DNA from: Thermoanaerobaculia bacterium | GTDB lineage: Bacteria > Acidobacteriota > Thermoanaerobaculia > Multivoradales > J023 | DNA: 64,000 nucleotides | Reading direction: 5' to 3' | NCBI GenBank assembly: GCA_028066595.1 | Contig: JALCBJ010000031.1 | Location: forward strand, 1-64,000 | Shown: in pieces, positions 1-64,000 of the stretch | How the letters are laid out: the number at the start of each line of letters is the position of its first letter | How positions within the stretch are numbered: position 1 is the stretch's first letter | Position numbers and translations under genes: made by a program | Notes under the pieces: model-generated | What the model was told of the DNA's origin: nothing | The model's database searches: none | What the model saw: only the letters and a program-made list of their open reading frames with translations

Positions 1-22
1 CCCCCCTTTGGGAAAAGGGGGG
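1..22. repeat. C/G-run hairpin at window edge
   Basis: The first 22 bases form a hairpin with arms CCCCCCTTT and AAAGGGGGG around a 4-base loop. It resembles the core of the two 49-bp repeats at 165-213 and 291-339, so it is probably a third, diverged or cut-off member of the same interspersed family. Confidence 0.5.
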
Positions 23-164
23 CACTCGGTGTGCGTCTCGTCGAGAGACGTCGTTCGGGCGGAGCTCCTTTCCGTCCCCACCAGGCGTGCAACCCACGAG
101 TGGACACGACTTAGTGCCCCTCGACCAGAGTGGAGCCGAGCGGAGATGACTTGGCTCTCCTCCT

Positions 165-213
165 GCCTTGGTTCTCCCCCTTTACAGAAAGGGGGAGTTA
201 GAGGGGGATTTCA
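165..213. repeat. 49-bp interspersed hairpin repeat, copy 1
   Basis: This 49-bp stretch is identical to 291-339. Its core is a 10-bp perfect stem, CTCCCCCTTT pairing with AAAGGGGGAG around ACAG. It lies just beyond the 3' end of the minus-strand gene ending at 374. REP/MITE-like elements of this kind are common in bacterial intergenic space, and a role as terminator or mRNA 3' end stabiliser is possible but unproven. Confidence 0.75.
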
Positions 214-290
214 GAAGAAGATCTTCGAAGGGGTTTTTGAGGCGTCACCTTGGTTCTCCCTCGTGTTTGAAGACCGCCAGCAAGGGCGAT

Positions 291-339
291 GCCTTGGTTC
301 TCCCCCTTTACAGAAAGGGGGAGTTAGAGGGGGATTTCA
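291..339. repeat. 49-bp interspersed hairpin repeat, copy 2
   Basis: Second exact copy of the 49-bp hairpin element, 126 bp downstream of the first. A short fragment of the same element (about 248-260) lies between them, so the region has probably seen repeated insertion or duplication. It sits about 35 bp from the stop codon of the minus-strand gene at 374. The rest of 1-373 shows no gene. Confidence 0.75.
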
Positions 340-373
340 AAAAACAAGACTCTTCCTTCGAGGCGCAAGTGGA

Positions 374-3300
374 TCACCGGGGCCCTGCAAGCCGACTCGC
401 CGCAGCGGTCGCCAGCAGGAGGATCAGCAGAAGCGTTCCCCAGTCCGACAGGGTAGGAATGTTCTCGATCGACGAGATCCCGGAGATCAACAAGCCGGTG
501 CTCAGCACGTTGTCTGCAGGAGTCAGATCGGCCTCGTTGGCCATGGCCTCCGACTCCACGCTCACCGAGCCGGGACTCTGGGCGCCGAGGACCAGAACGA
601 CGTCTTCCGGGACTCCCACCGCCAGTGGGCCGAGGGAACAGGTCACGACGCCGGCCACTTCCGTGCAGCCAGGGGGCGCCGAGATCAAGCTCAGCTCCAG
701 TGGCAACGTGGTCATGAGCGTCACTCCGGTTGCGGGATCGGGTCCGCTGTTGAGGATGCTGACGGTCAGATCGACGGTGTCGCCGACCATCACCGAGGGG
801 CTGCTGAAGGCCTGGGTGACAGCGAGGTCCGCGGTCGGTTGGTCGTCTCCTTGGATGGTGCCAAGGGCCGAGCCATCGACGACATTCGCGTTCACCGGAG
901 CCGATAGATCGACTTGAAATGTCTCGTCGCCTTCCTGCATCGTGTCGCCGTTGACCGACACCGTGGCGAGTTGGCTGACGTCTCCAGGATTGAAGGTCAG
1001 CGTGGCCATGATCGCGGTGTAGTCGCCGGGGGCGGTCGCCGTGCCATCCGCGGTGGCGTAGTCGACGGTCACCGTCCGGCCGCTGGGTGCCGAAAGCGTG
1101 ACGGCGAAGTCGAAGGCGGTGGTGCCGGCGTCGCCCTCCGGCAGCATCACATCGGAAATGGAGATGTCGACGAGAGGATCGTCGTCAGTGATCGTGCCCT
1201 GCCCCTGTGGATCCGCGATGGCAGCGTTGGCTGAGGGATTGCTGAGGTCGACGAAGAACGTCTCGTCGATCTCGTCGAGCACGTCGCCGACGACCTCGAC
1301 GGTCAGCGTCTCCGAGGTCGACGGACTAGTGAAGGTGAGCGTCCCCGTGTCCGCTTGGTAGTCACTGCCGGCCGTGGCCGTGCCGTCGGACGTTTGATAG
1401 TCGACGGTGACATCTGCGGGATCCGACTGGGTGAGGGTCAGCGTGAAGGTCGCGCTGACGGTCCCCGCATCGGTCTCGGTCACCGTGACGTCGTCGATCA
1501 GGATCTGGGGGACCGTGTCGTCGTCGACGATCGTACCGACGCCCTGGCTCGTGGCGAGGGTGGCGGCGACAGGATTGGTGAGGTTGACGAAGAAGGTCTC
1601 GTTGGGCTCAGGGACACCGTCACCCAGGACGTCGACGGTGACCATCTGCGAGGTCTCGCCGGCGAGGAAGGTCAAGGTGGTGGTGGCCAGCGCGTTGTAG
1701 TCGGACCCTGCTGTGGCAGAGTCGTCTGCGGTGGCGTAGTCGACACTCACCATCTGGCCGCTCGGTGCGTCGAGCATGACCGTGAAGGCGAAAGCCGTCG
1801 TCCCTGCGTCCCCTTCAGCCAGCGTCACATCATCGATCGAAAGGGCGGGAGGCGCGTCGTCGTCCTGGATGAGGCCGACTCCCTGGTTGTCGGTGATGTT
1901 GCCGTTGGTGGGATTGCTGAGGTTGACGAAGAACGTCTCGTCGGGCTCGTCCAGCAGGTCGCCGGTTACCGCGACCGATACGGTCCTCATCGTCTCTCCG
2001 GCCAAGAAGTCGAGTTGGGTGGTCGGCACAGACGTGTAGTCTCCGGCGGTCGCCGTGCCGTCGGCGGTTGCGTAGTCCACCGACACGGTGGAGCCGAAGG
2101 GCGCCGAGAGCGTGACGGTGAAGTCGAAGCTGGCCGTACCTGCGTCGCCTTCCGACAACGTCACGTCATCGATGGTGATGTTAGGGAGTGTGTCGTCGTC
2201 TTCGATCGTACCCAGTCCCTGGCCATCGGCGAGGGTCGCATTGACCGGTGACGTCAGGTCGACGAAGAAGCTCTCATCCGACTCCGGGGTGGTCTCGCCG
2301 ACGACCTGGACTGTGACCGATTGCGAGATCTCTCCCGGCAGGAAGTTGAGCGTGGCGGCAGGAAGCGCCGCATAGTCGCCCGGAGCCACGGCCGAATCGT
2401 CGGTGGTCGCGTAATTCACGCTCACGGTCTTGCCGCTGGCCGCCGACAGTGTGACGTCGAAGGAGAACGGAGTGGTTGCCGCGTCTCCCTCGGGCATCGA
2501 CACGTCGTTGATCGAGAGCATGGGTGGAGCGTCGTCGTCGGTGATCGTCAGCTCGGCGGTATCGGGTGTTCCGAGAGGCGCTCCACCTTGTGGGTTGGAC
2601 AACGTCAAGCTCACGGTCTCGTCGTCTTCGTCGAGGAGATCCGGGGTGATCGGGACCAGGAAGGTCATGCTGCCGCCGACTCCGTCGGCCCAGGAAAGCG
2701 TGCCGGTCGCTGCGGAGTAGTCGACGCCGGACATCGCCGTCCCGTCGGATGTGGCGTAGTCGACGGACACTGCGCCGCCCGTGCCGTTGACTCGCTCGAC
2801 GGTGATCATGGCGTTGCCGCCGGACTCTCCGATCAGAAAGGCTGCCGATGTGAACTGGATCTCGCCGGGTGAGGTGACCTCGACCGTCGCCGAGAATTCG
2901 GAGGTCGGACCGGGGCTGGGTGACGTGGGCGTCGCGACCGCGGTGACGACGCGCCCGGGCGCGATCTCCGGACCGGATACGTTGAGCATCCAGGGTGAGT
3001 TGCCGGTCGCGTCGGTGGTCACGGACATCAACGAGCCTTCGAAACGTCGACCTTCTCCGAAGCCCGACAGGTCGGCCGTGTCGCTGGAGAAGACCTGGAT
3101 GAAGAATTCCGTCAAGGGCGTGCTGTTGAGCGTTCCCTGCACCATGGTCGACCCCATGCTGGTCACCGCCGAGGCGATCACCGGGTAGTTCTGGGTGCCG
3201 TTCACTCCGCCGTCCGGATCCATGTCGTCGTTGGTATCGGGGCCATCGTTGTCGAGATCGATTCCGAGGTCGCCGTTGAAGTCGATGCGGTTGGCGCCCA

Positions 3301-4795
3301 GATCGCTGCCGTCGCCGATTTGGTTGTTGTTGGCGTTGAAGTCGAGCGCGATACCGTCCCTCAGGTTGCCGAGGTCCAGTGCCGCGTTGAAGTCGGTGCC
3401 GATGTAGTTGCCGAGTACCAAGTTGCCGCTGGCGCTCGAACCTCGAATCTCGATTCCGTGTCCGGATGGGTTCTGACAGTGGTTGTTGGGATCGTCGTCT
3501 GTATTTCCTCCGATGAGGTTGCCGTCGCCGGGGATGCTGGTTCCGGGGTCGAAGGGATTGGTGCCGCCGCCGATGATGTTGTCGCCGGAGGTGATGAGGA
3601 TGCCGCTACAGCCATTGCCGAGTGGCTGGGCCACGAGAGGGTTGACGACTCCGATGTAGTTGCCTACGACGGAGTTGCCGTTGGCGCTGGCGCCGACGAT
3701 GGAGACGCCGTAGCCCGAGTTGCCGGAGATGATCTGAAGATTGAGTGGCAGGCCGATCACATTGTCGGAACCGTTGGAGATCTCTACGCCGTGTCGCTGG
3801 TTGGGAATCGCGACGAGGCCGGTGGCGTCGACTCCGATGTAGTTGCCTTCGACCCGGTTCGAATCGGTTCCCAGGCGGACGCCGCTCTCACCGTTGCCGC
3901 TGATCAAGTTCGAGCTGTGAACCACCAGCCCGCCGATCTGGTTCATGTCTCCCGTCCCTATATTGATGCCATGCTCGTCGTTGGGTACCGCGGGGCCGAC
4001 CCCGAGCGCTCCGACTCCGATGATGTTGCGACGGATCTCGTTGTTGGTGGCGGTGCCGGTGATCTGAATCCCGTCACCGCCATTGCCGGAAATGACGTTC
4101 ATGTGCGCCGGCAGAGACTGTCCGCCGATGATGTTGAAGCCGCCCACCATGGCGCTGCTGGTGATGGAGATCCCGTCGCCTCCGTTGCCCACGTCGGTCG
4201 AACCGTCGGCGTCGATGCCGATGAAGCAACCACGGACTTGGTTGTAGCCGGTGACCAGCTCGATCCCATCGCCGCCGAAGTTGCGAATGACCAGTCCTTG
4301 GATCACCGAGCCTTCCGAGAGCATCGTCGGGTCGGTGAGGTGGTTGATGCTCAGGCCGTCGGAGAAGCTGGCGGACGCGCCGTCGAGGATCAAGGTCAGC
4401 GTCGCGTTGCTGATGAAGAAGGGAATCGTGTTTGGCGCGGAGCCTGGGGCGCTGTACCCATCGATCGTGGTCCGATACCGGATTTGAGGAAACGGTCCGA
4501 TGCCGTTGCCGGTGCCGACGGCGATGGTCCCCGCGACGCTGAAATCGATCGTGTTGCTCGGATCGCCGGTGAAGTTGATCTGTTCGATGGCTGCGCGCAA
4601 CGTGCAGTTGCCGCCGACATCGGCACAGCTGGCGATCGCGAGATCGTCGTCTTCGTTGTCGGCCAGGCTGTTGACGGTGAAACTTGCAGCGTCGACCGAT
4701 GCGACGCTGAGGAATGTGAAACCGAGGAATGTGACACTGAAGAAAAGGAAAGAACTCAGAACAGCAAAGGCTGGGGGTATTCGATGGCTTGACAT
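374..4795 (-). CDS. Giant secreted CSLREA / beta-helix / Calx-beta / IPTL-CTERM protein
   Basis: The product is about 1473 residues. The start at 4795 is chosen because a GAGAAAG ribosome site precedes it and it opens directly into a signal peptide; an in-frame start 30 bases upstream exists. After the signal comes a CSLREA-type segment (FTVNSLADNEDDD, then NCTLRAAIEQIN), then about 450 residues of Asn/Gly-rich parallel beta-helix repeats (GNYIGVDATG type). Six Calx-beta repeats of about 105 residues follow, each ending in a DDD-like motif, then a DUF11-like module and a C-terminal IPTLSDWG plus hydrophobic helix plus Arg tail, which is the IPTL-CTERM sorting signal. Acidic Calx-beta loops suggest calcium binding. 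It is likely a cell-surface or exported adhesion or matrix protein. No partner genes adjoin it. Confidence 0.85.
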   Translation of the reverse strand: MSSHRIPPAFAVLSSFLFFSVTFLGFTFLSVASVDAASFTVNSLADNEDDDLAIASCADVGGNCTLRAAIEQINFTGDPSNTIDFSVAGTIAVGTGNGIGPFPQIRYRTTIDGYSAPGSAPNTIPFFISNATLTLILDGASASFSDGLSINHLTDPTMLSEGSVIQGLVIRNFGGDGIELVTGYNQVRGCFIGIDADGSTDVGNGGDGISITSSAMVGGFNIIGGQSLPAHMNVISGNGGDGIQITGTATNNEIRRNIIGVGALGVGPAVPNDEHGINIGTGDMNQIGGLVVHSSNLISGNGESGVRLGTDSNRVEGNYIGVDATGLVAIPNQRHGVEISNGSDNVIGLPLNLQIISGNSGYGVSIVGASANGNSVVGNYIGVVNPLVAQPLGNGCSGILITSGDNIIGGGTNPFDPGTSIPGDGNLIGGNTDDDPNNHCQNPSGHGIEIRGSSASGNLVLGNYIGTDFNAALDLGNLRDGIALDFNANNNQIGDGSDLGANRIDFNGDLGIDLDNDGPDTNDDMDPDGGVNGTQNYPVIASAVTSMGSTMVQGTLNSTPLTEFFIQVFSSDTADLSGFGEGRRFEGSLMSVTTDATGNSPWMLNVSGPEIAPGRVVTAVATPTSPSPGPTSEFSATVEVTSPGEIQFTSAAFLIGESGGNAMITVERVNGTGGAVSVDYATSDGTAMSGVDYSAATGTLSWADGVGGSMTFLVPITPDLLDEDDETVSLTLSNPQGGAPLGTPDTAELTITDDDAPPMLSINDVSMPEGDAATTPFSFDVTLSAASGKTVSVNYATTDDSAVAPGDYAALPAATLNFLPGEISQSVTVQVVGETTPESDESFFVDLTSPVNATLADGQGLGTIEDDDTLPNITIDDVTLSEGDAGTASFDFTVTLSAPFGSTVSVDYATADGTATAGDYTSVPTTQLDFLAGETMRTVSVAVTGDLLDEPDETFFVNLSNPTNGNITDNQGVGLIQDDDAPPALSIDDVTLAEGDAGTTAFAFTVMLDAPSGQMVSVDYATADDSATAGSDYNALATTTLTFLAGETSQMVTVDVLGDGVPEPNETFFVNLTNPVAATLATSQGVGTIVDDDTVPQILIDDVTVTETDAGTVSATFTLTLTQSDPADVTVDYQTSDGTATAGSDYQADTGTLTFTSPSTSETLTVEVVGDVLDEIDETFFVDLSNPSANAAIADPQGQGTITDDDPLVDISISDVMLPEGDAGTTAFDFAVTLSAPSGRTVTVDYATADGTATAPGDYTAIMATLTFNPGDVSQLATVSVNGDTMQEGDETFQVDLSAPVNANVVDGSALGTIQGDDQPTADLAVTQAFSSPSVMVGDTVDLTVSILNSGPDPATGVTLMTTLPLELSLISAPPGCTEVAGVVTCSLGPLAVGVPEDVVLVLGAQSPGSVSVESEAMANEADLTPADNVLSTGLLISGISSIENIPTLSDWGTLLLILLLATAAASRLAGPR

Positions 4796-4850
4796 GGCTT
4801 TCTCGCGGTCGTTCGTTGCGCCCACACTTGTAGGACTGCGTAGGCGGTTC

Positions 4851-4900
4851 GAGACCCTCCGGGTCTCTCAAGGCGAAGAGGTCGAGATCCTCCGGATCTC
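4851..4900. repeat. Two tandem hairpins with matched base changes
   Basis: Two hairpins with 33-bp spacing: GAGACCC-TCC-GGGTCTC (4851-4867) and GAGATCC-TCC-GGATCTC (4884-4900), each followed by TCAAGGC. The stems differ at one pair, and both sides change together (C-G to T-A), so base pairing is conserved. They lie about 55-105 bases upstream of the start codon of the minus-strand surface-protein gene, where they would fall in its 5' leader. Function unknown. Confidence 0.6.
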
Positions 4901-4979
4901 TCAAGGCTCAAAACGACGGCGACGACAAAAACGCACGGGTAGCTGGCCAAGAAAATATGAATCGGTTCCACCCTCAGGT

Positions 4980-5402
4980 AGCGCGTCCGTCGGCCCAGCT
5001 GCGCGCGGTGCTCAACTCGCTGTGGCTGTGACGCTTCGTCGGAGTGATCTTCGTGCTCCAACGGTCGTCCTGGAGTGCGCCGATCCTGGTCTCACACAAG
5101 TGCGCTCCGTGCTCGTCTGGGCCAACTCCCTCGCCGGGCGAAAGGAGGTCGTTCCAGCAGGCGCGTCCGTCGGCCCAGCTGCCGCGGTGCTCAACTCGCT
5201 GTGGCTGTGACGCTTCGTCGGAGCGATCTTCGTGCTCCAACGGCCGTCATGGAGTGCACCGATCCTGGTCTCACACAAGTGCGCTCCGTGCTCGTCTGGG
5301 CCGACTCCTTCGCCGGGCGAAAGGACGTCGCTTCGACGTTCCTCGGCCTGGCTAGCTCTATCCAGGCATGCCGTTATCGAGAGTCACGCCTGATCGAGCA
5401 CG
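4980..5402. repeat. GC-rich interspersed repeat array, left part
   Basis: Two near-identical head-to-tail copies of a roughly 180-bp unit lie at 4980-5160 and 5161-5340, beginning GCGCGTCCGTCGGCCCAGCT. A second module of about 62 bp follows (5341-5402, ending in GATCGAGCACGG). Both modules recur at 6091-6662. Open frames across them keep similar peptide sequences but have no recognisable domain, start signal or composition of a gene, so I treat the unit as a non-coding interspersed repeat. The array stops abruptly where the toxin-antitoxin module begins. Positions 4901-4979 hold nothing recognisable. Confidence 0.7.
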
Positions 5403-5449
5403 GAGCGTTTCCGCACGCGCTTTTTCTGGACGACGTCGCCTGATCCTGC

Positions 5450-5467
5450 CATACTGTATTTAGTATG
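5450..5467. promoter_or_regulatory. Palindrome before the antitoxin gene, likely autoregulatory operator
   Basis: CATACT-GTATTT-AGTATG is a perfect 6-bp inverted repeat with a 6-bp spacer, 22-39 bases before the antitoxin start. It is AT-rich in a GC-rich setting and overlaps a plausible -10 element (TAGTAT). Phd/YefM antitoxins are known to repress their own operon by binding short palindromes here. Confidence 0.55.
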
Positions 5468-5488
5468 AATTTGATATGAGGAGAATCT

Positions 5489-5770
5489 ATGATGCATCGT
5501 ACGCAGGACACCTATCCGCTCAGCCACTTTCGCCAGCACACCGGCGAGCACCTCAAGCGTCTGGCCAAGGGCCGGGTAGAGACCATCACCCAGAACGGCG
5601 AGGCCGCCATGGTGGTGATGAGCCCGGAGACATACGACCTGATGAGAATCACGCTTGAGCGCGGCCATCTTTGGGACGAAGCGATCGCCCGCTTTGAGGC
5701 TGGTGAGCGCGGCGTCGACGCGAGGGAGGTAATCGAGCAGGTCGCCGCGCGATTGAATTTGAAGCTGTGA
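5489..5770 (+). CDS. Phd/YefM-type antitoxin
   Basis: A 93-residue protein matching the Phd/YefM antitoxin family in length and layout. The N-terminal half is the DNA-binding fold with the typical core QHTGEHLKRLAKGR...TQNGEAAMVVMSPETYD, and the C-terminal half is a charged helix (ARFEAGERGVDAREVIEQVAA) that would wrap the toxin. A GAGGAG ribosome site lies 7-8 bases before the ATG; a second ATG follows immediately, so the start could be 3 bases later. The stop overlaps the toxin start by four bases, giving translational coupling. It neutralises the downstream toxin and probably represses the operon at the palindrome 5450-5467. The pair sits between copies of interspersed repeats, consistent with a mobile or plasmid-type stability cassette. 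Confidence 0.88.
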   Translation: MMHRTQDTYPLSHFRQHTGEHLKRLAKGRVETITQNGEAAMVVMSPETYDLMRITLERGHLWDEAIARFEAGERGVDAREVIEQVAARLNLKL

Positions 5771-6090
5771 GCCAGTTCTACGCGGTCCGCTATGACCCGG
5801 CTGCTCTAGCGGCGCTTGGTGATGCGGTCGCCTATATCGAGGAGCACTCGGGGCCGGGTCGTGCCGCCGACTGGCTCAGCGCCATGCAAGCCGGTATCGC
5901 GAAGCTTGAAACCCTTCCAGGAGCCTACCCGATCATGGATGAGCGTGAGGGGCGGGCGGTTCACTCGAAGCTCGTCAGCTCATACCGCGTCTTCTACTTC
6001 ATCGATGAGCCCGAGCGCATCGTCTATGTAATCGACATTGTGCACACTGCCCGGGAAACAAAGCTCGCACCATATCGGGGCACCTCCTAG
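5767..6090 (+). CDS. RelE/ParE-type toxin
   Basis: A 107-residue protein of the RelE/ParE superfamily, starting with GTG inside the antitoxin stop (GTGA overlap). Visible family features are the N-terminal YDPAALAALGDAVAYIEEH helix, the basic central strand HSKLVSSYRVFYFID and the C-terminal IVYVIDIVHTARE. The last resembles ParE and many RelE homologues, in which this strand ends in H-x-R. RelE members cleave mRNA at the ribosome and ParE members poison gyrase; the sequence alone does not decide which applies. The stop codon abuts the next repeat copy (from 6091) with no spacer, so the module has a sharp right boundary. Confidence 0.85.
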   Translation: MSQFYAVRYDPAALAALGDAVAYIEEHSGPGRAADWLSAMQAGIAKLETLPGAYPIMDEREGRAVHSKLVSSYRVFYFIDEPERIVYVIDIVHTARETKLAPYRGTS

Positions 6091-6926
6091 GTCTCACACA
6101 AGTGCGGTCCGTGCTCGTCTGGACCGACTCCCTCGCAGGCGATAGGACGTCGCTTCAACACCCTCGGCCTGGCTAGCTCTATCCAGGCATGCCGTTATCG
6201 AGAGTCACGCCTGATCGAGCACGGCCGAGACTGTCTGAGCTGCAGAACCAACCAAGTCTTCGTTGGCCATAGCAAACAAAGGAAATTCGCGATCTGAACA
6301 ACGCTCAGGCGAGTTTCGAAGGCCGCGCGCAGACGGGCGTGACGGCCCCGTGGAGCCGTTCCCAGATGCAACCAGTTAGGAGCTAGCCTCCGCCGTGTGG
6401 CCGTAGGTCGCAGGGAGTCCGTCGGCCCAGCTGCGCGCGGTGCTCAACTCGCTGTGGAGTTGACGCTTCGTCGGAGCGATCTTCGTGCTCCAACGGTCGT
6501 CATGGAGTGCGCCGATCCTGGTCTCACACAAGTGCGCTCCGTGCTCGTCTGGGCCGACTCCCTCGCCGGTCGAAAGGAAGTCGTTCCAGCAGGCGCGTCC
6601 GTCGGCCTGGCTAAGTACATCCAGACATACCGTTGTCGAGAGTCACGCCTGATCGAGCACGGCCGAGACTGTCTGAGCTGCAGAACCAACCAAGTCTTCG
6701 TAGGCCACAGCAAACAAGGGAAACTCGCGATCTGAACGACGCTCAGGCGAGTTTCGAAGGCCGCGCGCAGACAGGCGTGACGGCACCCGGGCCCGATTCC
6801 AGCAACCCAGCTAAGCAACTAGCCTTCCGTGCCTCGTTGAACGCAGCGCGTCCCGCCTGCCCAGCCGCGCTCAGACAGGCGTGATGGCCGCCATCGAGCC
6901 GTTTCCAGACGCAGCCCAGCTAGGAG
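6091..6926. repeat. GC-rich interspersed repeat array, right part
   Basis: The array resumes at the base after the toxin stop. 6091-6160 is a 3' part of the 180-bp unit, followed by the 62-bp module (about 6162-6224) and a third module of about 120 bp (6225-6345, with GAACAACGCTCAGGCGAG). A fuller set lies at 6419-6783. A further module, GGAGCTAGC plus flanks, occurs at about 6340-6415 and again at 6870-6926, where it runs into the 3' end of the selenoprotein gene. Copies are roughly 85-97 percent alike by eye. No gene is supported inside. Confidence 0.65.
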
Positions 6927-7712
6927 CTAGCTTCCCGCCGTTTCGTCGTAGGCCGCCAGGATCTTCTCCGGCTCTGGACGGACGCGATAGTTGGACGCCA
7001 GCTGGTGCCACAAGAGGGTGCCGTCCTCTCGAAAGAGAAAACTGGCACTCTGAGCGATGTCGAGCCCACCCATTCCAGCTCCCACGTGGCGTGGCCCTAG
7101 AAGATCCAGGAGCGAACCCTCGGGGTCGGACAAGAAGGTGATGGCGCGGGGATCCTTGGCGTCTCCACTGACCGCATCCAGAACCGCCATGCGCATCTTC
7201 GCGACGTCGTCGGGTGAGTCGACCGACGCGGCGACAATCCGTAGGTTACGAGATTCGAATTCCGCGACGTGTTGTTGGAGCTGGACCAGCTCCAGGCGAC
7301 AGTACGGTCACCAATGACCGCGGTAGAGCACCAGAAGGGTCGGGCCATCGCTGGAGAGGATCGGTTCTTCGAAGCCCGCATGATCACGCAACGACACCCC
7401 GACGAGCTCGGCGACCCGGTTGCCATCGCTCACCGACGCCGTCTGGTTCTCGTAGGCCGAGAAGCTCAGAGTCCACCAGGAAAACAGCGCTGCCGAGGCC
7501 AAGGTGGAAAGAAGTCCGGCGAATCGAAGAACCGACGTCTTCTCCCGCACCAGCACCGCCGACCACACGACGGCGACCAGCAGCAGGATCATCCAGATCC
7601 AGGGGACGTGCTGGTTCACGGGAACTGTCGTCGAGATGACGACGTAGCTGATCTCTGTCAGCAGCGCCAGCAGGACCGGCCAGAACGCGTTCTTGGAGGT
7701 GAGAAACTTCAT
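6927..7712 (-). CDS. Membrane-anchored redoxin, probable selenoprotein with internal UGA
   Basis: The frame runs 261 codons with one in-frame TGA at 7308-7310 (residue 135). The first half has three hydrophobic helices (about 10-30, 38-56, 62-83), then a thioredoxin-fold strand LLVLYRGHW. The TGA comes next, then PYCRLELVQLQQHVAEF, RIVAASVDSP and a normal peroxiredoxin-like C-terminus (FLSDPEGSLLDLLGPRH, ASFLFREDG, NYRVRP). The TGA therefore occupies the first Cys of a WCxxC motif, giving W-U-P-Y-C. Both sides are well conserved-looking coding sequence in exactly the same frame, and a SECIS-like hairpin follows (7276-7294). AhpC/TSA-like selenoproteins with UxxC are known. Likely role: membrane-tethered thiol peroxidase or disulfide oxidoreductase on the side facing the anchor. 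Sec-synthesis genes are not in this window. Alternative: a nonsense mutation. Confidence 0.85.
7276..7294 (-). promoter_or_regulatory. SECIS-like hairpin just after the UGA codon
   Basis: On the minus strand TGGAGCTGG-T-CCAGCTCCA is a perfect 9-bp inverted repeat beginning 13 bases after the UGA. As RNA it folds to a stem UGGAGCU/AGCUCCA with loop GGUCC, placing GGU about 21-23 bases after the UGA. Bacterial SECIS elements read by SelB are short hairpins at this distance with G-U in the apical loop, as in E. coli fdhF. I do not see an obvious bulged U in the stem. Confidence 0.75.
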
Positions 7713-7850
7713 CGCGGAGGATCCTACAGCAGGCAGAGCGGGAACGGAGATCCCGTGGGTAAAGCTGGTGTGAAAGACGCGCCATGCGGGGCCTCGGCGT
7801 GAGACCCCGCCAACAGATTGCGGTAGTTGGCAACAGGTGGAGATCCCTGG

Positions 7851-8165
7851 TCAGGATCTGTCAGGCGACAACAGAAGCTGCGAACCCCACGATCCCAGCG
7901 ATAGCCGCAACTGGCCGTAGCACTGTGCCAGCATCAGTAACTCGGTATCCGTCGCGCCGGAAATGTGCCAGAAAACGAACCAGGGATTGTCCTGGAAATC
8001 CAGAGATTGGCCCCTCGTCAACTCGACTTGGTACTTCGTATTGCCGGGTCTCAAGGGCAGATCGCTGCCGGCGTATCGGATCGCCTCTTCTTTCGTTTCG
8101 AATCCGTAGACGAAGACATCACCGATTCCGTCTCCGACCGCTGCATTATTGGTGATGGTTCCCAT
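7851..8165 (-). CDS. Hypothetical protein, 104 residues
   Basis: I do not recognise this family. A strong AAGGAG site lies 6 bases before the ATG at 8165, which supports translation from here. The protein is soluble, with no signal peptide or membrane segment. It begins MGTITNNAAVGDGIGDVFVYGF, followed by a mixed region with ETKEEAIRYAGSDLP and a PWFVFWHISGATDTEL core. It is followed downstream on the same strand, after 138 bp, by the selenoprotein gene, so they could be co-transcribed, but nothing ties them functionally. The 136 bp before it to 8301 hold no gene. Confidence 0.55.
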   Translation of the reverse strand: MGTITNNAAVGDGIGDVFVYGFETKEEAIRYAGSDLPLRPGNTKYQVELTRGQSLDFQDNPWFVFWHISGATDTELLMLAQCYGQLRLSLGSWGSQLLLSPDRS

Positions 8166-8301
8166 GGAGGACTCCTTCTCGCGCTTCGCGGGATACGAAG
8201 ATCGCTTCGTTGCGACCTTCGTAGCTTTAGCGTCGGTTTCGCGTCCGGAGTCTCATCCTCCAGAGTCTCATGGTGGCCGAGTTCCGCGGAGCGGTCGCCA
8301 T

Positions 8302-11010
8302 CTACTCCGGTGATCGCCCTTCATCTCCGCACGAGGCCACGACGCTAGTGGCCGCGACCAGGTCCGGATGAGCCGTGGGAAACGCGTCCTTCAGGATCTG
8401 GAGCCCCTCCCTCGCCAGCCCTGTGGCCTCCTGTACCGAGCCTTGACGACACAGCGCATCCGCCAGCTGGACGAGGGTGCGGCCGAGGGAAGGATGAGTG
8501 GAGGGCAGCGACTCGCGCCGAGCCGCGAGGGCGTCGCGTAGCAGCGGCTCGGCTGCCTCGAGGCGATCGAGACGGAGGAGAAAGGCCCCGAGCTGATGGC
8601 GGCCGTAGGCGACGGACGGATGTTCCTCCGGATAAAGCCGAAGGCGCAGGTCCAGGGATCGCCGCAGGAAGTCCTCTGCGCCTACGAGGTCGCTTCGGTC
8701 GTCGAGCTGACGCCCCAGCGCGTCGAGGGAGATGGCGACCTCGCGGTGCTCGTCGCCCAGGTGCTGCTGCTTGAGCGCCAGGACATCTCGCTGCTCGGCC
8801 TCGGCGGCCTCACGATCGCCCTGAAGGTGACGAAGCAGTGCCAGATCACCGCGTGCCGCCAGCACGTCGAGGTGGCTGTCGCCCCAGGCGTTGCGCATGA
8901 TCTCCAGCGCCTGGCGCAGTCGGAGCTCGGCCTCGGCGTAGTCGCCGAGCTCGCGGAGTGGTCCGGCGATCAGCGACATCGTCCGCGCCGCGGAGGGATG
9001 ATCGTGGGGCAACACCCGTTCTTTGAGCTCCATCGTTTCCCGACCCCGGGACACTGCCGCTCGATAGTCGCCCTGCCGACTGGCGATCAGGGTCAGGTTG
9101 TGGAGACTCTGTGCGACCAGGTAGTCGTCACCGAGCTCGCGCCGCCGGATCTCCAGCACCTTCTCCAGTAGCTCCTCGGCTCGAGGGTAGTCCGCCAGCC
9201 GGATCAGCCCGAGGGCGAAGTTGTTCAGCACCTGCGCCGTTTCCAGGGACTCGGCACCGAAGACCTCGCGGCGCACCTCGAGGGCTTGCTCGTAGTGCGG
9301 CATGGCTTCTTCGGTGCGTCCCAGAACCCGCAGATTGTCGGCCAGGTCGAGGTGACTGGTGGCGGTGTCCGGGTGGCCGGTCGCAAGGTGCTCCTGGCGG
9401 CGGTCCAGGGCTCCGGCGAAGAGTGAGTCGGCTTCCGGGAACAGCCCGCGATTGTGGTACACGCGGCCGAGGGTGCTCATGAGGTGAGCCTGTGTCAGGG
9501 GCTGGTCGGCCAGGTCGTCGTGGATTCGCTCGACGCCCTTGGCGAGAAGCTCGCGAGCCGTGAGCTGGTCGCGGGTCAGGGTCGGATCGGAGGCGTCGAA
9601 GAGCTCGACGAGGAAGTCGACGACTTCCGCTGACGCTCGCGCTTCGAGATTGGCTCGCTCCGCTTCCCGGTTGGCTCGTTCTGCTTCCCTGCTGGCCCGC
9701 TTCGCCTCGCGGGCCTGACCGATGAGACCGAGGCCCAGGGCCAGGACCACGGACGCGGCGGCGACGACCGCGACGCGGTTGCGGCGCAGAAATCGGGCGG
9801 CTCGATAGCGCCAGCCACCACGTCGCGCTTCGACCGGAAGGCCTTCCAAGTGGCGTTCGATGTCGGCCGACAAGCGCTCGACGGACGCGTAGCGCTCGCC
9901 GGGCTCCTTGCGCAACGCCTTGCGAACGATGTGGTCCAGGTCTCCCGCGAGCTGCCGCTGCAGGCGCCCCGGCTCCGTGGCACGGGATTCGGCGAGTGCC
10001 ATGGCTCGGGAACGGTCCTCGGTCTGCAGGCGTGCGACCGTCATGCTGGGGCGCTCGGCTGGGACCTCGCAGATCGTCCTGCGGAGCTCTTCACCTCCGG
10101 TCTTGGGCAGTGGATACGGCCGATCTCCGGTCAACAACCGGTGCAGGAGGAGGCCTGCCGCGTACACATCGACCGCCGTGGTAATCGGCTCATCGCGGAT
10201 CTGCTCCGGGCTGGCGTACTCCGGCGTCAAGGGCCGCTGTCCGAGCACGGTCAAGGCAGTGCTCTGAGCTTGCTCTTCGTCTTCCAGCAACTTGGAGATG
10301 CCGAAGTCGAGGAGCTTGGGCTGTCCATCCGGAGCTACCAGGATGTTCGACGGCTTGAGATCACGATGGACCACGAGGTTTCGATGCACTGCATGGACGC
10401 CAGCACAGACCTCGCGGAACAGGCGGAGGCGTTCGGAGATCGAAAGGCGATGACGGTCGCAATAGCGATCGATCGGTTCACCGTCGACGAATTCCATGAC
10501 CAGGTAGGGGATACCTGCCGGCGTCGTACCGCCGTCCAGCAGCCGTGCGACGGCCGGGTGCTCGATGCGAGCCAGGAGTTGGCGCTCACGCTCGAACCTA
10601 CAGGACGCCTGGGGTGCCAGCAGGCCCTGCTTGACCACCTTGATCGCCACTCGCTGCTCATAGGTTCCGTCGGCGCGTTCGCCGAGAAACACCGTTCCCA
10701 TGCCGCCCTCTCCGAGCACCTCGAGAACTCGGTAAGGACCTACATGCTCCGGCCTCTCGGGTGGGGCGTCGAACGATCCGGGCTCGGAGCCCGACTCGGG
10801 ATCCAATTCATCCTCCACAGCCCTCCGGACGATTCCTTCGAGGCGGCTCTCTGCCGAGCTTTCGGCAGCCAGAAGGTGCTCGACGCTTCGCCGGAGGGAT
10901 TCGTCGTCTCCACACTCACGAGCCAGCCAGTGCGAGCGCTCGTCCGCGGGCAGCTCGACGCATTGAAAGAAGAGCTCTTCGATCCGTCGCCAGTCTTTCC
11001 TAGCGCTCAT
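8302..11010 (-). CDS. Ser/Thr protein kinase with TPR tail
   Basis: A protein of about 902 residues. The start at 11010 has GAGAGG upstream; a GTG 15 bases earlier is the alternative. Residues 1-90 are the short helical lead-in common in acidobacterial kinases. The kinase domain (about 92-395) has the G-loop GEGGMGTVFLG (100-110), catalytic Lys124 in VAIKVVK, HRDLKPSN (215-222) and DFG (235-237), so it should be active. A single membrane helix follows at about 412-431, then a charged coiled stretch of REAERAN repeats (437-460). TPR units occupy the rest, for example HYNRGLFPEADSLFAGALD and LRVLGRTEEAMPHYEQALE. The kinase thus faces the cytoplasm with a TPR sensor or scaffold across the membrane. 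It is divergent from the ECF sigma factor at 11144, a pairing that suggests a joint regulatory unit. Confidence 0.9.
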   Translation of the reverse strand: MSARKDWRRIEELFFQCVELPADERSHWLARECGDDESLRRSVEHLLAAESSAESRLEGIVRRAVEDELDPESGSEPGSFDAPPERPEHVGPYRVLEVLGEGGMGTVFLGERADGTYEQRVAIKVVKQGLLAPQASCRFERERQLLARIEHPAVARLLDGGTTPAGIPYLVMEFVDGEPIDRYCDRHRLSISERLRLFREVCAGVHAVHRNLVVHRDLKPSNILVAPDGQPKLLDFGISKLLEDEEQAQSTALTVLGQRPLTPEYASPEQIRDEPITTAVDVYAAGLLLHRLLTGDRPYPLPKTGGEELRRTICEVPAERPSMTVARLQTEDRSRAMALAESRATEPGRLQRQLAGDLDHIVRKALRKEPGERYASVERLSADIERHLEGLPVEARRGGWRYRAARFLRRNRVAVVAAASVVLALGLGLIGQAREAKRASREAERANREAERANLEARASAEVVDFLVELFDASDPTLTRDQLTARELLAKGVERIHDDLADQPLTQAHLMSTLGRVYHNRGLFPEADSLFAGALDRRQEHLATGHPDTATSHLDLADNLRVLGRTEEAMPHYEQALEVRREVFGAESLETAQVLNNFALGLIRLADYPRAEELLEKVLEIRRRELGDDYLVAQSLHNLTLIASRQGDYRAAVSRGRETMELKERVLPHDHPSAARTMSLIAGPLRELGDYAEAELRLRQALEIMRNAWGDSHLDVLAARGDLALLRHLQGDREAAEAEQRDVLALKQQHLGDEHREVAISLDALGRQLDDRSDLVGAEDFLRRSLDLRLRLYPEEHPSVAYGRHQLGAFLLRLDRLEAAEPLLRDALAARRESLPSTHPSLGRTLVQLADALCRQGSVQEATGLAREGLQILKDAFPTAHPDLVAATSVVASCGDEGRSPE

Positions 11011-11143
11011 TCGGGCGCCTCTCACGCTATCGTCGTCTTGTATCCTGAGGTATTCCGCTCGCAGTGTACGCCACGCTTTCTAGCGGCGGCTTTCGATCTG
11101 CATGGAGCAGGCAAGGCGGAGCTCTTCTGACTCGGGACAATCG

Positions 11144-11719
11144 ATGGCGGCAAGAAACCAGGACCCTAGTCTGACGGTCACGGATCTCCTTCTGAGTTGG
11201 AGGGGCGGTGATCCGGCAGCGCTCGAGCTCCTGATTCCGAAGGTCTACGACGAGCTGCGGCGTATCGCCCGAGGGAAGCTGGTTGGGGAGAGGCAGGGAC
11301 AAACGCTCAGCGCCACCGACCTGGTCCACGAGGCGTTCCTGCGTCTCGTCGACGTGGACGTGTCCTGGACCGATCGGGTGCATTTTCTCGCCGTCGGAGC
11401 ACGGGTCATGCGGCGCATTCTGGTCGATCGCTGCCGAGCCAAGGCGCGGCAGAAGCGAGGTGGCAGGGCTCGACATGTATCGCTCGACGAGGTGCAGCCG
11501 GCGAGTCTCGATCCGTCGGCCGAGCTTCTGGAGCTCGATCACGGACTGCAGGAGCTGGCCGAGTTCGATGACAGAAAAGCGCGGGCCGTGGAGCTCGTCT
11601 ACTTCGGTGGACTGACCTACGACGAGCTGGCCGAGGCGCTGGGCGTCTCCCGCGCCACGGCCCATCGTGATCTCCGTCTGGGAAAGGCCTGGCTCCATGC
11701 ACGGCTCGGGCCTGCGTGA
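11144..11719 (+). CDS. ECF-type RNA polymerase sigma factor (TIGR02999-like)
   Basis: About 191 residues from the ATG at 11144; an in-frame ATG at 11102 would add 14 residues lacking family similarity. The sigma-2 region carries the family signature TDLLLSWRGGDPAALELLIPKVYDELRRIA and ATDLVHEAFLRLV, with VHFLAVGARVMRRILVDRCRAK completing region 2. Sigma-4 is at about 130-185, with GGLTYDELAEALGVSRATAHRDL as the helix-turn-helix. It has no anti-sigma factor beside it. TIGR02999 members frequently sit next to Ser/Thr kinases, as here with the divergent gene at 8302-11010, which suggests control by phosphorylation rather than by a membrane anti-sigma factor. It should direct a small regulon that is not evident here. 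Confidence 0.88.
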   Translation: MAARNQDPSLTVTDLLLSWRGGDPAALELLIPKVYDELRRIARGKLVGERQGQTLSATDLVHEAFLRLVDVDVSWTDRVHFLAVGARVMRRILVDRCRAKARQKRGGRARHVSLDEVQPASLDPSAELLELDHGLQELAEFDDRKARAVELVYFGGLTYDELAEALGVSRATAHRDLRLGKAWLHARLGPA

Positions 11720-11763
11720 TGGCCGGATCGGACGGCGCTCCCGCAGATCAGCCTGCGACCGTT

Positions 11764-14700
11764 TCAGTCCTGGACCGTTGTCGACCATGCGGTGGTATTG
11801 CCGGTTTCGAATCCATCCGCGAAGAGCAGACTCTGGTCGAGAGACAGCCGATCGAGGTAGGCGTCGAACATCGGGTCGGCGGGCTGGTCGGGCGTAACCA
11901 CCACGCTGCACAGCGCAGATAGCGTCGTGGGTGGTGGCTGCAGCTGGAAATGGAACCCCGACCAGGCGCCCGATAGATCCTGCAGCGTCGCGGACTCGGA
12001 ATCGCTGCCGTAGACCGGTCCCACGCAGCTGGCCAGGCCGTAGAACTCGCATTGTGCTCCGAGGGTGGCAGCGGTCGTGCCCAGCGTGTCGAGACGGGCT
12101 TCGAGAGCCAGGTCGAGACGAGGAGCCGGCGCGTCGAGCTCGACACATTGGGCGAGGGCGGCGCTCGCGGCGCTGGCCGAGAGGATCTGGACGGATCCCG
12201 AGAGCACGGATCCGTCGGCATCCTCCGATGTGCTGGGCAAGATGGCGTCCGGCGGCGTCGCGACCTCGATCCACGGCGCCAAGGTGACCGGGCAACGATC
12301 GAAGTGGCCGTTGGCGAAGAGGTTCCGCGGATCGACGCGGAACGTCCTGACGAAGGGATCGCCGCCGGTTCCGTCGCCGTCGCCATCGAGGGGTAGCGAG
12401 CCGAGGTCCTCTATGGATTCACAGACGATCAGGCGGGTCAGCCCGGTCGACAGCCGATCTTGGAACCGAAGTGTCAGGGTCGGCGTCGAAGGATCGAGGT
12501 CCGACGTCACGCTGGAAATCGCGTGTGCGACGTCGTCGCCGACAATGGCGCCACAGGACATAGTGGAGAAGTCGGCATCGGGTCCGGTACCGAGTACCAG
12601 ATAGCCGTCGATCTGATCGGCCCCCTCGACCGGCTCGTCGAAGACGACATCCAGGGCGGTGATCTCCGCACGCACGGTCACGCACTCGTCGACTGCCGGG
12701 CCTTCGACGCTGGTGACGCTCGACACCTGTGGTGCGATTCCGTCCGTGACCGCGTGCGGCTCCGTGGCTGTGCTGGTCAGGTAGTTGCCATCGCCGAGAT
12801 AGGCTGCTTCGAGGTCTCGCGTCCCGAGGTCCGTGGGAGTGAGCATGCAGCTGCCGACGCCCGCGGCGAGGGTCGCAGTGCACGACGCGCCCGCGCCATC
12901 GGTCACGTGGACGTCGCCGCCAGGAGCTCCACTGCCGGGAGCCACGACCGAGACTGCGACATCGACCTGGAACGACTGATGGATGATCGAAGGATCGGGC
13001 GTGTCGGCGGTGATGGCGGTCGTCGTGGAGGCGGGCGCGATGGAACGCGTCGTGGTCCGTGAGCTCGCCGCGAAGTGGCCATCGACGGAATAGGTCGCGG
13101 TCCACGTGTGGGTTCCGGCGACGGAGGGAATCAGCTCGCAGCTCGCGGTGCCGGCCGAGAGCGCACCGACACAGCTCGCACCCGCACCGTCGTCGATAGT
13201 GACCGATCCGGTCACAGGACCGACTCCCCCTGCGTTGAGTGGGGCCACATCGACGCCGACGAAGACCGGTTCGCCGACCACCGAGGAGCTCGGCGTGAAG
13301 GACGTGAAGGACGTTTGGGTAGGCACCTGCACCGTATGCGTCGCGGTATCGAAACTGGCGCAGAATCCACCGCCGCCGGGATAGGTGGCGGTCATCGTCC
13401 TCTCCCCGGGGGCGATACCCCAGGCGAGATCGCACGAGCCGTCCGCCACCGTGCCGGTACAGCTGGCGGCCGTACCGTCGCTGATCGTGACGCTTCCCGA
13501 TGGTGTGCCGGCGTTGGACGTGACGGAATAGGTGACTGTGACCGTCTCGCCAACCAGTGAGGGGTTTGGCTGGTGGGAAAGGATCTGGGTCGTGGTGAGA
13601 GCGGTGTTGGCCTGTCCGTCGTTGAGATAACGCGCCATCACCAGGTCTCGGTCGTTGTCCAATCCCCCAGCGACGACGAGTCGCTGGTCGGGCTGCAGAA
13701 TCGCCGCATAGATTCGTTCGTTGAAGCCGACTTGGGTCGTTGCAACACCCTGGTTTCCCCAGCTGTTGTCCAGGGCCCCACCGGTGGAGAAACGCATGAT
13801 GGCGATATGGAAACTGAATCCGTTGACCGGCCAACCGGTGACCAGAGGTTTGTCGTCGGCTTGCACCAGTACGCGTTCGACCACGTCTTGGCTGCCGAGG
13901 AAGCTCTGCTGCACCAGTCCGTCTCCGGAGAACGCCGGGTCGAGGCCGCCGCTCGTGTCGAGCCGCGCGAGGATTGGATCGCCGTTGCCCTGACCGAGAG
14001 CCAAGATCCGCCCCAAACTGTCGAAGTCGAGGTCGATCCCGAAGTCGTCGGCGTCGCTCAGGGTGAGATCGAGCAGGAGGACGCCGTCGCTGTCGAATGT
14101 CGTGTCGAGAGCGCCGGTGTCGGTCCAACGCGCCAGAATCGTGTTGCGGGGACCGAAGTTGGTGGCGTTGGGATAGTAGGTCGAACCGATGCCCACGATG
14201 CGGCCGGCACTATCGATCTTCATCGCGCGCAAGTCGTCGTCATTGGCGGTGCCGGGCGAGCTGGCGATGGAGATCCCGCCCGTGCCGAACGTCGCGTCGA
14301 GTGCTCCCGCGACCGTCAGCCGAGCGATCGCCATGTTGCGGTCGCTGGGGTTGAACACGAAGCCGTTGGCGTCGGTCCAGCCTCCGACGACAGGCCGTTT
14401 GGTCGTATCCACGGCCACCAATCCTCCTTGATCGGTGCCCGCGCTGGCCGTCGCGGCGGTCCAGTCGAAGCTGGTCCATCCGTCGCCGCCGCCGAAGCTC
14501 GAGTCGACCGCCCCTTCGGACGTGAACCGGGCCACGAAGGCCTCGCTGTCGCCGCTGACGGTGATCGATCCGGAGACCACGAGACGGTCCAGGCCGTCGA
14601 TCGCCAGTCCGCCGGCGAACGCGAGGCCGGCGAAAGAATGGACGATCGTGCCACCGGTTCCGAACGTCGGATCGAGATCACCGTTCGCCAGAAAGCGAGA

Positions 14701-14937
14701 AAGCCGGATCTCGTCCGACCCGCTTCCCAGAGTGACGATGCCGCCGTCGCTCTGAAGCTGGGCGTCGAAGGCGGCCTCTATCGAGCCCAGATCGGAGGTC
14801 GCGATGCCACCGATGGCGAAGCTGCAGTCGAGGTCGCCTGCTGCAGCCTGCAGCTGCGAAGCAACGGCCACCTGGAAGATCAGGGCGGCCACGTAGAAAA
14901 GGGGGCGAGTGACACGGACACGAGATCGAGCGGACAT
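11764..14937 (-). CDS. Exported delta-60 / Ig-like repeat protein
   Basis: A 1057-residue protein with an N-terminal signal peptide (hydrophobic core LFYVAALIFQVAVAS). Residues about 30-440 are delta-60-type repeats, each with a D-x-T/S-F-G-x-x-G turn such as DPTFGTGG, DSSFGGGDG and DATFGTGG, and strands of the form VVGGWTDANG; these probably form a beta-propeller or solenoid. Three bacterial Ig-like (Big_5-type) modules follow at about 450-740, each with paired Cys and a SVTISDG motif. The C-terminal third is unrecognised and ends in LLFADGFETGNTTAWS, a tail also found in fragments at 28020 and 29346. It is probably a surface or secreted structural protein. It is transcribed convergently with the sigma factor gene, 44 bp apart. 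Confidence 0.82.
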   Translation of the reverse strand: MSARSRVRVTRPLFYVAALIFQVAVASQLQAAAGDLDCSFAIGGIATSDLGSIEAAFDAQLQSDGGIVTLGSGSDEIRLSRFLANGDLDPTFGTGGTIVHSFAGLAFAGGLAIDGLDRLVVSGSITVSGDSEAFVARFTSEGAVDSSFGGGDGWTSFDWTAATASAGTDQGGLVAVDTTKRPVVGGWTDANGFVFNPSDRNMAIARLTVAGALDATFGTGGISIASSPGTANDDDLRAMKIDSAGRIVGIGSTYYPNATNFGPRNTILARWTDTGALDTTFDSDGVLLLDLTLSDADDFGIDLDFDSLGRILALGQGNGDPILARLDTSGGLDPAFSGDGLVQQSFLGSQDVVERVLVQADDKPLVTGWPVNGFSFHIAIMRFSTGGALDNSWGNQGVATTQVGFNERIYAAILQPDQRLVVAGGLDNDRDLVMARYLNDGQANTALTTTQILSHQPNPSLVGETVTVTYSVTSNAGTPSGSVTISDGTAASCTGTVADGSCDLAWGIAPGERTMTATYPGGGGFCASFDTATHTVQVPTQTSFTSFTPSSSVVGEPVFVGVDVAPLNAGGVGPVTGSVTIDDGAGASCVGALSAGTASCELIPSVAGTHTWTATYSVDGHFAASSRTTTRSIAPASTTTAITADTPDPSIIHQSFQVDVAVSVVAPGSGAPGGDVHVTDGAGASCTATLAAGVGSCMLTPTDLGTRDLEAAYLGDGNYLTSTATEPHAVTDGIAPQVSSVTSVEGPAVDECVTVRAEITALDVVFDEPVEGADQIDGYLVLGTGPDADFSTMSCGAIVGDDVAHAISSVTSDLDPSTPTLTLRFQDRLSTGLTRLIVCESIEDLGSLPLDGDGDGTGGDPFVRTFRVDPRNLFANGHFDRCPVTLAPWIEVATPPDAILPSTSEDADGSVLSGSVQILSASAASAALAQCVELDAPAPRLDLALEARLDTLGTTAATLGAQCEFYGLASCVGPVYGSDSESATLQDLSGAWSGFHFQLQPPPTTLSALCSVVVTPDQPADPMFDAYLDRLSLDQSLLFADGFETGNTTAWSTTVQD

Positions 14938-15115
14938 GGCAGGTACTCCGGTTGGTCGAAGGAAACGAGGCGTGCTCGTGCCCTAAGCGACGAAACCTGC
15001 GCGGGAGTCTCATGCCATCGAAGAAAGTCGATCGGGCCGCCGATCACCCGGGAGGAGCCTTGCTGCACGGTCTGGGAAGCCGCCGGTGCCGCAAGCTGCC
15101 GATCCCTTGCCGCCG

Positions 15116-15757
15116 CTACTCTGCTGAGTCCTCCTCCGCTCGATCGTAGACCCGGCGGATCTCTACCCGGTTCCGCTCGTCAGGCCCGATCTCCTGCGTT
15201 ATGAACAGGCGCTGTCCGTCGGCCGCCAGCTCCCAGATCTCGCGGCGTGCCGACTCGCCGTCCCCGAGCAGCACTTCGAGGCGGCCCGCCTCGTCCCACG
15301 AAGCCGTCGCCTGGATCTCGCCGCGTGGTGTCTGGCGTGTGAACCTCGTGCCGTTGGTACGTGTCAGCTGCTCCACCGACGGACCCTCGCCGTGACGGAG
15401 GACGATCAGGGGCTCGTCGTGGGAAATCTGAATCTCACTCGGGGGAGCCTGCATGGTACGGCGCGGTCCACCCTCGCCACCCCGACCACTGCGCCGTCCA
15501 CCACCGACTCCTCTACTACCGCCCCCGCGGCTCCGCCCGCGCTGGTTCCTGAACAGCTCGCGCATCTTCCCGCGCACGTCGTCGCTGGCCTTTTCGTTCA
15601 ACACCCAGTCTCCGGAAAAGTCGGGAAGGCCCTCGATCGCGACGGGGTCGGACGGCGTGTCGGCCGCTTCGTCGGCGAGGACCGTCGAGACGGTTACCAG
15701 CGAGGCGAACACCAGTGTCGCGCTGGTGAGAAAAAGTGTGGGGTCGAGTCGGAGCAT
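15116..15757 (-). CDS. Small exported protein of unknown function
   Basis: About 213 residues from the ATG at 15757, chosen because GGAGG lies 5 bases upstream; in-frame starts further up are less well placed. A signal peptide (LTSATLVFASLVTVSTVLA) is followed by LPDFSGDWVLNEKASDDVRGKM. A low-complexity Arg/Gly-rich stretch (RGRSRGGGSRG and neighbours, about 70-98) comes next, then a beta-rich domain (EIQISHDEPLIVLRHGEG, TPRGEIQATASWDEAGRLEV, RLFITQEIG). The W-L-N-x-x-S opening and these strands resemble uncharacterised exported proteins often seen in Acidobacteriota, possibly lipocalin-like. The RGG-like linker is unusual and may bind nucleic acid or polyanions. The 304 bp between it and the RND gene at 16062 hold no gene I can support. 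Confidence 0.65.
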   Translation of the reverse strand: MLRLDPTLFLTSATLVFASLVTVSTVLADEAADTPSDPVAIEGLPDFSGDWVLNEKASDDVRGKMRELFRNQRGRSRGGGSRGVGGGRRSGRGGEGGPRRTMQAPPSEIQISHDEPLIVLRHGEGPSVEQLTRTNGTRFTRQTPRGEIQATASWDEAGRLEVLLGDGESARREIWELAADGQRLFITQEIGPDERNRVEIRRVYDRAEEDSAE

Positions 15758-16061
15758 CGTGGCCTCCATAGGTCGTTGGAGGCACAGCGTAGGCCCGCCC
15801 ACGCGGCGAGACTTCATCGCGATGTGAAATCGCTGTAAGAGATGTCAGAGCTCCGAAGGCAGTCCCAGCTTGCGATGGTCCTCAAGGTGGCGCGGGCCCT
15901 CGGGCTTCGGCTTCTCGCGGAAGCTGCCGGACGGGAGGCGTCGAATCGTCTGCGGCGAAGACGCCAAGGCGGAAGTGGAAGTCGCGATACCAGCTACACC
16001 GGAGACAGACGATGCAAAGCTCTGCCGAACCTACGGACTGTCCGCCGCTGTTATCCGAGCT

Positions 16062-19000
16062 CTACCCCACGGCAGGTTCCGCTAGCTCTGGCGAGCCTGC
16101 CTTTACTGTTCCACGACCCGGCGTCGACTTGCGCCAGAGTGTGCGCAGCCAGTTGGAGAGGTTCTCGATCAGGAGATTCACGTAGGGCAGCACCAGGAGC
16201 GTCAACACCGCAGACGAGATCAGGCCGCCCATCACGGTAATCGCCAGTGGATAGTAGAGAAGGCCGGAGACGTTGGAGCCGCCGATGGCCAGGGGGATGA
16301 GGCCGGTGATGGTGGTGGAGGCGGTCATGAGCACGGCTCGCATGCGATCGCGGCCCGCCTGGACGTGGGCGGCGTGACGTTCCATGCCGTCCGCGCGCAG
16401 TTGGTTCGTATGATCCAGCAAGACGATGCCGTTGTTGACGACGATTCCCATCAGGATCAGAAGTCCGATCTGACCCATGAGGTTGAAGCTCGTACCGGTG
16501 AGGAACAGTAGCCAGCCGACACCGGGGAGGGCGAAGAAGAGCGTCGAAACGAGGATGGCGAAAGGCTGGGTCAACGACTCGAAGAGGGATGCCATCACCA
16601 GATAGACCATGGCGATGGCGAACAGGAAGTTGATCAGCATCTGCTGACCCTGGGTGTCTTGCTCCAGGATGCGCGCATTCCACGACCAGGTGTAGCCGGT
16701 GGGAAAGGCGAAGCTGTTCATCATCTCTTCGACCTTCTTGCGCGTGGGCGCCCAATCCTCACCGTCGTAGGTGGCGCGTACCGTGGCACGGACCTGACGG
16801 TTCTCGCGCTCGATGGACTCGGGCCGGTCGACCACGGAGAAGGTGGCGATGTCGCCGAGAAGCACGGGCTTGCCGTCGATGTCGCGGAACTGAATCTCCT
16901 TGAGGTCCGCCAGGTTCGTCCGGTCTTCCATGCGCAGTGCAAGGGACGTCTCCACTTCGCGCCGGCCATCGTTGAAGCGTGGCAGGCGGATGCCGCCGAG
17001 GACGAAACCGAAAGTCTCCGACATGTCGTTGGCCGTCAAGCCGAGGCGCGCTGCCTTCTCGCGGTCCAGCTGCACCTCGATCTCCTGGCGGGTGCGGCCC
17101 AGGGAGGTGTTCACGTCGTGGATACCCTCCATGGATTCCAGACGGCGCTTGGCCTCGTCTGCCAGACGGCCGATCTGCGAGGAGTCCTGACCGAAGATAT
17201 TGAAGGCGAACGACGTCGAGCCCGACGATTCGTCTTCGTTGTCGTCGAATTCGACCTCGACGCCCGGCATCTCCGGCAAGACTTCGCGGATCTGGGAGCG
17301 GAGCTCCTTCACCTGGTCATCCGACAACGACTGGTCGGCCAGAGTCAGAATCGTCCCGGCTTCGTTCGAAGCGAAGTAGCTGTAGACGGACTCGACTCCG
17401 AAATCTTCGAGATGCGGCCGGAGGGCTGCCTCCACGGCGTTGACGTAGTCCTCGGCTTCGCTCTTGTAGACGAAGTCGATGAAGTCGTAGTCGAGCTCGA
17501 TCCGTTCGTTCACCGTGGCCGAGAACTGCTCCATCTTCACCTTGCCGAGGGCGAAGGGAGCGAAGCCGACGGGTAGCGCGACGAAGACGATGATGGCGGC
17601 TGTGGCCCACTTGCGTCGCAAGGTCCAGGACAGGATGCGGCCGTAGCGCTCCTCCAACCAGTCGAAAAGTCTGAGGCTCTGGGTCTTACCGGCCGGCAGA
17701 AACTTGCCCGCCATCAGCGGGATCAGTGTCAGCGACGAGAACAACGAGCACACCAGCGCCAGGGCGATGGCCAGACCAACCTCGCCCAACCAGGTGGTCA
17801 GCTGCGATTTGGAACCGACGATCAGGGGAAGGAAGACAATCAGCGAGGTGAGGGTCGACGCCACCACCGCCATGACCACGCTGCCGGCACCCTCCAGTGC
17901 CGCCAGCTTCGGTTCGGGTTGCTCACGCTTCCGTCGATCGATGGCCTCCAACACTACGATGGCGTTGTCCACGAGCATGCCCACGCCCAGCATGAGCCCC
18001 ATCATCGACAGTACGTTCAGCGTCTTCCCGAGGAAGAACAGTACGCCGCAGGTAGCGATGACGGAGAAGGGAATCGACAGCGAGACGATCAACGTCGAGC
18101 CCAGCCGGCGCAGGAAGAAGTAGAGGACGATCACCGCCAGCAGCGCACCCATCATGCCGGCGCGGCTGAGGCCGTTGATGGAGTTGGTGATCTCGTCGGC
18201 CTGGTTCTCCCACATGAACAGACTGATGCCCTGGAGCAAAGGGTCTTCGGCGATCTCGCCGTGGATGGTGTCGAGCACATGGTTCACCACGTCGACCGTG
18301 TTGCCCGTCGACTCTTTGAACACCTGGAGCGCCACGGCGTCACTACCGTTCAGATGGCGGCCGTAGCGGATCGGCGGTTCCTCGTAGGAGATATCGGCGA
18401 TGTCGCGTAATCGCAACCCGCGCTCGTCGATCACCAGGTTGGCCAGCTCGTCCACCGAGCCGAAGTTGCCGAGACTGCGTGCCGCGTAGCGCTTGCCGCC
18501 GTCTTCGATGCGGCCGAGCACCATATTCGATCCCGAACCCAGGAGCTGCCCGATCAGCCGTTCGATCTCGACGTTGTGCTCTTTGACGTCGTCGAGCCGC
18601 AGGTCGATGAAGATTTCCTTCGGCTCGACACCGTCCAGCGTCACACGGCCGACCCCCGGGATGCGGCGCAGTCGGTTCAACACGCGCGCTTCGAGCAGGT
18701 CGTAGTTCTCCGACAGGTCGACGCCTTCGGCGGAGATACGGCCCTGCACGACGGGAATATCGTTCGTATTGAACGAGAAGATCACGATCTCACCGATGTC
18801 CTCGGGCAACTCGGCCTTGACCTGGTCCATCTTCTCGGACACCTGCATACGCACGATGTCCAGCTCTTGGCCCCAACCGAACTCCAGGAAGAAGCGCGTG
18901 CTGTCGGGCTGCGAAGTGGACCGCATCCGCTCGATGCCCGACAACGTGCCCAGCACCTCTTCCACCGGTTTGGTGATCTCCCGCTCCACCTGGACCGGAT

Positions 19001-19163
19001 TGGAGTTGCGGTAAGGGACTTCGATGAAGATGAACGGGACGTCGACCTCGGGCAGGTAGGCCAACGGCAGGCGTGTCAGCGCGATACCGCCGAAGACGAG
19101 TACCGAAACCAGCATCATGGCGGTGGTGATGGGACGGGTGACGGCGAGCTTTGGAAGGCTCAT
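16062..19163 (-). CDS. RND-family efflux permease (HAE1-type), orphan
   Basis: A 1033-residue inner-membrane pump subunit with the full RND layout. TM1 (TTAMMLVSVLVFGGIALTRLP) is followed by the porter domain with RNSNPVQVEREITKPVEEVLGTLSGIE, then TM2-6, where the GVGMLVDNAIVVLEAI motif carries the Asp pair of the proton relay. A second porter domain and TM7-12 follow (MGIVVNNGIVLLDHTNQLRADG). GGAGAT precedes the ATG. The length is normal. No membrane-fusion protein or TolC gene adjoins it, so its partners must be elsewhere. The gene starts 149 bp after the threonine dehydratase stop on the same strand, behind two inverted repeats, and may have its own promoter. Likely substrates are drugs or hydrophobic compounds rather than metals. 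Confidence 0.9.
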   Translation of the reverse strand: MSLPKLAVTRPITTAMMLVSVLVFGGIALTRLPLAYLPEVDVPFIFIEVPYRNSNPVQVEREITKPVEEVLGTLSGIERMRSTSQPDSTRFFLEFGWGQELDIVRMQVSEKMDQVKAELPEDIGEIVIFSFNTNDIPVVQGRISAEGVDLSENYDLLEARVLNRLRRIPGVGRVTLDGVEPKEIFIDLRLDDVKEHNVEIERLIGQLLGSGSNMVLGRIEDGGKRYAARSLGNFGSVDELANLVIDERGLRLRDIADISYEEPPIRYGRHLNGSDAVALQVFKESTGNTVDVVNHVLDTIHGEIAEDPLLQGISLFMWENQADEITNSINGLSRAGMMGALLAVIVLYFFLRRLGSTLIVSLSIPFSVIATCGVLFFLGKTLNVLSMMGLMLGVGMLVDNAIVVLEAIDRRKREQPEPKLAALEGAGSVVMAVVASTLTSLIVFLPLIVGSKSQLTTWLGEVGLAIALALVCSLFSSLTLIPLMAGKFLPAGKTQSLRLFDWLEERYGRILSWTLRRKWATAAIIVFVALPVGFAPFALGKVKMEQFSATVNERIELDYDFIDFVYKSEAEDYVNAVEAALRPHLEDFGVESVYSYFASNEAGTILTLADQSLSDDQVKELRSQIREVLPEMPGVEVEFDDNEDESSGSTSFAFNIFGQDSSQIGRLADEAKRRLESMEGIHDVNTSLGRTRQEIEVQLDREKAARLGLTANDMSETFGFVLGGIRLPRFNDGRREVETSLALRMEDRTNLADLKEIQFRDIDGKPVLLGDIATFSVVDRPESIERENRQVRATVRATYDGEDWAPTRKKVEEMMNSFAFPTGYTWSWNARILEQDTQGQQMLINFLFAIAMVYLVMASLFESLTQPFAILVSTLFFALPGVGWLLFLTGTSFNLMGQIGLLILMGIVVNNGIVLLDHTNQLRADGMERHAAHVQAGRDRMRAVLMTASTTITGLIPLAIGGSNVSGLLYYPLAITVMGGLISSAVLTLLVLPYVNLLIENLSNWLRTLWRKSTPGRGTVKAGSPELAEPAVG

Positions 19164-19188
19164 ACGGAGATCTCCAGGGACGGAGTCG

Positions 19189-19200
19189 CGCTGCGCAGCG
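19189..19200. promoter_or_regulatory. Perfect 12-bp palindrome upstream of the RND gene
   Basis: CGCTGCGCAGCG is a perfect palindrome 26-37 bases before the RND pump start, with partial extension on both sides (GTCGC and GCGAC). This is where a TetR-like or other repressor operator would lie, but no regulator gene adjoins it. Random occurrence in GC-rich DNA is possible. Confidence 0.3.
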
Positions 19201-19229
19201 ACGGATCGGTCGAAGTCCGAGACGGGGCC

Positions 19230-19251
19230 GAGAGGGCGTTGGAGCCCTCTC
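19230..19251. other. 8-bp stem hairpin between threonine dehydratase and RND genes
   Basis: GAGAGGGC-GTTGGA-GCCCTCTC is a perfect hairpin in the 148-bp gap between the end of the ilv operon and the RND pump. The minus-strand side lacks a U-run, so it is not a textbook terminator for the operon, but it may slow or process the transcript. Confidence 0.4.
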
Positions 19252-19311
19252 CTTCTTTACGGACGAATCTGCGGATCGTTACGTTCCCGTTTTTTCCGGA
19301 GTCGTCGGACA

Positions 19312-20363
19312 CTAGGCCACAGGGACCCGCTCCACTAGGTCGTCTGGTGGCCGTCGGCACCTCGATCTGCCCCGCGTCCGCAGGCGTTCGACGTCCGCGC
19401 CGGTGGATCGGAGCGTGGTGTCGTCGATGTTGCCGCCGGTCAACAGCAGGCCGACTTCGGTGTGCTCCGCGAGAGCCGGCGGCCGGGCCAGCACCGCGGC
19501 CACTGCAGCGGCTCCTGCCCCTTCGACCGTCTCGCCGAGCTCGTCGGCCAAGAAGCGAATCGCCGATGCAAGCTGCCCTTCGTCGACGGTCACGATCGCA
19601 TCGACCTGGTCGCGCACGATGCGCAGCGGCAGGGCGCCGACTTCTCGGACGGCAATGCCGTCGGCCAGGGTCTTGTCCGCGGGCAGCCGAACCGGTCGGC
19701 CCGCTCCAACGGCCCGGCGGAGGGAGGGAAGACAGGCGGGTTCCACGGCGACCAATCGTGGCCGCTGAGTGTGCGGGACAGTGGCCAGAGCGATGACGGC
19801 GCCAGCGAGGAGTCCACCGCCGCCACAGGGCACCACCAGAGCCTCGAGATGCGGCCGCTGGGCAAGGAACTCACGTACCAACGTTCCTTGCCCTTCGATC
19901 ACGCGGGCATGGTCGAAGGGCGGCAGAAAGAGGTGTCCCTCAGACCGCGCCCATCTACGCGCCAGGTCGTAGGTCTCGTCGAAGTCGGTATCGCCGACGC
20001 GGAGCACCGCGCCGTGCTCCGCGATCCGCCGGCGTTTGACGTCGGGGGTCGGGTGCGGCACGAATACAGTGGCTTCGAGACCCAGGACGCCTGCCGCGAA
20101 GGCGACGCCCTGGCCGAAGTTACCTGCGGACGCTGTGACGACGGATCGATGGCAGCGGTGCCGTGGATCTGTGAGCGCCGCGAGAGCCCCTCGGACTTTG
20201 AACGCGCCGGTGACCTGACGATGTTCGGCTTTGAGCCGGCAGCGCAGGCCGGCGGCGCGGTCGAGTGCGGGCGACGACAACACGGGTGTGATGTCGAGCC
20301 ACGGCGCGATCCGCGCCGCGGCCGCTATCAGACCTTGGGCAGTAGGAGAATTCCCGGGTCCAT
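19312..20363 (-). CDS. ilvA: Threonine dehydratase (IlvA-like), apparent 5' frameshift
   Basis: Makes 2-oxobutanoate from threonine for isoleucine synthesis, a PLP enzyme. The body matches fold-type II dehydratases: AEHRQVTGAFKVRGA contains the PLP lysine, with SAGNFGQGVAFAA and the phosphate loop VVPCGGGGLLAG. There is no C-terminal ACT regulatory domain, so it is the short form. An AAGGAG site points to an ATG at 20363, but that frame (MDPGILLLPKV) meets TGA after 11 codons. The homologous frame continues at once as LIAAAARIAPWLDITPVL, one base out of register at 20331. Either one base is missing (mutation or assembly error), or the short ORF is a leader and the enzyme starts at an unusual codon; a GTG at 20283 would lose conserved residues. 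It is the last gene of the ilv operon. Confidence 0.8.
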
Positions 20364-20383
20364 GATGGAGCTCCTTATCTCAA

Positions 20384-20434
20384 AGAAGTGACGGTTTCGA
20401 AGAGGTGACGGTTTCGAAGAAGTGACGGGGTCGG
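20384..20434. repeat. Three tandem 17-bp repeats between ilvC and threonine dehydratase
   Basis: The unit AGAAGTGACGGTTTCGA occurs at 20384-20400, 20401-20417 (one change) and 20418-20434 (diverged end). It nearly fills the 73-bp gap between the ilvC stop and the downstream dehydratase start, immediately before the AAGGAG site. It is probably slipped-strand duplication; an effect on translation of the last gene is possible. Confidence 0.7.
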
Positions 20435-20436
20435 TC

Positions 20437-21498
20437 TCAGACGTCGGCCGTGACAGGTCGAGCGGGGCGGGCTCCGTCGAGGAAGGCGATTCTCTGGCGT
20501 AGACGGGCACCGACCTGCTCGATGGGATGCTGCTGCTCGGCAGCGCGCCGGCGTTCGAAATCGGGCCGGCCACGATCGTCCTCCGCGATCCAGCGCCGGG
20601 CGTAGGATCCGTCGCGGATGTCCGTCAGCATCTCGGTCATCTTCCGCCGGGTTTCGTCGTCCACCAGGCGTGCCCCGCCCTCGTAGCCGCCGTGTTCGGC
20701 GGTATCCGACACGCTGTGCCACATCTCGCCCAGGCCGCCGCGGTACATCAGGTCGACGATCAGCTTCAGCTCGTGGAGACACTCGAAATATGCCACCTCG
20801 GGCTGGTAGCCCGCGGATACCAGTACCTCGAAGGCTGACCGCACGAGGCCGGTGACGCCGCCGCACAGCACGGCCTGCTCACCGAAGAGGTCCGTTTCCG
20901 TCTCCTCCGCGAAGGTCGTTTCCAGCACACCGGCTCGGGTTGCTCCGATGCCGTGGGCGTAGGCCAGGGCCGTGGCATGAGCGCAGCCCGTAGCGTCTTG
21001 CTCGACGGCGATCAGAGCCGGCGCGCCCGCACCCTGTTGGTAGAGCTCGCGCACCCGGTGGCCGGGCGACTTTGGGGCCACCATGACGACGTCGATGTCG
21101 GTCGGCAGCTCCAGGAGCTCGTATCGAACGTTGAACCCGTGGGCGAACAGCAGCGTGTCGCCGGGCTCGAGGTGTGGCGCGATGCTGTCGCGAAACACCG
21201 CAGCTTGAGACGTGTCAGGAACCAGCAACGAGATCAGACGTGCCGAAGCAGCCGCCTCGGCCACCGAGGCGACGCGCAGTCCGGCGTCGGCGGCCTGCTG
21301 CCAGCCGGCACTGTCCGGACGTAGACCGACGACCACGTCGATGCCACTGTCTTTCAGGTTGAGAGCGTGGGCATGACCCTGGCTGCCATAGCCGATGATG
21401 GCGACCGTGGTGCCGGACAGGTGGCTCGGATCGGCATCGTCTTCGTAGAACAGACGAGCCGTTGGCTGATCCGGTGAGTGGGGAGTGGGGGTAGTCAT
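20437..21498 (-). CDS. ilvC: Ketol-acid reductoisomerase, class I
   Basis: A 353-residue enzyme that isomerises and reduces acetolactate or acetohydroxybutyrate with NADPH and Mg2+, the second common step of valine, leucine and isoleucine synthesis. The N-terminal Rossmann domain shows GYGSQGHAHALNLKDSG with VVGLRPDS after it. The C-terminal domain carries EETETDLFGEQAVLCGGV (metal-binding Asp and Glu) and YFECLHELKLIVDLMYRGG. Length fits the short class I form. AAGGAGA lies just before the ATG. It lies 84 bp downstream of ilvN, a gap holding a small GGCCGG/CCGGCC hairpin (21567-21582), and 73 bp before the dehydratase. Confidence 0.95.
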   Translation of the reverse strand: MTTPTPHSPDQPTARLFYEDDADPSHLSGTTVAIIGYGSQGHAHALNLKDSGIDVVVGLRPDSAGWQQAADAGLRVASVAEAAASARLISLLVPDTSQAAVFRDSIAPHLEPGDTLLFAHGFNVRYELLELPTDIDVVMVAPKSPGHRVRELYQQGAGAPALIAVEQDATGCAHATALAYAHGIGATRAGVLETTFAEETETDLFGEQAVLCGGVTGLVRSAFEVLVSAGYQPEVAYFECLHELKLIVDLMYRGGLGEMWHSVSDTAEHGGYEGGARLVDDETRRKMTEMLTDIRDGSYARRWIAEDDRGRPDFERRRAAEQQHPIEQVGARLRQRIAFLDGARPARPVTADV

Positions 21499-21582
21499 GG
21501 GGTCTCCTTGTGGCGCTATGCGCCGATCTGGTCACGTGGTGCAGTGGGTGCGTTGAAGGGTTCGGCGGCCGGGATTCCGGCC

Positions 21583-22167
21583 TCAGTGGGCTTGCTTCGA
21601 ATCGGTGCGCAGGCGGTCTTCCAGCCAAGTGGACGGTGGTGACGAATAGGCCAGGTGACGTCCGGATCGAGCCAGCGCCACGGGCTCCGAGCGCACCATC
21701 TCGACGATGCCGAAGGGACGTAGCACGGCTAGAAGACCGTCGATCTTGTCGACGTTGCCGGTGGCTTCGACGATGACGGTGTCGGCCGCCACGTCGACGA
21801 TGCGGGCGCGGAAGACCTCGCAGACCTGGGCCACCTGAGGCCGCATCGCGGCGTCGGCCGTGACCTTGACCAGGGCCAGCTGCCGGCCGACGCGGGGAAC
21901 GTCGCTCAGGTCGTCGGCCGAGAGCACGTAGAGCAGCCGGCCGAGCTCGCGGACCAACCTCTTGGCCTCGCGCTGCGGCCCGTCGAGAGTGACGGTGACC
22001 CGCGCCACGTGGGGTGTGTCCGTGGGCCCGATGCTGAGACTGCGGACCTGAAAGGACCGGCGTCGCAACAGGGCGACGGTCTGAGGAAGCAAGTCGGGCC
22101 GATCTTCGGCGAGGGCGCTGATGACCAGCGGTTGCGACGTGCTGCGGGGCTCGGGGATTTCTGGCAT
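21583..22167 (-). CDS. ilvN: Acetolactate synthase small (regulatory) subunit
   Basis: A 194-residue subunit that activates the catalytic subunit and confers feedback inhibition by valine. The N-terminal ACT domain runs from PLVISALAEDRPDLLPQTVALL to VTVTLDGPQREAKRLVREL, and a second alpha/beta domain follows (RQLALVKVTADAAMRPQVAQV, VIVEATGNVDKIDGLLAVLRPFGIVEMVRSEPVALAR). Typical length for the ilvH/ilvN family is about 160-190. It starts 9 bp after the catalytic subunit stop, so translation is probably coupled. The family's usual N-G-V allosteric loop is less clear here than in enteric proteins, so the strength of valine control cannot be judged. Confidence 0.93.
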   Translation of the reverse strand: MPEIPEPRSTSQPLVISALAEDRPDLLPQTVALLRRRSFQVRSLSIGPTDTPHVARVTVTLDGPQREAKRLVRELGRLLYVLSADDLSDVPRVGRQLALVKVTADAAMRPQVAQVCEVFRARIVDVAADTVIVEATGNVDKIDGLLAVLRPFGIVEMVRSEPVALARSGRHLAYSSPPSTWLEDRLRTDSKQAH

Positions 22168-22176
22168 GGCGTGGCC

Positions 22177-23931
22177 TCAGACCCGCACGGGTTCGGGATT
22201 GGGACGGGGGTCGGGATGGGGACGGCGGATCATGGCGTCCAGATCGGCGCCAGCGGGAACCATGGGGTAGACCGCATCGTGCTGTTCGACGACGAACTCG
22301 GCCAGGATCGGGCCGCCGCGATGGGCGCGTAGCCGATCGATCGCCGGCCCGAGGTCTTCGCGCCGCGAGACGCGCAGCGCGGGGATGCCGTACGCCTCGG
22401 CCAGACGGCAGAAGTCGGGACTCAGAACCGGTGTGGCCAGGTACCGGCGGTCGTAGAAGAACTCTTGCCACTGGCGGACCATGCCGAGATAGCCGTTGTT
22501 GATCACCGTCACTTTCAGCTCGATGCCTTCTTGCACCGCGGTCGCCAGCTCGGCCTGGGTCATCTGAAATCCACCGTCACCGGCGATGGCCCAAACCTCT
22601 TCGTCGGGACGGGCCATCTTGACGCCGAGCGCCGCCGGCAAGGCAAAGCCCATGGTGCCCATGCCGCCGGACGTGACCAACGTGCCGGGCCGGCTGTGCG
22701 GGTAGTACTGGGCCTCCCACATCTGATGCTGGCCGACGTCGGTGACGTTGATCACGTCGCCGCCCGTATGCCGGAACAGCGCGTCGATGACCTCGGCGGC
22801 GAGCAGAGAGTCGTCGATCTGGGGCCGACGCAGGACGTCGCGCTCGTCCGCGTCTCGAGTCCAGGATGCGATCTCGTCGCGCCATTCGCCGGCGGCGTCG
22901 GCTGCCGCGTCGTTTAGGGGCGCAAGGTGTTCGAGCAGCGACGAGAGAACGGGCCGGAGGTCGCCGACGATGCCGACGTCGACCGCCACGTTTTTACCGA
23001 TCTCGGCGGCATCGATGTCGATGTGTAGCTTGCGCGCCGATGGCGCGTAGGTGGCCAGATTGCCCGTCACCCGATCGTCGAAACGCATGCCGAAGGCGAG
23101 GAGCAGGTCCGCCTCTTGGATGGCGCGGTTGGCGGGTGCGGTGCCGTGCATGCCCATCATGCCGAGGCACAGAGGATGGGCTTCGGGCAGACAGCCCTTG
23201 CCCAACAGGGTCAGAGCCACCGGAATGGACCTACGTTCGGCGAAGGCGAGCAACTCGTCCGATGCGCCGGAAAGCAAGATGCCATGACCCGCCAGAATCA
23301 CCGGACGCCGCGCCGACTCGATCAGATCCAAGGCGGCTTTCAGGGTGTCCGGGTCGAGCTCGGCCTGGGGACTTCCCGGGAGCCGCACGGGCGTATCGGG
23401 CCATGGTGCCTCGGTGCACGCGTTCTGGACGTCCTTGGGTATGTCCACCAGGACCGGTCCAGGTCGGCCGGACACGGCAAGGGTGAGGGCCTCGTCGAGG
23501 ACCAGGGGAAGGTCGTCGACCTCGCGGACGAGATAGGCATGTTTCGTAACGGGCGCCGCCACTCCGGTGGTGTCGCACTCCTGGAACGCGTCACCGCCCA
23601 TCGCGGTCGTGGGAACCTGACCGGTGATGCACACCACCGGGGAGGAATCCATCATCGCGGTTCCGAGTCCGGTCACGAGATTGGTGGCTCCCGGGCCGCT
23701 GGTCGCCAGAACCACGCCGGGTCGGCCCGAGGCTCGGGCGTAGCCGTCGGCCATGTGGGTGGCGCCCTGTTCGTGCCGACACAGGACGTGGTGAATTCCG
23801 GGGTGTCGATCGAGCGCATCGTAGGTGGGAAGGATGGCGCCGCCTGGATAGCCGAAGACCCGATCCACTCCGTGGCGGGACAGGCCTTCCCAAACGATGT
23901 CGGCGCCGCTGCGTCGTGCTTGTCTGGACAT
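22177..23931 (-). CDS. ilvB: Acetolactate synthase large (catalytic) subunit
   Basis: A 584-residue thiamine diphosphate and FAD enzyme that condenses pyruvate with pyruvate or 2-oxobutanoate. The N-terminal domain shows VFGYPGGAILPTYDAL and the cofactor-proton Glu in CRHEQGATHMADGYARAS, then TSGPGATNLVTG. The central FAD-binding domain has FGMRFDDRVTGNL. The C-terminal ThDP motif begins GDGGFQMTQAEL and ends about 30 residues later in NNGYLGMVRQWQ. GGAGG precedes the ATG. It lies 15 bp after ilvE and 9 bp before ilvN. Confidence 0.95.
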   Translation of the reverse strand: MSRQARRSGADIVWEGLSRHGVDRVFGYPGGAILPTYDALDRHPGIHHVLCRHEQGATHMADGYARASGRPGVVLATSGPGATNLVTGLGTAMMDSSPVVCITGQVPTTAMGGDAFQECDTTGVAAPVTKHAYLVREVDDLPLVLDEALTLAVSGRPGPVLVDIPKDVQNACTEAPWPDTPVRLPGSPQAELDPDTLKAALDLIESARRPVILAGHGILLSGASDELLAFAERRSIPVALTLLGKGCLPEAHPLCLGMMGMHGTAPANRAIQEADLLLAFGMRFDDRVTGNLATYAPSARKLHIDIDAAEIGKNVAVDVGIVGDLRPVLSSLLEHLAPLNDAAADAAGEWRDEIASWTRDADERDVLRRPQIDDSLLAAEVIDALFRHTGGDVINVTDVGQHQMWEAQYYPHSRPGTLVTSGGMGTMGFALPAALGVKMARPDEEVWAIAGDGGFQMTQAELATAVQEGIELKVTVINNGYLGMVRQWQEFFYDRRYLATPVLSPDFCRLAEAYGIPALRVSRREDLGPAIDRLRAHRGGPILAEFVVEQHDAVYPMVPAGADLDAMIRRPHPDPRPNPEPVRV

Positions 23932-23946
23932 GGGACCTCCTGGGGG

Positions 23947-24957
23947 TTACGCCGCGCCGGCCAAGGAGCGGACGGTCTCACGGGACGTGGGTTCCGGAGA
24001 GCTGTCGTCTCTCCGAACCGAGGGTGAAGTCGCCGACGGTGCGGTCGGCGTCAACCAGCCATAGCGATCTGCGGTCTCGCCACGTACGAGGCGAAAGAAC
24101 TCTTCCTGCAGTCGAGCCGTTATCGGTCCGCGGGCGCCGTCGCCGACGGGATGGCGGTCCACGGAGCGCACGGGTGTGATCTCGGCGGCCGTGCCGGTGA
24201 GGAAGATCTCGTCGGCCACGTAGAGGTGATCGCGCACGAGGTCGGCTTCTCGGACCTCGAGATCCAGGTCGCGGGCGATACGGATGACGCTGTCGCGCGT
24301 GATGCCGGCGAGGATCGAGCTCGCGGCGGTGGGCGTCCAGAGGACGCCGTCGCGTACGAGGAACAGGTTCTCGCCGCTGCCCTCGCTCAGCCTGCCCCAG
24401 GGATCGAGGAGGATGGCTTCGTCGAAACCATCGTCGTGCACTTCCGCGACCGCCAGCTGGTTGTTGACGTACTGCCCGCCGATCTTCGCCATGGGCGCCA
24501 TGGTGGCCGAAGGAAATCGGCGCCAAGAGCTCACCCGGGCGTCGATTCCTCGTTCCAGGGCGCCATCGCCCAAGTAACTTCCCCAGGCCAGGCCCAAGAC
24601 GATGATTCGGACAGGGTTCCGACGGCCGTCGACTCCCAAAGATCCACCATCGCGAAAGGCGATCGGGCGGAGGTAGCAGGAGCCGTGTTCGTTGCGTCGT
24701 ACGAGCTCGCAACAGGCCGCGTGCAGTCGGTCCGCCGGATACTCGGACAGATCCATGTGCATCAGCCGTGCCGAGTCGTGGAGGCGGCGTAGATGATCTT
24801 CGAGGCGAAAGATCGCCGCACCTTCGGAGCGTTCGTAGGCCCGGATGCCCTCGAAGACCGACGAGCCGTAGTGCAGGGCGTGGGCTGAGGGGTGGACCGC
24901 GGCGTGCTCCCAGGGGATGACCTCGCCGTTGTCGTAGATCCAGGAACCATGATTCAT
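23947..24957 (-). CDS. ilvE: Branched-chain amino acid aminotransferase
   Basis: A 336-residue fold-type IV PLP aminotransferase, the last step of Val, Leu and Ile synthesis. The start at 24957 begins MNHGSWIYDNGEVIPWEHAA, as the family does, with AAGGA upstream; the frame is open for 93 further codons but without similarity. Visible landmarks are HALHYGSSVFEGIRAY, the PLP lysine in MAKIGGQYVNN, LSEGSGENLFLVRDG and the FLTGTAAEITPV phosphate-binding loop. It starts 28 bp after the ilvD stop. The C-terminal 30 residues after YGWL are Ser/Thr-rich and beyond the usual family end, so they are a lineage-specific tail. Confidence 0.93.
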   Translation of the reverse strand: MNHGSWIYDNGEVIPWEHAAVHPSAHALHYGSSVFEGIRAYERSEGAAIFRLEDHLRRLHDSARLMHMDLSEYPADRLHAACCELVRRNEHGSCYLRPIAFRDGGSLGVDGRRNPVRIIVLGLAWGSYLGDGALERGIDARVSSWRRFPSATMAPMAKIGGQYVNNQLAVAEVHDDGFDEAILLDPWGRLSEGSGENLFLVRDGVLWTPTAASSILAGITRDSVIRIARDLDLEVREADLVRDHLYVADEIFLTGTAAEITPVRSVDRHPVGDGARGPITARLQEEFFRLVRGETADRYGWLTPTAPSATSPSVRRDDSSPEPTSRETVRSLAGAA

Positions 24958-24985
24958 GGTGTGTCCTTTTTGTGGGGGAGGATGG

Positions 24986-26650
24986 TCAGACGTCCGCCAG
25001 AACCGCACCGGTGGCGGCGCTGGTGGCGAAGCGGGCGTAGCGGCGAAGCCAAGGGCTGGTGGTGCGCGGAGAGAAGGCAGGAGTGGCGGCTCGGCGACGA
25101 TCGAGCTCTTCGGCCGAAACGAGGAGGTCGATTCGTCGCTGGTCGACGTCGATGGATACGGTGTCGCCGTCGCGGACCAGGCCGATGGGGCCACCTGCGG
25201 CGGCCTCGGGGCTGACGTGGCCGACGCTGAGACCACGACTGGCTCCGGAGAAGCGGCCGTCGGTCACGAGGGCCACCTGCTCTCCCAGGCCGACGCCCTG
25301 GAGCTGAGCCGTGGGTGCCAGCATCTCGGGCATTCCCGGACCGCCCCGCGGACCCTCGTAGCGCAGGATCACGACCTCGCCTGGCTGGATGTCGCGGGAG
25401 AGGATCGCCTTCGACGCATCGGTCTCTCCCTCGAATACCCTGGCCGGGCCTTCGAGACGGCGGAGTCCTCCGACGCCGGCGGTCTTGATCACCGCGCCCT
25501 CCGGCGCCAGGGAGCCGAAGAGGACCGCCAGACCGCCGGTCGCGGAGTGTGGAGTGTCGTGAGGACGGATCACCTCGGGATCGCGCACCCGATGACCCTC
25601 CAAGGAATCACGCAGGCTCTGGCCCGCGACCGTCGGCCGGTCCAGGTGCAGCAAGTCCAGGGTTCTGAGCTCGTCGAGCACTGCAGGTACGCCGCCGGCA
25701 CGGTGGAGATCCTCCATGTGCCATGGACCTGAAGGGCTCAGCTTGGCGAGTAGCGGAACCCTTCGTGCCAGCGCATCGAGCCGCTCGAGGGAGTAGTCGA
25801 TCTCGGCCTCGCGAGCCGCCGCGAGCAAGTGGAGAATCGTGTTCGTGCTGCCACCCAACGCAAGATCGAGGGCGAAGGCATCGTCCATCGCCTCCACGGT
25901 GACGATCCGGCGGGCCGTGAGGTCGCTCGAGACCAGGTCGAGGATCCTGTGCCCGGCTGCGCGGTACAGGGCGTCCCTTTCGGGACTCTCGGCCAGGGCC
26001 GTGCCGTTCCAGGGCAAGGCCAGCCCCAGCGCCTCGAGCAAGCAGTTCATGCTGTTGGCGGTGAACAGACCGGCACAAGATCCGCAGCTGGGACAGCCAT
26101 GGTCCTCGAGCACCTGCAGCTCTTCGGCATCGATGCGACCCGCGCGGAACGCTCCGACGCCCTCGAACACACTCACCAGGTCGACCTTTCGACCGTCCGG
26201 CGTCCGCCCTGCGGCCATGGGTCCACCGGTGACGAACAGCGTCGGCACATCGAGTCGCACGGCGGCCATCAACATGCCCGGGACGATCTTGTCGCAGTTG
26301 GGAATGCAGATCATGCCGTCGAAAGCGTGAGCCGCCACCATGGTCTCGACGCCGTCGGCGATCAGCTCGCGACTGGGCAGGGAGTACCTCATTCCGAGAT
26401 GGCCCATGGCGATACCGTCGTCGACGCCCAAGGTGTGGAATTCGAAGGGAACCCCTCCGGCCTCGCGGACTGCGGCTTTGACCTTGGCGCCGACACTCTG
26501 AAGGTGGGAGTGGCCCGGAATGATGTCGACATGGCTGTTGCAGATGGCGATGAAGGGCTTCCTCATGTCGCCGTCGCGCACGCCCGTAGCTTTGAGGAGG
26601 GCTCGATGGGGAGCTCGATCAAACCCTTTCTTGATGCGATCGGATCTCAT
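24986..26650 (-). CDS. ilvD: Dihydroxy-acid dehydratase
   Basis: A 554-residue Fe-S dehydratase, third common step of branched-chain synthesis. The start at 26650 opens [23 protein letters not shown], the canonical family N-terminus; the frame is open upstream through the leader region but that part is not protein-like. Cluster ligands are seen in [26 protein letters not shown] and [18 protein letters not shown], with PGG-type and catalytic motifs [22 protein letters not shown] near the C-terminus. The full length and intact Cys set indicate an active enzyme. It is the first structural gene of the operon and lies about 50 bp downstream of the attenuator at 26703-26731, which should govern its transcription. 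Confidence 0.95.
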
Positions 26651-26702
26651 GATTCGAATCTCGTTTCGGGAGGTCGAAGTGTCGGGTAGGAATCGGTAGG
26701 GC

Positions 26703-26731
26703 AATAAAAAACCCCCGGTTTCCCGGGGGTT
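26703..26731 (-). terminator. Attenuator terminator T2 upstream of ilvD
   Basis: On the minus strand AACCCCCGG-GAAA-CCGGGGGTT is a 9-bp GC-rich hairpin followed by a T-run, a complete intrinsic terminator placed before, not after, the operon. Its ascending arm (26723-26731) is also perfectly complementary to 26757-26765, the last codons and stop of leader 2. That gives the mutually exclusive antiterminator expected for attenuation. Confidence 0.88.
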
Positions 26732-26754
26732 GCGAACTATCGATGTGGTGTGCG

Positions 26755-26967
26755 CTAACCCCCGGTCGTTTGGCTCAAAATGACCAGTAGTACCAGAACG
26801 ATCAGGACGACGACCGACAGGTCGACCCGCCACCGGATCTCGTCGGTGGAGAGGATCAGCACGCGGGACGGGCTCGAGCCAGAGACCGGGCGAAACGCCG
26901 GCTCAGGCGAGGTCTGCGCCATGCGAGACAGCGGATCCTGGGTGGCGGGTGGGTGCGGGCGATTCAT
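26755..26967 (-). CDS. ilv leader peptide 2 (attenuator)
   Basis: A 70-codon ORF starting at the ATG 11 bases after a consensus-like promoter (26979-27007) and ending in a run of branched-chain codons, [16 protein letters not shown], then SQTTGG and TAG. An internal ATG at codon 16 is an alternative start. The closing codons ACC GGG GGT TAG form the sequence that pairs with the terminator's first arm. A ribosome stalled in the Val/Leu/Ile run would leave this free, so the antiterminator forms and ilvD is transcribed; a ribosome reaching the stop would cover it, so terminator T2 forms. This is the logic of the enteric ilv and leu attenuators, though those leaders are shorter. It could instead be a small one-helix membrane protein, but the fit to the terminator argues against that. 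Confidence 0.8.
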
Positions 26968-26978
26968 GATGGCCGGGG

Positions 26979-27007
26979 ATTATCGGGAACGTATTTTGGG
27001 ATGTCAA
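26979..27007 (-). promoter_or_regulatory. Strong sigma70-type promoter P2 for the ilv operon
   Basis: On the minus strand TTGACA (27002-27007, a perfect -35) is followed after exactly 17 bases by GATAAT (26979-26984, 5 of 6). The leader 2 ATG is 11 bases beyond the -10, so the transcript would begin within a few bases of the start codon (leaderless or nearly so). The surroundings are AT-rich compared with the window. Confidence 0.85.
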
Positions 27008-27139
27008 CAGTTTTCTCGAAATATTTTCCACTTTCCGAGATCTCGTGTAAGAGAAATATTTTTCTGCGCACACCTCTCCCGTGCACGCCATGACTCGGGT
27101 CCGCAGCTTGCTCGGAACGACGAATGTTCCGTCGTCAAA

Positions 27140-27172
27140 AAGAAAAAGCCCCCGGAGTGTTTCCGGGGGCTT
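27140..27172 (-). terminator. Attenuator-like terminator T1
   Basis: On the minus strand AAGCCCCCGGA-AACAC-TCCGGGGGCTT is followed by TTTCTTTTT, a strong intrinsic terminator. The ascending arm also pairs over 7 bases with GGGGGCT at 27204-27210, the last codons and stop of leader 1. It is the same design as T2, about 430 bp upstream, and no gene lies between T1 and P2. Confidence 0.85.
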
Positions 27173-27201
27173 CTTCGTGGCGTCTATTTCGTGTGCCTCG
27201 C

Positions 27202-27369
27202 TCAGCCCCCTCCTTCTCGCAGAAGGACGATGATGCATACGATGACTAGAACGACCAGGGAAGCTACCCGAGCTTGCGCAGAGCGGACGCCGACCGTCTC
27301 GGCGCTGGGCAGCTGCCGGCTGACGGAGCGGACGTGGGTCCGGTGCGAGGACGGGTAGAAATTCGGCAT
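27202..27369 (-). CDS. ilv leader peptide 1 (upstream attenuator)
   Basis: A 55-codon ORF from the ATG at 27369, 10 bases beyond the -10 of promoter P1, ending in a branched-chain run LVVLVIVCIIVLL followed by REGGG and TGA. A GGG GGC TGA ending supplies the segment complementary to terminator T1. Outside the hydrophobic run it shares no clear sequence with leader 2, but the architecture (promoter, near-leaderless ATG, long polar N-terminal part, Val/Leu/Ile run, Gly-Gly stop, terminator) is the same. The frame is open upstream to 27408 but that start would overlap the promoter. It is either a second in-line attenuator for ilvD or a relic of duplication. Confidence 0.72.
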   Translation of the reverse strand: MPNFYPSSHRTHVRSVSRQLPSAETVGVRSAQARVASLVVLVIVCIIVLLREGGG

Positions 27370-27379
27370 GTGACCGCGG

Positions 27380-27408
27380 AGTATAGATACAGACGGCGAG
27401 GCGCGCAA
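27380..27408 (-). promoter_or_regulatory. Promoter P1 upstream of leader 1
   Basis: Minus-strand TTGCGC (27403-27408) and TATACT (27380-27385, 5 of 6) are separated by 17 bases, with the leader 1 ATG 10 bases further on. The -35 is weak (3 of 6). Spacing and position match P2. Confidence 0.6.
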
Positions 27409-27410
27409 GC

Positions 27411-27468
27411 AGCGGCTGCATCAGCCTCCGTTCGACACTACTGCTCCGCAGGTGGGCATCGACTGTCC
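27411..27468 (-). pseudogene. Duplicated 3' tail of the DUF3347 gene
   Basis: This segment matches 30063-30120 at roughly 87 percent over 53 bases. On the minus strand it encodes GQSMPTCGAVVSNGG plus stop, against GQSMPSCGSVVSNGG in the intact gene at 30072. The differences are mostly conservative in that frame. Nothing upstream continues the gene: the sequence passes directly into an IS3-family remnant. It is a gene tail left by duplication or insertion. Confidence 0.65.
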
Positions 27469-27612
27469 GCGACTTCGTGCTCTCCGCGACACTTGTCGGC
27501 AAAGCCCACGAACGTCTCGGTCGGCGGTCGAGCTCCGCCTTAGCGAAGACGCCGACGTCTTTCCGGATCTCGTCGGCTCGCATCAGCTTGCGGTCCTCCC
27601 GCTCCAGCTTTG
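27469..27612 (-). pseudogene. IS3-family transposase remnant
   Basis: Minus-strand translation gives LEREDRKLMRADEIRKD then FAKAELDRRPR, the characteristic end of an IS3-family OrfA (family: LERENRELRRANEILRK, FAQAELDRR). One base out of frame it continues as TFVGFADKCRGEHEV, like the start of OrfB (VSFIDxHRGEHGVEPIC). The overlapping-frame arrangement is typical of IS3 elements. Both ends are missing and the piece runs into the duplicated DUF3347 tail at 27468. It cannot be active. Confidence 0.6.
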
Positions 27613-28020
27613 GAGTCGCTAGTGGTCACTCGGAGCGTCGGCTGCACCAGATTTGGTGCAGCTTTGAGGTCTGAAACAGTATGGAATGACTGGGTCTGGA
27701 CGGCACCCGCAAGATACGACGCTACGGCGACGACATTCGGTGGCGCGCCATTCGGAGAGTGGCTCGGCTGGGTACTGCCAAACGTAGACTCCGACGGAGA
27801 TGGGATAATCGATGCGTGGGAGTCGATCCTTGGAACGGGACCAACCGACGCAGATTCCGACAACGATGGCTGCACTGACGGCGAGGAACTCCTAGGCTAT
27901 GTCAACCCCAGTGAATGGCAGCCCTCAGATCCGCTCGATTCTTTCTGCCCGCTCACACACATCTTCTCGGATGGCTTCGAATCAGGAAACACTGGCGCCT
28001 GGAGCAGTACCGTTCCGTAA
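27610..28020 (+). pseudogene. 3' fragment of an exported protein with thrombospondin type 3-like repeats
   Basis: The recognisable coding part starts around 27745 and reads GEWLGWVLPNVDSDGDGI, then DADSDNDGCTDGEE, which are Asp-rich calcium-binding type 3 repeats. It ends NPSEWQPSDPLDSFCPL plus the tail HIFSDGFESGNTGAWS and stop. An in-frame ATG exists at 27610, but the first 45 residues are not protein-like and no signal peptide or ribosome site is present. I read it as the surviving 3' end of a larger secreted protein cut by rearrangement near the IS3 remnant. The same tail is repeated as a smaller fragment at 29233-29346. Confidence 0.6.
27642..27661. repeat. 8-bp inverted repeat
   Basis: CTGCACCA-GATT-TGGTGCAG is a perfect hairpin next to the IS3 remnant and inside the degraded 5' part of the adjacent gene fragment. 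It could be an insertion hotspot, an old terminator or chance. Confidence 0.4.
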
Positions 28021-28033
28021 CCTGGCGGACTGG

Positions 28034-29185
28034 ATGCAAACTTGCCTGGTAGCAGTCGTTGTGCTGTATGCAACGGCTGCTCACGCAGCCACATTCGTAG
28101 TCGATCGCTACGACGACGACAACGGAAGCTGCACAGTAGGCGACTGCACGCTCCGAGAGGCATTGCTCGCGGCAGAGGCGACGCCTGAGATCGATACGGT
28201 CATGCTGCCTCCAGGGCAACACACGCTTTCGATTCCAGAAACCACACCGCCGAGCCTCTTCGGTGGTGACCTGGAAATTGTCGACTTCGATGTCGACGTC
28301 ACCGCACCGGAGGGAGCGACGGTCGACGCCCAACGAACCGACCGTGTCTTCAGATTCGTGAGCTCCAACTCCCGCTTGGAGAACCTGGAAATCACTGGCG
28401 GGTTCACGCCCGACGACATCGGCGGCGGAGTCTATGTCGTATCGAGCGACGTCGAACTCTCGAATCTCTGGATACATGACAACGAGGCCGGGATCGGGGG
28501 CGGAATCGCCTTTGAAATCGGAACGGTCCTGCTGTCCAACTCGGCGGTCACCGACAACGAATCACTGAACCATGCTGGTGGCATCTACCAGTTCGGAGTG
28601 ACTAACATCGCAGAAGCACACCTCGAAGTACGGAATACCACCATCAGTGGGAACGTGGCGCGCACTGCCGGAGGGGCCACGGCCGCTTTTGGTGCGAGCT
28701 TCCTGGTGATGGAGTACACAACCGTTGCCAACAACACGAATCGTTCCGGTGACCGCACTATGTTCGGCTTTCTCTTCAACCCCCGAGTTGAGGTGCTCTA
28801 TTCGATTGTTGAGGGCACCTGCATCGCGGGAATAGAGGCGAGTTGCATCTATCTGACAAGTACAGTCGACGATGTGCCCGTATCCGATCTCGGATTGGAG
28901 CCGCTTGCCTTGAACGGTGGCTTTTCACCCACCCATCGGCTTCAGGCATCGAGCCCTGCGTTGGACGTCGTCCCCGTTGGCGCCACATGCCCACCGAGTG
29001 ATCAAAGAGGCTTCGTGAGACCCGTCGATGGTGACGGTGACGACGTGGCGACGTGCGACGCTGGTGCTTTCGAGCTGCTGCCTTCTGAGACACCTGTTGC
29101 CGTACCGGCCCTGTCGCCGCATGGTCTTGTTGTCTTGATCGTGTTGTTCATGGCAGCGGCGGTCCGGAGGGTTTCCCTCGGGTAA
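28034..29185 (+). CDS. Exported CSLREA-domain protein with IPTL-CTERM-like end
   Basis: About 383 residues. The start at 28034 gives an immediate signal peptide (MQTCLVAVVVLYATAAHA); earlier in-frame starts fall inside the preceding fragment. The mature N-terminus ATFVVDRYDDDNGSC plus DCTLREALLAA is the CSLREA signature, then a right-handed beta-helix (LENLEITGGFTPDDIGGG, LSNLWIHDNEAGIGGG, VRNTTISGNVARTAGG). It finishes with VPALSPHG, a hydrophobic helix and AAVRR, an IPTL-CTERM-like sorting end in which the usual Trp is His. It probably goes to the cell surface or outer membrane. It is copy 1 of a 1326-bp tandem duplication. Confidence 0.75.
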   Translation: MQTCLVAVVVLYATAAHAATFVVDRYDDDNGSCTVGDCTLREALLAAEATPEIDTVMLPPGQHTLSIPETTPPSLFGGDLEIVDFDVDVTAPEGATVDAQRTDRVFRFVSSNSRLENLEITGGFTPDDIGGGVYVVSSDVELSNLWIHDNEAGIGGGIAFEIGTVLLSNSAVTDNESLNHAGGIYQFGVTNIAEAHLEVRNTTISGNVARTAGGATAAFGASFLVMEYTTVANNTNRSGDRTMFGFLFNPRVEVLYSIVEGTCIAGIEASCIYLTSTVDDVPVSDLGLEPLALNGGFSPTHRLQASSPALDVVPVGATCPPSDQRGFVRPVDGDGDDVATCDAGAFELLPSETPVAVPALSPHGLVVLIVLFMAAAVRRVSLG

Positions 29186-29232
29186 TGGCTGCTCGATAGA
29201 ATCCGACTGGCCTTCCCTGAGGCAAGCTCAAG

Positions 29233-29346
29233 CCCAGCGAATGGCAGCCCTCAGATCCGCTCGATGCTTTCTGCCCGCTCACGCTCATCTTCTTGAACGG
29301 CTTCGAATCCGGTGACACGAACGCCTGGAGCAGCACCGTTCCGTAG
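29233..29346 (+). pseudogene. Duplicated C-terminal tail fragment (copy 2)
   Basis: The frame PSEWQPSDPLDAFCPLTL, then IFLNGFESGDTNAWSSTVP and TAG, repeats the last 37 residues of the fragment ending at 28020. It has no start codon and no upstream domain, and exists only because the tandem duplication copied it together with the CSLREA gene. Confidence 0.7.
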
Positions 29347-29359
29347 TCCGGCGACCTGG

Positions 29360-30049
29360 ATGCGAAACTGCCTGGTGGCAGTCGCTGCACTCACCGCAAC
29401 GGCTGCCCACTCGGCAACCTTCGTAATCGATCGCTACGACGACGACAACGGAAGTTGCACAGTAGGCGACTGCACGCTTCGGGAGGCGCTACTCGCTGCG
29501 GAAACGACGCCCGAAGCAGACACGATCGTTCTGTCGGAGGGGCGGCACACGCTCTCGATTCCGGAAACCACACCGCCAAGCCTGCTTGGCGGTGACCTGG
29601 AGATCTTCGATTTCGATGTCGACATCACTGCTCCGAACGGAGCGACGGTCGATGCCCAAGGAAACAACCGTGTCTTCAGATTCGTGAACTCCAACTCCCG
29701 CATGGAGAACCTGGAAATAACCGGCGGGTTCACGCCTGACGACCTCGGCGGCGGTATCTATTCCGACACAAGCGACGTCGAGCTTTCGAGTCTCTGGGTG
29801 CATGACAATGTGGCGGGAATCGGAGGCGGAATTGCCATCCTATTCGGCAGCGTTCTGCTGACCGACTCCGCGGTCAGCGACAACGAATCGTTGAATGAGG
29901 CTGGTGGCATCTACCAATTTGGGGTCAACATATTCGTTTCGCCCTCCCGCCTTGACGTGCGCAACTCAACGATTAGTGGCAACGTGGCGCGCACCGCCGG
30001 CGGCGCCTTGGTGAATCGCCCCGGGTTTCCCGGAGACCCAAACACTTGA
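29360..30049 (+). CDS. Truncated CSLREA-domain protein (copy 2)
   Basis: About 229 residues from the ATG at 29360, with a signal peptide (MRNCLVAVAALTATAAHS) followed by ATFVIDRYDDDNGSC and DCTLREALLAA as in copy 1, and the first half of the beta-helix up to STISGNVARTAGGA. The reading frame then runs into foreign sequence (LVNRPGFPGDPNT) and stops, where copy 1 continues for another 150 residues to its sorting end. The junction coincides with a probable IS terminus at 30012. The product, if made, would be exported but not anchored. It is likely a decaying duplicate. Confidence 0.6.
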   Translation: MRNCLVAVAALTATAAHSATFVIDRYDDDNGSCTVGDCTLREALLAAETTPEADTIVLSEGRHTLSIPETTPPSLLGGDLEIFDFDVDITAPNGATVDAQGNNRVFRFVNSNSRMENLEITGGFTPDDLGGGIYSDTSDVELSSLWVHDNVAGIGGGIAILFGSVLLTDSAVSDNESLNEAGGIYQFGVNIFVSPSRLDVRNSTISGNVARTAGGALVNRPGFPGDPNT

Positions 30050-30060
30050 GAGGATCTGCT
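30012..30060 (+). mobile_element. Probable IS3-family terminal fragment
   Basis: TGAATCGCCCCGGGTTTCCC followed by GGAGACCCAAACACTTGAGAG resembles the terminal inverted repeat and leader of a group of IS3-family elements, from memory of their TGAACCGCCCCGGGTTT ends. No orfA follows: the sequence passes straight into the tail of the DUF3347 gene. It breaks the second CSLREA copy and may be partner to the transposase remnant at 27469-27612. Confidence 0.4.
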
Positions 30061-30071
30061 GAGAGGCCGCA

Positions 30072-30596
30072 TCAACCTCCGTTCGACACCACCGACCCGC
30101 AGCTGGGCATCGACTGTCCGGCGTAGGGGTTGCCGATGGCATCCTCCTGCTGCAGCCAGGACTTGCGCTCCATGGGGCAGTAGGCGACGACCGGACGCTC
30201 CCCGGTCATCAGCTCGCGGTACTGGACCATGGGCTTGCTCAGCTCATAGAAGGCGTCGCGCGTAGCGGTGAGATCTTTGTCGCCGGTCGCCTGGGTCAGA
30301 CCTGTGGCGGCGCCGTGCATCTGGGCGAGAAGGTCTCGGGCTCGATCGCGAGACTCCGACGCCACGGCTGCCGCCTCGAGGTCGAGGTCTCGGTGCAGTG
30401 CCGCGAGAATCTCCTCGATGGCCTCGGCGGCTTCGGCCGTGTGGTCGAGGGTGTCGTCCACCAGACTCGTCCGAATGACCTCATAGTGATCTAGAGCGCG
30501 ATGAATCGTCAGGGACTCGTCCCCCATGGCGAAAGACGGCGAAGTCAGAAGAACGAGGGAGAGGGCGAACAAGACGTTACGGATCTCGAGCGGCAT
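30072..30596 (-). CDS. Exported DUF3347 protein of the copper efflux operon
   Basis: A 174-residue protein with a signal peptide (IRNVLFALSLVLLTSPSFA) and GAGGAG 9 bases before the ATG. A helical region follows (LDHTAEAAEAIEEILAALH, RARDLLAQMHGAATGL). The DUF3347 C-terminal signature is present: VAYCPMERKSWLQQ, then IGNPYAGQSMPSCG, with two Cys and several Met. DUF3347 often occurs alone or fused to CusB-type adaptors and is thought to bind copper or silver in the periplasm. It is the last gene after cusA, 17 bp downstream, and probably acts as a metal carrier or sensor for the pump. Its last 17 codons are duplicated at 27411-27468. Confidence 0.8.
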   Translation of the reverse strand: MPLEIRNVLFALSLVLLTSPSFAMGDESLTIHRALDHYEVIRTSLVDDTLDHTAEAAEAIEEILAALHRDLDLEAAAVASESRDRARDLLAQMHGAATGLTQATGDKDLTATRDAFYELSKPMVQYRELMTGERPVVAYCPMERKSWLQQEDAIGNPYAGQSMPSCGSVVSNGG

Positions 30597-30613
30597 GGAG
30601 AATTCTCCTCAGG

Positions 30614-33600
30614 CTATGTGGAGGCGAGGTCCGAGCCGTTCGGCTCGGCTTCGACGAGTGAAAGGGGCGGGAGTGTCCCGCGGCGGATCTGCCGGGAACG
30701 CCAGATGAAGTACAAGGCAGGGAAGACGACGAGCTCGCCGACGAACGACGTCACGACTCCACCCACCATGGGAGCCGCGATGCGACGCATGACGTCGGCA
30801 CCGGTTCCGGTGGCCCACAGAATGGGCACCAGGGCGCAGAACGTGGTGGTCACGGTCATGAGCTTGGGGCGAATCCGTTGTACCGCTCCGTGCTCCACCG
30901 CCTCCGCCAGGTGATTGAGGCTCGTCATGCGGCCGTCCCGTCGCCAGCGATCGAACGCCAGGTCTAGATAGAGCAGCATGACGACGCCCATCTCGGCATC
31001 CAGGCCGGCGAGGGCGATGACCCCCACCCAGACCGCCACCGAGAGGTTGAAATCGAGGAGGTGTACGAGCCAGAAGGCGCCCACCAGCGACATGGGAACG
31101 GTGAGAAAGACCATCGCCGTCTTGACAGCGGAGCGCGTGGCATAAGCCAGGATCAGCGCGATAAGGCCGAGGGTGATGGGGACCACCAGGCTGAGGGATC
31201 TACGTACCCGCTCCATGGACTCCCACTGGCCGGACCAGGCGATGGAGTAGCCCTCGGGTAGATCGATCGTTCGACCGATCTCTTCCCGGGCCTCGGCGAC
31301 CCAGGAGCCCAGGTCAACACCTCGTGGGCCGGCATCCTGCAGGTCGACGTAGATCCAGGCGTTGGGAACCGCGTTCTCCGACTTGATCATCGGCGGGCCG
31401 TCGACGAGCTTCAGCTCGGCAAGTCGACCCAACGGGATCTCCACGCCGCCCGGAGCGTCCACCAGCACCTGGCCGAGTGCCTCGAGATCGTCGCGCAGCT
31501 CCCTTGGATAGCGAACGTTGATCGGATAGCGTTCGCGACCGTCGACGATCCAGGAGACGTTCATCCCGCCCACCGCGGATTGCACCACGTCTTGCACGTC
31601 ACCGACCGTGAGACCGTAGCGGGCGATGGCTCTGCGATCTACCTCGATATCCAGAAACAAGCCGCCGGTAACCCGCTCGGCGTAGGCCGACGCGGTGCCC
31701 GGCAACTCGCGGACCGCTGCTTCCACCTTCTCCGCCAGCATTTCGAGGACCGCAAGGTCCGGCCCTGCCAGCTTGATTCCGACCGGGGTTCGGATCCCGG
31801 TCGACAGCATGTCGATGCGGGTGCGGATGGGCATGGTCCACGAGTTGGTGAGACCCGGAAAGTTCACCGCCCGATCGAGCTCTCGGATCAGCGCTTCCTT
31901 TGTCAGGCCTTCGCGCCACTCGCTGCGGGGCTTCAGCTGGATGGTCGTCTCGATCATCGACAGCGGCGCAGGGTCGGTGGCCGTGTCGGCCCGGCCGATC
32001 TTTCCGAGGACGCTCTCCACCTCCGGAAACTGGGCGATCAGCTTGTCCGTCTGCTGAAGGAGCTCCTTGGCCTTGGTGATCGAGACACCTGGAAAGGTCG
32101 TCGGCATGTAGAGGAGATCACCCTCCCACAGGGGTGGCATGAACTCGCTGCCGAGGTCGGACAGGGGGATCACCAAGGACAGCATCAAGAGCCCTGCCAC
32201 GATCAGCACGGTCGCTCTGCGCCGTAAGGAGAAACGCAGCAGGGGCCGGTAGAGCGCGCGGAGAAGCCGCGAGACCGGATGCGTCTCTTCGCCATGGATG
32301 CGGCCGCGGACGAGGTAGTACGTCAGAACCGGGATCAACGTCACCGCCACCAGGGACGAGGCCGCCATGGCCCAGGTCTTGGTGAAGGCGAGAGGGCGAA
32401 ACAGCTTGCCCTCCTGAGCTTCCAGCGTGAAGATCGGTAGAAACGAGACGGTGATCACCAGCAGGGTGAAGAAGAGAGTCGGGCCCACTTCTTGGGCGGA
32501 GCGAAGGATGATCTCGAATTGCGATCTCCGCCCGCGCCACCTTTCATGGTGTTTGTGGGCGTTTTCCACCATGACCACCGCGGCGTCCACCAAGACGCCG
32601 ATGGAGATCGCGATACCACCGAGGCTCATGATGTTGGCGCCAACCTCGGACCCGAACAGTCCCTGGACGTGGAGGATGAGGAACGACGCCAGGATCGACA
32701 CCGGGATGGACAGAATCGCCACGAAGGCGGAGCGCACGTGAAATAGGAAGATCATGCAGACGGCCGCGACGATGATCGACTCCTCGACCAGAGTGCGGGT
32801 CAGCGTCTCCAGCGAACCCTCGATCAGTTCCCGCCGGTCGTACCCCTTCTCGAGAGTGACGCCCTCCGGTAGGCCTGCTCTCAGCTCTGCCAACCTCGAC
32901 TCGACGCGTTCCAATGTCTGACGTACGTCGGCGCCGTCGCGCACGACGACGATGCCGCCCACCGTCTCGCCCTCTCCGTTCCATTCGGCTACACCGCGGC
33001 GAAGCTCGGGACCCACGGTGATGTGGGCCACGTCGCGCAGAAGGATCGGTGTGCCCCGCTCACCCACGCCCAATGCGATTTGTTCCAGGTCGGAGACCCC
33101 GGAGGCGTAGCCGCGGCCACGGACCATGACCTCGCGTTCCCCCATTTCCAACAAACGTCCGCCGACATCGTTGTTGGAACGGCGGATGGCGTCCTTGACC
33201 CGCGCCAACGAAACGCCGTAGGCGCGCATCTTCAGGGGATCGACCTCGACCTGGAACTGACGCACGAAACCGCCGAAGGTCGACACCTCTGCGACGCCGT
33301 CGATCGAGGTGAGCCCGTATCGTAGATACCAATCCTGAATCGATCGCAGCTCGTCCAATGAGTGCCGATCGGAGTTGAGCGCGTACATGTAGGCCCAGCC
33401 GACGCCCGTTGCATCCGGTCCGAGTTGGGGCGAGACGCCGCGCGGCAGCAGACTCTGCAGCGTGGAGAGGTACTCGAGGACGCGGGAGCGCGCCCAGTAG
33501 AGGTCCGTACCCTCTTCGAAGATCACGTAGACGAAGGAGACGCCGAAGTAGGAGTAGCCGCGCACCGCCTCGGCGCCGGGCACCGAGAGCATCTTCGTGG

Positions 33601-33808
33601 TGATGGGGTAGGTGACCTGGTCCTCTACTACCCGTGGACCTTGCCCGGGCACCTCGGTGTAGACGATGACCTGGGTGTCACTGAGATCCGGGATGGCGTC
33701 CACGCGGGTGTGGAGAGCCGCCCACCACCCACCGGCCATCACCGCTGCCAGGGCCAGCAGTGTGGTGCCGCGGTGGCGGAGCGAGGCTTCGATGAGGCGG
33801 GAGAGCAT
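30614..33808 (-). CDS. cusA: CusA/CzcA-type heavy-metal RND pump
   Basis: A 1064-residue inner-membrane pump with the metal-RND signatures VDAIPDLSDTQVIVYTEVPGQ, YSYFGVSFVYVIFEEGTDLYWARSRVLEYL and SIGVLVDAAVVMVENAHKH in TM4. The second half has LAGLDAEMGVVMLLYLDLA. This DAxxVxxxN/GLDAEMG pattern is that of monovalent-metal (Cu, Ag) exporters rather than multidrug pumps. Met-rich positions in the periplasmic cleft (for example TNSWTMPIRTRIDMLSTGIRTP) agree with the CusA motif. The start overlaps the cusB stop by one base (TGATG). Driven by proton flux, it would export Cu(I) or Ag(I) through CusB and CusC. Confidence 0.93.
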   Translation of the reverse strand: MLSRLIEASLRHRGTTLLALAAVMAGGWWAALHTRVDAIPDLSDTQVIVYTEVPGQGPRVVEDQVTYPITTKMLSVPGAEAVRGYSYFGVSFVYVIFEEGTDLYWARSRVLEYLSTLQSLLPRGVSPQLGPDATGVGWAYMYALNSDRHSLDELRSIQDWYLRYGLTSIDGVAEVSTFGGFVRQFQVEVDPLKMRAYGVSLARVKDAIRRSNNDVGGRLLEMGEREVMVRGRGYASGVSDLEQIALGVGERGTPILLRDVAHITVGPELRRGVAEWNGEGETVGGIVVVRDGADVRQTLERVESRLAELRAGLPEGVTLEKGYDRRELIEGSLETLTRTLVEESIIVAAVCMIFLFHVRSAFVAILSIPVSILASFLILHVQGLFGSEVGANIMSLGGIAISIGVLVDAAVVMVENAHKHHERWRGRRSQFEIILRSAQEVGPTLFFTLLVITVSFLPIFTLEAQEGKLFRPLAFTKTWAMAASSLVAVTLIPVLTYYLVRGRIHGEETHPVSRLLRALYRPLLRFSLRRRATVLIVAGLLMLSLVIPLSDLGSEFMPPLWEGDLLYMPTTFPGVSITKAKELLQQTDKLIAQFPEVESVLGKIGRADTATDPAPLSMIETTIQLKPRSEWREGLTKEALIRELDRAVNFPGLTNSWTMPIRTRIDMLSTGIRTPVGIKLAGPDLAVLEMLAEKVEAAVRELPGTASAYAERVTGGLFLDIEVDRRAIARYGLTVGDVQDVVQSAVGGMNVSWIVDGRERYPINVRYPRELRDDLEALGQVLVDAPGGVEIPLGRLAELKLVDGPPMIKSENAVPNAWIYVDLQDAGPRGVDLGSWVAEAREEIGRTIDLPEGYSIAWSGQWESMERVRRSLSLVVPITLGLIALILAYATRSAVKTAMVFLTVPMSLVGAFWLVHLLDFNLSVAVWVGVIALAGLDAEMGVVMLLYLDLAFDRWRRDGRMTSLNHLAEAVEHGAVQRIRPKLMTVTTTFCALVPILWATGTGADVMRRIAAPMVGGVVTSFVGELVVFPALYFIWRSRQIRRGTLPPLSLVEAEPNGSDLAST

Positions 33809-35337
33809 CAGTGGACGTGTCCCGCTCGTAGCTGTTCGATGGCGGCCCGCAGATTCGACTCGGAATCGATGAGGAATTGCGCCGACGTCACAACCCGGTC
33901 GTCTTCCCCCACCCCGGAGACGATCTGCACGAAGCCATCGCCCTCGTGGCCGAGGAGTACCTCGCGCGGCTGGAACCTTCCGTCACCCAGCGCCGTCACC
34001 ACCAGATTCCGTTCGCCGGTTCGCAAGACGGCCTGGGACGGCACGGTGAGTGCGTTCTCCACGGCGGGTGGGTGGAGCTGGACCTCGGCGTACATGCCGG
34101 CGCGCAGCCGGCCACCCTGCCCGTCCTGGGGGTTGGGGACCTCGATACGAATACCCAGCGTGCGGGTCTCGGCCCGCAGCTCGGGCTCGATGAACCGAAC
34201 CGTGCCCGAGAACTCCTCGCCGGGAAAATACGAGAGCTCGATCTGGGCGCGCGAGCCGACGTCGATCCAGGCCACCTGATCCTCGTAGAGCTCCACGGTC
34301 AGCCATAGAGACGACAGGTCGGCGATCTCGAAGATGTCGAGCCCGGGCTTGACCGCCATGCCCTCCAGGCCGTCGAGGCGCCGGGTCACGAGTCCGTTCG
34401 CCGGGGAGCGCACCGTCACCGTGCGAACCACCTCCCCGGTTGCCAGTAGGTTCTCCACTGCGTCGTTCGGCACGTCCCAATACTCGAGCCGGGTGCGGGT
34501 GGCTTGTACGAGCTCCCGAGCCCGGCGCCGAGTGTCCTCCGGCGCTCCTGCCAGACTCTCGGCGTAGCGCTGCGCGGAGAGCAGCTCCCTCTGCGTCTGT
34601 ACCAGATCAGGAGCGTAGACCTCGAACAGCGGTTGGCCCGTGCGTACGGGCTCGCCCACATAGTGAACGTAGACCCTCTCCACCCAGCCGCTGGTCTTGG
34701 TGGTCACGGTGACACGGCGCTTCGGGTCGACTTCCAGGTAGCCCACCGCGTGGAGATCGCGTCGAATAGCGCGCCGCCGGACGGGCTCGATGCGCACGTT
34801 CATGTTCTGGACGACCTGTGGATCGATGCTTACTGCCGGACCTTCGGGAAGATCCCCATCCCTGTGATCCGCGGGCACCAGGTCCATGCCACAGATGGGG
34901 CACGAGCCCGGCTCCTGCTGGAGGATCTCGGGATGCATGGGACAGGTGTACAGCGGATCCTCGTCTTCCCCTGGATCCTGCTCGGTGTGCTGGTGCAACG
35001 CGTGGTCGGCATGGTCGGCATGGTCGGCAACGGCATGGTCGTCCATCGCCACCAGATCCATGCCGCAGATGGGACAGGATCCCGGCTCGTCCTCGATGAT
35101 CTCGGGGTGCATGGGGCAGGTATAGAGCGTCTCGTCCGGGGTCACGCGGGCGGTGGCCGTGACGCCCGCCAAGTAGGGCTGGCCACGCAGCCGCTCATCG
35201 ACGTGGTGCCAGCCGAAGGGATCCAGAAAGACGAGGGCCGCGAGCAGGAAGACGATCAGCGCGACTGTAGGCGTGGTCCAGCGAGACCTCGAGGGTGCGT
35301 CGTAGTCGTAGGTGTCGGAATGATCTGAGCTATTCAT
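33808..35337 (-). CDS. cusB: CusB-type adaptor with two metal-binding modules
   Basis: About 509 residues from the ATG at 35337, which lies 4 bases past the cusC stop. A single N-terminal anchor (TVALIVFLLAALVFLDPF) is followed by two copies of the heavy-metal-binding domain, YTCPMHPEI with SCPICGMDL, at about 72-96 and 129-153. They are joined by a His-rich linker (DHADHADHALHQH). The adaptor proper follows, with a barrel-sandwich segment (GWVERVYVHYVGEPVRTGQPLFEVYAPDL), helical hairpin and beta-barrel (RAQIELSYFPGEEFSGTVRFIEPE). The doubled metal site plus His linker would raise metal loading in the periplasm. It bridges CusA and CusC. Confidence 0.92.
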   Translation of the reverse strand: MNSSDHSDTYDYDAPSRSRWTTPTVALIVFLLAALVFLDPFGWHHVDERLRGQPYLAGVTATARVTPDETLYTCPMHPEIIEDEPGSCPICGMDLVAMDDHAVADHADHADHALHQHTEQDPGEDEDPLYTCPMHPEILQQEPGSCPICGMDLVPADHRDGDLPEGPAVSIDPQVVQNMNVRIEPVRRRAIRRDLHAVGYLEVDPKRRVTVTTKTSGWVERVYVHYVGEPVRTGQPLFEVYAPDLVQTQRELLSAQRYAESLAGAPEDTRRRARELVQATRTRLEYWDVPNDAVENLLATGEVVRTVTVRSPANGLVTRRLDGLEGMAVKPGLDIFEIADLSSLWLTVELYEDQVAWIDVGSRAQIELSYFPGEEFSGTVRFIEPELRAETRTLGIRIEVPNPQDGQGGRLRAGMYAEVQLHPPAVENALTVPSQAVLRTGERNLVVTALGDGRFQPREVLLGHEGDGFVQIVSGVGEDDRVVTSAQFLIDSESNLRAAIEQLRAGHVH

Positions 35338-35341
35338 GGCG

Positions 35342-36853
35342 TCACCACCCGGTCTTGACCTCGGCCGAGCCGAGGGTGTCGGAGGCTGGCTGTGTTGCGG
35401 AGGAACGTTCATGAGCTGCGTTTTCGAGGCGGAGCTCCGCCAGAGGCGTCGCGAGAGCACCCTCGAGTCGAGCCAGGGCTATCGCCACGTCGGCTCGGGC
35501 CCTGGCTACGTCCCGCCGCACTTCGAAGAGACGATGCTCGGCGTCGAGGAGATCGAGAGCACCGGTCTGGCCGGTGGAGTAGGCGCTGACCACCGAGGTG
35601 ACGGCCTCCTCGGCTTGGCGCTCGAGTACGTCGCGCAAGAGTTCCAACTGGCGGATTTCGAACGGCAGTCGATGGGCCAGATCGGACGTCTGACGCCGAA
35701 TCTCCGCCGCTTCCCTCCGAGCGTCGGCGCCGGCGGCATCGATTCGGGCGAGGGCCTCGGTGAGCTCGGCCCGGCGTGCCGTCCGCCACAGCGGCAGGGT
35801 CATCCCACCAGTGAATGCCAGCACGTCGCGCCCGTCGTCTTCGGGTGGCTGGCTACGCCCGACATCGTCCTGTCGACCCTCCACCAGGGTCCAGGACAGG
35901 CCGAAGTTGAACTCGGGTCGCCTGTTGGATTCGGCCAGCTCCTGGCCGAGCTGGGCCTGGTCGCGCCGCGCGTTCGCGGCTTCCATCTCGGGCCTCGTAT
36001 GCAACGCGATGCGGATGAGGGCCGTGGATCGAAGGCGTTCAAGATCCAGGTCGGTAAGAGTCGCATCGACGCTGGAGAGGGAGAATCTCTTGCCTGCGTC
36101 CGGCATCGCTTCGGGATCCGACGGCCAATCGCGCACGGCGTCCAACCGCGCTCGCAAGCCTTGACGCCGCGCATCGATGTCCAAGATCTCGGTATCGATG
36201 CGGGTCAGCTGGGCCTGGATCTTGATCGGTCCTTGGGCCAAGCCGGTGCCGGCTGCATAGCGAGCTCGCGCTGCCTCCTCGTGGCGCTCCAGGTGGCCAC
36301 GCTCGTCACGCAGGATGTCGTGCAGCGTGTCGAAGAAGGCGAGCTCCAGCCAAAGCTCGCGCGCCTGGGTGACGAGGCGGAGCTCCGTGGCCTGCATGTT
36401 CGCCTCGGCAGCCCGGACCGTCAGCGAGGCTTCGTCACGGCGCAGCTGTCGCCGGACCTTGGAGGGTATTCGCTGCGAGAGGCCGAGCTGGAGGCGTTGC
36501 GGGCCGACACGGGTTTCCGGCGGCAGCGCGAACACGGTCGAGTGCAGCATCGGATCGGGCAGGGATCCGACCTGATCGGGTCGACTGCGCCAAGCCTCGA
36601 TCCGTGAGCGCATGGCCTGGAGCTCGGGGTTCCGTTGCAGCACTTGCTCCAGGACGTCGCGCAGTGGTGGATCGTCCACCGCGCCGACGATCCGCCAGGC
36701 AGGGCTCGATGCACTTGTAGCTGTTTCGGTGGCGTGAGCGACGATCGGCTCGGCCACGGCGATCAGTGTCACCGTGGCGATCGCAAGGATCAGGCGCGAG
36801 CCCGGCCGAAGGCCGGCGCTCGGCCTGTCGCAAGACAGGTTTCGAGAAAGCAA
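35342..36853 (-). CDS. cusC: TolC-family outer-membrane channel of the Cus system
   Basis: A 503-residue TolC/OEP-family protein beginning with a TTG start behind GGGAG and a signal peptide (LILAIATVTLIAVAEPIVAHA). Two internal repeats of long helices are visible: PPLRDVLEQVLQRNPELQAMRSRIEAWRS and, in the second half, STGQTGALDLLDAEHRLFEVRRDVARARADVAIALARLEGAL, the typical OEP end. Conserved GxLPDPML follows the first helix (SLPDPMLHS). It lacks an obvious lipobox. First structural gene of cusCBA, with only 4 bp to cusB. It would form the exit duct for metal. Confidence 0.88.
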   Translation of the reverse strand: MLSRNLSCDRPSAGLRPGSRLILAIATVTLIAVAEPIVAHATETATSASSPAWRIVGAVDDPPLRDVLEQVLQRNPELQAMRSRIEAWRSRPDQVGSLPDPMLHSTVFALPPETRVGPQRLQLGLSQRIPSKVRRQLRRDEASLTVRAAEANMQATELRLVTQARELWLELAFFDTLHDILRDERGHLERHEEAARARYAAGTGLAQGPIKIQAQLTRIDTEILDIDARRQGLRARLDAVRDWPSDPEAMPDAGKRFSLSSVDATLTDLDLERLRSTALIRIALHTRPEMEAANARRDQAQLGQELAESNRRPEFNFGLSWTLVEGRQDDVGRSQPPEDDGRDVLAFTGGMTLPLWRTARRAELTEALARIDAAGADARREAAEIRRQTSDLAHRLPFEIRQLELLRDVLERQAEEAVTSVVSAYSTGQTGALDLLDAEHRLFEVRRDVARARADVAIALARLEGALATPLAELRLENAAHERSSATQPASDTLGSAEVKTGW

Positions 36854-36939
36854 GATTCGACTCCCGGGGCAGTTGGTTTCAGGTCCACGCGGAGCCAGCG
36901 AGGCTCATCGCGCGGATGCACTTCACCCGTGGAGGTCGA

Positions 36940-37302
36940 TCAATTCAGCCAGCTGCAGGCGAGGAGGTAGATCGCAGGTCCGTGACCGGCGGCTGGATCG
37001 TTCTCGGCAGGAGGATGGAACGTCCGACAAACATCCTGCGGTGCGGAGAGGTCCATCGCGTGGCTCAGCATGGATGCCTGGGAGCTGCCGTCCAAGGTCG
37101 CCTCGGAGTCAGCCGGTGCCGGTATGTCGGAGGACCCCTCCATGCAGGGCGGTACGTCGCCGCCACCCGTCCGCTCCGTCGCTTCCATCAGTGGGCAGCA
37201 ACAGGAGGCTTCCGTAGCCTGGGCCATGGAGCACAGCGCTCCCACCTCGCAACCGAAGGCGAGGAGGCTCAGGGTCAGGAGATAGAGGGCAGCTCTCCGC
37301 AT
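36940..37302 (-). CDS. Cys-rich small exported protein before cusCBA
   Basis: A 120-residue protein with a signal peptide (ALYLLTLSLLAFGCEVGALCSMAQA), then a CCCP motif, several Met and acidic residues, and a C-terminal hydrophobic stretch (GPAIYLLACSWLN). The Cys/Met content and position (86 bp upstream of cusC, same strand) suggest a periplasmic metal-binding or sensing accessory, but I recognise no family. CopL-like leader proteins and DUF2946-type proteins have similar layouts. A possible promoter with an internal palindrome lies immediately upstream. Confidence 0.6.
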   Translation of the reverse strand: MRRAALYLLTLSLLAFGCEVGALCSMAQATEASCCCPLMEATERTGGGDVPPCMEGSSDIPAPADSEATLDGSSQASMLSHAMDLSAPQDVCRTFHPPAENDPAAGHGPAIYLLACSWLN

Positions 37303-37308
37303 GACAAC

Positions 37309-37337
37309 AGCTTAGAGAAGGCCTTCCTCGAGGTCAA
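37309..37337 (-). promoter_or_regulatory. Possible metal-regulated promoter of the cus operon
   Basis: Minus-strand TTGACC (37332-37337) and TAAGCT (37309-37314) are 17 bases apart with the perfect palindrome GAAGGCCTTC (37317-37326) between them. MerR/CueR-type activators bind dyads in this spacer, usually lengthened to 19 bp. The distance to the ATG is only 6 bases, so the transcript would be leaderless; the assignment is tentative. Confidence 0.35.
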
Positions 37338-37456
37338 CGTCGGGAGGTCAAGCTCGCGTCAAAACTCCGGCTTGCCGGGCCCGGTCGGCACCGGCGGCCC
37401 GGAAGCGTGCAACGGGCCGCCCACTTCCGGGCGAAACTCCCCCTTGTGATCCCACG

Positions 37457-37494
37457 CTCGAGGAGATTGCGTTGATTTGCAACGACTTCTCGAG
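37457..37494. promoter_or_regulatory. Long imperfect inverted repeat upstream of the secreted protein gene
   Basis: CTCGAGGAG...GCGTTG-ATTTG-CAACG...CTTCTCGAG forms a nested inverted repeat with outer arms CTCGAG and inner arms CGTTG/CAACG, about 106-143 bases before the start at 37600. It may be an operator or a 5' leader hairpin. The rest of 37303-37599 shows no gene. Confidence 0.4.
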
Positions 37495-37599
37495 GCTCGA
37501 GGACGTGGCACGACGCTTGCCATTGAGGAGGTTCATCCATCGTCCTTCGTGCCTCCCACGGAGGATTCTCTCAACCATCCGTCGAAGGAGAACCCCGTC

Positions 37600-39999
37600 A
37601 TGTCGACCCCGAACCACCCTTGTCGCTGGACTGCTGTCTGGCTTCTCGTGCTCGTTGCTTTGCTTCTTTCAAGTCCTGCACTCGCTCAACCCGACGAAGG
37701 AGACACCCCCTTGGTGAAGGAGGAAGATGCCGTTTGGACCATCGTGGAGAAAGGCGACGGTTGGCTACGGGCAGAGATTTCCGACGCCAGTGACCCTCGT
37801 CGCGGTGTGGTGAGTGACCTGCTCTTCGTCACCCCGGGATCGATCAAGGACCTGCCTTTGTCCGACAAGCAGAAAGAAGAGCTACGCGGGGACTTCGGTC
37901 CACAGTTCACCGGCTCGAAGGATGTGGACTCCTCTTTGGACGGGTTCGAAGATCCGCTGGCGAAGCCGGCTACGCGACGCGAGAGTCCGGACGAGTCGGC
38001 GGATAAGAACTCCTGCTCACCGAGTCCGCCGCCCGGCGGCGGCAACGGTGGCATCATCATCGTCGACCTGCAGAATCTGCAGGAAGCCGAGCACCAAAAG
38101 GCCCTCTACGGCCTCGATGGTGAGCACGCCGACAAGGCGTTCGAAAAAGGCTGCTTCGGCTGGAACGACAAGAAGAAGACCAAGACCTGGAGCTTGGTCG
38201 AGAATTCGATCAGCGATAGCTTCAATCTCGGCGGTGGGTTCACGGGCAGCTACAACGTGCAGTTGCCGTTCCAGACCCAAGGCACCGCGACGCTGCGGTA
38301 CCGAGTAAAGAAGGCCGCCTGCATTCCCTACAAGTTCCAGTTCAAGAACGTCCAAGCCACGGGCGACGTGTCGCTGGCTGGAGATGCCAGCATCTCGGCG
38401 AGCGCCACCTTGGGTTACGAGTGGGAAAAGGAATGGCAGGTGATGAATCCGTCTCTCGGACGTATCAGCTTCTGGGTTGGCTTCATTCCCGTCTGGATCG
38501 ATTTCTCGTTGCCGACCTACGTCGGGCTCGGCCTCGATGCCGAGGCGACGGCGAGCGTCGATCTCGGCGCAGACTTCGGGGCCGCTGGCAGCTTCGACTA
38601 CACCTGCAATACCGACGACTGCTGTGGCGAGGAGGACTTCCAAGACCACTTCGATACCCAAAGTGTCTCGGCGTCCCTCGAAGCGAAGATCAACGCCCGG
38701 GCCAAAGCTCGCGTGGCGTTGAGGGCCGAACTGTGGGACGACAGCCTGGCCTTCGCCGAAGCCGGCGTCGGCGGTTTCGCTGGAGCCGAAGTCTGGGGTT
38801 ACTACGGCAATGCCTGTGGTGACGCAGACGGTGATGGCGACAACGAGACTGTCGAGGCCTTGGTCGCCGATGCCGAAGCCGGGTACGACTGGCGCTTCGA
38901 GATCGGTGGAGCCCTGCTGCCGGACAAGGACTGGACGAGGGAAGGCGGCCGCTTTCACCTCGGCTTCTGGGACCTGCTCGGAGACGGCGGTTCCACCGCA
39001 CTCTCCCCGGTGTTGGCCGGTCCAGATTCCGTCACGGTCGGCGAAACGGCCACCTACACCGCCAAGATGCGTCCCTGCTATCCCTACAGTGAGTCCGTCC
39101 GCTTGAGCATCGGCCCGGGATCATGGAACGGCAATCCTGTGATCGCCAAGCCCAAGAGCAATCAGGCGGCGGAGAATTCCACCTCCCTGAGTCGGACGTT
39201 CTCGCAGGCCGGCACGGAGACGATCCGGCTCACCGCCCTCGACGATGCCCAAGGCCGTGAGCTCGGGGTGCTGACCGAGCGTGATCTGGAGATCGAGGCC
39301 GACGCCATCGCGGCTCCGCTGGAGGGGCTCTGGTACAACCCGGCACGTTCGGGCAACGGCATCAGTTTCACCAGCAATTCCTTCGACGACTATCTCCTCG
39401 TCTGGTTCACTTATAAGTCGAACGGTTCGCCGATCTGGTACATGTCGGGTACCGCCCCGATGAGCGGTAGCAACTGGTCGAGCACCCTCTACAAGGTGAC
39501 CATGAATGGGGCGGGTGCGGTTTCGTCCACGATCGTCGGTGAGGTCGGTCTCGACTTCAGCTCGACGAGCCAGGGGACCTTCTCCTGGACGCTGAACGGT
39601 CAGAGCGGTAGCGAGCCCTATCGTTTCCTGCACGGTGCGGCAGGCCGTACCGGTTCCTGGTACCCACCCTCGGAATCTGGATGGGGTCTGGACGTCTCCG
39701 ACGGCGGCGGCACTCTCGTAGTCACAGCGATGATCTACGCCGGCGGGCAGCCGACCTGGGTGCAGGGAGTCGGAGCGAGCTCCTCGAACGCGACGCTCAG
39801 CCTGTCTCGTTTCACGAGTCCCGATCTCTGCCCGTCGTGCGGTGGCAGCACGCCGCCGACGTCCACGCCGGCCGGCTCCCTCAATCTGAGGATCGCCTCG
39901 GGCTCGTCGATGTCGGGCTTGGTCTCGACCTCGATCGATGCCGCGGGCACGATCTGGCAGCGATCGAACTTGCCGATCTCGCGTCTCACGGCTCCCTGA
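37600..39999 (+). CDS. Large exported protein with tandem GxWYxPxxSGxG repeats
   Basis: About 799 residues; the start at 37600 follows GAAGGAG and opens into a signal peptide (AVWLLVLVALLLSSPALA). The middle (about 180-480) is beta-rich and unrecognised, with CCGEEDF and an acidic GDADGDGDNETV turn. A region like an Ig-type fold follows (SVTVGETATYTAK). The C-terminal 190 residues contain two copies of a repeat found in secreted proteins of several bacterial phyla: LWYNPARSGNGISF with LVWFTYKSNGSPIWYMSG, and SWYPPSESGWGLDV with AMIYAGGQPTWVQG. It ends without a sorting signal, so it is probably secreted. A strong terminator hairpin follows at 40034. Confidence 0.7.
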   Translation: MSTPNHPCRWTAVWLLVLVALLLSSPALAQPDEGDTPLVKEEDAVWTIVEKGDGWLRAEISDASDPRRGVVSDLLFVTPGSIKDLPLSDKQKEELRGDFGPQFTGSKDVDSSLDGFEDPLAKPATRRESPDESADKNSCSPSPPPGGGNGGIIIVDLQNLQEAEHQKALYGLDGEHADKAFEKGCFGWNDKKKTKTWSLVENSISDSFNLGGGFTGSYNVQLPFQTQGTATLRYRVKKAACIPYKFQFKNVQATGDVSLAGDASISASATLGYEWEKEWQVMNPSLGRISFWVGFIPVWIDFSLPTYVGLGLDAEATASVDLGADFGAAGSFDYTCNTDDCCGEEDFQDHFDTQSVSASLEAKINARAKARVALRAELWDDSLAFAEAGVGGFAGAEVWGYYGNACGDADGDGDNETVEALVADAEAGYDWRFEIGGALLPDKDWTREGGRFHLGFWDLLGDGGSTALSPVLAGPDSVTVGETATYTAKMRPCYPYSESVRLSIGPGSWNGNPVIAKPKSNQAAENSTSLSRTFSQAGTETIRLTALDDAQGRELGVLTERDLEIEADAIAAPLEGLWYNPARSGNGISFTSNSFDDYLLVWFTYKSNGSPIWYMSGTAPMSGSNWSSTLYKVTMNGAGAVSSTIVGEVGLDFSSTSQGTFSWTLNGQSGSEPYRFLHGAAGRTGSWYPPSESGWGLDVSDGGGTLVVTAMIYAGGQPTWVQGVGASSSNATLSLSRFTSPDLCPSCGGSTPPTSTPAGSLNLRIASGSSMSGLVSTSIDAAGTIWQRSNLPISRLTAP

Positions 40000-40033
40000 A
40001 CAGAGTCGCCTTCCGATTCTCGGGACGCGTGGA

Positions 40034-40065
40034 GCACCGGCGGGGGCAAGGATCCCCGCCGGTGC
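40034..40065 (+). terminator. Terminator hairpin after the secreted protein gene
   Basis: GCACCGGCGGGG and CCCCGCCGGTGC form a perfect 12-bp stem with an 8-base loop, 35 bases past the stop at 39999, followed by TGTCTGTTT. It is GC-rich and stable, with only a short T-rich tail. Confidence 0.7.
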
Positions 40066-40184
40066 TGTCTGTTTCGCGGGGCCGAAGCCTGAGTGTCTTC
40101 GATGCTACTCTGACCTGAACGGTCAGGGAGAACCACAAGATACCGGGACCAGACGGCCACACCGAGACCCTCGGGTCGACTTCG

Positions 40185-43010
40185 ATGCGCACCGGTTCGA
40201 CGGCCGGCTCCCAGGTGCTGGCGCAGGGCACCGCATTGGGCCGCTACTTCGTCTTGCACAAGCTGGGCGAAGGCGGGATGGGTCAGGTCTACGCTGCCTA
40301 TGACCCCGAGCTCGATCGCCGGCTCGCGATCAAGGTCCTGCATTTCGGGGCAGACGACCCGACGCTCGCCTCCAGATTGCGCCAGGAGGGGAGAGCGCTC
40401 GCCAGACTGCGTCACCCCAATGTGGTGACCGTTTTCGACGTCGGCATCGCCGAACACGGTCTTTTCATCGCCACCGAGCTGGTGGACGGTATGACCGTGG
40501 ACAGCTGGCTGCGCGCGAGTCAGCGGACCTGGCGTGAAGTTCTGGACGTCTTCGTCGACGTAGGGGAAGGGGTGGCAGCGGCCCACGCGCAAGGACTGGT
40601 CCATCGAGACCTGAAGCCCGGCAACATGATGGTCACGGGGGACGGACGCGGCGTGGTGTTGGATTTCGGCATCGCGCGCGATGCCGAAACCTCCGAAGGC
40701 AGCGTGGTGGATCCGGCAGCCCTGGTGCGCGGAGGCCCGCTCGGCGCGGAGTCGACGATGTCCGGCCGGGCTGCAGGGACCCCGGCGTTCATGGCTCCGG
40801 AGCAAAAGGCCGGTCAGCGTGTTGGCCCCGCTGCAGACGTCTATAGCTATTGCCTGTCGCTCTTCTACGCCCTCTACGGGCAGCTGCCGAAGGAGGACGA
40901 TCCCACCGGAGATCCCGCGGACGGCCACGTCGCCTCGGCTCTTCCCGGCAAGGCCGTGCCGGCGAGGTTGCGGCGATGGGTACGCAGTGGCTTGCGTACC
41001 GATCCAGAACGACGACCCAGGTCGATGAAGGCTCTGGTTCGAGACCTTCGCCGCCTACGCGATCGCCGCCGCAACGTAGCCCGCCAGGTCGGCACGTTTG
41101 TCCTCGCATTTGTGGCGCTGACCGGACTCTGGCTCTGGCGGCAGGGTGATCGGGCGTGCGCATCGGCTGGGGATCCGATCCAGGAGGTTTGGAACGCTTC
41201 GCGCAGCCAAGGTCTGGAGCAGACACTCCTCGCGACGGAACGTCCGTTTGCCGCTGGCGTTTGGAAGACCGTGCGCGGCGCTCTCGACGCCTACTCGGCG
41301 GACTGGAGGGAGAGCGCGGAATCCTGGTGCAAGTCTGCTCGAGACGGGAGTCAGTCCGCGGAGCTCTTCGACCTTCGCACCGAATGTCTGAGCCAGCGGG
41401 CCCGCGACATGGAAGCGACTCTCGCCGTGTTGACGGAGGACCCCGGCCGTCGATTGCTGCGGGCCGTGGACATGGTGAACCAGCTTCCTCCTGTGTCCGA
41501 TTGCTTGGACATCCGAGCGCTACGGGCACCGGTGCAGCCGCCGGCCGGTCCGGAGATGGCACGTCAGTTGGATGCACTGCGAGAGGGCCAGGCCCGAGTT
41601 CGGGCACTGTGGGCGGCCGGCGAGTTCGAGCCGGCCCGCGACCTGGTGGCCGACCTTCTGCCGGACGCCCGGAGCTTGGGTCACTGGCCTCTGACCGCCG
41701 AGCTCCTCTATCAGCGAGGCCTGGTCGAGAACGCCGGCTTGGAGCCCGAGGCTGCTGAAACGCTGAAGGAGGCCGTGGTAGCGGCCGGTGCTGGACATCA
41801 CGTTCGGCTCACCGCGGAGATCTTGATTCGACTGGTACGGGTGGCGACCCTACAATCACAAGACTTCGAAGCCGCGAATTCCTACGCCGAGCAGGCGGCC
41901 TCCGCCTTGGGTGCCTTGGGACGACCCGCAGACCTGGCCGCCCGGCTCGAGGAACAGCTCGCTCTGCGCGCTCGCCAGCAGGGACACTACGACGATGCGC
42001 TGCGCCATCTCCTCGCCGCGCTGGATTGGAAGGTCGAGGCGTTGGGTCCGCGACATCCTGGTGTTTCTGACACCCTGCTACGCCTCGGCAAGGTCTACGC
42101 GGCGCTCAAGCAACCGGCAAGAGCCAAGGACCATCTCGCGAGGGCATTGGAGATCCAGCTCCAGACATTGGGTGAAGCACATCCTGCGGTGGCCGAAACC
42201 CATGTCGAGATGGGTACACTCGCGCGGGTGGAGCTCGATCTCGCTTCCGCGCTGGAACACCATGGCCGAGCTTCGGCGATCTATCTGCGAGTGCATGGCT
42301 CCGAAAGCCCGAAAAATGCACAGTCGCTCACCTACCTCGCCGAGCTTCAGGTGCTGGACGGTCAAAGCGAGCAGGCGCAGGCCTCGTTCGACGAAGCGCT
42401 ACGGGTCCTTCGGGAGGTCCACGGTCCGCGAAGCGAGAGTGTCGCCGTGGTCCTCGCCACCATGGCGAGTGCCTGGACCGAAGCGGGAGACGACGCCGCG
42501 GCTCTGCAACCGTACGGTGAAGCCCTGGATATCTACCGATCGATCTATGGCGCTGATCATTGGGGCGTCGGTAGCCTGCACTTCAACCTCGCGACCGTCC
42601 AGCTGAGGCTCGGCCGCTACGAAGACGCCGCGGGCGGATTCGATACAGCCGGCGAGATCTATCGATCCTCTCTGGGCCCGGATCACCCCCTGGTGACGAA
42701 CGCGTTGACCGGACAAGGGGATGCACTGGTTCGTCAGGGTCTCAGCTCGCGAGCTCTGCCGCTACTGCGCCGCGCGATGCAGCGCGACCGGGATGCCGTA
42801 GAGGCCAGAGGGCCAAAGGAACGGGCCGACACGGCTTTCGCGCTCGCACGAGCGCTCGATCCAGAGGACGAGGAGGCACGACAACTGGCGGAGATGGCGC
42901 GCGAGCTCTATTCGTCGGTGTCGGCTTCCAGTGAGCGAGAGCTCGGAGAGGTGGAGCAGTGGCTGGCGGAGACCCGTAGCCATCACGTGGCCTCGAGCCC
43001 GAGCCGCTGA
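40185..43010 (+). CDS. Ser/Thr protein kinase with TPR tail, second copy
   Basis: A 941-residue kinase. The catalytic domain (about 20-290) has LGEGGMGQVYAAYD, Lys50 in LAIKVLHF, VHRDLKPGN (139-147) and LDFGIAR (159-165), so it should be active. One membrane helix at about 303-318 (TFVLAFVALTGLWLW) is followed by a C-terminal half rich in TPR repeats (GHYDDALRHLLAALDWKVEAL, YEDAAGGFDTAGEIYRSSLG). Two Cys follow the helix. Its 3' end overlaps the convergent FHA-AAA+ regulator by 28 bp. FHA domains bind phosphothreonine, so the neighbour is a natural substrate or reader of this kinase. Confidence 0.9.
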   Translation: MRTGSTAGSQVLAQGTALGRYFVLHKLGEGGMGQVYAAYDPELDRRLAIKVLHFGADDPTLASRLRQEGRALARLRHPNVVTVFDVGIAEHGLFIATELVDGMTVDSWLRASQRTWREVLDVFVDVGEGVAAAHAQGLVHRDLKPGNMMVTGDGRGVVLDFGIARDAETSEGSVVDPAALVRGGPLGAESTMSGRAAGTPAFMAPEQKAGQRVGPAADVYSYCLSLFYALYGQLPKEDDPTGDPADGHVASALPGKAVPARLRRWVRSGLRTDPERRPRSMKALVRDLRRLRDRRRNVARQVGTFVLAFVALTGLWLWRQGDRACASAGDPIQEVWNASRSQGLEQTLLATERPFAAGVWKTVRGALDAYSADWRESAESWCKSARDGSQSAELFDLRTECLSQRARDMEATLAVLTEDPGRRLLRAVDMVNQLPPVSDCLDIRALRAPVQPPAGPEMARQLDALREGQARVRALWAAGEFEPARDLVADLLPDARSLGHWPLTAELLYQRGLVENAGLEPEAAETLKEAVVAAGAGHHVRLTAEILIRLVRVATLQSQDFEAANSYAEQAASALGALGRPADLAARLEEQLALRARQQGHYDDALRHLLAALDWKVEALGPRHPGVSDTLLRLGKVYAALKQPARAKDHLARALEIQLQTLGEAHPAVAETHVEMGTLARVELDLASALEHHGRASAIYLRVHGSESPKNAQSLTYLAELQVLDGQSEQAQASFDEALRVLREVHGPRSESVAVVLATMASAWTEAGDDAAALQPYGEALDIYRSIYGADHWGVGSLHFNLATVQLRLGRYEDAAGGFDTAGEIYRSSLGPDHPLVTNALTGQGDALVRQGLSSRALPLLRRAMQRDRDAVEARGPKERADTAFALARALDPEDEEARQLAEMARELYSSVSASSERELGEVEQWLAETRSHHVASSPSR

Positions 43011-44842
43011 ACACGCCGCGTCAAGCTGTTGCGTGAGATCCGGAGGAGTTTGGCTGCTTGGGTCCGGTTGCCGCCGGTTCGCGCCAGTGCCTGCGCGAGA
43101 ATGACTCGCTCGTGCCCTTCGAGAAACTCTTCGAGACCCGTGGATCCCAGCTCGAACTCGGTTGGGGGCGAATGGCCCGGCGCGCGGGTGATGGCCTCGA
43201 TCACGTGGGCGGAATCGATCGCACCGCCCGCAGGACAGAGGTATACGAGCCGGCGCACCACGTGACGTAGCTCGCGCACATTGCCGGGCCAGGGATGCTC
43301 GGCCAGGTGCTGTAATGCCTTGACCGTGATGCCACGTACGTTGCGCCCCAACTGGCGGCCGAACTCTTGAAGGAAGCAACCCACGAGGCCGGGTAGGTCT
43401 TCGGGTCGTCGTCGCAGGGGCGGTACCCTGAGCTCGAAGCCTGCGAGGCGATAGTAGAGATCTTGGCGGAACCTACCTTCTTCGATGGCCTCGTCCAGGT
43501 CCGTGTGGGTCGCCGCTATCCAGCGCACATCGACGCGCACCGGCGCCTCGCCGAGGGGTGTCACCTCACCCTCTTGCAATGCTCGAAGCAGCTTGGCTTG
43601 CAGCGTGGCCGGCATGTCGCCGATCTCGTCCAGGAAGAGGGTGCCGCCGTCGGCCTGGACCAGCTTGCCGCGGCGTTTGCTTACGCCCGTAGCCACACCC
43701 GAGCCGATGCCAAACAGCTCCGCCTCCAGCAGCTCCGAAGGCACCGCGGCGCAGTTGATCGCCACGAACGGGCCAGCATGTCGCGCCGAGTGGTCGTGGA
43801 GGGCCTGTGCGAGGTGCTCCTTGCCGACGCCGGTTTCCCCCAAGACGAGCACGGGGACCGGGTCCGATGCCAGCATCGCCACCTGGCGATAGACCGACTC
43901 CATGGCCGAAGACACGCCGGCGACGATCCCTTCGGGTAGCCGAAGGTCCTTCGACGCGTTGAGCCATGGATGCAAGGTCTCCGGCTGCTCGAGACCGTCG
44001 CGGAGGACACGCAGGAACGTCGCCAGCAAGAGAGGTTGAACGGTGGTACCGGCCGTACCTGAGACCAGAAGACCCAGGAAGTCGGCCGTTTCCGGGTCGT
44101 CTGCGCCCGAGTCTTTTGGTCGGATCTGAGGCGATCGCTGAGCGGTCAACAATGCGTCGTTGGTCGTCGCTACCAGTACGCTGCGGTCGAAGGGTAGTCG
44201 CTGTGCGCGGACCAGCTCTTCGCGTGTGGGTAGCGTGCCGACATCGCCTGCAGCAGCCAGGAAACGAGGAGAACCATCCGAGGGCCATTCGGCCAGGCAG
44301 GCACCGCGCAGCCCCAGCTCCCGAGCTAGATCGGCAACAGCTCCATCGAGGTCCGGAGCCGGGGCCATGCGCAAACGTCGGAGGAGGTGGTCGATGCAGC
44401 GGAGCAGCCGGGAGTCCAGCGGGGCAGCTCCGGCAGCGCGCGACGTGCCGCCGAGGCGGGTCGTCGGCCGGCCACCGGTGCTCCAGTCGACGGCCAGGGC
44501 CAGCTCCACATCGTTCCGCTCGACGCGTTCCAGTACACATCGAGCGGTTCCGAAGCCCAACACGTCGCCGGGTCGGACCGCTCCACGCTCGAACGGCCTG
44601 CCGTTGACCGTACTGCCGTTCTTACTGCCTTGGTCTTCGAGATCACATCGCTCCTCGCTGACGTGGAGCGTGGCATGGAGTCGTGAGACGCCGCGTTCCG
44701 TGAGGCAGATCTCGTTGCGAGGATCCGAGCCGACCCTGTGCGTGCCCGGTGCCAATAGGTTCATCGTCTGGCCTCGATCCGTGAGCCAGCGTATTCGGTA
44801 AACCGCGTCCTCGTAGTCGTGAGTCACACTACACTCGTCCAT
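42983..44842 (-). CDS. FHA-AAA+ sigma54-type regulator with altered GAFTGA loop
   Basis: About 619 residues from the ATG at 44842 (GAGAAGA upstream). N-terminal FHA domain (about 20-105): RVGSDPRNEICL, VSRLHATL, QGSKNGSTVNG. A GAF-like middle region follows, then the AAA+ domain (about 305-545) with GETGVGKEHLAQ (Walker A), GGTLFLDEIGDMP (Walker B), RFRQDLYYRLAGFELRVPPLRRRPED and PWPGNVRELRH. A Fis-type helix-turn-helix closes it (GGNRTQAAKLLRISRNSLTRRV). In place of GAFTGA, which touches sigma54, the sequence is GVATGV (382-387), with the key Phe missing. So it may act without sigma54 or through an altered contact. It probably responds to phosphorylation by the overlapping convergent kinase. 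Confidence 0.88.
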   Translation of the reverse strand: MDECSVTHDYEDAVYRIRWLTDRGQTMNLLAPGTHRVGSDPRNEICLTERGVSRLHATLHVSEERCDLEDQGSKNGSTVNGRPFERGAVRPGDVLGFGTARCVLERVERNDVELALAVDWSTGGRPTTRLGGTSRAAGAAPLDSRLLRCIDHLLRRLRMAPAPDLDGAVADLARELGLRGACLAEWPSDGSPRFLAAAGDVGTLPTREELVRAQRLPFDRSVLVATTNDALLTAQRSPQIRPKDSGADDPETADFLGLLVSGTAGTTVQPLLLATFLRVLRDGLEQPETLHPWLNASKDLRLPEGIVAGVSSAMESVYRQVAMLASDPVPVLVLGETGVGKEHLAQALHDHSARHAGPFVAINCAAVPSELLEAELFGIGSGVATGVSKRRGKLVQADGGTLFLDEIGDMPATLQAKLLRALQEGEVTPLGEAPVRVDVRWIAATHTDLDEAIEEGRFRQDLYYRLAGFELRVPPLRRRPEDLPGLVGCFLQEFGRQLGRNVRGITVKALQHLAEHPWPGNVRELRHVVRRLVYLCPAGGAIDSAHVIEAITRAPGHSPPTEFELGSTGLEEFLEGHERVILAQALARTGGNRTQAAKLLRISRNSLTRRVQRLGLEAT

Positions 44843-45068
44843 TCGTCTTCTCAGGCGCCGACAGATTCTAGCTCGCCGCCCGGAACCGGGCGAGTTGCCG
44901 TCCGGGACCGGGCGACCGGCTCCGTTCGGGAACCACCGAGCGCCGAATCCTGAGGATTTCGGGGCATTGGCGTTTTGACGATGGCTGGTATGGCGCTTGC
45001 TAATCATGTGGGTGTCCGCAAGTATCCGCCCAAGACCCGCCAACGTCCCTAGAACCCGAGGACCCCCC

Positions 45069-46271
45069 ATGCATCGCATCAAGCCGAATCCCAATCCAAG
45101 ACGTAGGATTCCGAATCGCCTCTCAGGCTTCGCACTCGCTCTCTGGATACTGCCGATGGCCACGGTGCCTTCCGCGGCGGCCCCTTCGCCCGCGGCCTCC
45201 TCGGTCAGTCTGCGGATCGCGGAGTTCGAGGCGGTGCACATTTCACCGGCACTGTTTCCCTCGGTAGATATCCTGCCGGGTACGTTGCGGGTGGAGACGC
45301 AACCCGGACACGGCTCACTCAGCCAGGCGGCCGACGACGAGTTCGTCTACGTACCTCGAGGGAGGTTCGGAGAGGACTACGTGGCCTTCCGTGCGTTCGC
45401 CGGGAACGGCTACCGGAAGATCGCCCTGGATCTTCGGATACAGGTTTTCCCCTCGGTCTTACCGATCTACGGTGCGTTCGCCCCGGCGGCCGAGCCGTCG
45501 TACGGCCTCTACCACTTGGAAGAGCGCTTCTTCCGGTTGTGCGAACCCGACCCGGTGCCCAGCCGAGAACTCGCCTGTCGGTCCTACAGGGTCGACGGGG
45601 CAGAGCCTGGGTGGTATCCGGTCTACGGCGATTGGGATGGGGATCTGTGGAATCTGCCGTCCTTGTTCGATCCCCTCCTCGGAGAGTTGCACCAGCTGGC
45701 TTGGAATGGCGATGAGTCCCGTCTGCTGATCGAACGCTCCAAGCGGTGGCCCAGCGTGCGAAGGACGGTGCCCGTTGCCGGAGATTGGGATTCGACCGGC
45801 GTCGACGGTGTTCTCTTTCTAGACTCTTCGGGCAAAGTGGTCGAGATCCGGGATCCGTTCGGCGTGGACCAGATCCTCGATTGGGGCCCGAGCCTGTCTG
45901 CGTCGGACGATGAGGCGCTCCTCTGGCCTTTCGTTTGGCGGGTGGCGGACGGCGACCCAGCACGAGAGGCCATCGCTGTGATGGATCCCAAGGTCGACCT
46001 TACCCACTGGCTGTTGCCGGATGGGAGAAAGATAGAGGTCGGGAGCTCACCCGGTCTGGTCATGGGTTTCGAGATCCCGATCTTCGGCGGGACCATTTTG
46101 GGCGACTTGGACGCGGCCTCCGAGGTGACTAGCTTTTCGTTTCTTCAGATTCACCATGCCGATGAGCACGGCCTACGGTACGAGGTATGGAACTACCACG
46201 GTGGGCAGGGATCCGTACCCAACCCCCAGACCGTGCCGCTGACGTTCCCGACCGATCCTCCTGGTCCGTGA
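45069..46271 (+). CDS. Exported protein with VCBS/FG-GAP-like segments
   Basis: About 400 residues; the start at 45069 has GAGGA upstream and leads to an Arg-rich n-region and signal core (LSGFALALWILPMATVPSAAA). The first domain is Ig/cadherin-like (ILPGTLRVETQPGHGSLSQAADDEFVYVPRGRFGEDYVAFRA). Later segments YPVYGDWDGDLWNLPSLFD and VPVAGDWDSTGVDGVLFLD are the GDWDGDG-type turns seen in FG-GAP/VCBS propeller repeats, probably calcium-binding. No anchor or sorting end is visible. It is divergent from the FHA regulator gene (226 bp apart). I do not recognise a specific function. Confidence 0.65.
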   Translation: MHRIKPNPNPRRRIPNRLSGFALALWILPMATVPSAAAPSPAASSVSLRIAEFEAVHISPALFPSVDILPGTLRVETQPGHGSLSQAADDEFVYVPRGRFGEDYVAFRAFAGNGYRKIALDLRIQVFPSVLPIYGAFAPAAEPSYGLYHLEERFFRLCEPDPVPSRELACRSYRVDGAEPGWYPVYGDWDGDLWNLPSLFDPLLGELHQLAWNGDESRLLIERSKRWPSVRRTVPVAGDWDSTGVDGVLFLDSSGKVVEIRDPFGVDQILDWGPSLSASDDEALLWPFVWRVADGDPAREAIAVMDPKVDLTHWLLPDGRKIEVGSSPGLVMGFEIPIFGGTILGDLDAASEVTSFSFLQIHHADEHGLRYEVWNYHGGQGSVPNPQTVPLTFPTDPPGP

Positions 46272-46410
46272 TCTCGACGGCCGTTGAGCGGCAGTGGCGG
46301 GCTTTCTTCGCAGCCACGTAGTACGTATTGAGCCCGAGGAGGCGCCGGCTGGCCGGGTCCCTCGGGTTGTGGCTTCTTCGAGGCACAGTGACGGAGTCGT
46401 GAGTCGGGCT

Positions 46411-46438
46411 TTCACCGACTTCTCCGGGGCTCTATACT
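46411..46438 (+). promoter_or_regulatory. Possible promoter of the signalling cluster
   Basis: TTCACC (46411-46416) and TATACT (46433-46438, 5 of 6) are separated by 16 bases, about 120 bases before the histidine kinase start. The 289-bp gap 46272-46560 holds nothing else I can support apart from a short GGGGG/CCCCC inverted repeat near 46440-46460. Confidence 0.4.
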
Positions 46439-46560
46439 TCGGGGGTTATCGTAGCCCCCCAGTCTCGCCGGCGGGAGTACGGAGCCGGCGCGTTCTTTCG
46501 ACGCATTTCTTTTCCTAGGCCCTGTCCAAAGCTGGGGCGCAGGACGACGGAGAAACTCGA

Positions 46561-48840
46561 GTGTCTTCGACGACCCAGGGCATGTCAGTTCGCCGCAAGC
46601 TACTCGCGGTGATCATGGTTACGACCCTTTTGGCGCTGGTGCTGGCGGCGGTCGCGTTCTTTCTCTACGACCGCACCTCGTTCCGCCAAAAAATCGCCAA
46701 CGATACGAGCACGCTGGCGAACTCTGTAAAACAGACCCTGGCCACGACGGCGATGGCCTACAACGACCGGCAGCTCGCCGAGCAGATCCTCGCCGGCTTG
46801 GAGAGCGATTCACGCTTACAGTCGGCGGTCGTCTACGACCGGGAAGGCGAGATCTTTGCCCGTTGGAGTCGCGGCACCGCAGCCATCGACCGGCCGGACG
46901 CCGCGCCGCCGAACGACCTGGTATTCACTGACGAGTATCTGGTGGTGCGTCGCGATCTGACGTTCAACGAGCGACCGTTGGGGATCCTCCTCATCCGCTC
47001 CGATCTGACCGAGCTGCAGGAACGTCTGCAGGACTACAGCCGGATCCTGTCTCTGATCGTGGCCGGTACCGCGGCGGCGGCCCTTCTCCTGTCGTTCTTC
47101 TTCGCGCGGGCACTGTCGAATCCGATTCTGGAGCTAGCGCGTGTCGCCCGCTCGGTGACCGACGACAAGGACTATTCGATTCGCGCCACCAAGAAGTCGA
47201 GCGACGAGATCGGCCGGCTCACCGACGATCTCAACGACATGCTGGCGCAGATTCAGCAGCGAGACCAAGAGCTGGTCGTTGCGCGCGACTTGGCGGAGCA
47301 AGCCAACCAGTCGAAGAGTGCGTTCCTGGCCAATATGAGTCACGAGCTCCGAACGCCCCTCACCGCCATCATCGGCTACTCGGAGATCCTGGAGGACGAC
47401 GCCAGTGACATGGGTCTTGAGGATTTTCTTCCCGACCTGCAGAAGATCAAGGCGGCAGGCAAGCACCTGTTGGGGTTGATCAACAGCATCCTGGATCTCT
47501 CCAAGGTGGAGGCGGGGAAGATGGAGCTGTTCCTCGAAGACTTCGAGATCCGGCGACTGGTGGACGAGGTGGCGACCACGGTGCAGCCGTTGGTGGAGAA
47601 GAATCACAATCGGCTGGAAATTCGTTGCGCCGAGGAGTTGGGCGCCACCCGGGGCGACCAGACCAAGACTCGGCAGATCCTCTTCAACCTCCTGTCGAAC
47701 GCCTCGAAGTTCACCGACAACGGCCGCATCGCACTGGAAGTCGATCGCTCCGAGGCTTTCGGCTCGGATTGGCTGGTGCTCCGGGTCTCGGACACCGGGA
47801 TCGGCATGAACGAGGATCAAACCAAGAAGCTCTTCAAGCCCTTCACCCAGGCCGACGTCTCCACCGCTCGGCACTATGGCGGCACGGGTCTCGGCCTCGC
47901 CTTGTGCAAGCGTTTCTGCGAGCTGATGGGAGGCTGGATCGACGTCGAGTCGCGGCCTGGCAAGGGCACGACGTTCACCGTCTACCTGCCGTTCGAGATC
48001 CGCGACGACTCCCAGTCCCCGAAGTCGCTACAGGAACGAATCGACACCGGCGAGTGGAAGCGAGAGACACGGCGCGGCAGAGAAGAGCCCGTCGCTGCCG
48101 GTGGACGGCTGGTGCTGGTGATCGACGACGATCCTTCGGTACACGAGCTACTGGGCAACACGCTACGGACAGAAGGCTACAGGGTAGAGATGGCGCAAAA
48201 CGGCGCCGAGGGCCTCGAGAAGGCACGGGCCCTTAGGCCCGACGTCATCACTCTCGACATCTACATGCCGGACCAGGACGGCTGGAGTGTGCTCCAGCAG
48301 ATTCAGGACGACCCCACTCTGCGCGAGACGCCGGTCGTCATGATCAGCGTGTCCGACGAGGGTAAGAAGGGTATAGCCCTGGGTGCTGATTTTCTCTCCA
48401 AACCCATCGATCGAAACAAGCTCAAGAGCCTGCTGTCGAAATACGGAAATGGGGAAGGCCAGCGTACGGCTCTGGTCGTAGAAGACGACGAGGATCAACG
48501 ACGTCTGGTGGCAAAGGCGCTCGCCGACCAGGGCTGGCAGGTACTGGAGGCAGAGAACGGCGTAGCAGGTCTCCGCCGCCTCGCCGACCAGGAACCGGAC
48601 TTGATCTTTCTGGACTTGATCATGCCTCAGCTGGACGGTTTCGGATTCGTCAGTCAGTTGCGTCGCAACGCGGCATGGCGGGAGATCCCGGTCGTCGTGC
48701 TCACCGCGATGGATCTCGGCCCGTCGGAGATCGAGCGGCTGAACGGCGGCGTCGAACGCATTCTTCAAAAGAGCGCCTACAGCTACGAGGAGCTGAAGGA
48801 CGAGATTCAATCCCTGGCCCGAACCAGTCTGCGCGGCTGA
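46561..48840 (+). CDS. Hybrid sensor histidine kinase with two receiver domains
   Basis: A 759-residue protein starting with GTG (GGAGA upstream). TM1 (about 12-35), a periplasmic sensor region of roughly 125 residues, and TM2 (163-182) are followed by HAMP (183-235), HisKA with phospho-acceptor His261 in NMSHELRTPL, and HATPase_c (NLLSNASKFTDN, DTGIGM, GGTGLGLAL). Receiver 1 (about 516-627) has IDDDP, Asp566 and SKP; receiver 2 (635-750) has VEDDE, Asp685 and LQK. The periplasmic part may read the PhnD-like protein encoded downstream. It opens a run of five same-strand genes and probably passes phosphate to the REC-REC-cyclase protein. Confidence 0.9.
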   Translation: MSSTTQGMSVRRKLLAVIMVTTLLALVLAAVAFFLYDRTSFRQKIANDTSTLANSVKQTLATTAMAYNDRQLAEQILAGLESDSRLQSAVVYDREGEIFARWSRGTAAIDRPDAAPPNDLVFTDEYLVVRRDLTFNERPLGILLIRSDLTELQERLQDYSRILSLIVAGTAAAALLLSFFFARALSNPILELARVARSVTDDKDYSIRATKKSSDEIGRLTDDLNDMLAQIQQRDQELVVARDLAEQANQSKSAFLANMSHELRTPLTAIIGYSEILEDDASDMGLEDFLPDLQKIKAAGKHLLGLINSILDLSKVEAGKMELFLEDFEIRRLVDEVATTVQPLVEKNHNRLEIRCAEELGATRGDQTKTRQILFNLLSNASKFTDNGRIALEVDRSEAFGSDWLVLRVSDTGIGMNEDQTKKLFKPFTQADVSTARHYGGTGLGLALCKRFCELMGGWIDVESRPGKGTTFTVYLPFEIRDDSQSPKSLQERIDTGEWKRETRRGREEPVAAGGRLVLVIDDDPSVHELLGNTLRTEGYRVEMAQNGAEGLEKARALRPDVITLDIYMPDQDGWSVLQQIQDDPTLRETPVVMISVSDEGKKGIALGADFLSKPIDRNKLKSLLSKYGNGEGQRTALVVEDDEDQRRLVAKALADQGWQVLEAENGVAGLRRLADQEPDLIFLDLIMPQLDGFGFVSQLRRNAAWREIPVVVLTAMDLGPSEIERLNGGVERILQKSAYSYEELKDEIQSLARTSLRG

Positions 48841-48873
48841 ATCCGCTTGCCGACAGGAGATGGAGGAGACACG

Positions 48874-50955
48874 ATGAGCACGACACCTTTGGAGAGCACC
48901 TCATTCCTCGACCGAGTCGGTGATCAGATCCCCGCCGTGTTCGGTGCGTTGGTTCTGCTGGCGAGCTGCGCGGTTCCTGCGTACGGCCAGGATTCGTCCG
49001 GTCTGGCGGAGGTAAGTCTGTTCGGCGAGGAGGAGTTCACCATCCGCGCCGCGACCAAGACCGAGATCCCGATCTCCAAGGCTCCGAGTTCGGTGTCGGT
49101 GATCAGTGCTCAGCAGATCAAAGAATCGGGCGCCCGCACCATCCCCGAGCTCTTGCGGCTGGTGGCTGGCGTCAACGTTCGTTGGAATCCGATGGTGCAG
49201 TCGATCGATATCCGAGCCTTTGGCCAGAATCCGTTCACCAGCCGGGTCCTCTTGCTCATCGACGGCGTGCCGTACAACTCTTGGAACAAGGGTGGTTTCC
49301 CGCAGCACCCGGGCTTCGATTTCTTCATGTTGCAGAACATCAAGCGGATCGAGGTGGTACGGGGACCCGGGTCGTCTCTCTACGGCGAGAACGCCTACTG
49401 GGGTGTGATCAACATTGTGACCCTGTCGGGCGAAGATCTGCAGGGTGGCCGCGTGGAAGTCTTCGGCGGAGATTTGGAGAGTGCCTCCTTGGGAGCCATC
49501 TACGGCAAGACCGTCGGCGACGACGGTTCCTTTCTCTTTTCCGCCCGAGCCCAGAACGGTCAGTTGCCGATGAACTTCTGGATCGATCAGGACAGTGAGG
49601 TCGAAGGCCTCGACATCTTCCTCAAGGGCAAGTATAAGAACGTCGAGCTTTCGTACTACCGCCACGAAGACGAGCTCGACGGATTCGAAGCGCGCTTCGA
49701 ATCCGGTGTCTTTCGTTCCTCCGACACCGTCAGCCAGAGTGTCGACATCCTGGCGTTCAAGACCAGCCACGAGTTCCGCAACGGCATCACGTTCGACGCG
49801 GACGTGTCCTACGCTCAGCGTGACGGCTCGGCGTGCGGCTCCTGCCATGCGCTGCCCCAGAATGAGCCGGTGTTCCAGCGGGAGCTGGACCATGGTTCTC
49901 AGCTGATCGGCGACTTCCGCCTGGGGCTTCAGCCGATACCGTCTCACGACATCTTGATCGGCGTCGAAGCCCGGCGTGTCGACACCGGAGATCACGTCGA
50001 CGTCGACACCGTGGTGCAGCCAGGACAGGTCACGGACTACACGAAGCTCGCTGCCTACGTGCAGGACCGCATCTCGTTGGCGGACGACAAGGTCAACCTG
50101 CTCCTCGGCGCCCGATACGACGATTCCAACGATCTTTTCGACTCCGAGTGGTCGCCGCGGGTGGCGCTGGTCTACAACCCGAACGACAAGATCGTCGTCC
50201 GCGGCGGCTGGTCGACGGCCTTTCGCTTTCCCAACTTCAGCGAGCTCTATCAGGACTCGTTCTTCGTCAACGTGGAAGCGCCGTTCGGAGTGATCCCGTT
50301 TTCCAGCTTCGGTCGCAATCCCGATCTCGAACCCGAAGAGATACGGACCTTCGATCTCGGATTCGAGTACCGCGTTTCGAGTGCCTTTTCGGCCAAGCTC
50401 GACCTGTACCATTCTGAGCTCAAGAACTTCATCGTCATCGTGTCCCAAGGCGGACTGGTGGTATCGGAGAATCACCCGGACGAGGCCACCATCGACGGCG
50501 CAGAGCTGGAGCTGCGATTCCGGCCGAACGAGAAGCTCACCGGCTTTCTCAACATCGCCTACCAAGAGCAAGACCAAGACGGAGTTCTCACCGATTCGTC
50601 GGGCAAACCGTTCGAGTTCGTCTATGCGCCGGAGACCAAGGTCAATCTGGGGACGTACTTCGGGCCCTTTGCAGGCTTCCGCGGAGCCATAGAAGTGCAG
50701 TATCGTGATAGCCGGCTCGGCCCGAGCCAGTGGAACTTCGCAGGTACCGGAACGGTAGAGCTGGACGACTACACGGTGGTCAACGCTCGACTCTCCTGGG
50801 ACGCGCCGATCCGCATCGGAAACAGCTCGGAAGGGCTCCGCTTCAGCCTTTACGGCAAGAACCTGACCGACGAGGAATACGCCGAGACGTTCTTGCCCAT
50901 CGACATGCAGCTACCTGGCGCCACCTACTACGGTGCCATCGAGCTGCGCTACTGA
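48874..50955 (+). CDS. TonB-dependent receptor with a CxxCH motif
   Basis: About 693 residues from the ATG at 48874 (GGAGGA upstream). A signal peptide precedes VSLFGEEEFTIRAATKTEI, a TonB-box-like lead. The plug domain (65-185) follows with SVSVISAQQIKESGARTIPELLRLVAGV, VLLLIDGVPYN and IEVVRGPGSSLYGENAYWGVINIVT. A 22-strand barrel closes with LTDEEYAETF and a final aromatic-type strand ending RY. Within the barrel part CGSCH (321-325) is a c-type heme motif, unusual in this family. It starts 33 bp after the kinase stop. Its ligand is unknown; the neighbouring PhnD-like protein and kinase suggest a sensory or uptake role. Confidence 0.88.
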   Translation: MSTTPLESTSFLDRVGDQIPAVFGALVLLASCAVPAYGQDSSGLAEVSLFGEEEFTIRAATKTEIPISKAPSSVSVISAQQIKESGARTIPELLRLVAGVNVRWNPMVQSIDIRAFGQNPFTSRVLLLIDGVPYNSWNKGGFPQHPGFDFFMLQNIKRIEVVRGPGSSLYGENAYWGVINIVTLSGEDLQGGRVEVFGGDLESASLGAIYGKTVGDDGSFLFSARAQNGQLPMNFWIDQDSEVEGLDIFLKGKYKNVELSYYRHEDELDGFEARFESGVFRSSDTVSQSVDILAFKTSHEFRNGITFDADVSYAQRDGSACGSCHALPQNEPVFQRELDHGSQLIGDFRLGLQPIPSHDILIGVEARRVDTGDHVDVDTVVQPGQVTDYTKLAAYVQDRISLADDKVNLLLGARYDDSNDLFDSEWSPRVALVYNPNDKIVVRGGWSTAFRFPNFSELYQDSFFVNVEAPFGVIPFSSFGRNPDLEPEEIRTFDLGFEYRVSSAFSAKLDLYHSELKNFIVIVSQGGLVVSENHPDEATIDGAELELRFRPNEKLTGFLNIAYQEQDQDGVLTDSSGKPFEFVYAPETKVNLGTYFGPFAGFRGAIEVQYRDSRLGPSQWNFAGTGTVELDDYTVVNARLSWDAPIRIGNSSEGLRFSLYGKNLTDEEYAETFLPIDMQLPGATYYGAIELRY

Positions 50956-50980
50956 CGTCCCGATTCCAGCTATCGCCTAC

Positions 50981-53491
50981 ATGCGCCGCCGGCCCTGGCT
51001 CTCGACCCCCCGCAGCCTCGTCGTTGCGCTCCTTCTTTCCGTGTCGTGGGCTGGTGGCGTTTCGGCTCAGAACGAGGTTCCCGAGGTGGTTCGTTCGCTG
51101 CTGGACCAGGCGGCGCGCGCAGCCGAAGCGGGTCGCACCGACGACGCATTGGGTCTGTATCGGCAAGCTCGCGAGCTGGGGCCGCAGGTGGTGCAGATCT
51201 ACGTCGATCAGGGTGCGCTGTTGGCGGGGACCGGCGACTTCGCGGGCGCTCTCGAAGCCTTCGAAGGCGGTCTTCGCCTTGCACCGAACGACCGCGACCT
51301 CGGATTCAACGCCGCGGTCGCTGCGCTGCGCCTGGGCCGCACGGAAGTAGCGGTCCAGAGGATCCAGCGAGTGGTCGAGGAATATCCTCGCGACGTCGAT
51401 GCGCGTCTGGTGCTGGCTTCGGCATTGGAGCGTCTCCAGAGGAATCAGGAAGCCTTGGCTGCCTTGCAAGCGGCGGACGAGCTGGCCCCCCGCAACCCTC
51501 GCATTCTCTACCGCCTCGGTAACCAGTATCAGCGGACCGGGCAGCCGGACCAGGCGGTGGAAGCGTACCGCCGCGCCATCCGACAGAACGAGAAGCTGCT
51601 TCCGGCGCACTTCAATCTCGGTGCTGTGCTCTTCGAGCTGGGGCGGCTCGACGAGGCGCTAGCTGCCTACGAGATCGCGCTGAAGCCCATCGACGAGGCG
51701 TTCCGAAAAGGGGAGGCCGTCGACCCGGCGAATGCACTGGCCTATCGCAACCTCGGCGCCATCCATCTACAAGCTTCCGACTATCCACAAGCTGCGGCCG
51801 CCTACTCCAAGGCGCGGCAACTGACGCCGAACGATGCCCGCGTGTTGTACAACCTCGGCTTTGCTCACTATCGGTTGAGTCAGTGGGACGAGGCGCGGGA
51901 GGCCTATGAGCGTGCGCTGGCCCAGGATCCGGACTTGCACGTGGCCAACTACCATTTGGGACGGATCGCACTCGACAAGCGTGAGTTCGTGGAAGCGGTG
52001 GCGCGTCTCGAAGCGGCGGTTCCGGGGCTCGCAGGCGAGCAGCAGATCGAAGCGTTGCGTGCCCTGGGCCGCGGTTATCGCGAAACGGGCCGGAACGAAG
52101 CTGCCGAGTCGGCCTATCGGCGTGTACTCGACTCGATCGAATATCCGCAGGTTCTCCTGGCCCTCGGACGCCTGGTGCGCCAGGACGGTCGTACCGGTGA
52201 GGCGAGATCATTGCTCGAGCGCGCTCGTGAGGCCGCTCCCGGGGATGTCGAGGTCGGCCTCGAGTTGGCGGGCGTTCTCGGCCAGATCGACGACACGGCG
52301 GCGCAGAAGGAGCTGTATGGCCAGCTGTTGCAGTCGAACGAGCGGTCCGATGGCGGGGCTCTGCTGCGGGTCCGGCTGGCACTCGCCCTTCTCGAACTCG
52401 CCGCGGGCGACGCCTCGGCTGCGGCCGTACACCTGGAGGAGCTGTCCGGCGAGCGGAGTCTCGATGAGGAGAGCCGCGCCGTCGTCGCAGCTCTGCGGGG
52501 AGTCTTGCGAGCCGAGGCCGGGGATCTGGACGGTGCTCGCAAGTTACTTCGTCAGGCGACCGAGTCCAAGTCGGTGCCCGCCACGGATGCGTTGGCGGTT
52601 ATCGAGGCATTGGCGGGTCGAGGCGAGGGTGCCGCGAAGGTCCTGCAGACGTCGTTGGCCGGCGCCGACCCGTCGACGCCGGTCGGAACGGCCCTGCGTC
52701 TCGACACCGGCCTCTTGCTGTGGTCTCTGGGTCGCCATCGGGAAGCGCGGCCGTATTTGGAAGCGGCTTTCGAGTCGGCACCCGATGAGCCAGCCCTGCG
52801 CGCCGCCCTGGGCGACCTGGCTTTGCGGGACGGCGATCTCTGGCAAGCCATCGAGCATCTCGGCCGTGCCGAGACCCTGTGCCGCTCCGGCGGTCGACAC
52901 TCTCCACCGTCCGCCCAAACGGGCCGGGTCTTCCAGGTACAGCTCACCGGCTCGGGAGGCGATCAGGCACTCTGCGGTTGGGTAGAGCGCGCGGTGGGTG
53001 CGACGCGGGTCACTGCAGCCGTCGACACCTTGTCTGCGGCCCTGGAACGCCGAACGGATCCGCGAGCCACCCGCAGTCTGGTGGAGGCCGCTTTGACCGC
53101 GCCGTTGGGAGCCGACCTTCGTGCCGCCGCGCTCTTCGTGCGCGGGACGCTGCGGCTCGACGCAGGCGACCATGCGGGTGCGGCACAGGATTTGAGCGGC
53201 GCGATCGACGGGCCCTTGCCGGACGCCTTGGAATCTCACGCCCGCAACAACCTCGGGATCGCCTTCGCCCGGCTGGGACGCCACACCGAGGCTCGCCAGC
53301 AGCTCGAGGCGGGGCGTACGGAACGGTCGACGGCCCAACCGGCGACCTTGAACTTGGCCATTCTCTACGACGACTATTTGGACGACGGCCGCCGGGCCTT
53401 GGGTTTCTATGACGACTACCTGCGCGGTGGCGGTAGCCGCAGTACCGACGTCAGGCAGTGGGCAGCTCGGCTGAGGGAGCTCTATCCATGA
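50981..53491 (+). CDS. Exported TPR-repeat protein
   Basis: About 836 residues from the ATG at 50981, with a signal peptide (RSLVVALLLSVSWAGGVSA). The rest is a long superhelix of at least a dozen TPR units, for example AAEAGRTDDALGLYRQARELGP, LLAGTGDFAGALEAFEGGLRLAP and AHYRLSQWDEAREAYERALAQDP. It starts 25 bp after the TonB receptor stop, and its own stop overlaps the next start (ATGA). Periplasmic TPR proteins serve as docking platforms, so it may link the receptor, the binding protein and the kinase sensor. There is no catalytic domain. Confidence 0.85.
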   Translation: MRRRPWLSTPRSLVVALLLSVSWAGGVSAQNEVPEVVRSLLDQAARAAEAGRTDDALGLYRQARELGPQVVQIYVDQGALLAGTGDFAGALEAFEGGLRLAPNDRDLGFNAAVAALRLGRTEVAVQRIQRVVEEYPRDVDARLVLASALERLQRNQEALAALQAADELAPRNPRILYRLGNQYQRTGQPDQAVEAYRRAIRQNEKLLPAHFNLGAVLFELGRLDEALAAYEIALKPIDEAFRKGEAVDPANALAYRNLGAIHLQASDYPQAAAAYSKARQLTPNDARVLYNLGFAHYRLSQWDEAREAYERALAQDPDLHVANYHLGRIALDKREFVEAVARLEAAVPGLAGEQQIEALRALGRGYRETGRNEAAESAYRRVLDSIEYPQVLLALGRLVRQDGRTGEARSLLERAREAAPGDVEVGLELAGVLGQIDDTAAQKELYGQLLQSNERSDGGALLRVRLALALLELAAGDASAAAVHLEELSGERSLDEESRAVVAALRGVLRAEAGDLDGARKLLRQATESKSVPATDALAVIEALAGRGEGAAKVLQTSLAGADPSTPVGTALRLDTGLLLWSLGRHREARPYLEAAFESAPDEPALRAALGDLALRDGDLWQAIEHLGRAETLCRSGGRHSPPSAQTGRVFQVQLTGSGGDQALCGWVERAVGATRVTAAVDTLSAALERRTDPRATRSLVEAALTAPLGADLRAAALFVRGTLRLDAGDHAGAAQDLSGAIDGPLPDALESHARNNLGIAFARLGRHTEARQQLEAGRTERSTAQPATLNLAILYDDYLDDGRRALGFYDDYLRGGGSRSTDVRQWAARLRELYP

Positions 53492-54492
53492 GTCTCCGCC
53501 GTCGAGCCGCACTGCTCTGGCTTGCCGTATTTTCGTCGGCGTCCATACTGGCGGCCCAGCAGACCCTGCTCGTGCACCTGCCGTCCAGCCCCATCGAAGG
53601 TGCGGCGCGACAGGCGGCGGCCGTCGCGCGACTGGCCTCGTTGCTGTCGGAGCAGGTGGACGGACTGAGTCTGGAACCCGAGCTCTTCCGCCGTTTGGCC
53701 GATGCCCAGGCATTCCTGGAACGGTCTCCGGACCGTGTCGCGCTACTCATCACCGACGCTGCCTGGGTACCCGAGCTGGCGCGCTCTGGTTTTGCTCCCG
53801 CGTTTCAACTTCGCCGAGGTGGTAGCGACAGCTATCGGAGGCTCTTGGTGGTGCCGGTCGGTTCGGCTGTCCAGAACCTGGGAGATCTTCGAGGAAGTGG
53901 CCTGACGGTCGTCGACACGACCCCGGCGAGCGGCCCGTTTCTGCGCCAGGCCGTCTTCTCGGGTGAGATCGATGCGGAGACCTGGTTCTCCGGCATAGAC
54001 AAGGAGGTGGATGATTTCGCGGCGGTGAACGCGGTGCTCTTCGGCACCAGCGACGCCACCCTGGTCGCGGAGTACAACCCACTTCTCGCCGCCAACTTGG
54101 GAGAGGAGCTGCGGGTGATCTACCGTAGCCCGCCGCTGCCTCTGCCCGTGATCTCCTGGCGACAGGACGGCGCGGGTGCCCTCGATGGAGCATTGCGCTC
54201 GTCGCTCGAGCGTGCGGTGGCTGGTATGCGGACATCTGCCGAGGGCCAGGCGCTGATGGCCGAGCTGGGCATGGAAGCCCTGGTGGCGGTCGGCTCGGCT
54301 GGCAGTCGCCTCGTCGCACTGCCGGAAACCGGCGAGAAGACCTTCGAGATTTCGGCGCCGTCGGGTCGCAGCGCGCTGCGTGTCGATCCACCCGTTCCTC
54401 CGCCCTCCAGTGCCCTTACCTATCGTCTGGCCATCGAGCTTCCGGAGGTCGACCTCCGATCGGGAGCGGGTGGTTCCGGCACGACGCCGTGA
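53488..54492 (+). CDS. PhnD/SBP-type periplasmic binding protein
   Basis: About 334 residues from the ATG at 53488 (ATGA overlap with the TPR gene). A signal peptide (ALLWLAVFSSASILAAQQ) is followed by a two-lobed type II binding fold: an RLASLLSEQVDGL lead, LLVVPVGSAVQNLGDLRGSGLTVVDTTPASGPFLRQAVFSGEI, then FAAVNAVLFGTSDATLVAEYNPLL and LAGM-like MRTSAEGQALMAELGMEAL. These match the PhnD/TAXI-like family of phosphonate or small-anion binders used by ABC transporters and by sensor kinases. No permease or ATPase gene is near, so here it more likely presents a ligand to the hybrid kinase. The ligand is unknown. Confidence 0.72.
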   Translation: MSLRRRAALLWLAVFSSASILAAQQTLLVHLPSSPIEGAARQAAAVARLASLLSEQVDGLSLEPELFRRLADAQAFLERSPDRVALLITDAAWVPELARSGFAPAFQLRRGGSDSYRRLLVVPVGSAVQNLGDLRGSGLTVVDTTPASGPFLRQAVFSGEIDAETWFSGIDKEVDDFAAVNAVLFGTSDATLVAEYNPLLAANLGEELRVIYRSPPLPLPVISWRQDGAGALDGALRSSLERAVAGMRTSAEGQALMAELGMEALVAVGSAGSRLVALPETGEKTFEISAPSGRSALRVDPPVPPPSSALTYRLAIELPEVDLRSGAGGSGTTP

Positions 54493-54526
54493 CGTTCTAG
54501 GCTCGGGCGAGTAAAGTCAGGCAGTT

Positions 54527-55954
54527 ATGCAGAAGATCCTTCTCGTCGAAGACAATGAGATGAACCGCGACCTGATCGCGCGGCGGCTCACCCGTCGTGG
54601 ATTCGAGGTCGTCATCGCGAGGGATGGAGCGGAAGGCGTCGAGAAGGCTGCAAGCGAGTCACCCGATCTGGTGTTGATGGACATCGGACTGCCGATCCTC
54701 GATGGCTACGAGGCAACGCGCTTGATCAAGGAGACCCGTCCCAATCTGCCCATCATCGGTCTGTCCGCTCACGCGATGTCGGGCGACGCCGATCGTGCGC
54801 GCGAGGCCGGAGCCGACGATTACGACACCAAGCCCGTCGACTTTCCACGTCTCCTGGGCAAGATCCAGACATTGCTGGAGCGAGGGGCCCTGGAACCCGC
54901 GGAGGGTCCCGCAGACTCCGAGACGGCCGATGATGCAGCGGGACCTCGTTTGCTGGTCGTCGACGACAGTCCGATGCATCGGGAGATGCTTTCGGGAAGG
55001 TTGACGTCACTCGGCTATTCCTTCGACATGGCTTCCGACGTATCGGAGGCCATCCGCCAGATCCGCCGGGAGTCGTACGCTGCGCTCTTGCTCGATGTCA
55101 CCCTTCCCGACGTCGACGGCAAGCCGGTGCTCCGCTACCTCCGAGAGCAGGCCGAAGCGAGGGACGTTCCCATTTTGCTCCTCTCGACCATCGATGCCAT
55201 TCCTCAGGCGGTGGAGTTCCTCGGTGACGGGGCCGACGAGCTCGTGCCCCAGCCGTTTCGAACCCAGGAACTGAAGATACGTCTTCAGAGTGTCTTGGAC
55301 TCGGAACCCAGACCGGCCGCAGCTCCGTCGGAGGATCGGCGGCGGGCCGAGCATTTGTTGAAAGTCATGCTGCCGGATCCCCTCATCGAGGAGCTACGTA
55401 AGAGCAGCTGCCTACCGCCGCGTCGGGAAGACGAGGTGGCCGTGATGTCCTGGGACGTACCGGATCTCGACGAGCGGTTGATGCAGGACACCGAAGGTGC
55501 AGCTCAGGCATACCAACGGCTCTTGGTGGCCTTCGAGATCGTTTCGGAAGAGCACCGGGTTCATACTCTCCGCACGGCCGGGGATGGGGTCCTTGCGGTC
55601 GCGGGCCGGTTCAGCGGTGCGGACGATCCCGTGGGCTCGGTTGTCAAGCTGGCGGCGGAGCTCAGGAATCGCGCGTCGGAGCTGACGCCCGATTGGCTGG
55701 TGCGCATCGGGGTCCACACCGGCCCGGCGACGCTAGCGGTCGTCGGCCACCGCAGCTGCCAGCTCGGCGTCTGGGGTCAGCCCGTCAAGGTTTCGAGACG
55801 ATTGCGGAACCTCTGTCGCACCACCACGGTTCTCGCCAGCTCCGAGGTGTGGGACCGCTGTGCAGGCAAGGCCCAGGGTGTGCAGGCGGGAACGGCGGAG
55901 CTCAAAGAGGGTCCACCGTCGCCGGTATTTCGCATCGATTCGATGAAGAGCTGA
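54527..55954 (+). CDS. Response regulator REC-REC with a degenerate class III cyclase domain
   Basis: A 475-residue protein. Receiver 1 (1-120): VEDNE, Asp54 in VLMDIGLP, LSAHAM, TKP, all intact. Receiver 2 (about 140-255): VVDDS, LLLDVTLP, LLST, but PQP where TKP is expected, so the conserved Lys is lost. Residues 280-475 resemble a class III nucleotidyl cyclase: VAVMSWDVPDLDERL (family: VTVLFADIxGFT), TAGDGVLAVAG, RIGVHTGPATLAVVG, then WGQPVKVSRRL where active enzymes have WGDTVNLASRM. The Asn/Asp substitutions make activity doubtful; it may bind nucleotide only. It starts 34 bp after the binding-protein gene and is the probable output of the kinase at 46561. Confidence 0.82.
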   Translation: MQKILLVEDNEMNRDLIARRLTRRGFEVVIARDGAEGVEKAASESPDLVLMDIGLPILDGYEATRLIKETRPNLPIIGLSAHAMSGDADRAREAGADDYDTKPVDFPRLLGKIQTLLERGALEPAEGPADSETADDAAGPRLLVVDDSPMHREMLSGRLTSLGYSFDMASDVSEAIRQIRRESYAALLLDVTLPDVDGKPVLRYLREQAEARDVPILLLSTIDAIPQAVEFLGDGADELVPQPFRTQELKIRLQSVLDSEPRPAAAPSEDRRRAEHLLKVMLPDPLIEELRKSSCLPPRREDEVAVMSWDVPDLDERLMQDTEGAAQAYQRLLVAFEIVSEEHRVHTLRTAGDGVLAVAGRFSGADDPVGSVVKLAAELRNRASELTPDWLVRIGVHTGPATLAVVGHRSCQLGVWGQPVKVSRRLRNLCRTTTVLASSEVWDRCAGKAQGVQAGTAELKEGPPSPVFRIDSMKS

Positions 55955-55968
55955 CTCGGCTGAGTCAG
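55951..55968. terminator. Hairpin shared by two convergent gene ends
   Basis: CTGACTC-GGCT-GAGTCAG is a 7-bp perfect hairpin that covers the stop codon of the cyclase gene (55952-55954) and the last bases of the convergent gene ending at 55965. It may serve as a bidirectional terminator, although no U-run follows on either strand. Confidence 0.45.
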
Positions 55969-56333
55969 AACGGCTTGTAGAGTGCCAGCCACGCCGATAC
56001 ACCGGCGAGGACGGGCAGCAGAATCCAAAGAGGCTTGAGCAGGGCCGGTTTCCTGTGGATCAAGGTCACGATGGCGCCGAAGAAGAGCCAGATCACGATC
56101 TTGGCCCATACCCAACCGGGCAGGTTCGCCATGATGCCCAGCTTGGCGAGCGCGCCGAAGCCCGTCACGAGGAGCAGCAGGAGCGCGATTCCGTGGGTGA
56201 CGACTCCGAGCTTTCGGGCCGAGGTCTTCGCTTCAGGATCGGCTTCGAGCGCGCGTAACACCAAGCCGCCCAGGGAGAAGAGGAGCAGCAGCGCGGAGAA
56301 CGCGTGGAGGGTCTTGTAGGTGAGGAGGTCCAT
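55965..56333 (-). CDS. Small four-helix membrane protein
   Basis: About 122 residues from the ATG at 56333. Four hydrophobic helices: TLHAFSALLLLFSLGGLVLRAL, VVTHGIALLLLLVTGFGALAKLG, WVWAKIVIWLFFGAIVTLI and LWILLPVLAGVSAWLALY. The pattern (MDLLTYKTLH start, His in helix 2, Lys between helices) recalls SirB-like or DUF-type inner-membrane proteins, but I cannot assign a function. It ends 11 bp from the convergent signalling cluster. The 141 bp on its upstream side to 56475 hold no gene. Confidence 0.65.
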   Translation of the reverse strand: MDLLTYKTLHAFSALLLLFSLGGLVLRALEADPEAKTSARKLGVVTHGIALLLLLVTGFGALAKLGIMANLPGWVWAKIVIWLFFGAIVTLIHRKPALLKPLWILLPVLAGVSAWLALYKPF

Positions 56334-56474
56334 GGGGGAATTCTGACATGGACGACCCGAGCTCAGAGGGCCAGCCGTGACACGAAAAAGGCCACGACCC
56401 TGTTCGTATCGCAACTTCGCGCTGCGTTCGAGGGTACGCGGCCTCCACGGCGATGCCCGCGGACAGCTAGATCC

Positions 56475-57236
56475 TCAGTTCTTGCGGATATCGATCGACC
56501 CGTTGACGTTGTCCAGGCTGATGCGTGCCGAGCCGCTGCCGAGCTGGCCGCGTAGCTCCTGGCCCACCCAGCCACTCTTGTCAACGTAGAGACTGAAGTC
56601 GTTGGAAATACGTCCATGGACGGTCTCGGCGCTGATTTCGGCGTCGGCATCGGCCGGCAGGAAGAGATCGATGGAGCCGTTCACCGAATCGATCTCGATC
56701 CGTTGCGTGCCGCCCAGACTGTCGAAGCGGGCATCGATGGAGCCGTTGACCGTCGATAGCTCGGCATCGCCGCGCAGACCGTCTGCCTCCAGCCCACCAT
56801 TGACCAGCGAGGCAGCGACCTCGCCTTCGACGCCCGTGATCTCCAAGCTGCCGTTGACCAGCGACAGGTCGTCGAGTCGAACTCTCCGGGGAACTTTGAG
56901 CCAGAACTCCACGGTGGCACCATCGTGGCTGCCGAGCCAGCCGCCCCGGCTACGGGGTAGGTCGACCTCGATGTCGAGGGTCGTGCCTTCGTAGTCGAAG
57001 TCCACGGCGGTCCGCTCCACGGACGAACGGCTCTTGGACCTGATTTCGGCGCGTACCTCCACGACATCTCGGTCCCAGCCTTCGATCGTGACGTCACCGT
57101 TGATGTTGGACAGACTGATGCGACCGTTGGCGCCCAGGTCAAAGGTCTCGGAGATCTCGCGCTCGGCAGCCCATGTTGGAAGGGCCAGGAGGAGCAAGGC
57201 GAGAAGGAGAGAAAGGCGTGGGAGTTGGCGGTTCAT
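56475..57236 (-). CDS. DUF4097-type exported beta-strand protein
   Basis: About 253 residues from the ATG at 57236 (GGAGA upstream). A strong signal peptide (LSLLLALLLLALPTWA) is followed by repeated beta strands of the form GRISLSNINGDVTIEGWD, SLEITGVEGEVAASLVNGGLEA, AELSTVNGSIDARF and RISLDNVNGSIDI. This is the DUF4097 right-handed helix pattern in which N-G-S/D-I turns recur every 20-25 residues. Such proteins are common beside sigma or envelope-stress genes, where they are thought to act as adhesins or sensors, but no such neighbour exists here. The gene is followed on the same strand by the small membrane protein gene. Confidence 0.8.
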   Translation of the reverse strand: MNRQLPRLSLLLALLLLALPTWAAEREISETFDLGANGRISLSNINGDVTIEGWDRDVVEVRAEIRSKSRSSVERTAVDFDYEGTTLDIEVDLPRSRGGWLGSHDGATVEFWLKVPRRVRLDDLSLVNGSLEITGVEGEVAASLVNGGLEADGLRGDAELSTVNGSIDARFDSLGGTQRIEIDSVNGSIDLFLPADADAEISAETVHGRISNDFSLYVDKSGWVGQELRGQLGSGSARISLDNVNGSIDIRKN

Positions 57237-57390
57237 GGCGGGTCTCCAGGAAGGCGATCGATGACGAGATTCGAAAGGTGATCGATGGAGTCTAGTGGTG
57301 TCGGGGTGGAGTCGGTGTTCGAGATCCACGCCCCATGTTCATACATAGGACGCCAGTGAGGGCGCAAGGGTTTGGAGTCGGCCGAGATTC

Positions 57391-57882
57391 CTACTCGCGT
57401 CCCTCGTCTTCCGTGTTCGTGTCGGGCCATTCTGCACCGAACAGGGCCGCCAACGTTTGCTGCATCTCCTGCATTTCACTTTCGGGTCGGACCCTGTCGC
57501 GGACGGAGATCCCCGCTTTGTGTACGGATTCCCGATCGCCAGACACCAAAGGATGCCACCAGTCGAGATCCTCGCCACGCGACAGCTTGAGGTAGGCGCA
57601 GGAGTCGGGAAGCCAAGGAAGCTCCGCGATCTTTTCGGGCGCTAGACGCAAGCAACCCGGCACGCGGGTCTTCCGGTTCGCATAGTCGGTACAGCGGCAG
57701 CTGTGGGTGTCGAGGAGAGTGCATGCGAAATGGGTAGTGACGATCTCGCCCGTGTCGGCGTCTTCCAGCTTCACCCGACAGCAGTGACCGCAGCCGTCGC
57801 AAAGGGACTCCCACTCCTCGCGACTCATCTCTTCCAACGTCTTCGAGCGCCAGAAGGGGCGGTCTTTTTCACCTCTCACCAT
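57391..57882 (-). CDS. YcgN/YkgJ-family Cys-cluster protein (UPF0260-like)
   Basis: About 163 residues from the ATG at 57882, beginning [35 protein letters not shown], as E. coli YcgN does. The CxxCxxCC motif, a further Cys in [17 protein letters not shown] and VPGC are the ligands proposed to hold zinc or an Fe-S cluster in this family. The C-terminal part [33 protein letters not shown] is the conserved UPF0260 end. Function is not known. It starts 11 bp after the AddA-like gene stop and is probably co-transcribed with it. Confidence 0.88.
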
Positions 57883-57893
57883 CAGTGGGATGA

Positions 57894-60800
57894 TCACACA
57901 CCGAGAAGGACGCCGCGGACGTCGCGGTCGCCTCGGAGCTCTTGCACGGCGTGGATGTACCACGCCAGCTGACGGCGGTAGTGCTCTGCCTTGGCTTCGA
58001 TCTCGACGTCGGTCTTGAAATCGATCACGATCCAGCCCGTGTCGTCGCGAAAAGCCAGATCGAGCACTCCCTCGATGAACAGCCCATTGGCCACACGCAG
58101 GAGGAACGGCACCTCGCGCTGCACCTCCTCGGCGATCTGCGCGCGCAGTAGCAACGGATGACCGAGCGCAGCCCGCACCGCTTCGATCGCTGCCTGGACC
58201 TCCTCCGAGGTCGCTTCGAGCTGACGACCGTGGAACCTGGCGAGGCTAGCGATCTCGGCGGGCGCGGCCGACAGCTCGGAATCCTTGAACAGAGTATGGA
58301 CGAGGGTCCCGAACCGTCTGCCCTGGGGCCGGTCCCCGTCTCGGGGTATCACCGCCAGCTCGATCTCCGGTGGATCGCCCGGAGGCCATTGCTGCGTCTC
58401 GGTGACGGCGATCGTCTCCTGGCTCGGCCGTGAGCCGTCCGCCACGGCGCGGTCGCGTCGCTGCTGCCAATCCAGCCAACGTTCGAGGCCGTCCGATTCG
58501 GCCTCTTCGTCCGGCGCCAGAAGCCGCCAACGGCGGACTCCGACGTGCCCTTCGACCTTTAGGTGGAGACACGAGGGATCCCACCACACGACCCGATGGC
58601 TGCCGCGCTGCGGGCGGTGAAGACCCGGCCGGACGAGCTCCTCGGAGAGGTCTTGGGGTGGGGTCAGAACCGTCGTCGGTCCGAAGTTCGGCGTACCCGG
58701 TGCAGCCTCGGGTTGGTGGGGGTCGGCGGGTCGCAGCGCTGGATCCAGTGGCGACAGCCAGCCATCGGCCCACGGCCTGGTACCGAGAGCGGGCACCACG
58801 AGCAGGTCCCGTGCCCGCGTCGCGGCGACGTAGGCCAAGCGCACCGACTCGGCTCGGTCGCGTTCCAGCTCCAGATCGCCGTGGGTCAGGAGCTCCCAGG
58901 GTGCGGCTCCCAGCAGTCTCTGAGCACAGAGCTTGTCGCGCGCGTCCAGATAGCGATCCGCGTTGCGGCCGGTCGGGTTCGTGGTCAGGTCCACCGGCAG
59001 GGCGATGGGGAATTCGAGGCCCTTGGCGGCGTGGACGGTCATCATCCGGATACCCTCCGCTCCTTCCTCGATCACCGGCGCCTCTCCCGAGCCCGGCCGC
59101 TGCGCTTCGTCGTCGAGACGCTCGACGAAACCGCGGAACGACAGTCCGCCGCGCATCTCGAAGCTGCGGGCCAAATCCAGGATGCGCTGGACGTTCGCCA
59201 GCACCTGATGTCCGGCGGGACGCAAAGCCAGACCGGCATGGGCCCGAGTGTGCTCCAACAGTCGATGTACCGTCTCCGCGACCGGGATTCGGTTGCGTTC
59301 GAGGTGCGCTTGGCGCAGGAAGCCGAGCGCGTCGGCGACGCCTCGCAACTCGTCGTCGTCGAGATCGTCGGAGCTCGGGCGTGGCGCCAGTGGATCGAAT
59401 CGACCGATGTCCCGACGCCAACGCAACAGCGTGCTGTCCACCAGGCCGAAGAGCTCGCCCCGGAGCGCGGCGTAGACGGACAGCGCATCGTCGGGCCATT
59501 CGATCGCCGTGAGTGCCGCTCGGATCGTCTCCACCTCTTCGCGCTGATGAAAGGACCTGCCGCCCACCAAGAGGTGAGGCAGTCCGCGGGCTTCCAGGGC
59601 CCGCTGGTAGGGCTCGGTGGCGTCGCGGCCCCAGGACAGGAAGCGCCGGAAGAGGAGGCAGACGTGGCGCGGCGCGATTGGGATCCTGCGCTCGGTGGCC
59701 TCGGGGTCTCGCACGGTCCAGCCGCTGTGGTGGATCAACCAGTCGATCCATGCAGCCACCGCGTCCGGTAGGGACTCCTCCACTGCCTTTTTCGTGACGC
59801 CGCGCCAGCCAAAGGGCTCGGGCACCGGTAGGGCGACCACACTGGGTTGAGATGGCGACGCGTCTTGGCCGCCGAGGAGAGGTACGTACGCAGGTTGCCC
59901 GGCGCGGAGATCCTCCTGCATGGCAGGCTCGAACGCCGCGTTGATGGCCTGCTGTACCGGTTCGGTGGCGCGGAAGCTTCGCGAAAGATGCACCAGGCCG
60001 ACGGCGGGGCCGTCCTCGCCTTCGCGCGTCAAGTTCTGCTTGAGCTCCTGATAGAGCAGCACGTCGGCGCGGCGAAAGCGATAGATCGACTGCTTGGGAT
60101 CGCCTACCAGCAGCAGCTTGCCCGGTTCGGGTCTGAGAGACGTCCAGTCCTCGTCATTCGATGCGTCCTGCGGTTCGGCGGCACTGAGAAGCAGCAGGAT
60201 CTCGGTCTGCAGCGGATCGGTGTCCTGGAACTCGTCGACGAAGATATGGCTGAAGCGCCCCTGCAGGTCGCGCCGCACGTCGGCTCGCTGACGCAAGAGA
60301 TCTCGGCAACGCACCAGTAGGTCGAGGAAGTCCAGCCTTCCAGCGCGATGTTTGAGATCTTCGTAGAGATCCAGGACGCCCCGCAACTCGTCGCGCAGGA
60401 GCGAAGCCAGCTCGGCTCCGGCTTGGCGATCGAAGTCCTCCAGTTCTCCCAGCAGCCGGTCGCGAGCTTCTCGTACTTCGTTGCGCGGCAGATCGGGTGC
60501 GTACTGTTGGGTCCGTCCCTGGTTCCATGACGCCTTGCGCCGCAGGTCCCGAAGCAGGTCGACGAGGAGCGCCTCCAATTCGTCGAAGTCGCGTGTACCC
60601 GACGCGTCTTCCGAGCGGCGGATCCACATGACGACATGTCCGACCTGGGCCGTTGCCTGAAACAGAGGATCTTTGCTCGCACCGCGAATGCGCAAGGCCT
60701 GGAACGACTCCACCGTGTCCACCAGTCGGCCGAGTACGTCCTCGCGATCGAATGGCTCGCGTCGCCAGGGCGCGTCGAAATCTCTCCAGTCCACCAGGGA

Positions 60801-61373
60801 CCGCCCCGCACGTCGAAGGCGGTCGAGTGGAGTGGAACCGTCGAACGAACGCTGTTCCGCCAGGCGTGCCAGCGCTCGCCGGAGGCCCTCGGGCATTTCC
60901 TCGAGCTTACGCTCGAGCCATTGGCGGAACGCGCGGTCGTAGAGCCGACCGGCTTCCTCGTCGTCGAGCTCCACGAAGGCTGGGTCGATCTCCGCTTCCA
61001 CCGGCCGTTCGTGGAGAATTTCGGCACAGAAGGAGTGGATGGTACCGATGTGGGCTTCCTCGAGGCGTGCGATGGCGTTGGCGAGCCGGGTTCGGACGGT
61101 CTCGTTTCCGGCTCGCGACCGCGCTCGGTCCAGCTCTTGGCGCAGCCTCAACTCCAACTCGCCCGCAGCTTTGCGGGTGAAGGTGACGGCGACGATGCGA
61201 TCGACCGTCGTGCGACCGGTCTCCAGTACCGCGACCAGCCGTTCGACGAGCACTGTGGTCTTGCCGGTACCGGCTGCTGCCTCGACCAGGAGACTCTCGT
61301 CGAGGGACGTGCGCAGACGCTGACGAGCGTCGTCGTCCCAGCGCAAGGAGTCGGCGAAGGAATCGGAGGTCAC
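57894..61373 (-). CDS. addA: AddA/RecB-like helicase-nuclease
   Basis: About 1159 residues from a GTG at 61373 that overlaps the AddB-like stop (GTGA). UvrD-type superfamily 1 helicase motifs are all visible: [16 protein letters not shown] (Walker A, near residue 31), [22 protein letters not shown]-like [67 protein letters not shown] and [16 protein letters not shown]. The C-terminal PD-(D/E)xK nuclease has [11 protein letters not shown] then WIVIDFKTD. With the adjacent AddB-like protein it should process double-strand breaks for RecA loading, as AddAB/RexAB or RecBCD do. Length is usual for AddA. Confidence 0.9.
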
Positions 61374-64000
61374 GGCAGAGATCTCACTCGACGTAGAGGA
61401 ATCAGCAGGTCGTCCTGCTTGCGCGCCGTGCGCTGCTCTTCCGACGGACCGCAGATCTGTCGGTAATCGCACCAGCGACAGGCGCCAGCTCTGGGTGCAG
61501 CCGGGAACGTTCCCTGGGCCACGGCATTGTCGATCGTGTCGATGACCACGTCCAAGGCATCGGTGCCGCGCTCGTCGACCGGCACGTCAACGGTCCGGAA
61601 GTCTCCGCGACGCGTGCAGTAGAAGAGCCGAGCGTGGCGAATCGGTGCGTCGAGCGTGCGCCGCGCCGCAAGGGCATAGAGCAGCGGCTGGAGCAACTCG
61701 CCGCGCCCGACGCGTACGCTGCGTCCTTGCGCCGCATCGGGACGCTTCCCGGTCTTGTGATCCGTCACTCGCAGCTCACCCGACTCGGCGTGGCGTTCCA
61801 CCAGATCGATGGAGCCACGCAGACGCCAGCCGTTGTCGAGTACCGCTTCCTGTGGCGAGCTGGAAGGATCGTGTCGGCGTTCGTCGCCCGGGCTCTGTGG
61901 CAGCCCGAACGCCAGCTCGAAACGCTCTGGGCAGAAACCATCTGCTTCGCCCAGCACCGCCTGCAGCCATCCCCGGAGGTCGATCCGCAGCCCTTCGATC
62001 TCCGCCTGCCAAACTCTGCCGACGGCGGGTGCGAGCTCTTCTCGATAGCGTTCCGCCACCCGATCGAGCGCTTCGTCGGCGACACTCAGCAGACCGTGCT
62101 TCTGGCCTTCGTCTTGCGCTGTCGTGACGAGGTCGAGTCGGCCTTCTTCGCGCAAATGGCTGTAGAGCTCGAACTGGGCCTCGTGAAACAGACTGCCGCG
62201 AGTCAGCGGATCGAGTTGCTCGAGCCGTTCCGCGCGATCCCTCGGGCGCAAGCGAAGGATGGCTTGGTAGAAGAACCGGAGCGGGCAGATGGCATAGTTC
62301 TGGAGTGCCGTGGGAGAGTACGCGCGCCGATGAAGCCGATGCTCTTCCAGAGCGCCGTGGACAGGTTCGTCCTGTGCCGCGATCAAGCCATCCGCCGGGG
62401 TCAGCTTGCGCAGATTCCAGCGACAGTAGCGGCGACGGAGCGCGCGACGCAGCGGCCCATTGGCCTTGAGGAGGTAGCGTCCCCGGCCCCGCACTTCTTC
62501 CATCGGGCGTGCCAGCAGTTGAAACAGTGTCGAAAGGTCGAACTCCGCGTCGTCGATGGCGTCCGACGCGGCCCGTGGCGCGGGCCAGCCCAGCCGCGCC
62601 GCCGATTCCGCCGAGGCCCTGCGTTCGAGATGACGGAGATCTGGCAGGTTTCCCTCGGCCGCTCGCAGCAGGTCGAGGCCGTAGAACGACGGCACTTTCG
62701 GTCGACCTTCGAGGGTGTCGAGACTGGGATAGGACGTCACCAGGCGATGCTCCGCCGCACCGACCGCCACTCGCAGCAGGAGCCGTTCGCGCTCGACCAC
62801 CCGATCGCGTGTCGCCAGATCTTCCGTGACGGCGCGGCGATGAGTATCGAGGAGCAGGGGATCTTCGAAGGGTCTGCGAGGAAACCGTCCCTGAGCCAGG
62901 CCTGGCAAGAAGACGGTATGGAAGTTGCGACCACGGAGCTCGTCGATGGTGCCGACCCAAACCTTGCCGTGGCGTCGCCCGATCGGCTCCGAGCGTAGCT
63001 CTACGAGCCGGGGCTCCAACACCCGGCGCACTTCGTCGAGCGCCACCGGACCGACATCGTCCATAGGCCGAAGCTCGGTCAGGACCCGCAGCACCCGTTC
63101 CGGTTCCCGCAACGCGCGGCCGGCGAGGGATTCGAGTGCCCGACGCCAGGTGCCCCAGACCGCCCGACGAGGCAGCTCGTCAAGCTCCTCGATGAGTGGT
63201 AGTGCGTAGTCGCGCAGAGCCTCGAGGCGGCGCAGTTCCACAGACAACCTACGGCGCTCGGTCTCGTCGCCGTCGTCGGTGTGGCGGATCTGCAGGCGCA
63301 GCTCCGCCGCGACTCCCTCCAGCCTACGGCTCCATCGCTCCCTGCCCTCGATGACCGCTGCATCTACAAGAAGCCGCTCCCATTGACGCGGCGTTTCGAG
63401 TCGGCGCTCGGCTGCCCGTGGCTTCTCCTGGGCGTCCTCGGGCTTGGACTCGTCTAGCTCGAAGAAGGATTTGAAGACCAGCTGCCGATCGTCGGGCTCC
63501 ACCCATGGCACGTCGACTTGGGGCGGTGCCCCGTCGTCACCGGGTACGGGTGTCTGATCGAGGCTCAGGTATTCGGCGAAACGTGACGCGGAGAGGTGCT
63601 CGGCGGCGCAGGCGAGGAGTGCCAAGAAGGCGCGGCCGGCGGGGTCGGGTCGTACCGTGCCACGGCTGAAATAGGTCGGAACACGAGCGCGTTGGACCGC
63701 CTCCTCCACCAACGGTAGGTACGTGACCGGGTCCCGCAGTGCGATGGCGACGCGATCGAAAGCCAGGCCCTCACGCGCCGAACGCAGCAGCTCGCGTACG
63801 ATCTCCACAGCCTCACGACCTTCTCCGGCGGCGGAGAAGAATCGGAAGCTGTCGTCGTCGGACTCACCGTCCAGCTCGTTGCCGGAATCTGACTCCGGTA
63901 CGGACAGGTCCTGGAAGATCCGGCTGCGTATCCTCGCGAGGCGGTCGTTCTCGAGCCCGGAATCGAGCTCGATCGCCTGACCCAGAAGGGGGCGCAGCGC
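61370..64000 (-). CDS. addB: AddB-like nuclease subunit, cut by the window edge
   Basis: The frame is open to the window end, so the 5' part is missing; 877 codons are visible. Inactive helicase-like motifs occupy most of it, for example VWVGTIDELRGRNFHTVFLPGLAQGRFPRRP. The C-terminal nuclease has AICPLRFFYQAIL, RGSIDLVERHAESGELRVTDHKTGK (PD-(D/E)xK) and CRWCDYRQIC. The first Cys and the last three are the 4Fe-4S ligands known from AddB and Cas4-type nucleases. A GTG at 63808 is only an internal codon. Its stop overlaps the AddA-like start (GTGA), so the two are translationally coupled. Confidence 0.85.
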   Translation of the reverse strand, partial: ALRPLLGQAIELDSGLENDRLARIRSRIFQDLSVPESDSGNELDGESDDDSFRFFSAAGEGREAVEIVRELLRSAREGLAFDRVAIALRDPVTYLPLVEEAVQRARVPTYFSRGTVRPDPAGRAFLALLACAAEHLSASRFAEYLSLDQTPVPGDDGAPPQVDVPWVEPDDRQLVFKSFFELDESKPEDAQEKPRAAERRLETPRQWERLLVDAAVIEGRERWSRRLEGVAAELRLQIRHTDDGDETERRRLSVELRRLEALRDYALPLIEELDELPRRAVWGTWRRALESLAGRALREPERVLRVLTELRPMDDVGPVALDEVRRVLEPRLVELRSEPIGRRHGKVWVGTIDELRGRNFHTVFLPGLAQGRFPRRPFEDPLLLDTHRRAVTEDLATRDRVVERERLLLRVAVGAAEHRLVTSYPSLDTLEGRPKVPSFYGLDLLRAAEGNLPDLRHLERRASAESAARLGWPAPRAASDAIDDAEFDLSTLFQLLARPMEEVRGRGRYLLKANGPLRRALRRRYCRWNLRKLTPADGLIAAQDEPVHGALEEHRLHRRAYSPTALQNYAICPLRFFYQAILRLRPRDRAERLEQLDPLTRGSLFHEAQFELYSHLREEGRLDLVTTAQDEGQKHGLLSVADEALDRVAERYREELAPAVGRVWQAEIEGLRIDLRGWLQAVLGEADGFCPERFELAFGLPQSPGDERRHDPSSSPQEAVLDNGWRLRGSIDLVERHAESGELRVTDHKTGKRPDAAQGRSVRVGRGELLQPLLYALAARRTLDAPIRHARLFYCTRRGDFRTVDVPVDERGTDALDVVIDTIDNAVAQGTFPAAPRAGACRWCDYRQICGPSEEQRTARKQDDLLIPLRRVRSLP

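Follow-up and report, generated by a model that had tools for sequence, protein, structure and literature searches.

Ribosome-mediated attenuators control the ilvGMEDA and leuABCD operons of enteric bacteria. Attenuation of this type has also been described for the ilv genes of Staphylococcus (PMC5794164) and for ilvB in Corynebacterium and Streptomyces; in Actinobacteria, V/L/I leader ORFs overlap terminators upstream of ilvB (PMC1262725). Leader-peptide attenuators can also occur in tandem. Two of them, responding to different signals, precede the mgtCBR operon of Salmonella, an arrangement that its authors, in 2012, called a singular example (PMC3641672). The two ORFs, mgtM and mgtP, share one transcript and read ATP and proline (PMC3641672). 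Leaderless leader peptides are known for ilvL, leuL, and trpL of S. lividans (PMC8079986), and ilvBNC of C. glutamicum has been discussed as leaderless (PMC11857589). Serial RNA gates acting on one operon are also found among tandem riboswitches (PMC12452182) and T-boxes.

We analysed a 64-kb window (the whole stretch of DNA under study) containing a complete ilvD-E-B-N-C-A operon on the minus strand. Upstream of the operon, the sequence and ORFs between positions 27408 and 26700 resolve into two consecutive units, each comprising a promoter, a leader ORF, and a terminator (Table 1). This matches the original prediction, made from the DNA alone, of two leader-peptide attenuators in series before the ilv operon. 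Having considered conserved runs, pairing, and the tandem itself, all of which support it, we also find this to be the best reading. From sequence and modelling, we put at roughly 85% the probability that each unit is a ribosome-mediated transcription attenuator, a known kind of mechanism, and that the two are arranged in series.

Table 1. The two upstream units and the genes of the ilv operon, in window coordinates
Feature	Coordinates	Strand	Details
P1	27380..27408	-	-35 TTGCGC (27408-27403), 17-nt spacer, -10 TATACT (27385-27380)
Leader ORF 1	27202..27369	-	55 codons; ATG 27369; V/L/I run ~27258-27220; stop codon 27204-27202; ends ...SLVVLVIVCIIVLLREGGG, then stop
Unit 1 segment 1:2 hairpin and segment 2	27204..27226	-	CCUUCU/AGAAGG (27226-27212); GGGGGCU (27210-27204)
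Terminator 1 (segments 3:4)	27142..27176	-	15-pair stem, then U-run; z -5.05
P2	26979..27007	-	TTGACA (27007-27002), 17-nt spacer, GATAAT ending 26979; 11/12 consensus
Leader ORF 2	26755..26967	-	70 codons; ATG 26967; V/L/I run near 3' end (~26814-26776); stop codon 26757-26755
Unit 2 segments 1 and 2	26757..26787	-	CUGGUC (26787-26782); partner GACCGG (26767-26762); segment 2 CCGGGGGUU (26765-26757)
Terminator 2	26710..26731	-	Segment 3 AACCCCCGG / segment 4 CCGGGGGUU; 9-pair, U-run
ilvD	24986..26650	-	Dihydroxyacid dehydratase, first structural gene; Pfam PF00920, 437.9 bits
ilvE	23947..24957	-	Branched-chain aminotransferase; ORF, named from sequence
ilvB	22177..23931	-	Acetolactate synthase large subunit; named from sequence
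ilvN	21583..22167	-	Acetolactate synthase small subunit; named from sequence
ilvC	20437..21498	-	Ketol-acid reductoisomerase; named from sequence
ilvA	19312..20283	-	Threonine dehydratase; named from sequence

The locus resembles known ilv and leu attenuators in having V/L/I-rich leader ORFs, a terminator before the first gene, a competing antiterminator, and a cognate operon. It differs in the length of its leaders, in the placement of the run at their very end, in an antiterminator arm that sits on the stop codon, and in having not one unit but two in succession, each behind a promoter of its own. As in mgtCBR, two leader ORFs, each in its own attenuator, lie before one operon. Unlike in mgtCBR, the V/L/I runs of the two units are near-identical in content, and a separate promoter is predicted for each unit. 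The actinobacterial leaderless leaders similarly have a start codon at, or next to, the RNA 5' end (here predicted), with hairpins or a terminator behind. However, those leaders occur singly and have 12-29 residues, whereas the leaders described here, from another lineage and with predicted starts, have 22-75 codons. In contrast to tandem riboswitches and T-boxes, the sensor here would be a translating ribosome. The novelty originally claimed is thus reduced, because tandem attenuators (mgtCBR) and leaderless leaders (Actinobacteria) were already described. We found no same-signal serial pair, with a promoter each, before a branched-chain operon in the open-access literature, where absence is weak evidence as subscription papers are mostly uncovered. 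What is new is the conserved succession of two sensors for the same amino acids, each under a promoter of its own.

P2 is the sole promoter-like match in the 2-kb region. P1 matches the consensus at 8/12 positions, with 3/6 in the -35 element. Hence, while two sigma70-like promoters had been proposed, P2 fits this description and P1, being weak by consensus, is no good sigma70 match. The leader ATGs are 10 nt (unit 1) and 11 nt (unit 2) past the -10 elements, and both leaders have the lengths and terminal V/L/I runs first reported. Written at greater length, the C-terminal end of leader 1 is ...LVVLVIVCIIVLLREGGG. Among the last 22 codons of the two leaders, 13 and 14 specify V/L/I. Segment 2 covers the last codons and stop in both units, and an intrinsic terminator is present between leader and first structural gene. 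Terminator 2 is ~60 nt ahead of ilvD, the ATG of which (26650) follows unit 2 directly, as predicted. Folding of both window units shows a 1:2 hairpin inside the leader ORF, a feature that is inconsistent across units. Note that the two units are not copies of one another; their best local alignment is the terminator. This argues against an assembly artefact.

We searched the 64-kb window for ORFs with at least 7 V/L/I residues in 10 near their end, followed by a terminator. This detector returned two matches, which are the two units, and none in the window when other residue classes were used. Similarly, the signature GGGGG/CCCCC/GGGGG, written GGGGGNT...ANCCCCC...GGGGGNTTTT, matches the 7.5-Mb genome exactly twice, at the same two units. 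A reversed control pattern has no match in the 7.5 Mb. The signature is specific rather than sensitive, since the exact pattern misses both units of a congener (G001) and most of those in another genus of the family (G005). Outside the order, class- and phylum-wide searches gave isolated matches only (G106, G126, G318). For T-boxes and riboswitches, no Rfam cis-regulatory model reached its gathering score here; below threshold, weak Thr_leader and His_leader matches were seen, only on unit 1. When the whole region was used as query in a DNA similarity search, relatives matched only near ilvD and at the terminators, so we located units by architecture instead. No Trp-run leader with a terminator was found upstream of 13 trpE loci.

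The stop region of each leader can pair with the terminator. The original prediction gave 7 bp in unit 1 (GGGGGCU/AGCCCCC) and 9 bp in unit 2 (CCGGGGGUU/AACCCCCGG). Both pairings are present, and in RNAduplex they grow to 12 pairs in unit 1 (p 0.026 against shuffles) and 14 pairs in unit 2 (p <0.001). We compared the duplex between the stop region (-24 to +12) and the terminator 5' arm with composition shuffles for 24 units. The segment 2:3 duplex had p<=0.03 in 20 of these, including seven with p<0.001, and was not significant in the ilv units of G007 and G015 or the leu units of G005 and G026. The combined Fisher p of ~5e-28 is inflated, because related units are not independent. The ilv units of G003 and G006 have very different pairings (GGGCCGUUUUC/GAAAACGGCCC versus GUCGUCUUC/GAAGACGGC), and these include a compensatory U-A to C-G double change. 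Between units 1 and 2 of the window, one position is C-G against U-A, alike in segments 2, 3, and 4. The V/L/I run and the pairing of stop region with terminator, the conservation of which had been proposed as a test, are kept in relatives even where the sequence differs.

We modelled co-transcriptional folding using RNA that ends before arm 4 and a blocked ribosome footprint. With ribosomes on the V/L/I codons, arm 3 was sequestered at 0.99 (unit 1) and 1.00 (unit 2). With the ribosome at the stop codon, the values were 0.13 and 0.15. The contrast had the same direction in 23 of 23 testable units. Because blocking more RNA by itself lowers pairing, we ran a spacer-shuffle control; contrasts as large as the 0.86 and 0.85 of window units 1 and 2 arose in 0 and 2.7% of the shuffled spacers. 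Against these shuffles, the contrast was not significant for the ilv units of G003 and G006, unit A of G005, or the leu unit of G000, the window's genome. If no ribosome is present, arm 3 is sequestered before arm 4 exists (0.97 in unit 1 and 1.00 in unit 2), and equilibrium favours the terminator. In equilibrium calculations with the whole hairpin, unit 2 flips, such that 3:4 pairing is 1.00 for a ribosome at the stop and 2:3 pairing is 0.99 for a ribosome at ATT -8. The terminator of unit 1 wins at every ribosome position. The unit 1 switch would therefore have to be kinetic. Attenuators are generally held to work kinetically. By computation, antiterminator 2:3 and terminator 3:4 are predicted to be mutually exclusive, with ribosome position setting the outcome.

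These calculations suggest how each unit may operate. RNA polymerase would start at P1 or P2, and a ribosome would begin almost at the RNA 5' end. With an ample supply of charged Val-, Leu-, and Ile-tRNA, the ribosome should reach the stop codon and cover segment 2, so that 3:4 pairs and ends transcription. A shortage of any one of these charged tRNAs would stall the ribosome in the V/L/I run; segment 2 would then pair with segment 3, and polymerase would continue, no terminator having formed.

According to the model of Elf and Ehrenberg, attenuation gains sharpness from a large number of regulatory codons and from certain synonyms; the authors warn that rarity by itself is an oversimplified criterion (PMC1183508). 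We counted a synonym as minor if its share in nine window genes was <15%. Such synonyms account for 10 of the 27 V/L/I codons in the two window runs, where 4.1 are expected, and for 41 codons against 15 expected among the eight units listed. The V/L/I content of the two window units is nearly equal, so the units do not divide the amino acids between them.

Upstream regions of ilvD in relatives, which had been put forward as a check, show the tandem kept in the congener G001 and in a second genus, G005. The ilvD of the congener is 73% identical to that of the window, and two units of diverged sequence are found in the same order (L004/L111). TTGACA is present in both G001 units, unit 1 having TTGACA-18-CATAAT at the position matching P1. 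Leader 1 of G001 ends GVVVCLVLVLITGIGGF and leader 2 ends LVVLVPVLLSVLVVVNVVIIELIGSGA. In G005, a pair ending GVVLLVSILPNMGVSF (first) and RVVVATLVILLVIPSQPPGS (second) lies downstream of ilvE at the end of contig C347 (L110). A further unit, ending VQVVVVVLILSMGGF, is at the start of contig C35 (L112), before ilvD-ilvB-ilvN-ilvC. The two contigs are unjoined, with the contig break inside the terminator of the second unit; if they adjoin, G005 perhaps has three units in series. Leader C-termini are G[GV][GSF] in first units, and SQxxG[GS] in unit 2 of G000 and unit B of G005. This weakly suggests that the order of first and second unit is ancestral, the weakness being that terminator palindromes confound DNA alignments.

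Elsewhere in the order, the other ilv and leu operons examined carry single units. Thus, the mechanism appears to extend across the order and the doubling to be local. A lone unit is found before the ilv operons of G003, G006, G007, and G015, and before the leuA operons of G000, G001, G003, G005, G006, G010, G013, G015, G020, and G026. In genus g7, 20 genomes have a signature match, and ilvE-ilvB is there preceded by one V/L/I leader, such as MTRPAILLLLVLVLVLVTQGAN. The leuA leaders are Leu-rich, and the ilv leaders of the same order have mixed V/L/I; codon content hence follows the pathway. Separately, the window's own genome contains a second branched-chain operon (ilvE paralogue and leuA; L157, C105:1-2500) with a single Leu-rich leader attenuator. 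In 24 of 40 genomes of the order there is no ilvD match; this suggests either that branched-chain auxotrophy is widespread or that a different dehydratase is used. At L172 (G068 C1:3780900-3785500), ilvE is preceded by two similar attenuator-like terminator regions, which are separated by 1.6 kb and flank an unrelated ORF, and the V/L/I run looks decayed in both (LLLPVPVLAG and LLLPIPVPVLAG). At L139 and L140 (G032 and G011, family f6), signature matches are accompanied by the conserved end of a short ORF, LSSSYLSL(A/V)IARGIDV, before the terminator.

Transcription usually starts 6-8 nt after a -10 element. For 14 of the 24 units, a promoter scoring at least 8/12 has an in-frame ATG 8-11 nt beyond its -10. 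These leaders are thus predicted to be leaderless, with 5' UTRs of ~1-5 nt. By comparison, 9/12 is reached by a single one of the window's 1270 ATGs (a match consistent with unit 2), and 8/12 by <1%. Leaderless starts are not universal, since the distance from -10 to ATG is 83 nt in unit 2 of G001 and 29 nt in unit B of G005. In the P1 transcript of the window, the leader 2 ATG has no Shine-Dalgarno-like sequence in front, so leader 2 may stay untranslated there, and the outputs of P1 and P2 would then behave differently.

The simplest reading of the doubling is serial gating with two promoters. Unit 1 would feed unit 2, so that P2 transcripts pass one gate and P1 transcripts pass two, both reading the same signal. 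Output from P2 would be proportional to read-through of terminator 2, and output from P1 to the product of read-through at both terminators. Most likely, the operon would be shut off more tightly under amino acid abundance, and scarcity would bring an additional, steeper contribution. More tentatively, and with rather less confidence, the locus might be viewed as a conserved array of self-contained cassettes, two here and perhaps three in G005, each combining promoter and attenuator, that all read branched-chain aminoacyl-tRNA and work as a logic element. To graded P2 output it would add P1 output that is released only once starvation deepens, in place of two copies of one switch. If the leaders are leaderless, efficient translation would occur only on the transcript of a leader's own promoter, and P1 read-through would meet the unit 2 leader untranslated.

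We think it probable that both units are functional gates on ilvD. The alternative that only unit 2 works as an attenuator, unit 1 being a relic or spare with a weak promoter contributing little, is unlikely. It draws on the poor consensus match of P1, on the very stable equilibrium fold of terminator 1, and on single-unit ilv operons being the rule elsewhere in the order. Yet unit 1 retains its start spacing, run, segment 2, and terminator, and G001 and G005 have kept a first unit with a strong promoter despite wide sequence divergence. Less probable still, terminated unit 1 RNA might act in trans, or P1 read-through might mainly interfere with P2, without a second gate. Segments 2, 3, and 4 of both units do have G5/C5 cores, making cross-pairing possible, and P1 transcripts do cross P2; however, shared cores are expected from a common terminator type.

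We considered two further readings. The V/L/I runs are about long enough to span a membrane, and the ORFs have no known-domain match, as would suit small single-span membrane proteins followed by ordinary terminators. We consider this very improbable, given that conservation is limited to the run adjoining the stop codon, that minor synonyms exceed expectation, that pairing of the stop region with the terminator arm recurs from unit to unit, and that residue content tracks the operon (Leu for leuA). Least credible is that terminator 1 only ends an upstream transcript, its pairing with the ORF being coincidental. While intergenic terminators are common, the ORF list has no minus-strand gene directly upstream of unit 1, the neighbour (27899-29185) being on the opposite strand; an ORF upstream in G001 is divergent too, and a promoter lies 10 nt before leader 1. 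Both the membrane-protein and the upstream-terminator readings were rejected on the evidence against each. As a separate observation, 27899-29185 and 29312-30049, on the plus strand and divergent from the ilv operon, encode two adjacent, similar proteins with a common motif, DRYDDDNGSCTVGDCTLREALLAAE.

Two attenuators in series, as favoured here, would extend leader-peptide attenuation to a bacterial order in which the examined ilv and leu operons mostly carry attenuators, with predicted leaderless starts. They would also provide a natural case of same-signal serial attenuators, in which one can test directly whether gating in series makes a biosynthetic operon respond more sharply. Beyond the order, two consecutive V/L/I-rich leader ORFs with hairpins were seen upstream of ilvD relatives in Anaerolineae (Chloroflexi), at L026 (5613-5960) and L028 (1000-1340). 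These ilvD relatives are 61-68% identical, and there is no obvious promoter between the two leaders of either locus. The duplex test gave p 0.003 for unit 1 of L026, p 0.002 for unit 2 of L028, and p 0.025 for unit 2 of L026, which has a poor U-run. It was negative for unit 1 of L028 (p 0.61), so these tandems are a lead only. The gene order at L026, ilvD-ilvB-ilvN-ilvC, is that of G005, and a shared origin by transfer is hence possible.
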